From Desulfobacterales bacterium (lineage in GTDB: Bacteria > Desulfobacterota > Desulfobacteria > Desulfobacterales > Desulfosalsimonadaceae), in contig JALOPH010000005.1 of assembly GCA_025453995.1 (NCBI GenBank), forward strand, positions 1 to 35,975: a DNA stretch of 35,975 nucleotides, given 5' to 3'. The notes beneath the pieces were generated by a model that saw only the letters and a list, made by a program, of their open reading frames with translations, had not been told where the DNA came from and made no database searches. The translations under genes were made by a program, and so were the position numbers. This document shows, in pieces, positions 1 to 35,975 of the stretch (position 1 is its first letter; every line of letters begins with the position of its first letter).

Positions 1-1026
1 GTCGCTTATGTGTATGACAATGCCCTGGCCATGATCTGCTATATCCATCAAAAAACCGCCGACGGGCAAAGGCGGGCGCGGATTCTGGCCGATTCATTTT
101 TATATGCCATGTCTCATGACCGCTATTACCAGGACGGCAGACTGCGAAACGCTTACTCCGCCCGCCAATTGATCGATAGGGATACGGGCAGGGCGAACCT
201 GCCGGGTTTCTGGAACGCCGATACCCTGCAATGGCAGGAGGACAGGGAACAGGTGGGCACCCATACCGGCAACATGGCCTGGGCCGGCATCGCCCTGGCC
301 CAATATTTTAACAGTTACGGCGGAGAAGCCTATAAAACAGCGGCAATCGCCGTCGGTAGCTGGATACAGAATCATGCTTTTGCAGAAGATGCCGGGTATT
401 CCGGCGGATATGCCGGGTGGGAGCCCGATGCGGAGAGGCTCTTGTGGAAATCAACGGAACATAACCTCGACGTATATGCATGTTTTATCTGGCTGCATAT
501 CATCACAGGAGACAGGGACTGGCTGCAAAGATCGCGGCATGCCAGGCGGTTTGTGGAATCCATGTGGGCCGGTGATCATTTCTGGATCGGCACAAGGCCC
601 GAATCCGGCGTCATTGATAAAGACAGGCCGGCCCTGGATGTGCAGGCATGGTCGGTTCTTTCGTTTAAATCTTATACGCCTGCGCTGAGCTGGGCAAAAC
701 AGTATTGTTATGCCGAGGCTGACGGCTTCAAAGGGTTTGATTACAACACGGACAAAGACGGCATCTGGTTTGAGGGAACCGCCCAGATGTCGCTTGCATA
801 TTTTGCTGTAGGAGAAAAAGATACGTCGGATTTGTATTCAGGCGAATTGAAGCGCGCCCAGTCGTCGGCTCGCAACCACAATGGCAAAGGAATTGTTGCG
901 GCTTCCCGGGACCATGTCAGCACGGGACTCGGCACATTCTACTTCAACCGCCTGCATGTGGGCGCTACAGCGTGGTATATTTTTGCGGACGAGAGGATCA
1001 ATCCGTTCGTGGGAAAACGCTATTGA
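1..1026 (+). CDS. alpha/alpha-toroid (six-hairpin glycosidase-like) protein, C-terminal part
   Basis: The frame is open from the first base and closes with TGA at 1024-1026, so the gene begins upstream of the window; the GTG at 10 is not a credible start. The visible 341 residues alternate helices rich in Trp, Tyr and Ala, for example YDNALAMICYIHQ near the beginning, MAWAGIALAQYF near residue 95 and STEHNLDVYACF near 157. This pattern is typical of proteins folded as an alpha/alpha toroid, the fold of many glycoside hydrolases and lyases. I cannot see a diagnostic catalytic signature, so the substrate is unknown, and the missing N-terminus could carry a signal peptide. Its stop codon overlaps the end of the convergent gene by 7 bp. 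The fold assignment is moderately supported; an enzymatic role is inference. Confidence 0.6.
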   Translation, partial: VAYVYDNALAMICYIHQKTADGQRRARILADSFLYAMSHDRYYQDGRLRNAYSARQLIDRDTGRANLPGFWNADTLQWQEDREQVGTHTGNMAWAGIALAQYFNSYGGEAYKTAAIAVGSWIQNHAFAEDAGYSGGYAGWEPDAERLLWKSTEHNLDVYACFIWLHIITGDRDWLQRSRHARRFVESMWAGDHFWIGTRPESGVIDKDRPALDVQAWSVLSFKSYTPALSWAKQYCYAEADGFKGFDYNTDKDGIWFEGTAQMSLAYFAVGEKDTSDLYSGELKRAQSSARNHNGKGIVAASRDHVSTGLGTFYFNRLHVGATAWYIFADERINPFVGKRY

Positions 1027-2294
1027 TGTCTGATGGATATGGATATCGCATCCGGGCCTTTGCGCGCCGCCGTCATCCGTTTATCCGCATTGCCCTCATC
1101 CTTTACCCTTCCTTTGCGGATCAGTCCCAGAAGATTGTTCTCCAGGACCCGGGCATCGGTTTTGTCCTCTGCAGAAAACGGCAGGATCAGCGCCGGCCAT
1201 ATCATTGCCATGATGGAGCGTCCGGGAATCGAATGGTCGTTAAATGCTTGAGCAGGCGACATGTCGCTTGAAATAACGGCGCAGACATTCATGCTCATGT
1301 TTGACAGGCTGAAGGGAAACACCGGTCCGCCCTGCATGCCGTTTTGCATTGGAATGGTTGTTTCAAAACACGGCCAGGCCGCCCGGCTTGACCCGTTGGC
1401 AAACACGCCGGTCACTCTGCCGATCCTCATTTCCAGATTTTGAACCATCTGAGCGTAAAGACCATCGGCGTTTGCATTCAACGCCTGCCACTCATTGGCC
1501 GTGCCGGAAAACCCGATGGCGGCCACTTCATCGCCGATTTTGGGAATTTTGCTGTCAAGCCCGATCTGGAACGAAAAGCCGGGCCCTGTATAATCGGGGG
1601 GAAGTTCAACGGCGCATAAGGCGATATTGAGTTCCGGCACCATGCTGACGCCCTGGATGACGCAGGGGAGGGCAAGGTTGTCGGCATGGTAAACCGCTTT
1701 GATTTTTTCATTATCAACGTCAAAAAGCTCTCCGGTATGGACGTTAAGCTCATGAATCGCGGTTGACGGATATGTGGGTTTCGGGTGGGGGACAAGCTTG
1801 TGTAAGTAAAATTGATGGCATGTTGTCATGACGATGGCTTTGCGGCTGGCGGCGACAACGATAAAACCGGAACCGCTCAGCTTCACAAGCCCGTCCGGGC
1901 TGAATGCAAAAAAGGAGATCAGGATTTTATCCAGCTTGCTTTTGACGGTTCCTGCGGACGCGGCGCTTCGCCATTGCGACGTATCCTTCAAGATTGCCGA
2001 TTCATCCGCTGATGGCGCATCAAGTCCCGAATCCGGAAGGTTTTTTTGGGCAGAATAAACCCCCCGCAGCCGAAATTCGGTTAAAGCCTGAATGATTTTA
2101 GGCCTGAATGCTTCGTCAAAATGTTTTTGGGATAATGTTTTGTCAATTTTTTCGACCAGGTAAATAACGCCGGTCTTTTTCAATATAACGACTTTCCCTT
2201 TTGCCTTGGATACAAAAACCCCCATATCGCCAAATGCGTAAGTGGCAATGTGATCATCTTCAAAAACTTTCCAGATTTCAATATTGGCGCTCAT
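1020..2294 (-). CDS. trypsin-fold protein with apparently degenerate catalytic triad
   Basis: This is a 424-residue protein. Residues 1-85 form a separate domain without a motif I recognise. Residues about 125-375 read as a trypsin-like serine protease fold: GSGFIV (141-146) precedes MTTCH, where His160 fits the catalytic His; ELNIALCAVEL fits the DIALL strand but has Asn223 in place of Asp; and NGMQGGPVF fits the GNSGGP loop but has Gln321 where the nucleophilic Ser should be. If this alignment is right, the protein cannot cleave peptides by the usual mechanism and may serve as a binding module. No signal peptide is visible, so it is probably cytoplasmic. It has no co-directional neighbour nearby and overlaps the preceding convergent gene by 7 bp. 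The frame is well supported; the loss of activity is inferred from two positions. Confidence 0.7.
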   Translation of the reverse strand: MSANIEIWKVFEDDHIATYAFGDMGVFVSKAKGKVVILKKTGVIYLVEKIDKTLSQKHFDEAFRPKIIQALTEFRLRGVYSAQKNLPDSGLDAPSADESAILKDTSQWRSAASAGTVKSKLDKILISFFAFSPDGLVKLSGSGFIVVAASRKAIVMTTCHQFYLHKLVPHPKPTYPSTAIHELNVHTGELFDVDNEKIKAVYHADNLALPCVIQGVSMVPELNIALCAVELPPDYTGPGFSFQIGLDSKIPKIGDEVAAIGFSGTANEWQALNANADGLYAQMVQNLEMRIGRVTGVFANGSSRAAWPCFETTIPMQNGMQGGPVFPFSLSNMSMNVCAVISSDMSPAQAFNDHSIPGRSIMAMIWPALILPFSAEDKTDARVLENNLLGLIRKGRVKDEGNADKRMTAARKGPDAISISIRHQ

Positions 2295-2528
2295 GATCCA
2301 TATATCTTTATAAAAATGTGTTTAAATTCAGATAACCGATTGCACTGTTTTTCCCAAAAGATAACACACGACCCTGCGGAACGCAATGCCGGATTCAAAT
2401 TCCTTTTTTTGAGAAACTTTTTTTAAAAATTCGGGTTTAACAGAATCATAAAGGGTTCAACGGATTATTCGGCCGATATGAAGTTGATATGAATTTAATC
2501 AAATCATAATCAAACAAGGAGAAGATCA

Positions 2529-2999
2529 ATGAGAAAATGGAGTAAATGCATTGCGCTTGCAATGATGGCTTTCATGATTGCCGGGGGGGTTGCGCTGGCC
2601 GCGAACGGTTCGTGTCAGGCGAATAAAAACTCGGTCCAGGCAAAAAACCAGGCATGCAAGGGAGCCGCGCTTCGCCCCTGCCTGCTGATCATCAACGGTG
2701 ATCCGGTGACGGTTTCAGGAACTGTTTATGAAGCACTCTACGCAGGCCAGGGCCTGACAGTGGACACCGGCGAAGGACTGGTCACTGTCTATGGCTTCGG
2801 GCCACAATGGTACTGGGACCTGCTGGGTGTTGACAAGCCGGATGTGGGTGAAGAGGTTGAGATAGAAGCTGTGGCAGTGAAGTTCAGCGATGGCACGGAA
2901 AAAATCATCGCCATCTCCATCACCATCGGCGACGATGCGGTTGAGTTAAGGGATGAAAACGGCAGGCCGATGTGGAGGTGCAAAGGCCGGTTGTTGTAG
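2529..2999 (+). CDS. small secreted protein of unknown function
   Basis: This is a 156-residue protein with a clear Sec signal peptide: MRKWSK, a hydrophobic stretch to about residue 22, and a probable cut after VALA. A strong ribosome binding site (AAGGAG, just upstream) supports the ATG. The mature part begins with a Lys/Asn/Gln/Cys-rich linker containing two Cys, then a beta-rich region from about residue 50 (PVTVSGTVYEA, GLVTVYGFGPQWYW, VGEEVEIEAVAV), which reads like a small OB-type barrel. It ends in NGRPMWRCKGRLL. Proteins of this pattern occur in Desulfobacterales as hypothetical exported proteins. It stands alone with about 230 bp of non-coding DNA upstream, in which I see no convincing promoter. 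The periplasmic location is well supported; the function is unknown. Confidence 0.7.
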   Translation: MRKWSKCIALAMMAFMIAGGVALAANGSCQANKNSVQAKNQACKGAALRPCLLIINGDPVTVSGTVYEALYAGQGLTVDTGEGLVTVYGFGPQWYWDLLGVDKPDVGEEVEIEAVAVKFSDGTEKIIAISITIGDDAVELRDENGRPMWRCKGRLL

Positions 3000-3030
3000 A
3001 TCCCATTTTCTTTGCTTGTACAAATAACAG

Positions 3031-3058
3031 GCAGGGGCGAATCATTATTCGCCCCTGC
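3031..3058. repeat. perfect inverted repeat, GC-rich hairpin
   Basis: Arms of 12 bp (GCAGGGGCGAAT at 3031-3042 and its exact complement at 3047-3058) surround a four-base loop. There is no T-run after the stem on either strand, so this looks like a dispersed palindromic repeat rather than an intrinsic terminator. It ends just before the nucleotidyltransferase remnant, and a second small palindrome (AGGCAT/ATGCCT, 3061-3075) follows at once. Confidence 0.7.
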
Positions 3059-3280
3059 TCAGGCATCCGATGCCTCCCGGGATTTTTCGTAAAAAACGAT
3101 TCCAACCCGTTTTATATGGTCAATAACGTCAGGATCGCTGATCTGATGAAAGATAGACAGATCAAAGGTATACGGCAACAGCAGGTCATCGATTTCATCC
3201 ATAACGCGATGGAGTATTTCAAGATTCAGATCTTGATTGCCCGTCAGGGTCAAATCAATAGTCTCCCGAATTGATTTCAT
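3059..3280 (-). pseudogene. MNT-type nucleotidyltransferase, N-terminally truncated remnant
   Basis: The 73 residues correspond to the C-terminal half of small MNT-type nucleotidyltransferases (MntA antitoxin-like): TIDLTLTG, MDEIDDLLLPYTFDLSIFHQI, and the end DVIDHIKRVGIVFYEK. In this family a first half of roughly 30 residues carries the GSRARG and DxD catalytic motifs. Here an in-frame TGA lies directly before the ATG at 3280, and neither motif nor a coding continuation is visible upstream. The usual HEPN-domain partner gene is also absent. I read it as the relic of a HEPN/MNT toxin-antitoxin pair. It could still be expressed as a short protein, but without the active site it cannot transfer nucleotides. 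Confidence 0.75.
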
Positions 3281-3421
3281 TCAATTGCCAGATATAATTG
3301 ATTCTTGCTTATGCGCTTTTTTTTTAGAAATGAAATCAGGACAGAGTTGCTATTTTAACAAATTTATTTTTTTATTGCGTCAAGAGTGTAGGTCTGACAC
3401 TGTTCTGGTCTGCCAGGTTTG

Positions 3422-3763
3422 TCAATCAATTAATTGATCGACCTTGATGCCCATTGCTTCTGCTAATTTCATCAGGGTAGATTTTCTTGGATTTATTGCA
3501 TTGCTTTCCAGTCTTGCAAGGGCTGATTGCTTCATCCCTGCTTTAGATGCCAATTCTGCTTGAGTTAATTTTAAATATTCACGCCATGCCTTTATAAGAC
3601 TATCCCCCCGGACATTTGCTTTTACAACCTCATTCGGAAACCAAATATCTGATTCATAAGATATTTGGTTATGTAACAGTTTCTGGTATTCGTTCCAGGG
3701 GATAACGGCAAATGCAGGCTTTCCATTTTGCTTTATGATTTGAGGATCAATATGTACGCTCAT
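3422..3763 (-). CDS. XRE-family antitoxin
   Basis: This is a 113-residue protein, probably the antitoxin of the pair with the gene just upstream. Residues 1-60 resemble a Phd/RelB-type antitoxin N-terminus (KPAFAVIPWNEYQKLL). Residues about 58-113 form a helix-turn-helix of the Xre/Cro type (LTQAELASKAGMKQSALARLES and STLMKLAEAMGI). Its start lies 17 bp inside the end of the toxin gene, so the two are translationally coupled in the toxin-first order seen in HigBA-type modules. It should bind the toxin and repress the shared promoter at 4014-4041, where a palindrome covers the -35 box. Family and pairing are well supported. Confidence 0.88.
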   Translation of the reverse strand: MSVHIDPQIIKQNGKPAFAVIPWNEYQKLLHNQISYESDIWFPNEVVKANVRGDSLIKAWREYLKLTQAELASKAGMKQSALARLESNAINPRKSTLMKLAEAMGIKVDQLID

Positions 3764-4007
3764 CTCTTTTTTTTACCTCTTGTATTTCGATAATTTTAAC
3801 GACACGGAGATAATTGAATAAGACTCGATATCGGCCAACCCTCAAACGGTAATCATACGGATGATTTTTCAGTTCGGTGATATCAAGGTGTTCCCAATTC
3901 GGAAATGCAATCAACCTGTCAACATTTTCAAGTATAGCCTCTCTGTAATGTGCCGGAATCCTTTTCATTTGCTTACGTGCCCGGTTATGCCAAAGAATTT
4001 TATTCAT
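3747..4007 (-). CDS. RelE/ParE-superfamily toxin
   Basis: This is an 86-residue basic protein with the RelE/ParE fold pattern: an N-terminal helix (HNRARKQMKRIPAHYREAIL), a middle segment HLDITELKNHPYDYRLRVGRYRVLFNY typical of the beta core, and a short strand KIIEIQEVKKR at the end. The core R-x-G-x-YR-V motif (LRVGRYRVLF) is intact. RelE-type members cut ribosome-bound mRNA, while ParE-type members attack gyrase; the sequence alone does not decide which. It is the first gene of a two-gene operon with the XRE antitoxin. There is no ribosome binding site, and the predicted transcription start falls on the ATG, so the message may be leaderless. Confidence 0.88.
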   Translation of the reverse strand: MNKILWHNRARKQMKRIPAHYREAILENVDRLIAFPNWEHLDITELKNHPYDYRLRVGRYRVLFNYLRVVKIIEIQEVKKRDERTY

Positions 4008-4013
4008 GATTTG

Positions 4014-4041
4014 TTTATAACGCCATATGACATAATGTCAA
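4014..4041 (-). promoter_or_regulatory. toxin-antitoxin promoter with palindromic operator
   Basis: On the minus strand a perfect -35 box (TTGACA, 4041-4036) is separated by 16 bp from TATAAA (4019-4014). A palindrome, TGACAT-A-ATGTCA (4028-4040), overlaps the -35 box and is placed to let the XRE antitoxin block RNA polymerase. The expected start point, about seven bases past the -10, is at or next to the first base of the toxin ATG (4007). The elements are seen in the sequence; regulation is inferred. Confidence 0.65.
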
Positions 4042-4197
4042 TATAAAAATAACATATTATAACATTTAAGCCGGTTGATTTTGTGGAGGCTTATCTTTAA
4101 ACAAACAGTCTGTATAAATCAGCTACAAAAAAGTGATATTTCAAAAAAGCCTGTGATTTCGCTTTGCGGTATTTTGCCAGTAAGCAGCTTTGCATTT

Positions 4198-4265
4198 CGT
4201 TCTCGTACTCCTTCGCGTACTCGTAATCGGCTTTTTTTATATCGAGTACGAGCACGAGCACGAGA
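4198..4265. repeat. CGAGTACGAG-type intergenic repeat, copy 1
   Basis: A cluster of short inverted units: TCTCGTACTC (4201-4210) and CGTACTCGTAATCG (4216-4229) face CGAGTACGAG (4243-4252) and further CACGAG units. It can fold into a long imperfect hairpin. CGTACTCGTAATCG and CGAGTACGAGCA recur exactly in the copy at 8430-8506. It occupies much of the 306-bp gap between the toxin gene and the Cys-rich protein gene; apart from the toxin promoter I see nothing else in that gap. Confidence 0.75.
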
Positions 4266-4313
4266 ACCGTCCGTTAAAAACCGGACTGAGCACGACAAGT
4301 TCTTTAGACGCCA

Positions 4314-4952
4314 CTATGATTGTATGTGTTTCCCGCTGTCACCCATCCCATCCCTTACCCTCCTGATCCTCACCAGTCCCGGACTTTTGTGAAGATACAT
4401 CAACGCTGAATCGCACCCCCTATTCATAAAGAATCGTTCCAGGGATTCAAACAGGACCGGCTGGTCGGGCCAGGTGTAAATCTTTTTAGCATCCTCAAAG
4501 GCTTTCCATTGGGCAAGGGCTTCCGGATTCTGTCCAATGGCCTGTGATTCCGCCTCGTCGCACAAAAAAAATTCGCAGACAACCGGCTTGATCTTCCACA
4601 CGCAGCCGGATTCAGACAGGTAGATACATTTATATTCGAATTTCGGGTGTTGGACGGCATGTTCCATCAGGTCGCGCTCAACAGGATTGGAAACCAGCAT
4701 ATTGACGACCATGTCGGCAAAGAACGTGATGATCCCGTCTTTGGCGCAGCAGGCGGACAGGCGGCTCTGGTAGCACTTTTGGGTGCAGATGCCGGTGAAA
4801 TGGGCTTCCAGGAATTCTCCCACCTGCTCTCGGAAAAGCAGATAATCCTTAATCTGAACAAGAAGATTTTCTCTGCTTTCAGCGCCCATAGCCTCAATCT
4901 GCCGACGGATCATGGTCAGCGCTTCAATTTGTTCAGCCTGATATGTGTTCAT
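4314..4952 (-). CDS. Cys-rich YkgJ-like protein
   Basis: This is a 212-residue protein, the last gene of the four-gene operon. Its ATG overlaps the end of the aminotransferase gene by 4 bp, so translation is probably coupled. The middle part holds spaced cysteines: CTQKCYQSRLSACC at about residues 56-69, then CIYLSESGCVWKIKPVVCEFFLC at about 109-131. This resembles the YkgJ/CxxCxxCC proteins thought to hold zinc or an iron-sulfur cluster, whose function is mostly unknown. There is no signal peptide or membrane segment. The C-terminal tail (RIRRVRDGMGDSG) is basic. Metal binding is inferred from the Cys spacing, and a role in maturing or feeding electrons to the radical SAM enzyme of the operon is only a guess. 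Confidence 0.6.
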   Translation of the reverse strand: MNTYQAEQIEALTMIRRQIEAMGAESRENLLVQIKDYLLFREQVGEFLEAHFTGICTQKCYQSRLSACCAKDGIITFFADMVVNMLVSNPVERDLMEHAVQHPKFEYKCIYLSESGCVWKIKPVVCEFFLCDEAESQAIGQNPEALAQWKAFEDAKKIYTWPDQPVLFESLERFFMNRGCDSALMYLHKSPGLVRIRRVRDGMGDSGKHIQS

Positions 4953-6199
4953 GATTCCATTTCTTTTCGCACCTCCGGAAAGACTTCGTCGGCTGTTTCC
5001 AGAGTATAATCGATGTCCTCATCCGTATGAGCCGCGCAGATGAACCAGTTGTGATGGGGATGCAAGAAAATTCCCCGGCTGATCATATGCCGGCTGAAAG
5101 CCTGGATGTGATAGAGGTCCGGGTCATCGTCAAAGGTCAGATAGGGCAGGGCGGCCGGACCGGAAGCCGTGACCCGGAACCCGTGCTTTTGCCCCAATTC
5201 TTCAAGACCGGTTTTTAATTTTCTGCCCAGGCGCTCCATTTTTGGGATGGCATCGGTGGATTCAAGGATGGAGAGGGTTTTTAAGGCCGCGGCCATGGGC
5301 GCCGGGGAAGACCAGAACGTGCCGGCGAAAAATACAGCCTCGGCTGACTCGCGAAAATTTTTTCGTCCCATAGCCGCGGATATGGGATGTCCGTTGGCCA
5401 TGGCCTTGGCCACGCAGAGAATGTCCGGGTCGATGTTGAAATAATGAGGGCTGCACCGGACATCTAAGCGAAAGCAGGCCCGTATGTCATCCACAATCAA
5501 AACAATCCCTTCCCGGTCGCAGATTTTGCGGACGCCTTCCCAGAATCCACCCGCCGGCATTTCCTGGGCTGCATACGTGGGATGGTGGTAGGGGGTGAGG
5601 ATAATGCCGGCAATCCGGTCCTTATGGCCATCGGCCAGATTTTCCAAATCATCCAGGCGATTCCATCTCATGGAAAGGATATGCTTTTTTTCATCATCCA
5701 GCACGCCGCCGGGGTATGCGGTGCACCAGGCATGGGCCCCGTGATACGCGCCTCTGGCCATCACGATTTTTTCACGGCCGGTATATTCCCTGGCGATCCG
5801 GATCGCCCAGGTGGTGACGTCCGATCCGTTTTTGGCAAACGCGGCCCAGTCGGCAGCCGGTATCAGGGATGTCAGGCGCTCGGCTAAATCAACCATCAGG
5901 CGGGTCGGATGATTGAAGCAGCTTCCTTTTGCCATCTGCTCCCTGACAGCGTCTTCGACCTCGGGGTGATTGTGGCCAAGGACCACCGGCCCGTAGCCGC
6001 ATTGGAAATCGATGTATTGATTGCCGTCCACATCCCAGAAATGCCCGCCCTGTGCCCGGTCTGCAAAATACGGGCATGCGCCGGGAAGCACGAACGCCGG
6101 GTTCTGGTGGCCGTAAATCCCTTCGGGAATGACTGCCGCCGCCCGGGCAAACAACTCCAAAGATTTGGCGTATGCATATGGTTTTTGTTTTTCCTGCAT
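4949..6199 (-). CDS. class III PLP-dependent aminotransferase / aminomutase-like enzyme
   Basis: This is a 416-residue enzyme with the class III aminotransferase pattern of the glutamate-1-semialdehyde aminomutase group: FWDVDGNQYIDFQCGYGPVVLGHNHP (about 54-79), KNGSDVTTWAIRIAR (133-147), and CVAKAMANGHPISA with Lys265 as the likely PLP-binding residue. The usual DEVxxGFR reads DDIRACFR (237-244), so the Glu is replaced by Asp. This, and the absence of other haem genes, argues against it being hemL. The substrate is probably an amino group donor plus an aldehyde or ketone made by the neighbouring enzymes. It is third in the operon, 14 bp after the SCP2-like gene, and overlaps the Cys-rich gene. 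The family is certain; the substrate is unknown. Confidence 0.85.
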   Translation of the reverse strand: MQEKQKPYAYAKSLELFARAAAVIPEGIYGHQNPAFVLPGACPYFADRAQGGHFWDVDGNQYIDFQCGYGPVVLGHNHPEVEDAVREQMAKGSCFNHPTRLMVDLAERLTSLIPAADWAAFAKNGSDVTTWAIRIAREYTGREKIVMARGAYHGAHAWCTAYPGGVLDDEKKHILSMRWNRLDDLENLADGHKDRIAGIILTPYHHPTYAAQEMPAGGFWEGVRKICDREGIVLIVDDIRACFRLDVRCSPHYFNIDPDILCVAKAMANGHPISAAMGRKNFRESAEAVFFAGTFWSSPAPMAAALKTLSILESTDAIPKMERLGRKLKTGLEELGQKHGFRVTASGPAALPYLTFDDDPDLYHIQAFSRHMISRGIFLHPHHNWFICAAHTDEDIDYTLETADEVFPEVRKEMES

Positions 6200-6213
6200 A
6201 TTTTTTACCTCCT

Positions 6214-7005
6214 TCAGACGCCCATTATTTTTCCGAACCGGTAGAGAAAAATGCTCGCTTTGTCAATGAGCGGCAGCAGACCGCGAATCTTGATCTCTTG
6301 CCCCAATCCGATGGCAGTGACCGCATTTAGCGCACCGTCAATGAGTTTTTTCGCCGCATCCGGGCCTGCAAATTCCATGACGGCGTTGGCATGGCGGACC
6401 GGCTGGTTGAACGTGGATTCAAAAATATATCCACCGTTATGAGACAGCTTAGTAAATGTCCCGAACGGTCCGTCCGGCAGGATCCTTACCAGAAGCGTGC
6501 CAAAAGGAGTTTCATCGGCAATTGAACGAAGGGAAGCGTCATCTGAGGCAACGGTCGCCATGCCGCCCAGCATGGCATGGAGCCCGATTCGAACCTGAAA
6601 ATTTTTAGTCTTTTCATCAACGGCTTTTTTGCCGTCGCCTTCCAGGTAATATTGAAGCCGCTCGGCCAGTTTGGGGAATTCTCTGATCAGGAAAAGCAGG
6701 TGAAAAAAGCCTTTTCGAAGCCCCGGCCGGACATCCTCGCCGTCAAACATCCGGTTAAGCAGTTCCGGTTTTTTAAATGTGAGCCGGATATCAGGTGACT
6801 GGTGCATTCCGATCCCGTGCCGGATTTTTCCGCCTTCGATTCTCAGATGGGACGAAGGTCCGTTTTTGACCTCAAATTGAAGAATCAGGCGTTTGTCTGA
6901 AATGGCGGAAGCCGCGATGGTGTCAAAATCAACCAGGTCCTCCATGAGCGGTAGAACCGCTTTCAGAAAAAGACTGGCGCGCAATATCTCATCCATGGTG
7001 ATCAC
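6214..7005 (-). CDS. SCP2-like (sterol carrier) domain protein
   Basis: This is a 263-residue soluble protein. Residues about 20-125 have the pattern of SCP2-type lipid-binding domains: KRLILQFEVKNGPSSHLRIEGGKIRHG, then the SPDIRLTFKKPELLNRMFDG segment that ends the beta sheet and starts the last helices. The second half (DETPFGTLLVRI, NGGYIFESTF, DAAKKLIDGALNAVTAIGLG) does not match a family I know. There is no signal peptide. Its ATG overlaps the stop of the radical SAM gene by 4 bp (7002-7005), so the two are coupled. In such an operon an SCP2 domain suggests that the substrate is hydrophobic and carried by this protein; that is inference. Confidence 0.65.
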   Translation of the reverse strand: MITMDEILRASLFLKAVLPLMEDLVDFDTIAASAISDKRLILQFEVKNGPSSHLRIEGGKIRHGIGMHQSPDIRLTFKKPELLNRMFDGEDVRPGLRKGFFHLLFLIREFPKLAERLQYYLEGDGKKAVDEKTKNFQVRIGLHAMLGGMATVASDDASLRSIADETPFGTLLVRILPDGPFGTFTKLSHNGGYIFESTFNQPVRHANAVMEFAGPDAAKKLIDGALNAVTAIGLGQEIKIRGLLPLIDKASIFLYRFGKIMGV

Positions 7006-8402
7006 CCTATTTTCCTTAAAATGTCCCAGTAGGCCCCCCTGGCTCCTTTCTTAATTTCATTCACCAGGAGGTCATTGGCATTGTAATTATAATTCTGATC
7101 CGGATTATCAGGGTTGAAAAATAAGAACCTTTTGTCGCCGGCGGTCAACCGGCTGATCAGATCGGTGATAAACGGTGCAACCTTTGGCTCAAGAAAAAAT
7201 AAAGGTTCCGATTGATTTGAGCCGCCGTATAATCCCTGGGACAACTTCCCGTTTTTAACCCAGGCATCCAGTTCGGTTCCAGGATAAATCCTGACGCCCA
7301 TGCTGACGCCCACCCGGTCAGGGCCGGCCCGTTTCATGACTTCGATGGTTGAATTGATGGATTGACGGGTTTCTCCCGGCGCGCCGAGCAGCAGGTCAAA
7401 CATCACAGCGATTCCGGATTCCCGGCAGAATCGAGCGGTATTTATGATGTCGTCCGGTGAAAAGTCCCGTTTAAGCAGTTTGAGCATACGGGTATCTCCG
7501 GAATCCGCGCCGAAGTTGATGCCCACGCACCCGGCCTTGCGCATGAGTGCGGCAAGGTCTCTGGTAAATCCAGCCGGCGTGCAGTATGCATACCATTTCA
7601 TTTTATCCCCGAGTTTTCGTTTGATCATATCCCGGCATACATCTTCAGCATGGGCGGTTGGCATATTGAATTCCGAGTCACAGGTGTGGAGATGGTCAAT
7701 CCCCTGTTCCAGTAAAGTCTCAATTTCAACGGCTACGTGACTTGGCGGCCGCAGCCGGACCTGGCGCCCCTTGGCAATTGGATCGGCACAGTAGATGCAC
7801 TTTCCCGAGCATCCGCGTTTGGTTTCAAATCCGGCCTGGCCGCCTTCGGCAAAATAGCGTGGGTTGTCGATCAGGGTACGCTGCATGATGGGCAGATGCT
7901 CCAGGGGATAAGTCTTTGCTTCGGTCCGGACCCATCTGCTGCCATCAAAAAATATCAGGTTGGGCAGGTCGCGCCAGTCTTGCTGGGATTCAATCCTGCG
8001 GACAAGTTCTAACAAAGTGAATTCGCCGTCCCCCCGGATTCCGGCGTCAGCCCTGCACGCGGATAGAATCGCTTCCGGTTGGGTTGAAAACCCGACTCCG
8101 CCGATCAGAATTTTCGCATTTGTGACGTTTTTAATCTTACGGACAATGTCTTTGAAATCAGCGACAAATGACTGCCGCGTGGTGAAAGCGCAATCATCTG
8201 TGTTGCGAAGTGTCAGGCCGACCAGATTAAAATGCTTATCGGAAAAAAAGTTTTCAATGTCGGCATCCATGTCATCTTTCCAGCAGAGATCCAGGATCTC
8301 GACTGATTTCCCTGCGGCCTGAAGGGTCTCGGCCACATATTCCAGGCCGATGGGCGAAATGGGCGGCCGGATGCGGTTGGTGTTGACAAGGGCGATTTTC
8401 AT
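7002..8402 (-). CDS. B12-binding-type radical SAM enzyme
   Basis: This is a 466-residue protein and the first gene of the operon. The N-terminal 150 residues have the cobalamin-binding-domain pattern of the class B radical SAM group: MKIALVNTNRIRPPISPIGL, VGLTLRNT, ILIGGVGFSTQPE, GDGEFTLLELVRRI. The radical SAM core follows, with the cluster motif CSGKCIYC (Cys198, Cys202, Cys205) that holds the 4Fe-4S cluster. Later segments (GINFGADSGDTRMLKLLKRD, MFDLLLGAPGET, VRIYPGTELD) are typical of this group. Such enzymes methylate or rearrange unactivated carbons on lipids, peptides or antibiotics. The C-terminal region, about 380-466, is Asn/Asp rich and unassigned. A cobalamin-contacting His motif is not evident, as is usual for this class. 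The substrate is unknown. Confidence 0.88.
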   Translation of the reverse strand: MKIALVNTNRIRPPISPIGLEYVAETLQAAGKSVEILDLCWKDDMDADIENFFSDKHFNLVGLTLRNTDDCAFTTRQSFVADFKDIVRKIKNVTNAKILIGGVGFSTQPEAILSACRADAGIRGDGEFTLLELVRRIESQQDWRDLPNLIFFDGSRWVRTEAKTYPLEHLPIMQRTLIDNPRYFAEGGQAGFETKRGCSGKCIYCADPIAKGRQVRLRPPSHVAVEIETLLEQGIDHLHTCDSEFNMPTAHAEDVCRDMIKRKLGDKMKWYAYCTPAGFTRDLAALMRKAGCVGINFGADSGDTRMLKLLKRDFSPDDIINTARFCRESGIAVMFDLLLGAPGETRQSINSTIEVMKRAGPDRVGVSMGVRIYPGTELDAWVKNGKLSQGLYGGSNQSEPLFFLEPKVAPFITDLISRLTAGDKRFLFFNPDNPDQNYNYNANDLLVNEIKKGARGAYWDILRKIG

Positions 8403-8429
8403 GGGAATGGTTTAGTCCTGATTTCCCCG

Positions 8430-8506
8430 ACTCGTACTCGTAATCGAGTTTCAATTTGAATTTCCGAAAACGAGTACGAGCAGCGTTTCACTGAGTACGA
8501 GTACGA
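8430..8506. repeat. CGAGTACGAG-type intergenic repeat, copy 2
   Basis: ACTCGTACTCGTAATCGAGT (8430-8449) faces CGAGTACGAG (8471-8480) and GAGTACGAGTACGA (8493-8506). Two blocks, CGTACTCGTAATCG and CGAGTACGAGCA, are identical to those in the copy at 4198-4265 and occur in the same order. It lies in the gap just before the radical SAM operon. There is no protein-coding potential; a folded RNA or a dispersed repeat are both possible. Confidence 0.75.
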
Positions 8507-8516
8507 TTCATACCTA

Positions 8517-9443
8517 TTATGTGCCTGTCAGTTGCACAGCCAGAGCCACCCATTCCTCCTGGGTGATCATGTCAATTGTTTCAAATCCCTGGCGGGTGAT
8601 CTCCGCGCTGACCAGATCCATTTTCTTTTCAATGATTCCGGAACAGATCAGAACAGCGTTGTCCGCCAGCACCGGACGGACGCATCCGAGAAGCTTGACG
8701 ATGACTTCTGCGATGATATTGGCGGCGACCAGCTGAAACTTTCCAGACACGCCATCCACTAAAGAGCCGGTGATGAGCTGAATTTTTTTTGCCGGAACCT
8801 GGTTTTTGATCAGATTTTCCGAGGCAACGGCCACGGCAATGTCGTCTGAGTCAATCCCCGCCAGACGGGAAGCGCCGAGTTTCTCTGCCGCCAGCAGAAG
8901 GATTCCCGACCCCGTGCCGATATCCAGAAACGCGGCGTCCTTTTGAATGTATTTTTCAATCAGCCGGATGCACATGGCGGTGGTGGGGTGAGTGCCTGTG
9001 CCGAATGCCATGCCAGGGTCAATATCGATGATGATTTCACCGGGTTGGGCAATATGCTCCCGCCACGTGGGTTTAATGACGATTTTTTCGCTGACCTTTA
9101 TGGGATAGAAAAAAGCTTTCCAGGATTCGGCCCAGTCCTGTTCGTCTAAATCCCTGTATGTCGCGCGGCAATTGATATGAAGTTTATGATTTATGTTGAC
9201 AAGTTTTCCTTCGAGAAGCCGGCACCGCTCGGCAAGATCAGCATTTGCCGGCATATAGCCGATTACCGCGTAATGCTCAGTCAGGGGCGCCGCGCCATCA
9301 GCCCAGTCAAGGCCGGGATCAAACTCCGGGGTTTCGGTGCAGACACCCTGCTGGCCGATGTCTATAAAAAAGTCCGAAATAAGGGATATGGCCGTTTCAG
9401 GCTCAAGGGAGTCAAAGGTGATTTTGGCCTCCATCCATTTCAT
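8517..9443 (-). CDS. prmA: ribosomal protein L11 methyltransferase
   Basis: This is a 308-residue protein of the usual PrmA length. The N-terminal part (about 1-110) is the L11-recognition domain. Segments diagnostic of PrmA follow: EQDWAESWKAFFYPIKV near 105, then IDIDPGMAFGTGTHPTTAMCI near 138-158, the SAM-binding glycine motif FLDIGTGSGILLLAAEKLGA, the acidic strand end AGIDSDDIAVAVASEN, and NIIAEVI in the motif IV position where most members have NILA. It trimethylates ribosomal protein L11 in the cytoplasm. Its ATG overlaps the stop of the K+ channel gene by 4 bp, so the two are coupled, although no functional link is evident. Confidence 0.93.
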   Translation of the reverse strand: MKWMEAKITFDSLEPETAISLISDFFIDIGQQGVCTETPEFDPGLDWADGAAPLTEHYAVIGYMPANADLAERCRLLEGKLVNINHKLHINCRATYRDLDEQDWAESWKAFFYPIKVSEKIVIKPTWREHIAQPGEIIIDIDPGMAFGTGTHPTTAMCIRLIEKYIQKDAAFLDIGTGSGILLLAAEKLGASRLAGIDSDDIAVAVASENLIKNQVPAKKIQLITGSLVDGVSGKFQLVAANIIAEVIVKLLGCVRPVLADNAVLICSGIIEKKMDLVSAEITRQGFETIDMITQEEWVALAVQLTGT

Positions 9444-10465
9444 TGGTCGGTCTGTTCCCCACCGCCGGGTTTTAGTATTTTTTCCAGATCCAGGAGATTT
9501 TCAGTTTTTCCCATGGCAATCAGAGTGTCCCCGACGTTCATAACGGTTTCAAATGACGGGTTAAAGATCATGTTGCCGTCAGGCCGCTTGATGGCAACAA
9601 TGATGAGATTAAATTTTTGGCGGAGCCCTGAGTCCTTTAGCATGACATTGGCAAAAGGAGAGCCGGGAATCACCGGAAATTCTTCCATTTGAATATCTTT
9701 GAGATTGTAATCAAATACAAGGTCTAAAAATGACGATACCGACGGCCGCAGAATCCTCTGGGCCATGCTGACGGCGCCGGTGTCGTAAGGGGATTCCACG
9801 TGATTGGCGCCGGCGGCTTTAAGTTTTGATTTGGCCCGCTGGCTGCCGGCCCGGGCCATGATGTGGATATTCGGGTTGAGCTGACGCGCCGTCAATACCA
9901 GAAACACATTGTCAATGTCTGTGGCCAGGACGGCAATCAATATTTTAGCCTTTTTGATGCCGGCTTTGAGCAGCGTGTCTTCATCAGAGGCGTCGCCGGA
10001 TATATACAGAATATTGTCTGATTCCAGACGCGAGATAAGTTCCGGATTTTTTTCAATTACCACGGCCTTGATCTGTTGATTCGCCTGAATGTGTTTGTAC
10101 AGTACCTGGCCGATGCGGCCGTAACCACATATAATGTAATGGTTTTTTATGCTTTCGATTTTTTTGTTCAATGTCCGCCTCCCCAAAATATCCCGGATCC
10201 TTCCCTCAACCATGAACTGGACCAAGGAGCCGGCTATATACAAAAAGAAAGATGCGCCGATGACCACCAGCAGGATCGTAAAAATATGACCCGTCCTGCT
10301 GAGCGGATGAACTTCCCCGAACCCGACCGTGGTGAGGGTGATGACCGTCATATAGATGGATTCTATAAGGCTCCACCCTTCAATGATCATGTAACCGACG
10401 GTTCCCCCTGCTAAAAACAAGAGCGCTAACGACAATGATATGAGCAGATTTTTTATGCTTGTCAT
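9440..10465 (-). CDS. potassium channel with RCK/TrkA-N regulatory domains
   Basis: This is a 341-residue inner-membrane protein. It has two transmembrane helices (about residues 8-28 and 63-88) around a pore loop with the selectivity filter TVGFGE. The cytoplasmic part starts near residue 108 with the RCK N-domain: HYIICGYGRIGQVLYKHI, a Rossmann nucleotide site, followed by the acidic AVVIEKNPELI. From about 250 a C-terminal TrkA-C-like domain follows (PGSPFANVMLKDSGLRQKFNLIIVAIKR). This order matches MthK-type ligand-gated K+ channels. It is transcribed first, with prmA overlapping by 4 bp. Confidence 0.9.
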   Translation of the reverse strand: MTSIKNLLISLSLALLFLAGGTVGYMIIEGWSLIESIYMTVITLTTVGFGEVHPLSRTGHIFTILLVVIGASFFLYIAGSLVQFMVEGRIRDILGRRTLNKKIESIKNHYIICGYGRIGQVLYKHIQANQQIKAVVIEKNPELISRLESDNILYISGDASDEDTLLKAGIKKAKILIAVLATDIDNVFLVLTARQLNPNIHIMARAGSQRAKSKLKAAGANHVESPYDTGAVSMAQRILRPSVSSFLDLVFDYNLKDIQMEEFPVIPGSPFANVMLKDSGLRQKFNLIIVAIKRPDGNMIFNPSFETVMNVGDTLIAMGKTENLLDLEKILKPGGGEQTDQ

Positions 10466-10638
10466 GTGTTGGAAATTAGCATTATCATAGTGACAAATCC
10501 AGATTTTTCTATCAATTTCAGGAGATTCGACGTATAAATTTTATGGATCCGTAAAAAATGGATTCATCATGCTTTGCGGCGTTTTTTTAAACCAAATGAA
10601 ACTTGCAGTTGCCCGTAAACGTAACCCGAGGATTGATC

Positions 10639-10708
10639 TCGCGGGCATGGTCCGCTCCTACGTCATGTATAGTGTCCCCCCTGTAGAAGGAGCGGGCCAT
10701 GTCCGCGA
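10639..10708. repeat. REPIN-like inverted repeat pair
   Basis: Two 21-bp arms (10639-10659 and 10688-10708) are complementary at 19 of 21 positions and enclose 28 bp. Each arm has the form AGGAGCGGGCCATGTCCGCGA, like REP sequences described from several proteobacteria. A run of seven T (10713-10719) follows, so a terminator effect on the plus strand is possible, but no plus-strand gene ends nearby. The element sits in the 349-bp gap between the K+ channel gene and pcm; I see nothing else there. Confidence 0.75.
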
Positions 10709-10814
10709 TAACTTTTTTTGTTTTGATTTTTTTTAAAAACGATATTGAATTTTCCGGCAAATTTGTTACTTCGAACTATCCGGAATATTCAGAAGGAACT
10801 GCTAATCGGAAAAA

Positions 10815-11477
10815 ATGATGCTACAGGATGAACATAAGTATAAGCGTTTGCGGGAATCAATGGTGAAAACCCAGATCGAAGCTCGTGGGGTGACGGACCA
10901 GCGGGTGCTGGCCGCCATGAGAAAAGTGCCGCGCCATCTTTTTGTCAGCGAGGCCCTGATGGACCAGGCGTACACGGACACCCCGCTTCCCATCGGAGAG
11001 CAGCAGACGATTTCCCAACCGTATATTGTCGCTCTGATGACTCAGGCCCTTGCATTGGATAAAAATGACCGGGTGCTGGAGATCGGCACCGGATCGGGTT
11101 ATCAGGCGGCGGTTCTGGCTGAAATCGTCTATCGGGTCTACACCATTGAAAAAATCCGGTCCCTTCATATGGCCACCCGAAAACTTTTTGATGAATTGAA
11201 TTATACCAACATCGTTACCCGGTATTCCGACGGCACCAAGGGGTGGAAGGAAGAAAGCCCGTTTAACGCCATCATCGTTACGGCAGGCGCTCCGGAAGTC
11301 CCCAAACCCCTGGTGGATCAACTGGATATGGGCGGCCGCATGATTCTCCCGGTGGGGAATCAGTTTGCCCAGACCCTTGTCAAAATCTACAGGGACGAAA
11401 AAGGGATTCACCAGACCAGCCTGGGCGGATGCCGGTTTGTGAAGCTCAAGGGAGAATATGGCTGGCAGGAGGAATAA
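10815..11477 (+). CDS. pcm: protein-L-isoaspartate O-methyltransferase
   Basis: This is a 220-residue protein, the usual length. Signature segments are all present: VPRHLFV near residue 35, YTDTPLPIGEQQTISQPYIVA (about 53-73), which is the isoaspartyl substrate region, the SAM-binding motif VLEIGTGSGYQAAVLAEI (about 93-110), and IIVTAGAPEVPKPLVDQL with GGRMILPVG near 155-180. The enzyme methylates isoaspartyl residues in aged proteins to start their repair. Of the close ATG codons, the one at 10815 keeps a GAAGGAA element upstream, although the spacing is long. It ends one base before the convergent TerC gene, with no visible terminator between them. Confidence 0.93.
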   Translation: MMLQDEHKYKRLRESMVKTQIEARGVTDQRVLAAMRKVPRHLFVSEALMDQAYTDTPLPIGEQQTISQPYIVALMTQALALDKNDRVLEIGTGSGYQAAVLAEIVYRVYTIEKIRSLHMATRKLFDELNYTNIVTRYSDGTKGWKEESPFNAIIVTAGAPEVPKPLVDQLDMGGRMILPVGNQFAQTLVKIYRDEKGIHQTSLGGCRFVKLKGEYGWQEE

Positions 11478-11478
11478 T

Positions 11479-12423
11479 TTATTTCCCGCAATTGTTTTTC
11501 GATTTCCTGCCCGCCCGGAATGTCGCGATGATTTCAATTATTGTGAACATGACAATGGCCAGGATGAAATAAAGCGCCGGCGGATGATGCAGCATGAAGT
11601 TTTTGACTTTGTCGCCAAAAAAACACAAAGAGAGCAGCAGTAGAACATTGGCGATGAAAATGCCCCGCCAGTTGGCGGCAAACCACGCTGCGATCTTTTC
11701 ATCTTCGGCCGGTTGGACATATTTGTAGTGAAGGAAATAACCTAGGGAGCCTAAAATAATGCTTGCTGCCGGCAGAATATTGACATGCAGCAGCCGTTCG
11801 TCAAGCTCCTTGCCACCCGTCAGCAGCATCTCAATGGCCACAAACAGAATAATCAGCAGCCCTACCCATTGAATCAGGGGATATTTTTCCATTTTTCCGG
11901 CAATGAAATTTGATGCCAACGCCATGAGCGCGATGGAAAAAACAAGCCCGATTCCCAGAATCAAAAGGCTTTCTTTGGCAGCCCCGGCTACGGCCAGCAC
12001 ATTGTCCAGGCTCATGGAAAAATCCGCCACCATGATCAGCCAGATGGCGCCGGCCATGCTGGTCGCCTGTTTCATCTGATGGCCTTCGCATTCCTGCTCG
12101 TTTTGAGTGCGCAATTCCTTGTAGAATTTCCAGACAACATAGAGCAGCAGGAGCCCGCCGGCGAATTTTAAGCCGATGGTTTTGAGCAGCAGCACGGCGA
12201 TGGAGGCGAACATGATGCGCATGATCGTGGCCATCATGATGCCTAGCACAATAGTTTGCTTTCGTTTTTTACCTTTTAAATCCTTGACTGCCAGGCCGAT
12301 GACAATGGCATTATCCCCGCTCATGACGATGTCAATCAGGATCACGTTGACCAGCGCAAAGAATCCGGCCGGTGTGATCAAATGCGATATTTCAGAAATC
12401 ATTTGCTCCATCATATGGATCAT
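11479..12423 (-). CDS. TerC-family integral membrane protein
   Basis: This is a 314-residue polytopic inner-membrane protein with about seven to nine hydrophobic helices. The two acidic membrane motifs of the TerC family are visible: DIVMSGDNAIVIG near residue 30 and DFSMSLDNVLAVAGAAK near 137. A charged loop (RTQNEQECEGHQM, about 105-117) separates the halves. TerC-family proteins are linked to metal efflux, in some bacteria manganese export, and to tellurite resistance; no ter genes are nearby, so a metal transport role is more likely. The first methionines (1, 4, 5, 8) leave the exact start open. The C-terminus is Lys/Arg rich. Confidence 0.88.
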   Translation of the reverse strand: MIHMMEQMISEISHLITPAGFFALVNVILIDIVMSGDNAIVIGLAVKDLKGKKRKQTIVLGIMMATIMRIMFASIAVLLLKTIGLKFAGGLLLLYVVWKFYKELRTQNEQECEGHQMKQATSMAGAIWLIMVADFSMSLDNVLAVAGAAKESLLILGIGLVFSIALMALASNFIAGKMEKYPLIQWVGLLIILFVAIEMLLTGGKELDERLLHVNILPAASIILGSLGYFLHYKYVQPAEDEKIAAWFAANWRGIFIANVLLLLSLCFFGDKVKNFMLHHPPALYFILAIVMFTIIEIIATFRAGRKSKNNCGK

Positions 12424-12660
12424 ACTCCAAACAGAGAATTTTTTGCATACCCAAAATGCGAAGGGGAAACTACCATATTAGTTTTATAATTTAAATAAAA
12501 AAATACTCTCAAACGGAATAAAAGCCTTTATAGGTTCGACAAATTTTTATTTTTGACTTATTATTTGCATATTAAAGGCAAATCGGTGTATCAAATTATC
12601 CCTAAATCCAGCGCGAGGAAATTTATATTATAACTTTTCAAACTTATATGGGAGGAATCT

Positions 12661-13281
12661 ATGTCTTCTAACTCCTTATCAACAAGGATGATTTTGTGGG
12701 CGGCAATGGCCGCAGCCGTCCTGATTGCCGGATGCAGCGCATCCACCCGAGACATTTCGCCGGATGAAACCATTCATTATGATGAAAGCTATGATTTTAC
12801 CGATAAAAAAGCCATTGTTGAAGCCATGGTCGCTTCTCTGGTCACCAAATCTCCTCTGGCAGCCAGAAATGACCGGCCGGTAATGATTATTTACAACGTG
12901 GCCAACCGGACGTCCGAGCACATTGCAACGGACGGGATCACCGACGATATCCGCCAGAAGGTTATGGAATCCGGAAAAGCCCAGTTTGTCAACAAGGAGC
13001 AGCGAGACAATATTGAGCGGGAGCTGGCCTATCAATACGGCGGGAATGTCCTGGCTGAAACCCGGACCGCACGAGCCCGGCAAATCGGCGCGGAGTACAT
13101 GCTTTCCGGGACATTGCGCTCCATTGAAAAGGAGCAGCAAAAGCAGATCAGATGGTTTAAAAAAGAGATGAATTATTACAGCCTGGTACTGGAATTGACG
13201 AATCTGCAAACCGGACTGATTGAGTGGACCGACAACAAGGAAATCGTCCGGGAATCTTCGCGTCCGTTTATCGGGTGGTAA
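12661..13281 (+). CDS. lpoB: LpoB-like penicillin-binding-protein activator lipoprotein
   Basis: This is a 206-residue lipoprotein. The signal sequence ends in the lipobox LIAGC with Cys25, so the protein should be anchored in the outer membrane. The mature domain carries the LpoB pattern: PVMIIYNVANRTSEHIATDGITDDIRQKVMESGKAQFV (about 79-116), where DDIR and FVNKEQR are typical, and GAEYMLSGTLRSIEKEQQKQIRWFKKEMNYYSLVLELTNLQTGLIEWTDNKEI at the end. LpoB reaches through the peptidoglycan to stimulate PBP1B. A strong GGGAGGA site precedes the ATG. The next gene starts 15 bp downstream and encodes a COG3014-like lipoprotein, a pairing also known in other proteobacteria. Confidence 0.88.
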   Translation: MSSNSLSTRMILWAAMAAAVLIAGCSASTRDISPDETIHYDESYDFTDKKAIVEAMVASLVTKSPLAARNDRPVMIIYNVANRTSEHIATDGITDDIRQKVMESGKAQFVNKEQRDNIERELAYQYGGNVLAETRTARARQIGAEYMLSGTLRSIEKEQQKQIRWFKKEMNYYSLVLELTNLQTGLIEWTDNKEIVRESSRPFIGW

Positions 13282-13296
13282 TATTGTGTAAGAAGT

Positions 13297-14574
13297 ATGA
13301 ATATGATTGAGCGTCAAGCCGTCCATCCATTCTGGTGCCATGTCCCCTGGAAATGTGTGCTTTTCTGCTGTTTTTTTGTTTTCTTAGCCGGTTGTGTTTC
13401 AGGCAGTTTAACCAGGGCAAGAAGCGATTTTTTCAGCGGCCGAGCGGATGAGGCGGCGAAGGTATTGGCCGACCCCGATGAAGTTTCCGGTCGTGACCGC
13501 CTTTTGTATTTTATGGATAAGGGACTGATCCTGCATCATCTTGGAAGGTATGAGGAGAGCATCCAAACCCTCCTTGGCGCCACCTGGTTGATGGAGGAGC
13601 AGGATCGCATCAGCATGGGCGAACAGGCTGCATCCCTGGTTACCACGGAATGGGTCACCGAGTATAAAGGGGAATATGCCGAGCGCTTGATGGTGCATAC
13701 CTATCTGATGATGAATTACCTGATCACGGGCCACTATGAAGATGCGCTGGTAGAAGGGAAGCAGGCGCTCAAAGTCTTCGACCGGCACCCGGACGCCTGC
13801 AGGAATGATTATTTCACCCGCGCGCTCATTGCCCAGTGTTTTGAAATCGTCGGGGACATCAACGGCGCGTATATTGAATATAAAAAACTGGCCAATGCCA
13901 TGCCCGATCCTTCGCCAGTGGCGGCCAGGGTATACTCCCTTGGTATGCAGCTGGGATTTGACGATGAGGTGGAATCATACCGGCAATATGTGCCGGAAGC
14001 AGAACCCAATGGGGCAGGCGGCCAGAAAAGCGCTGAATTGGTTTTATTTGTCAGCCAGGGATTGTCCCCGGTAAAAATTCCCCAAAATATCGTGCTGCCG
14101 CCTTCCATCCGTTTTTCATTTTCAACATACCTGGACCGGAGCCATTATTATCATCCGCCGGAAATCATCATGGCGTCAGGCTCCGGTGAAGTCCGCATGG
14201 TTACCTCTGATGTGGGGCAGGTGCTGAAAGATTCCCTCCAGGACAGGCTGGCCCAGATTCTGATCAAGGAAACCGCACGGGCGGCTGCCAAGGAAGCCAT
14301 TGCCCAGAGCGTAAAGGATGATGACGCGGAATTGCTGGTGAGGATCGTTTTGTTCCTGCTGGAGCAGCCGGATACCCGGTGCTGGGAGACCCTGCCGGGA
14401 TATTTGACGCTGGTTCGCATTCCGGTCTCGCCCGGGCAGCATCAGTTAACCGTCAATACCTTTGACGGACCGGGCGGTTCTGTGACGATTCCGGATATCA
14501 ATATAAACTCAGGCCCCCAATTCTATTTTTATTCTGTTTTTTCGGGTTCAATCACCACCACCGCCGCCGATTGA
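13297..14574 (+). CDS. COG3014-like TPR lipoprotein
   Basis: This is a 425-residue lipoprotein. The signal peptide is Cys-rich and hydrophobic (VLFCCFFVFLAGC) with the lipobox Cys33. Residues about 45-210 form helical TPR-like repeats (LLYFMDKGLILHHLGRYEESIQTL, YLITGHYEDALVEGKQALKVF, QCFEIVGDINGAYIEYKKL). The C-terminal half is mixed, with TSDVGQVLKDSLQDRLAQILIKETARAAAKEAIAQ near 305-340 and a beta-rich end. The whole reads as COG3014, a family of unknown function often next to LpoB-like genes. ATG codons at 13297 and 13303 are both possible, and the ribosome binding site is weak. The last 46 bp overlap the end of the convergent M16 gene. Confidence 0.8.
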   Translation: MNMIERQAVHPFWCHVPWKCVLFCCFFVFLAGCVSGSLTRARSDFFSGRADEAAKVLADPDEVSGRDRLLYFMDKGLILHHLGRYEESIQTLLGATWLMEEQDRISMGEQAASLVTTEWVTEYKGEYAERLMVHTYLMMNYLITGHYEDALVEGKQALKVFDRHPDACRNDYFTRALIAQCFEIVGDINGAYIEYKKLANAMPDPSPVAARVYSLGMQLGFDDEVESYRQYVPEAEPNGAGGQKSAELVLFVSQGLSPVKIPQNIVLPPSIRFSFSTYLDRSHYYHPPEIIMASGSGEVRMVTSDVGQVLKDSLQDRLAQILIKETARAAAKEAIAQSVKDDDAELLVRIVLFLLEQPDTRCWETLPGYLTLVRIPVSPGQHQLTVNTFDGPGGSVTIPDININSGPQFYFYSVFSGSITTTAAD

Positions 14575-22931: not shown

Positions 22932-25862
22932 ATGAATACTCAATACAACGAGTTGCTTGAAAAGTATCATCTATTGTTAAGCGAAAACAGTCGTTTAGCA
23001 GAAGAAAATGCCAGGTTGAAAGCGCAACTGGGGATATCTGATTCCAAACCCTCTGAAAATCATAGCCTTGAGTTGATTGAGCAAGAAACATTAGCTGTTG
23101 GCGAATCACCGGGCGAAGATTCATTTTCAGATATCAACAACAAATCGGATTCCACATCAAAGATCAATTTGTTCATGTCGCTCTTCAACGGCCGCCATGA
23201 TGTGTATGCAATTCGGTGGGAGAACAAAAAGAAAGGAACTTCGGGATATTCGCCGGTTTGCCTGAATCAATGGCAGGCCGGGTTGTGCGTAAAACCCAAA
23301 GTCCCATGTGCGAAATGCCCCAATAAAAATTATGCCGCTTTAAATAATGAGGCCATAGAGAACCATCTGAGAGGAAATATCATTGCCGGCATCTACCCGA
23401 TGCTTCCGGATGAAACCTGCTGTTTTTTGGCAATCGATTTTGATGAGTCGGACTGGCAAACAGACGTCTCAATGGTAAGAGAAGCTTGTAATGAATTTAA
23501 TATCCCCGTCGCTGTTGAACGGTCTCGATCCGGCAATGGCGGGCATATGTGGTTTTTCTTTGAAATTCCTATATCCGCTGCATTAGCCAGAAAGTTTGGC
23601 AGCGGCATGCTGACTTTTTGCATGAACCAGCGGCATGAAATCCGTTTCAAATCCTATGACCGGCTGTTTCCCAATCAGGACACCATGCCCAAAGGCGGCT
23701 TCGGCAACCTGATCGCGCTGCCGTTACAAAAATCGGCAAGGGAAAATAACAACAGCGAATTTGTCGATAAAAATTTTATATCCTACCCTGATCAATGGGC
23801 ATTTTTAGCATCTATTCAAAAAATTTCTGAACTAAAGGTTGCAGACCTCATATCCGAGCTTTGCCAAGGCCATGAACTGGGAGAATTAAAAATTGATGAA
23901 GAGGAAATTCAAAAACCTTGGGAAACGCCCAAAGTCTTCTTGCAAAAAAACGATTTTCCGGAACGCATCGACATCATAAAAGCCAATATGTTCTTTATAC
24001 CAAAGGTTTCTTTCTCACAGAAAGCATTAAATCATTTGAAAAGACTGGCATCCTTTAAAAATCCAGAATTTTACAGACACCAGGCCATGCGATTGTCAAC
24101 CTATGGGCTTCCACGAATCATTTCCTGCGCTGATGAAACTATGGATTACCTGTGTTTGCCAAGAGGATGTGAAAATGATTTGATATCGGAATTTAAACAG
24201 CATGGCATTGAGGCGCAGTTTATTGATAAAACTAATTCCGGCAGGCAGATCAATGTGGAATTTACCGGCGAATTAAGAGATGAACAGTCTGTGGCGCTTG
24301 ATCAACTATTGCATCATGATAACGGAATTCTGTCCGGAACAACCGCCTTTGGCAAAACCATCGTGGCCATAAAACTGATTGCCGAACGAAAGGTCAATAC
24401 GCTGATCCTGGTGGATAGGGTCAGCCTGCTGTCTCAATGGAAAGAAAAATTATCGAATTTTTTAACCATCAATGAAACCTTTCCGGAAACAGATCTTTCG
24501 TTAGCCCAGGAAAAAGGGAGAAAAAAGAAGTCACATGTCATAGGCCAGCTCGGAGCGGGCAAGAACACATTAAGCGGCATTGTGGATATTGCAGTGGTGC
24601 AGTCCCTAAGCCGACTTGGAGAGGTCAAAGACTACGTTAAAAATTATGGAATGATCATTGCTGATGAGTGTCATCATGCGCCTGCCTTCAATTATGAATC
24701 TGTTTTAAAAACCGCCAATGCCAGATATGTTTATGGCTTAAGCGCCACTCCTTCGCGAAAGGACGGGCATCATCCGATTCTCTTTATGCAGTGCGGCCCC
24801 ATACGGTATCGCGATAATCCAAAAAAACAAGCGGGGATGCGGCCTTTTGAACACTTTGTCGTTCCACGGTTTACGCTGCTTAGGACGCCTTTTGATCAAA
24901 ATGAGAAAGATGTGTCCATCCAGGAATTGTATTGCCAAATCATTGATAACGATTTTCGGAATCAACAAATTGTTGATGATGTTCTTGCCAATTACAAGCT
25001 CGGCCGAAACTGCATTGTTTTGTCCTTAAGAACAGCTCATGTTGAGGTTATTGCAAAAGAGTTGAGAAAAGCCGTTCCAGACGTTGTGATGTTAAGAGGC
25101 GGCATGGGCGCAAAGACGACCCGGGAAGCCTTTAGCCGCATTGCCCATATGCCTGCGGATAAAAACCTCATATTGGTGGCCACTGGCTCCTTTATTGGTG
25201 AAGGGTTTGATGAACCGCGCCTGGATACCTTGTTTTTGGCCATGCCAATATCATGGAAAGGCACCCTGCAACAGTATGCCGGAAGGCTTCACCGGCTGTT
25301 TGAGAATAAAAAGGAAGTGCGAATTTATGATTATGTGGATATTCATGTGCGGATGCTTGAGAAAATGTATCAAAGACGGCTATCCGGGTATGCCTTGATG
25401 GGATACAAGGCAAAAGGCGATGATATCGTGTCAGCGCCCCTGGATATCATTTTTGACAACCGTAATTTCTTGCCGGTATTTTGCCAGGATATTGTTGGCT
25501 CAAAGAAAGAAATTTTTATCGTTTCACCATTTATCCGAAAAAAGCGCACCGCTGAAATGATAAACCACCTGAAAGCTGCATTCGGCAAGTCCATCCGGAT
25601 CATTGTTGTGACCCGGCCCGTGGAGGATTCTAAAGGAGAGGATAGGGCTTCTTTACAGAAAACACTTGGGCTCTTAACGGGCAACAATATAAGCGTTGTG
25701 TATAAATCGACTATTCACCAAAAATTTGCCATCATGGATCAAAAAATTGTATGGTACGGTAGCATCAATCTTTTAAGTTACGGTAATGCTCAAGAAAGCA
25801 TTATGCGTATTGAGAGTTCCAATATCGCCAACGAGTTGGTTAAGAGCATTTGTGACAGTTAA
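22932..25862 (+). CDS. AEP primase (TOTE type) - SF2 helicase - PLD nuclease fusion
   Basis: This is a 976-residue multidomain protein. Residues 1-35 form a coiled coil (LLLSENSRLAEENARLKAQL). Residues about 90-280 match the archaeo-eukaryotic primase domain of TOTE conflict systems, with four Cys (110, 119, 126, 129) as a probable zinc knot, the catalytic pair in AIDFDESD (Asp169, Asp171) and SRSGNGGH (His205). An SF2 helicase spans about 445-830: GTTAFGKT (469-476), DECHH (578-582), SATPSRKDG (604-612) and QQYAGRLHR. A single phospholipase-D-type motif ends the chain: His929, Lys931, Asp936, then GSIN. The predicted activity is to unwind, copy or cut nucleic acid. It is 19 bp behind fic. 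All motifs look intact. Confidence 0.88.
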   Translation: MNTQYNELLEKYHLLLSENSRLAEENARLKAQLGISDSKPSENHSLELIEQETLAVGESPGEDSFSDINNKSDSTSKINLFMSLFNGRHDVYAIRWENKKKGTSGYSPVCLNQWQAGLCVKPKVPCAKCPNKNYAALNNEAIENHLRGNIIAGIYPMLPDETCCFLAIDFDESDWQTDVSMVREACNEFNIPVAVERSRSGNGGHMWFFFEIPISAALARKFGSGMLTFCMNQRHEIRFKSYDRLFPNQDTMPKGGFGNLIALPLQKSARENNNSEFVDKNFISYPDQWAFLASIQKISELKVADLISELCQGHELGELKIDEEEIQKPWETPKVFLQKNDFPERIDIIKANMFFIPKVSFSQKALNHLKRLASFKNPEFYRHQAMRLSTYGLPRIISCADETMDYLCLPRGCENDLISEFKQHGIEAQFIDKTNSGRQINVEFTGELRDEQSVALDQLLHHDNGILSGTTAFGKTIVAIKLIAERKVNTLILVDRVSLLSQWKEKLSNFLTINETFPETDLSLAQEKGRKKKSHVIGQLGAGKNTLSGIVDIAVVQSLSRLGEVKDYVKNYGMIIADECHHAPAFNYESVLKTANARYVYGLSATPSRKDGHHPILFMQCGPIRYRDNPKKQAGMRPFEHFVVPRFTLLRTPFDQNEKDVSIQELYCQIIDNDFRNQQIVDDVLANYKLGRNCIVLSLRTAHVEVIAKELRKAVPDVVMLRGGMGAKTTREAFSRIAHMPADKNLILVATGSFIGEGFDEPRLDTLFLAMPISWKGTLQQYAGRLHRLFENKKEVRIYDYVDIHVRMLEKMYQRRLSGYALMGYKAKGDDIVSAPLDIIFDNRNFLPVFCQDIVGSKKEIFIVSPFIRKKRTAEMINHLKAAFGKSIRIIVVTRPVEDSKGEDRASLQKTLGLLTGNNISVVYKSTIHQKFAIMDQKIVWYGSINLLSYGNAQESIMRIESSNIANELVKSICDS

Positions 25863-25873
25863 TCTGTCACAAA
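25849..25873. promoter_or_regulatory. inverted repeat between the helicase and AlbA_2 genes
   Basis: TTTGTGACAG (25849-25858) and CTGTCACAAA (25864-25873) are perfectly complementary and span the stop codon of the helicase gene. There is no T-run on either side, so a terminator is unlikely. An operator for the third gene, or a stem that separates expression of the two, is possible. The gap to the next start is 51 bp. Confidence 0.5.
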
Positions 25874-25913
25874 AATTTGAATTGCGACAAATAAAAGGTT
25901 TTATTATTTTTGA

Positions 25914-27599
25914 ATGAAAATTCATATGAATGAGCACGAACACGATATAAACAAAATTCTCTCACAAGGTGAGACTCTTAAAGTTGAATTCAAGAGCGAT
26001 TCCAGGGGGCTACCAGATCGTGATCTTGTGGCCGCCGTCGTCGCCATGGCCAATACCGAAGGCGGTCTTATTCTGATCGGCGTTGAAGATGACGGTACCT
26101 TGACTGGAACGCAACCATCTCATCAGGATGCAGCCGGATTGACCGCGTTAATTGCAAACCGGACCAGCCCATCTGTGGCTGTTAGAACCGAGCTCATTGA
26201 TTGTAATAAAAAAAAGGTCTTAAGCATTCAGGTTCCCCAAGCCAGAGGGATTGTTTCAACTTCCGATGGATTGGTCTTGCGTCGTCGGCTTATGGTTTCC
26301 GGTAAACCAGAGGCTGTTCCATTTCACCCGCATGAATTCATGCAACGCCAATCATCGTTGGGACTTATTGATCCATCTGCAACGCCGCTGACATCAATTG
26401 CCGCTGATGATTTAAACCCCCTGGAACGCCAGAGGATAAGGGAGTCGATCCGTCGATATGGCGGAGATAAATCTTTACTCCCTTTAGCCGATGAAGAATT
26501 AGATGGCGCTCTCGGTCTTGTTACCACCATTGAAGGAATTCGACGGCCGACACTGGCAGGCTTGCTCCTTATGGGGCGTGAGGAAATTTTAAGGCAATAT
26601 ATACCCGCTCATGAGATCGCCTTTCAGGTTCTTTCAGGCACAGATGTTGTGGTCAATGAATTTTTTCGAAAACCGTTGCTCCAGACCTTTGAGGAAGTCG
26701 AGCTGCTTTTTAAAGCCCGCGTCGATGAGCAGGAAATTCAGATGGGGCTCTTTCGTGTTCCGATTCCAAATTATGACCGCAGGGCCTTCAGGGAAGCATT
26801 TATTAACGCGCTGGTGCATCGTGATTACTCCCGACTCGGTGCGGTTCATGTCCGCCTTGACAATGATGGAATGACACTTTCAAGCCCGGGAGGCTTTGTC
26901 GAAGGCATCACACTAAAGAATCTTTTGGTGGCCGCACCACGATCCCGCAATCCGATTCTGGCAGATATTGTAAAAAGAATAGGATTGGCTGAGCGCACCG
27001 GTCGCGGCATTGATCGGATTTATGAAGGAATGCTGCGTTATGGTCGGCCGGCTCCTGATTACACTCTATCGGATGCTACAACAGTAGTGCTTGTGATGCC
27101 AAAGTCGGATGCTGATATCGGGTTTCTGGAAATGATCTTGCGCCACGAGGAGCAGACCGGAATTGCTATGCCGATCGACAGCCTGATCATTCTTTCCCGT
27201 CTGCGTTATGAGAGACGCCTGACAACCGCAGCTCTGACCGACGATACCCAAAAATCCGAACAAGCAACCCGCACCGAGCTCGAAAAACTGACTGAAGCCG
27301 GTCTGGTGGAGGCTCATGGAACTGGGCGGGGCCGTACCTACACGCTTAGCGCCAGGGTGTACCAGCGTGTCGGTCAGAAATCAGCTTATATCAGACAAGC
27401 CGGATTCAACCCGATTCAACAAGAGCAAATGGTGTTGGCCTATATTGATAAGCACGGATCAATCAAACGCGCCGACGTGATGGATTTGTGCAGGGTTTCC
27501 GGTCCGCAGGCATATCATTTGCTTAATCGACTTAAGAAAAAAGGGCAAATTTATCAAAAAGGCGAAAAACGCTATGCCGTCTACACGCGGGACGTTTAA
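25914..27599 (+). CDS. AlbA_2 / GHKL-ATPase / winged-helix protein
   Basis: This is a 561-residue protein. Residues about 14-125 form the AlbA_2 (Schlafen-like) domain: GETLKVEFKSD, then DLVAAVVAMANTEGGLILIGVEDDGTLTG. Residues about 285-400 have the HATPase_c_4 pattern of proteins often mislabelled as RecG-like helicases: REAFINALVHRDYSRLGAVHVR, SPGGFVEGIT, ERTGRGIDRIYEGM. One or two winged helices follow (about 435-555; LTTAALTDDTQKSEQATRTELEKLTEAGLV and KHGSIKRADVMDLCRVSGPQAYHLLNRLKKKG). It is the third cargo gene and may act as an ATP-responsive regulator or nucleic-acid-binding effector. Start codons at 25914 and 25926 are both possible; the ribosome binding site is weak. Confidence 0.82.
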   Translation: MKIHMNEHEHDINKILSQGETLKVEFKSDSRGLPDRDLVAAVVAMANTEGGLILIGVEDDGTLTGTQPSHQDAAGLTALIANRTSPSVAVRTELIDCNKKKVLSIQVPQARGIVSTSDGLVLRRRLMVSGKPEAVPFHPHEFMQRQSSLGLIDPSATPLTSIAADDLNPLERQRIRESIRRYGGDKSLLPLADEELDGALGLVTTIEGIRRPTLAGLLLMGREEILRQYIPAHEIAFQVLSGTDVVVNEFFRKPLLQTFEEVELLFKARVDEQEIQMGLFRVPIPNYDRRAFREAFINALVHRDYSRLGAVHVRLDNDGMTLSSPGGFVEGITLKNLLVAAPRSRNPILADIVKRIGLAERTGRGIDRIYEGMLRYGRPAPDYTLSDATTVVLVMPKSDADIGFLEMILRHEEQTGIAMPIDSLIILSRLRYERRLTTAALTDDTQKSEQATRTELEKLTEAGLVEAHGTGRGRTYTLSARVYQRVGQKSAYIRQAGFNPIQQEQMVLAYIDKHGSIKRADVMDLCRVSGPQAYHLLNRLKKKGQIYQKGEKRYAVYTRDV

Positions 27600-27621
27600 A
27601 TTATACACACGTGTTATCCGG

Positions 27622-27641
27622 TCTATACACGCGTGTATAGA
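27622..27641. promoter_or_regulatory. perfect 20-bp palindrome after the AlbA_2 gene
   Basis: TCTATACACGCGTGTATAGA is a perfect 20-bp palindrome with no spacer. A shorter one, ACACGTGT (27607-27614), sits just before it, and both lie right behind the stop codon of the last cargo gene. A sequence-specific dimer could bind here, for example one of the winged-helix domains of the island. They are seen; the function is not known. Confidence 0.55.
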
Positions 27642-27706
27642 GATGTGCATAGAGTAACCGCCTGGCTAACAGTTATAAAAATTTGCTTTCATCCCGCTTT
27701 ATATTT

Positions 27707-27727
27707 TGACGGTATTTTTGACGGTAT
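27707..27727 (+). repeat. TGACGGTAT repeats, right end of the island
   Basis: Two copies in direct orientation, 27707-27715 and 27719-27727, lie about 60 bp inside the right attachment repeat. They match the left-end copies at 21141-21190 and support both ends belonging to the same element. Confidence 0.6.
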
Positions 27728-27789
27728 AAGAATTTCTATCTTTTTTAAATTTTTATTTAATTTAGTATGTTACATTATCAATTCAATGG

Positions 27790-27806
27790 CCCTCAGCTCC
27801 ACCAGA
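27790..27806 (+). repeat. right attachment repeat of the island
   Basis: CCCTCAGCTCCACCAGA is identical to bases 21015-21031. No tRNA body precedes it; upstream is only AT-rich island DNA, so it is the partial copy left by integration. The two copies are 6775 bp apart. Confidence 0.88.
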
Positions 27807-27816
27807 ATTGTTTATC

Positions 27817-27857
27817 ACGGGGATTGATTGGATCATCAGTCCCCGTTTTTTATTTTT
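27817..27857 (+). terminator. strong intrinsic terminator, probable original tRNA-Ala terminator
   Basis: ACGGGGATTGAT (27817-27828) pairs with ATCAGTCCCCGT (27835-27846), with one G-U pair and a six-base loop, and is followed by T tracts to 27857. It starts 10 bp behind the right attachment repeat. Before the island came, it would have sat about 11 bp after the tRNA end. Confidence 0.85.
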
Positions 27858-27869
27858 GGAAACAAAAAA

Positions 27870-29072
27870 ATGGGACTTTCAGGTAATATTGAGAAAAGAA
27901 TCAAGCGCCATATAATCGGCAAGCTGCAATCTTTTTATGTTTCAACATTGCCGGGATTTGAGCGGGCATGTCTTGATGAACTTTCGCATTTAGGCATTTC
28001 AGTCACAGAAGCAAAGACAGAAACCGGAGGGATCGAGTTTTCAGGCAAAGCGCATGAATGCTATCTTGCCAATCTTCATTTGCGCACCGCCAACCGAATC
28101 CTGATGCGGATTGAAACATTCCATGCGACCAATTTCAGGCAGCTTGGCGAGAGGGCTTCTCAAATCCCCTGGGAGCTTTATGTATATGGCAGCTCAGAAA
28201 TCAAGATTCATGTAACCTCCCATAAGTCCAGACTGATCCATACAGGCGCCATTTCGGAGCAAATTCATGAGGGGATATCCCAAAGGTCGCTCTCGGCGTA
28301 TTCTGATTCGGAAACGCAGCAGGCTGAGCGTCAGCATCCTCAGCAGATTTTTATCCGGGCGCAGGATGACCGTTTTACATTATCGTTAGACAGTTCCGGT
28401 GAACTGCTCCATAAAAGGGGGCTCAAAGTCAACGTGGGCAAGGCCCCAATTCGGGAAACCATTGCGGCGGCCATTCTTAAGATTGCCGGGTATGATCCGG
28501 AAAAACCCCTGATAGATCCCATGTGCGGGGCAGGGACGTTTTCCCTGGAAGGGGCTATGATGGCCACCCGAATCCCGGCTGGATGGTATCGGGAGTTCGC
28601 ATTCATGGGCTGGCCGTGTTTCAGGCAATCCAGGTGGCGGCATATCCGCAGGGAAGCTGAAAAAAATATCAAGCAGTTAGACAATCCTGTGATCTTCGCA
28701 TCGGACAAAGACCCTGCGGTCTGCCGGGAATTGGAAAATGCGCTGCAAACCCTCAATTTGTCCGGAACTGTTGCGGTTGAACAGAAAGATTTCTTTGAAG
28801 TGATGCCCTCAGATATCAAACGGCCATACATTTTGCGAGAAAAAGGGCTGTTGGTCATCAATCCGCCCTATGGCCGGAGATTGGGAACAAAGGCGCAAAG
28901 CGCGAAAATGTTTAATGAAATATGCTGCAAACTCAGCAAAGATTTCAAGGGATGGCGATTTGCGTTGATTGCCCCGGATAAAGAGCTTACCCAAAAAATT
29001 TCGTTTCATGCTGATCGTCAGGCAATCTTCCATGGCGGATTGAAATTGATGCTGTTGACGGGGAGGATTTGA
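27870..29072 (+). CDS. THUMP-type RlmL-like RNA methyltransferase
   Basis: This is a 400-residue protein from the ATG at 27870. The frame is open further up to a TTG at 27828, but that lies inside the terminator, and GGA about 9 bp before 27870 fits a ribosome binding site. The THUMP-containing N-terminal half (residues about 20-165) begins FYVSTLPGFERACLDELSHLG, typical of RlmL/Trm-like enzymes. The Rossmann half carries the SAM motif DPMCGAGTFSLEGAMM and the N6/N2 catalytic motif NPPYGRRLG. The family modifies guanine N2 in 23S rRNA or tRNA. Compared with RlmL of E. coli, the C-terminal RlmK half is absent, which matches the short form found in many bacteria. The exact target is uncertain. 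Confidence 0.88.
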   Translation: MGLSGNIEKRIKRHIIGKLQSFYVSTLPGFERACLDELSHLGISVTEAKTETGGIEFSGKAHECYLANLHLRTANRILMRIETFHATNFRQLGERASQIPWELYVYGSSEIKIHVTSHKSRLIHTGAISEQIHEGISQRSLSAYSDSETQQAERQHPQQIFIRAQDDRFTLSLDSSGELLHKRGLKVNVGKAPIRETIAAAILKIAGYDPEKPLIDPMCGAGTFSLEGAMMATRIPAGWYREFAFMGWPCFRQSRWRHIRREAEKNIKQLDNPVIFASDKDPAVCRELENALQTLNLSGTVAVEQKDFFEVMPSDIKRPYILREKGLLVINPPYGRRLGTKAQSAKMFNEICCKLSKDFKGWRFALIAPDKELTQKISFHADRQAIFHGGLKLMLLTGRI

Positions 29073-29211
29073 AGGAGAAGATAGAATCCTGGAGTCAGGA
29101 GTCAAAAGAAAGGAATAACAAATTGAATTTCAATATTAATAGGCATCTGCTATAATATTTTCAGTAAAATTATTAGAAAATTATAAAAGAGGAGAATAGA
29201 AGGATGGAATA

Positions 29212-29355
29212 TTGCAAGCCGAGGCAATATTTTTGAAGGGTACCCAATATGGCGAAAAATGGCTACAAGACGGGATTGAGGAAGATCCAACCATCCTTGG
29301 ACTTGGTGAATTTAATATAGTACAAAGAAAACGCAAACAGTCTTCAGGTAAATAA
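29212..29355 (+). pseudogene. fragment of a nuclease-like gene
   Basis: A short frame starting at a possible TTG (29212) gives 47 residues, with LKGTQYGEKWLQDGIEEDP followed by TILGLGEFNIVQRKRKQ and then a stop. This resembles the N-terminal part of large proteins in the PD-(D/E)XK nuclease group, where a segment of the type ENPSxLGLGDxxxxxKERxQ precedes the catalytic core; everything after is absent. A nearby ATG (29203) is out of frame and closes after 10 codons. It is probably debris from an earlier insertion. Similarity is judged by eye only. The rest of the 343-bp gap (29073-29415) has no gene I can see. Confidence 0.4.
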
Positions 29356-29381
29356 AGAAAGAGAGTTCAATCAAATATAGA

Positions 29382-29398
29382 ATTTCCCTAAGGGAAAT
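29382..29398. promoter_or_regulatory. 17-bp palindrome before the small ORF/nucleotidyltransferase pair
   Basis: ATTTCCCT and AGGGAAAT flank a single central A (29382-29398). It ends 17 bp before the ATG of the small gene. Its place fits an operator for an autoregulated two-gene module, or a ribosome-binding-site sequester, because the right arm contains AGGGA. Confidence 0.5.
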
Positions 29399-29415
29399 CC
29401 ATTTTACTGAACCAG

Positions 29416-29577
29416 ATGACAAAGACAAAGCAAGCCGAAAATTCATCCATCGTTGATAAAGGCCTGGTCGCCATGTTCCTCAAAATGACGCCCGAGGAGC
29501 GGCTCAAAGCAAATGACAATGCACTGAGAACTGTTTTGGAATTAAGAAATGCCTATCGACAACAAAAGACCAGCTAG
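29416..29577 (+). CDS. small protein paired with nucleotidyltransferase, possible antitoxin
   Basis: This is a 53-residue protein: MTKTKQAENSSIVDKGLVAM and the helix MTPEERLKANDNALRTVLEL, then a basic end. The MTPEERL helix recurs in short hypothetical proteins encoded next to nucleotidyltransferases. It overlaps the start of the following gene by 29 bp in another frame, which implies translational coupling. It has no clear ribosome binding site of its own beyond the AGGGA inside the palindrome. In such pairs the small protein is a plausible antitoxin or adaptor. The frame is supported by the overlap and the well-formed helix; the function is unknown. Confidence 0.6.
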   Translation: MTKTKQAENSSIVDKGLVAMFLKMTPEERLKANDNALRTVLELRNAYRQQKTS

Positions 29578-30073
29578 ACCAGACCTAAGCGCACTCCTTG
29601 AGGGGCTTCTTAAGGCAAACGTCAAATTTATCCTTGTGGGCGGCTTGGCCGCCGTTGTTCAGGGCGCGCCGATCACAAGAATGGATGTTGACATTGTTCA
29701 TCACCAATCATCTGAAAACATTGATAGACTTTTTGGGTTTTTAAAATCAATTTCTGCTATTTATCGACGCCCTGACGATAAAGTAATAACACCAGATTTG
29801 CAGGGTTTTGCAGGATCAGGGCATGTTTTTTTGAGCACCCAGTTGGGGCCTCTTGATGTCTTGGCATTTATAGAGGAAGGAAAAACCTATGATGATCTTA
29901 TTGAGCACACTGTTGAAATTGAATTCAGAGGCCATAGGGTTTACGTTCTTGACTTGAAAAGGATTGTGGAGCTTAAAAGGTTTTCAAGCGACCCCAAGGC
30001 CAAGCAGCGGCTTCCGGTTCTGGAAGAAACCCTTCGGCAGTTAAGCGATGAATCGGATGACTCTACTCAATGA
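29549..30073 (+). CDS. AbiEii/MNT-like nucleotidyltransferase
   Basis: This is a 174-residue cytoplasmic protein. The nucleotidyltransferase signature is intact: VKFILVGGLAAVVQGAP (Gly31-Gly32), then TRMDVDIVHH with Asp46 and Asp48 as the metal-binding pair. A third acidic residue is probably Asp in PLDVLAFIEEG. The end VYVLDLKRIVELKRFSSDPKAKQRLPVLEETL is the helical tail typical of the AbiEii-like group. AbiE toxins and relatives transfer nucleotides to tRNA or proteins, so this may be the toxin of the pair. It overlaps the 53-residue gene, and the membrane-protein gene starts 33 bp after it. The fold is well supported, the toxin role moderate. Confidence 0.8.
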   Translation: MPIDNKRPARPDLSALLEGLLKANVKFILVGGLAAVVQGAPITRMDVDIVHHQSSENIDRLFGFLKSISAIYRRPDDKVITPDLQGFAGSGHVFLSTQLGPLDVLAFIEEGKTYDDLIEHTVEIEFRGHRVYVLDLKRIVELKRFSSDPKAKQRLPVLEETLRQLSDESDDSTQ

Positions 30074-30106
30074 AATTTAATTTTATATTTATAAGGGGAT
30101 TGATTC

Positions 30107-30508
30107 ATGACGGATGTCGAGAATGAATTACTAAAGCTCAATGAATATCATGAGCAACTTGCCACCCATGATCCGGCCGTGCAGGCCAGCATGCTTCGCA
30201 ACGGTTTTTTGCCTGATTCGACAGAGGCGCTGGTGGAAGCCGGGATTCGCTGCATTCCTCTAATTGAAAGCGGCCGTGTTGATCTTGAAGACGCGGCGGG
30301 AGACCGGCTTGAAGCGATCATTTTCAAGCTCAAACTAATCCCTGATACATCCAGCGTCCGTAAGGTTCTTGAGAAATTTGAGGGGTTGATTCAGGAGAAA
30401 AAGAAAAAAGCAAGCTCGGACATGAAGTTCGGCTTAGCCGCTATGATTGGCCTGACCATGATTATCGGAGCATTGGTTGCGTATATAATATATTTGTTTA
30501 TTCGTTAA
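30107..30508 (+). CDS. tail-anchored protein of unknown function
   Basis: This is a 133-residue protein. The first 95 residues are helical and charged (MTDVENELLKLNEYHEQLA, DRLEAIIFKLKLIP, KVLEKFEGLIQEKKKK). A single C-terminal transmembrane helix follows (LAAMIGLTMIIGALVAYIIYLFI), so the protein should be anchored in the inner membrane by its tail. I recognise no family. It follows the nucleotidyltransferase by 33 bp on the same strand, with an AAGGGG-like site upstream, so the three may form one transcript. The last 11 bp overlap the end of the convergent recombinase gene. Confidence 0.6.
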   Translation: MTDVENELLKLNEYHEQLATHDPAVQASMLRNGFLPDSTEALVEAGIRCIPLIESGRVDLEDAAGDRLEAIIFKLKLIPDTSSVRKVLEKFEGLIQEKKKKASSDMKFGLAAMIGLTMIIGALVAYIIYLFIR

Positions 30509-31229
30509 TGAGGCCCGTCATCTCTGCTTTTTGTTCATACACCGGCAATATCGCATCCAGCTTATTGATTTTCAGCCAGTGATACAGATTGGTCTTGGAT
30601 GTGGCGTACTTTTTCATGATATAGGCTTTGGTGGAGCCGGATTTGAGCAGTGAAACGATTTCTTCTCTGTGCGGGTCCAGCTTGGATGGCGCCGGTTTTC
30701 CTTTTTTGCGCCCCAACCCAAGCCCTTTTGCTTTTCGGTTGGCCAGGCCCTCCCGGGTTCTCACGGAAACCAATCCCCGTTCTATCTGGGCTGAAACAGC
30801 ATATAGCATGGAAATCATCTGGGGAGAGATGGTGCGATCAATCTGCCAACGGTTTTTTACATCGCAGACGGTAACGCCTTTTTCATAGAGCTTCGCCAGC
30901 AGGCTGATCACATCCGTGACACTTCGGCCCAGCCGGCTGAACTCATCCACAATCAGCCGGTCGCCGCTTTGGAGCGCGCCGGCCAGCCAATGGAGTTCTT
31001 TTCTGTTTTTCCAGCTTTTCATGCAGGAAACGGCTTCGAGCACCATGCCGTTCAAAATCCAACCGTAATAACCGGCATGATCGCGTATCCGCGTGTCTTG
31101 TTCCTGGGGGGGGCCGTCAACCGGGCTGATGCGGATATATCCGACGGTCAACAGGTCCCTGGGCTTGCGGGCAAACTCCTGGCGGGCGATGTCATTGGAA
31201 TTACTTGAATTTGAAAGCTCGGTATTCAT
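30498..31229 (-). CDS. serine recombinase (resolvase/invertase family)
   Basis: This is a 243-residue site-specific recombinase. The catalytic domain runs from about 27 to 170: VGYIRIS (Arg33, Ser35 as the nucleophile), then DRLIVDEFSRLGRSVTDVISLL (the conserved DxLxRLGRS motif), and VSAQIERGLVSVRTREGLANRKAKG, the E helix. A short DNA-binding end follows (KGKPAPSKLDPHREEIVSLLKSGSTKAYIMKKYATSKTNLYHWLK), a helix-turn-helix like that of Hin and Gin. All catalytic residues seem present. It is shorter than large transposon resolvases and has no transposase next to it. It follows the 92-residue gene by 14 bp. Possible targets are nearby repeats, but none stands out. Confidence 0.85.
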   Translation of the reverse strand: MNTELSNSSNSNDIARQEFARKPRDLLTVGYIRISPVDGPPQEQDTRIRDHAGYYGWILNGMVLEAVSCMKSWKNRKELHWLAGALQSGDRLIVDEFSRLGRSVTDVISLLAKLYEKGVTVCDVKNRWQIDRTISPQMISMLYAVSAQIERGLVSVRTREGLANRKAKGLGLGRKKGKPAPSKLDPHREEIVSLLKSGSTKAYIMKKYATSKTNLYHWLKINKLDAILPVYEQKAEMTGLINE

Positions 31230-31243
31230 ACGGTCAGGAATGG

Positions 31244-31522
31244 TCAGGCAATCACATTCATTATTTCGTATTTTTCATCGCCGGCAAGCAGATAGACGGG
31301 AACCCCGGCAGTCATATGCAGCCTTCCCCGGACCGGGAGGCCGAGTCCCTGGTAATACTTTTTCACTCCGATAAACTCTATGACAGCTTCGTTTTCAAGG
31401 GGCATGGCCACAACCTTCACCCGCTTGACCATTTTTCTGCCCTCCTTAAAAGTTTCGGCTGTGGAATGGGCCGTTGCCAGCATCACCCTGAGATTGTATT
31501 CCCTGTTAAGTTCAAATTTCAT
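31244..31522 (-). CDS. hypothetical protein upstream of the serine recombinase
   Basis: This is a 92-residue soluble protein with alternating charged strands: MKFELNREYNLRVMLATAHS, KMVKRVKVVAMPLENEAVIEFIG, RGRLHMTAGVPVYLLAGDEKYEIM. I recognise no family; the pattern suggests a small beta-rich fold. It is first in a two-gene operon, and the recombinase starts 14 bp later. AGGGGGGA lies a few bases before the ATG as a ribosome binding site. A role as partner or regulator of the recombinase is guesswork from position. Confidence 0.6.
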   Translation of the reverse strand: MKFELNREYNLRVMLATAHSTAETFKEGRKMVKRVKVVAMPLENEAVIEFIGVKKYYQGLGLPVRGRLHMTAGVPVYLLAGDEKYEIMNVIA

Positions 31523-31655
31523 TTTTCCCCCCTATTAAAACAGGATAGTTTTATAAAAAACATTGAAAATTAATATTATAATACTGAATATTTTAAAATT
31601 ATCAATGAAAAAATTACTTTAAAGTATTAAATTTCAATGAATTTTATAGATCATA

Positions 31656-31696
31656 TTTTTTCTTATGAACCTGTATGCCCGGTTCATAAGAAAAAA
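31656..31696. other. perfect 16-bp hairpin
   Basis: TTTTTTCTTATGAACC (31656-31671) and its exact complement (31681-31696) enclose nine bases. The A/T-rich ends are part of the stem, so there is no free T-run. It adjoins the acylase terminator and lies in the 329-bp gap between the 92-residue gene and the acylase, a gap that holds three hairpins and no gene I can see. Confidence 0.6.
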
Positions 31697-31735
31697 AAAA
31701 GAGCCCTTTTCCCGAAAAATCCGGGAAAAGGGCTC
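31691..31735 (-). terminator. intrinsic terminator of the acylase gene
   Basis: Read on the minus strand, GAGCCCTTTTCCCG pairs with CGGGAAAAGGGCTC and runs directly into ten T (31700-31691). The stem of about 14 bp is perfect. It lies about 115 bp past the stop of the penicillin-acylase-family gene, the only minus-strand gene it could serve. Confidence 0.88.
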
Positions 31736-31753
31736 GGAGGGGGGGTAATGAAC

Positions 31754-31790
31754 AATCAGCTCAGCTTTATAATTAAAAGCTTTGCTGATT
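31754..31790. other. third hairpin in the acylase 3' region
   Basis: AATCAGC (31754-31760) pairs with GCTGATT (31784-31790), and inside it AGCTTT (31763-31768) pairs with AAAGCT (31776-31781). It would form before the terminator in the acylase message and could shield its 3' end. The structure is seen; the role is inferred. Confidence 0.4.
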
Positions 31791-31851
31791 AAACATTAAT
31801 CATTCAAGCAGTGCTTGTCATCAGGTTGAGGCATATTATTTTAACGTGCTC

Positions 31852-33996
31852 TTAAAATTTTACATATCCATCAGTAGGCGTTGGGCTGAGTTTTTTGTAC
31901 TTACCATGGATCCAGTTGAACAAATCCGAGCAGTACCATTTGGAAAACCGCCGGTCGGACGGTCCGCCGGCAAGGACGCTGTTCACCTCATCGGTGGCAA
32001 GGTCGATCACCATGCGGTACGATGGCGCAAAAGTTGTTTTCCGTCCGGCGCTTTCAAATATCTGACCCTGGTGGGGTGTCGCCCGATTGCCGATGATAGT
32101 GACCGGTCCCCGATCAAACCCCAGCCATCTGGGAAGCTTCCCTGAAAAAAAGATGTGCGTTAACATGATTTGCTGGTCTTCGCCCCATGATTTGGGGGTC
32201 AAGGCGGCTATTTTATCAAGGGCGATTTTATAAACGTCTTCTCTTTTCCGGCCATTGAACCAGACGGAAGTCTCGGAAGCCATCACCCGGTTGAAATTTA
32301 AATAAAAGTCATTAAAAATTCCGGTATGTTCATCAAGGAAACAGGTCACGCCGACGCCAAGCCCGTTGGTTCCGAATACCTCTTCCCGGAGCGCCTTGTA
32401 AAATTTTTCAAAAAGCCAGGCGCCCTGAGAATCGGGCGTATATTTCATGTCCCATTTTTTAAGAATATGTCCCCAAGGGGTGTCTGGTATCAGAGGCGTG
32501 AGCTTTTGCATAAAAATTTCAGCTTCTTTTGAATAAACGTCCATATGCATGTGATAGATATCGGCGGTCGTCAGGCTGTTGTTCCGGGCCAGCAGGTCGC
32601 CGATTCGATCTGACCGGTAGGGGCCCATGACCACATTAATGGGTTTTGCTTTGCCGAACGCGTTTAAATCCTGATTGGCGGTGACAAAATACCCCTGCTC
32701 AGGATTGTAGATTCTCGGAAGATTTTTCAGATCTTCAAATCCCTGCCAGTCATTTTCCGGGTCCCAGCCGGGAAGGGGTACAAATCCGCTGATCCCTTCA
32801 CGTCGTTTCGGCATCATACCCGACATCTGGTAGCCGATATTCCCCTCAATATCCGCCAGGACGAAGTTCCAGGCGGTTTCCACCCGGCCCAGAACATCCA
32901 TTCCCTCTTGAACGGTTTTGACGTGCCACATGTTCAGTAAATTGGTGATGCTAACACCGCCCGATGTGGCAGGAGCCCAAGCGGTTGAAAGGTAATACCC
33001 CGGTTTGTTGGGGTCGCCGTCAAGCACACCGTGATCATTTTCATAAAATATGATTTCTTGAGGCTCTTTTTTCTTTCGCTGGATGACTTCCTTGCGGACG
33101 CGGAAGGGGACCCACCGGTCGGGCTCCCGAAAAAATTTGCCGTTTTGGCAGTTTTCAATCCAGGAGTCTGTGGAGTCCATGAAAGTATATGTGGCGCCCC
33201 ATGCCAGGTTCGGGTTGCGGCCGATGGGGAGACCGGGCGCGCCGGGGATGGAAGCGCCCACGGCAAAACGGTGCTGGGTTTTGAGAACAATCTCATACCA
33301 GACATTGGGAAGGCGGTTGACTTCAAGGTGGGGGTCATTGGCAAGAATCGGCTTTCCGGATTCGGTCTTTTTGCCCGAGACCACCCAGTTATTGGATGCC
33401 ATCATCAGGGGAGCGGCTTTGTTCCACAGCGATACCGGGGAAATGATGCGTTCCTGGAGCTTTACCTTTTTAAGCAGATCGATATCCAGTCCTCCGAGAA
33501 TGCCGGGAAAGAGTTCCTGGAGTTTCTCTTCCGCCACGCCGGCCTGGACCATTTCAACAAAAAATCTTTCCATTTCCCCCTGGGACTGGGCCAGCGTCAG
33601 ATAGCCCATCATGCGGGAGAAGAGAAAAATATCGTCCATGCTCCAGGGGTCCGGTTTGTATCCGACCAGCTTGAATTCCCAGGGAATGCCTTCGGAAAGC
33701 GCGAGATTGACTCCTTCGCAGTATGCGCCGCAGATGTTTTTAGCTTCGGGGGTCAGCATTTCCAATTCCTGGGTCATATGGCCGGTCCAGTTCATTTTGC
33801 GAAAGAAGATGTCGATGCCGAGCATTTCGTCGCTTGATTCGAGCAGTTCGCTTCCCTGGCCGCGTCCAAGAATGCGCATCAGCAGCATCTGCAGGGCGCG
33901 ATCTTTTCCGTGGGCATACCCCATTCCCATAAAGACATCCGGTAAGTCTTTTCCTTCCACATGGGCTATGCCCCGCCGGTCCCTGCTGATTTTCAT
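31852..33996 (-). CDS. penicillin-acylase-family Ntn hydrolase
   Basis: This is a 714-residue protein from the ATG at 33996, chosen because AGGAGAA lies just before it; a TTG six codons upstream is less likely. The order matches the family: an N-terminal alpha part (RDRRGIAHVEG, GYAHGKDRALQM, EGVNLAL), then the precursor site LMMASNNWVVSGKKT, where Ser201 becomes the N-terminal nucleophile after self-cleavage. GKPILANDPHLE and PGLPIGRNPNLAWGATYT follow in the beta part. Many members are periplasmic, but no signal peptide is visible here. Ala instead of the common Gly comes before Ser201. The natural substrate may be an N-acyl amide or acyl-homoserine lactone, which is unknown. A terminator follows at 31735-31691. 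Confidence 0.9.
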   Translation of the reverse strand: MKISRDRRGIAHVEGKDLPDVFMGMGYAHGKDRALQMLLMRILGRGQGSELLESSDEMLGIDIFFRKMNWTGHMTQELEMLTPEAKNICGAYCEGVNLALSEGIPWEFKLVGYKPDPWSMDDIFLFSRMMGYLTLAQSQGEMERFFVEMVQAGVAEEKLQELFPGILGGLDIDLLKKVKLQERIISPVSLWNKAAPLMMASNNWVVSGKKTESGKPILANDPHLEVNRLPNVWYEIVLKTQHRFAVGASIPGAPGLPIGRNPNLAWGATYTFMDSTDSWIENCQNGKFFREPDRWVPFRVRKEVIQRKKKEPQEIIFYENDHGVLDGDPNKPGYYLSTAWAPATSGGVSITNLLNMWHVKTVQEGMDVLGRVETAWNFVLADIEGNIGYQMSGMMPKRREGISGFVPLPGWDPENDWQGFEDLKNLPRIYNPEQGYFVTANQDLNAFGKAKPINVVMGPYRSDRIGDLLARNNSLTTADIYHMHMDVYSKEAEIFMQKLTPLIPDTPWGHILKKWDMKYTPDSQGAWLFEKFYKALREEVFGTNGLGVGVTCFLDEHTGIFNDFYLNFNRVMASETSVWFNGRKREDVYKIALDKIAALTPKSWGEDQQIMLTHIFFSGKLPRWLGFDRGPVTIIGNRATPHQGQIFESAGRKTTFAPSYRMVIDLATDEVNSVLAGGPSDRRFSKWYCSDLFNWIHGKYKKLSPTPTDGYVKF

Positions 33997-34197
33997 AAGC
34001 TTTTCTCCTGTCAAACAATTAAATCTTGAAATAAGTTTCTTAGGCTGTATTGTAAATTAATTTATAAAATGTAAATAATGACTGCAAGATTCAGATATTG
34101 TGATAGAATGTTATAACAAGCGGACAAATTGGTTAAACCATACGATTAACAGGACCTTTTGTAAAGAATTAATCTGTGGATATGGAGGTATCTTGAG

Positions 34198-35187
34198 ATG
34201 TTAAGGAGAACTGTGACGATTGCGGTAAGTTTTGCGTGCATCATGATCGCCGGATGCGTGGCGCCCAATGTCAAGCTGTTTACGGACGCAACGGATCCGT
34301 TAAAGGAATTCGCGCTGGAGGGGGAGGCAAAGGAAAAAATTCTGATTATTCCAATCAAGGGCGTTATCTCCGACTTCTCCAAAAAAGGGATGCTGCTAAG
34401 CGAACCGGGGATGGTTCAGGATATTGTATCCCAATTGCAGCTTGCGGAAAAGGATCCGGATATAAAAGCCGTGATGTTTACCATCGATTCGCCCGGAGGG
34501 GCGGTGACGGCAAGCGATATTTTGTATCATGAAATTATGAGATTCAAGGAGAAAAGCGGCGCAAAAGTGACTGCGGTGCTGATGAATGTGGCGGCCTCGG
34601 GCGGGTATTACGTGGCGCTGCCCGCTGACTATATCTTCGCCCATCCCACGTCTGTGACCGGATCCATCGGCGTTATTTTTTTAAGGCCCAAGGTTTATGG
34701 GCTTATGGAGAAAATCGGCGTGGATGTGGCGGTCAGCACATCCGGTCAGAACAAAGACATGGGATCGCCGTTTCGGGAAGCCACGGAAGAAGAAACGGAA
34801 ATTTTTCAGGCATTGACCGACAGCCTCGGCACCCGGTTTACCGATCTGGTGTTGAAACACCGCCAGATTGATCCGGAAAAATTCGGGAACATTACCAGCG
34901 CGCGGATTTTTCTCGCCCAGGAAGCCAAAGACCTGGGACTTGTAGATGAGGTGGGGTATGTCAGTGACGCGCTGTTTAAGACAAAGGGTCTGGCCGGACT
35001 GCCGGAGAATTCAAAGGTGGTGGTTTACCGCCGGAATGAATATCCGGACGACAATTTTTATAATACCCAGTCCCAGTTCTCCGGCAGCAGCCTGCCGCTG
35101 GTCAATTTGGGGCTGCCGGATTTGGAGATTTTCAGCCAGCCCGGTTTTTATTATCTTTGGCCGGCAGGGTTTCAAGGGGACAGATGA
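34198..35187 (+). CDS. sppA: SppA-type signal peptide peptidase, lipoprotein form
   Basis: This is a 329-residue S49-family protease. Unlike most SppA proteins it begins with a lipoprotein signal (FACIMIAGC, Cys20) in place of a plain membrane anchor. The core is intact: IPIKGVI, FTIDSPGG (95-101), the nucleophile Ser134 in VAASGGYYVALPADYIFAHP, TGSIGVI, and Lys186 in GQNKDMGSPFR. The spacing of 52 residues equals that of the Ser/Lys dyad in short Gram-positive SppA. It cleaves leftover signal peptides at the membrane. A strong GGAGGT site precedes the ATG. The C-terminal 50 residues, rich in Asn and Tyr, are extra. Confidence 0.9.
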   Translation: MLRRTVTIAVSFACIMIAGCVAPNVKLFTDATDPLKEFALEGEAKEKILIIPIKGVISDFSKKGMLLSEPGMVQDIVSQLQLAEKDPDIKAVMFTIDSPGGAVTASDILYHEIMRFKEKSGAKVTAVLMNVAASGGYYVALPADYIFAHPTSVTGSIGVIFLRPKVYGLMEKIGVDVAVSTSGQNKDMGSPFREATEEETEIFQALTDSLGTRFTDLVLKHRQIDPEKFGNITSARIFLAQEAKDLGLVDEVGYVSDALFKTKGLAGLPENSKVVVYRRNEYPDDNFYNTQSQFSGSSLPLVNLGLPDLEIFSQPGFYYLWPAGFQGDR

Positions 35188-35192
35188 AAACC

Positions 35193-35334
35193 GAGCCAAT
35201 TTCAAAACGTCATCTAAGGCTCGATGTCAGCGTTGCAGCCTCCTCAAAATGCTCACATACGCCCATGTATGCTGCGCTTTTTCGTCGGCCTGCGCCTTGA
35301 CCTCGAGCCTGATCTAACATTTTGAAAATGGCTC
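35193..35334. repeat. 142-bp MITE-like element
   Basis: The ends are imperfect inverted repeats: about 31 of 40 bases agree between 35193-35232 and the complement of 35295-35334, beginning with GAGCCA and TTTCAAAA at both tips. The middle has a smaller hairpin around ACATACGCCCATGTATG. There is no open frame. The size and structure are those of a non-autonomous palindromic element, and the gap between sppA and the next gene consists almost wholly of it. Confidence 0.65.
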
Positions 35335-35353
35335 AACCGGATAAGTGATTTCC

Positions 35354-35975
35354 ATGCAGGAAGCATTGTCTGACAATATTTTAATTCTCAAGAAATTTTT
35401 TGAAGACCAGGATTTTTTGGTTGAAGAGACCAAAAGCGGCATGCGCGTCCGGCTGAACGGGGAATATGTTATCGAGGTGAACGCTCTGATCCGGGATTCT
35501 AATTTTTTATGGGCGAGTTTTGAGACTCAGAAGCTTCCCCAGGATCAATTGACAAAGATTCTTGATGATGTCCGGAAGAAGCTTTCCAAAGGTTTAGCGG
35601 GACTGGCGAAGCTGAACCAATTCGAGGAGACCCAGGATATGGAGGATCGGCGCTTGTTTGTGGCCGATATTGAACTGCTGCCGTCCGTGACCTATCAAGG
35701 AATTGTTGAGATCCAAAAGCGTCCGGCGCAGCCTGTTCAACCTGAAAAAACGCAAGCCCCGGTTGAATCGCAGCCAAAAGCCCAGCCCGTCCCGCCGGCG
35801 CTTTCCGCGGAATTCATGACCGCGGAAAAAGCAGTGGTGCTTCTGGAAACAGTGGACGGGAAGATGCTGCGACAGAGCCTGGACATGATGAACCTTCGGC
35901 GTTCAAGCAATATCCGGCTCGCCTTGACGAGAATTTTTCGAGGCGCGACGGATTCAGAACCGCCCGCCCGTCGCC
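35354..35975 (+). CDS. unidentified protein, N-terminal part
   Basis: A frame from the ATG at 35354 stays open to the end of the window (207 codons), so the gene is cut. Residues 1-115 are a mixed helix/strand domain (ILKKFFEDQDFLVEETKSGM, YVIEVNALIRDSNFLWASFE, LLPSVTYQGIVEI). A Pro/Gln/Ala-rich linker follows near 120-150, then a helical segment (FMTAEKAVVLLETVDGKMLRQ, about 155-175). There is no signal peptide. I recognise no family. The ribosome binding site is weak. The smooth codon use and the domain-linker-domain plan support a real gene. Confidence 0.65.
   Translation, partial: MQEALSDNILILKKFFEDQDFLVEETKSGMRVRLNGEYVIEVNALIRDSNFLWASFETQKLPQDQLTKILDDVRKKLSKGLAGLAKLNQFEETQDMEDRRLFVADIELLPSVTYQGIVEIQKRPAQPVQPEKTQAPVESQPKAQPVPPALSAEFMTAEKAVVLLETVDGKMLRQSLDMMNLRRSSNIRLALTRIFRGATDSEPPARR

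Follow-up and report, generated by a model that had tools for sequence, protein, structure and literature searches.

What does a bacterial protein do when it joins a primase, a DNA motor, and a nuclease in one chain? The question is raised by an uninterrupted open reading frame in a 35,975-nucleotide stretch of Desulfobacterales DNA, the whole of which we call the window. An earlier note, made from the letters alone, had described this frame as a single 976-residue protein with a coiled coil, a zinc knot, an AEP primase, an SF2 helicase, and a PLD nuclease, and had suggested that it acts on invading or damaged nucleic acid. Because the frame is uninterrupted and has full-length relatives at 52-74% identity, we take it to be a real gene. 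Pfam profiles and an AlphaFold2 (AF2) model bear out the coiled coil, primase, helicase, and PLD parts in one chain, arranged as follows:

22932..25862, forward strand: AEP-TOTE / XPB-like SF2 helicase / PLD protein, 976 aa (ORF, Pfam, AF2 model)
22944..23027, forward strand: N-terminal helix, residues 5-32, probable coiled coil (AF2 model; pattern kept in most relatives)
23160..23846, forward strand: AEP-TOTE primase-polymerase domain, residues 77-305 (Pfam PF22548; CAPP fold)
23259..23318, forward strand: Cys4 zinc knot C110/C119/C126/C129, within the primase domain (conservation)
23436..23444, forward strand: AEP motif I, D169-F-D171 (aligns with the CAPP DxD)
23544..23546, forward strand: AEP motif II, H205 (invariant)
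23958..24236, forward strand: XPB/UvsW-type N-terminal domain, residues 343-435 (structure alignments)
24270..24758, forward strand: SF2 motor RecA1, residues 447-609, with Walker A and DECHH (Pfam ResIII)
24969..25298, forward strand: SF2 motor RecA2, residues 680-789, with motif VI GRLHR (Pfam Helicase_C)
25482..25844, forward strand: PLD nuclease-like domain, residues 851-971 (Pfam PLDc_2; AF2; folds of NucT, Nuc, and SauUSI)
25716..25739, forward strand: HxKx4D motif, residues 929-936 (sequence)

Profile comparison returned Pfam matches to AEP-TOTE, ResIII, Helicase_C, and PLDc_2. The first of these (PF22548) spans residues 77-305 with 337.5 bits and an E-value of 5e-101. In an AF2 model of the monomer built from 55 family sequences (mean pLDDT 84.6 and pTM 0.74 for the full chain), residues 72-313 superpose on the PrimPol domain of Marinitoga CAPP with a Z score of 25.0 and an rmsd of 2.2-2.7 Å over about 200 residues, the best match to a solved primase; the PADLOC PrimPol model scores 306 bits. 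Profile, fold, and the DxD and SxGxxH motifs together place the protein in the AEP superfamily. S241/D243 and Q249-D250, which the earlier note does not list, are invariant in the family alignment and are a candidate for the third AEP acidic motif. The zinc knot needed revision: its four cysteines are present and conserved, but C110, C119, C126, and C129 lie inside the Pfam AEP-TOTE domain and therefore form part of the primase rather than a separate module. Published work shows that CAPP-type AEPs both prime DNA and extend it, and that MpCAPP with the D177A/D179A mutations has no activity (PMC8211822). The 976-residue protein likely synthesizes primers.

The motor carries GTTAFGKT at G469-T476 and DECHH at D578-H582, although its Helicase_C match (residues 680-789, 23.0 bits) falls slightly below the cut-off of 23.5. 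Its fold points to XPB. Residues from about 343 to 830 align with XPB. The match to Sulfolobus tokodaii XPB in complex with Bax1 and forked DNA (6p4f) spans model residues 344-818 at Z 22.9 and an rmsd of 4.1 Å over 388 residues, and archaeal XPB structures as a group give Z scores of 23-24. T4 UvsW aligns with the motor region at Z 20.0 (rmsd 3.4 over 242). Because the XPB and UvsW alignments start at residues 343-345, we regard residues 343-435, another region absent from the earlier note, as the equivalent of their N-terminal domain. Thus, the protein pairs two RecA domains with an XPB-type N-terminal domain, as in 6p4f. It scores only 45.6 bits against the XPB equivalog model, whose curated cut-off is 610.

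At the C-terminus, PLDc_2 matches residues 851-971 with 39 bits against a cut-off of 27. Modeled separately (pLDDT 88), this part gave Z scores of 15.0 with NucT (rmsd 2.6 over 135 residues), 14.9 with Nuc, and 14.8 with the PLD domain of SauUSI (rmsd 3.3 over 139 residues). A PLD fold is here combined with the HxKx4D motif of PLD nucleases, formed by H929, K931, and D936 and followed by YGSIN. Every active-site residue that had been named for the three enzymatic domains is present in the sequence. There is one HKD motif per chain, and the view that a PLD active site would need a dimer fits the nearest folds, Nuc, NucT, SauUSI, and Zucchini. Residues 5-32 form one helix in the model, with pLDDT of about 90 over residues 11-30 and a heptad-like spacing of Leu and Glu; this helix is probably a coiled coil. 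Pfam found no SRA domain in the protein.

The gene sits in a small island, whose parts are these:

20954..21029, forward strand: tRNA-Ala(GGC), integration target of the island (ARAGORN)
21015..21031, forward strand: left attachment repeat CCCTCAGCTCCACCAGA at the tRNA 3' end (17 bp, identical to 27790-27806)
21141..21190, unstranded: three TGACGGTAT repeats, probable integrase arm sites, left end (repeat count)
21195..21455, forward strand: integrase remnant, arm-binding domain only, 86 aa (Pfam Arm-DNA-bind_3, E 1e-12)
21758..22912, forward strand: DUF4172-Fic protein with intact HPFEDGNGRIAR motif (Pfam, sequence)
25914..27599, forward strand: SLFN/AlbA_2 + HATPase_c_4 + winged-helix protein, last island gene (Pfam)
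27707..27727, forward strand: two TGACGGTAT repeats, probable integrase arm sites, right end (repeat count)
27790..27806, forward strand: right attachment repeat, 17 bp (exact repeat of the tRNA 3' end)

All five copies of TGACGGTAT in the window, where 0.14 would be expected, lie just inside the two island ends, and the tyrosine integrase remnant that follows the tRNA has no catalytic domain downstream. From the attachment repeats, the TGACGGTAT sites, and this remnant we conclude, on sequence grounds, that the locus is an integrative island, about 6.8 kb long and now decayed, whose three cargo genes are intact. The Fic gene ends 19 bp before the 976-residue gene begins. A search for an empty tRNA site in ten related loci found no tRNA near the neighboring RlmL-like gene. 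Two genes beyond the island are recorded for completeness: a small nucleotidyltransferase-like protein (29549-30073; GGLAAVVQG...DVDIV) that has no Pfam match and, close by the island on the reverse strand, a serine recombinase of the Mpi invertase type (30498-31229).

A scan of genome contigs yielded 39 confirmed related stretches from 38 loci, most of them full-length. They come from Desulfobacterota, Bacillota (Desulfosporosinus, Petroclostridium, Pelosinus, and Pseudobacteroides), Bacteroidota, and MAGs of Acidobacteria and Omnitrophota. An AEP-TOTE domain in any architecture occurs in 103 of 395 genomes of the window's phylum, and 42 of 60 related genomes have some match to the protein, many at the helicase level only. 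A form that lacks the PLD domain is found in 70 plasmid records with at least 80% coverage. With 80% or more of its gene as the threshold, 681 of the 5426 complete Escherichia coli genomes (about one-eighth) have it too.

We built a tree from the primase-motor region shared by 75 sequences. One clade of 46 sequences, with support of 1.0, contains a PLD-like domain in every member. A second clade of four sequences, also with support of 1.0, has a DUF559 nuclease in place of PLD. The sequences outside these two clades mostly have no C-terminal domain. Given two fully supported clades, the PLD domain was probably gained once in the family and the unrelated DUF559 nuclease in a sister line. L111 shows an apparent PLD-like match but falls outside this clade, on a very long branch whose support is low (0.257), and we do not argue a second acquisition from it.

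Within the core PLD clade, every member whose PLD domain could be aligned has intact HKD residues. For the AEP and helicase residues the one exception is L050, where D171 and a single cysteine are missing. The Cys4 set is kept across the 75 sequences apart from that cysteine in L050 and apart from the most divergent members, L111-L113. The earlier note had named two results that would count against it, a predicted fold at odds with the primase and loss of an active site in close relatives. Neither was found, since the fold upholds the primase and the named residues are kept in nearly all close relatives. Farther away, three proviral sequences (L099, L101, and L111) retain the PLD-like domain and its C-terminal D-x-WYG block after losing HxK, so the domain may also serve in binding or dimerization.

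Broken copies occur as well, isolate genomes included (L063, L065, and L059/L061). The Pseudobacteroides cellulosolvens homologue is split at the DECHH box of motif II (L059, about 9740-9779; L061, about 4860). The two halves lie about 3.6 Mb apart; ParA/ParB genes come after one of them and large serine recombinases before the other, an arrangement which suggests that an element integrated into the homologue and that a rearrangement came later. In Desulfosporosinus fructosivorans (L065:8004-8876), an in-frame internal deletion fuses primase residues 1-226 to the PLD end (911-973) in one open frame. Two members of the PLD clade have their PLD-like domain in a broken or adjacent frame. Their breaks (L042, about 3270; L014, about 3930) are independent, one a stop and one a frame change, and fall just before the PLD domain, at residues of about 811-815, leaving a nuclease-free primase-helicase.

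A close upstream gene of at least 100 aa on the same strand accompanies 16 of the 39 loci with a visible upstream ORF. Five of these genes are AbiEi/AbiEii, three Fic, three DUF4143, and one a XamI restriction-methylase fusion. In the sister lines without PLD, Fic genes appear in L069 and L095 and as a C-terminal part in L019, and HigB with a regulator precedes the PLD-less copy on an Acinetobacter plasmid. We looked for a conserved operon partner and rejected the idea, as clustering of the neighbors gave only AbiE, DUF4143, and AlbA_2 types, each in a minority. The toxin and conflict neighbors may partly reflect island ecology and merely mark mobile islands. In three PLD-less loci (L071, L073, and L088), the gene of a short conserved protein shares 29 bp with the start of the homologue; the L071 copy has no Pfam match, and the protein is a possible true partner in that lineage. 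In Escherichia albertii (L128:7250-13187), the PLD-less gene is flanked by a recombinase and a Tn3 transposase, much like transposon cargo, and on Sinorhizobium meliloti pMl1 (L126:6832-10469) the gene directly follows one of the TniQ family.

The reading we favor, at a probability of about 0.58, is that the 976-residue protein is a conflict enzyme, spread horizontally and working mostly on its own, whose target is the DNA of invading or competing genetic elements. Mobility speaks for it, in the form of the tRNA-Ala island, patchy matches in several phyla, and plasmid copies. So do the Fic and AlbA_2 genes in the island, the toxin or abortive-infection genes upstream elsewhere, and the exchange of PLD, DUF559, or no nuclease on one primase-motor chassis. 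The conserved active sites and the SauUSI precedent for a motor joined to PLD fit as well. Action on invading nucleic acid, as first suggested, thus gains indirect support from mobile context, neighbors, and nuclease swapping, and we consider the earlier note's interpretation partly supported. Against a conflict role stand the many members that have no nuclease, the diverse neighbors without an obligatory partner, and the three distant members that keep a PLD-like domain without HxK. Furthermore, host DNA must be spared, yet no recognition domain such as SRA was found in the protein.

From these domains we infer the following course of events. The protein would dimerize through its coiled coil and PLD domain. 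Its primase domain, zinc knot included, and its XPB-type N-terminal domain would load it onto foreign replication or transfer intermediates. The XPB-like motor would then track duplex DNA using ATP, and the PLD dimer would cut at a block or where two complexes run into each other. On exposed single strands, the primase would probably make or extend primers, and this may help to target, mark, or consume the replication intermediates of the invader. Because many members lack a nuclease, cutting is not the core function of the family, and the existence of these nuclease-free relatives suggests that the primase-motor unit is useful alone, with the nuclease as an add-on effector. A more tentative idea goes further and sees a one-protein immune system. 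Its CAPP-like primase would begin where an incoming or replicating element exposes single strands, the XPB-like motor would depart from there, the interchangeable C-terminal nuclease (PLD, DUF559, or none) would decide the outcome, and an upstream toxin gene would act as back-up, with priming as part of the recognition or destruction of the invader. It is unusual for a restriction-like machine to contain a DNA-synthesizing enzyme. The existence of forms with PLD, with DUF559, and with no nuclease offers a natural test, separating what the primase does without a nuclease from what the nuclease adds, in a widespread family whose functional picture rests on predictions.

The same mobility could mean that the enzyme replicates or maintains its carrier, with the primase priming, the helicase opening DNA, and the PLD domain resolving or nicking intermediates. 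Fusions of primase and helicase are a typical feature of plasmids and phages, most CAPP-like AEP-helicases away from CRISPR loci belong to mobile elements (PMC8211822), and our gene is found in islands and plasmids as well as close to genes for transposition or recombination. We nevertheless find this role doubtful. None of 50,697 phage records covers 80% of the query, and with no full-length match there we rejected a phage replication protein. The motor belongs to the XPB-type SF2 translocases rather than to the hexameric replicative helicases, the carrier elements are mutually unrelated, and in the window the island has decayed while the gene is intact. Moreover, the homologue in E. coli islands adjoins a YfjI-family gene, which we take to be the probable replication protein of that element.

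Tolerance or repair of DNA damage, with the XPB-like motor locating blocked sites, the primase priming anew, and the nuclease trimming, seems to us rather improbable. The XPB N-terminal domain, which residues 343-435 match, is called a damage-recognition domain, and archaeal XPB works with the nuclease Bax1 in the very complex that we found as a structural match. However, the gene's patchiness even among close genomes, its mobile context, its toxin neighbors, and its several broken copies are unlike a housekeeping repair gene, and the XPB equivalog score is far too low.

An enzyme of CRISPR adaptation that makes or trims spacer precursors is already disfavored, and we give it hardly any weight: despite the CAPP fold and the PADLOC score, no cas genes, cas1 and cas2 included, were present among the scanned island genes or among the best 25 recurrent families listed for 143 neighboring proteins, so that by context the protein is not a CAPP.

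How does the protein compare with known systems? TOTE conflict systems, named for TPR, OB, TBP, and Effector (cited in PMC12458937), share only the AEP-TOTE domain with it. No TBP gene (PF00352) was found in its own genome (91.7% complete) or in 60 relatives, although positive controls were detected, and no TPR or OB-fold partners are adjacent, the island flanks being Fic and AlbA_2/HATPase by Pfam. We therefore rejected a TOTE system and use AEP-TOTE as a domain name only. The literature search returned no published AEP-helicase-PLD fusion in open-licence full text, and no account of the PLD clade, its DUF559 counterpart, or the repeated toxin-adjacent placement in the searchable literature.

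AEP-helicase fusions themselves are already described (PMC8211822), and the E. coli relative is named in RefSeq as a "TOTE conflict system archaeo-eukaryotic primase domain-containing protein". At about 790 aa and 43% identity, it has the same order of AEP-TOTE and XPB-like parts; unlike the 976-residue protein, it lacks the C-terminal nuclease and lies in islands with YfjI and inovirus-Gp2-type genes. The form described as commonest among CAPP-like proteins outside CRISPR, a PrimPol with a helicase after it (CAPP_A; Zabrady et al. 2021, PMC8211822), shares the primase fold and DxD with our protein, but the text of that paper mentions no PLD domain, and here there is no Cas1-Cas2 partner. Archaeal XPB-Bax1 resembles the motor, including its N-terminal domain, whereas its nuclease is a separate protein and it has no primase. 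Finally, SauUSI, a type IV restriction enzyme, is likewise a PLD nuclease and SF2 motor in one chain. It differs in its N-terminal PLD domain, its SRA domain that recognizes 5mC, and its lack of a primase, while the 976-residue protein has a C-terminal PLD domain and no SRA, and a motor nearer to XPB (Z 23-24) than to SauUSI (Z 17.7). SauUSI dimerizes through its nuclease domains, translocates with ATP, and cuts, making a PLD domain and motor in one chain an established restriction design and a model for cutting after translocation (PMC7913695).
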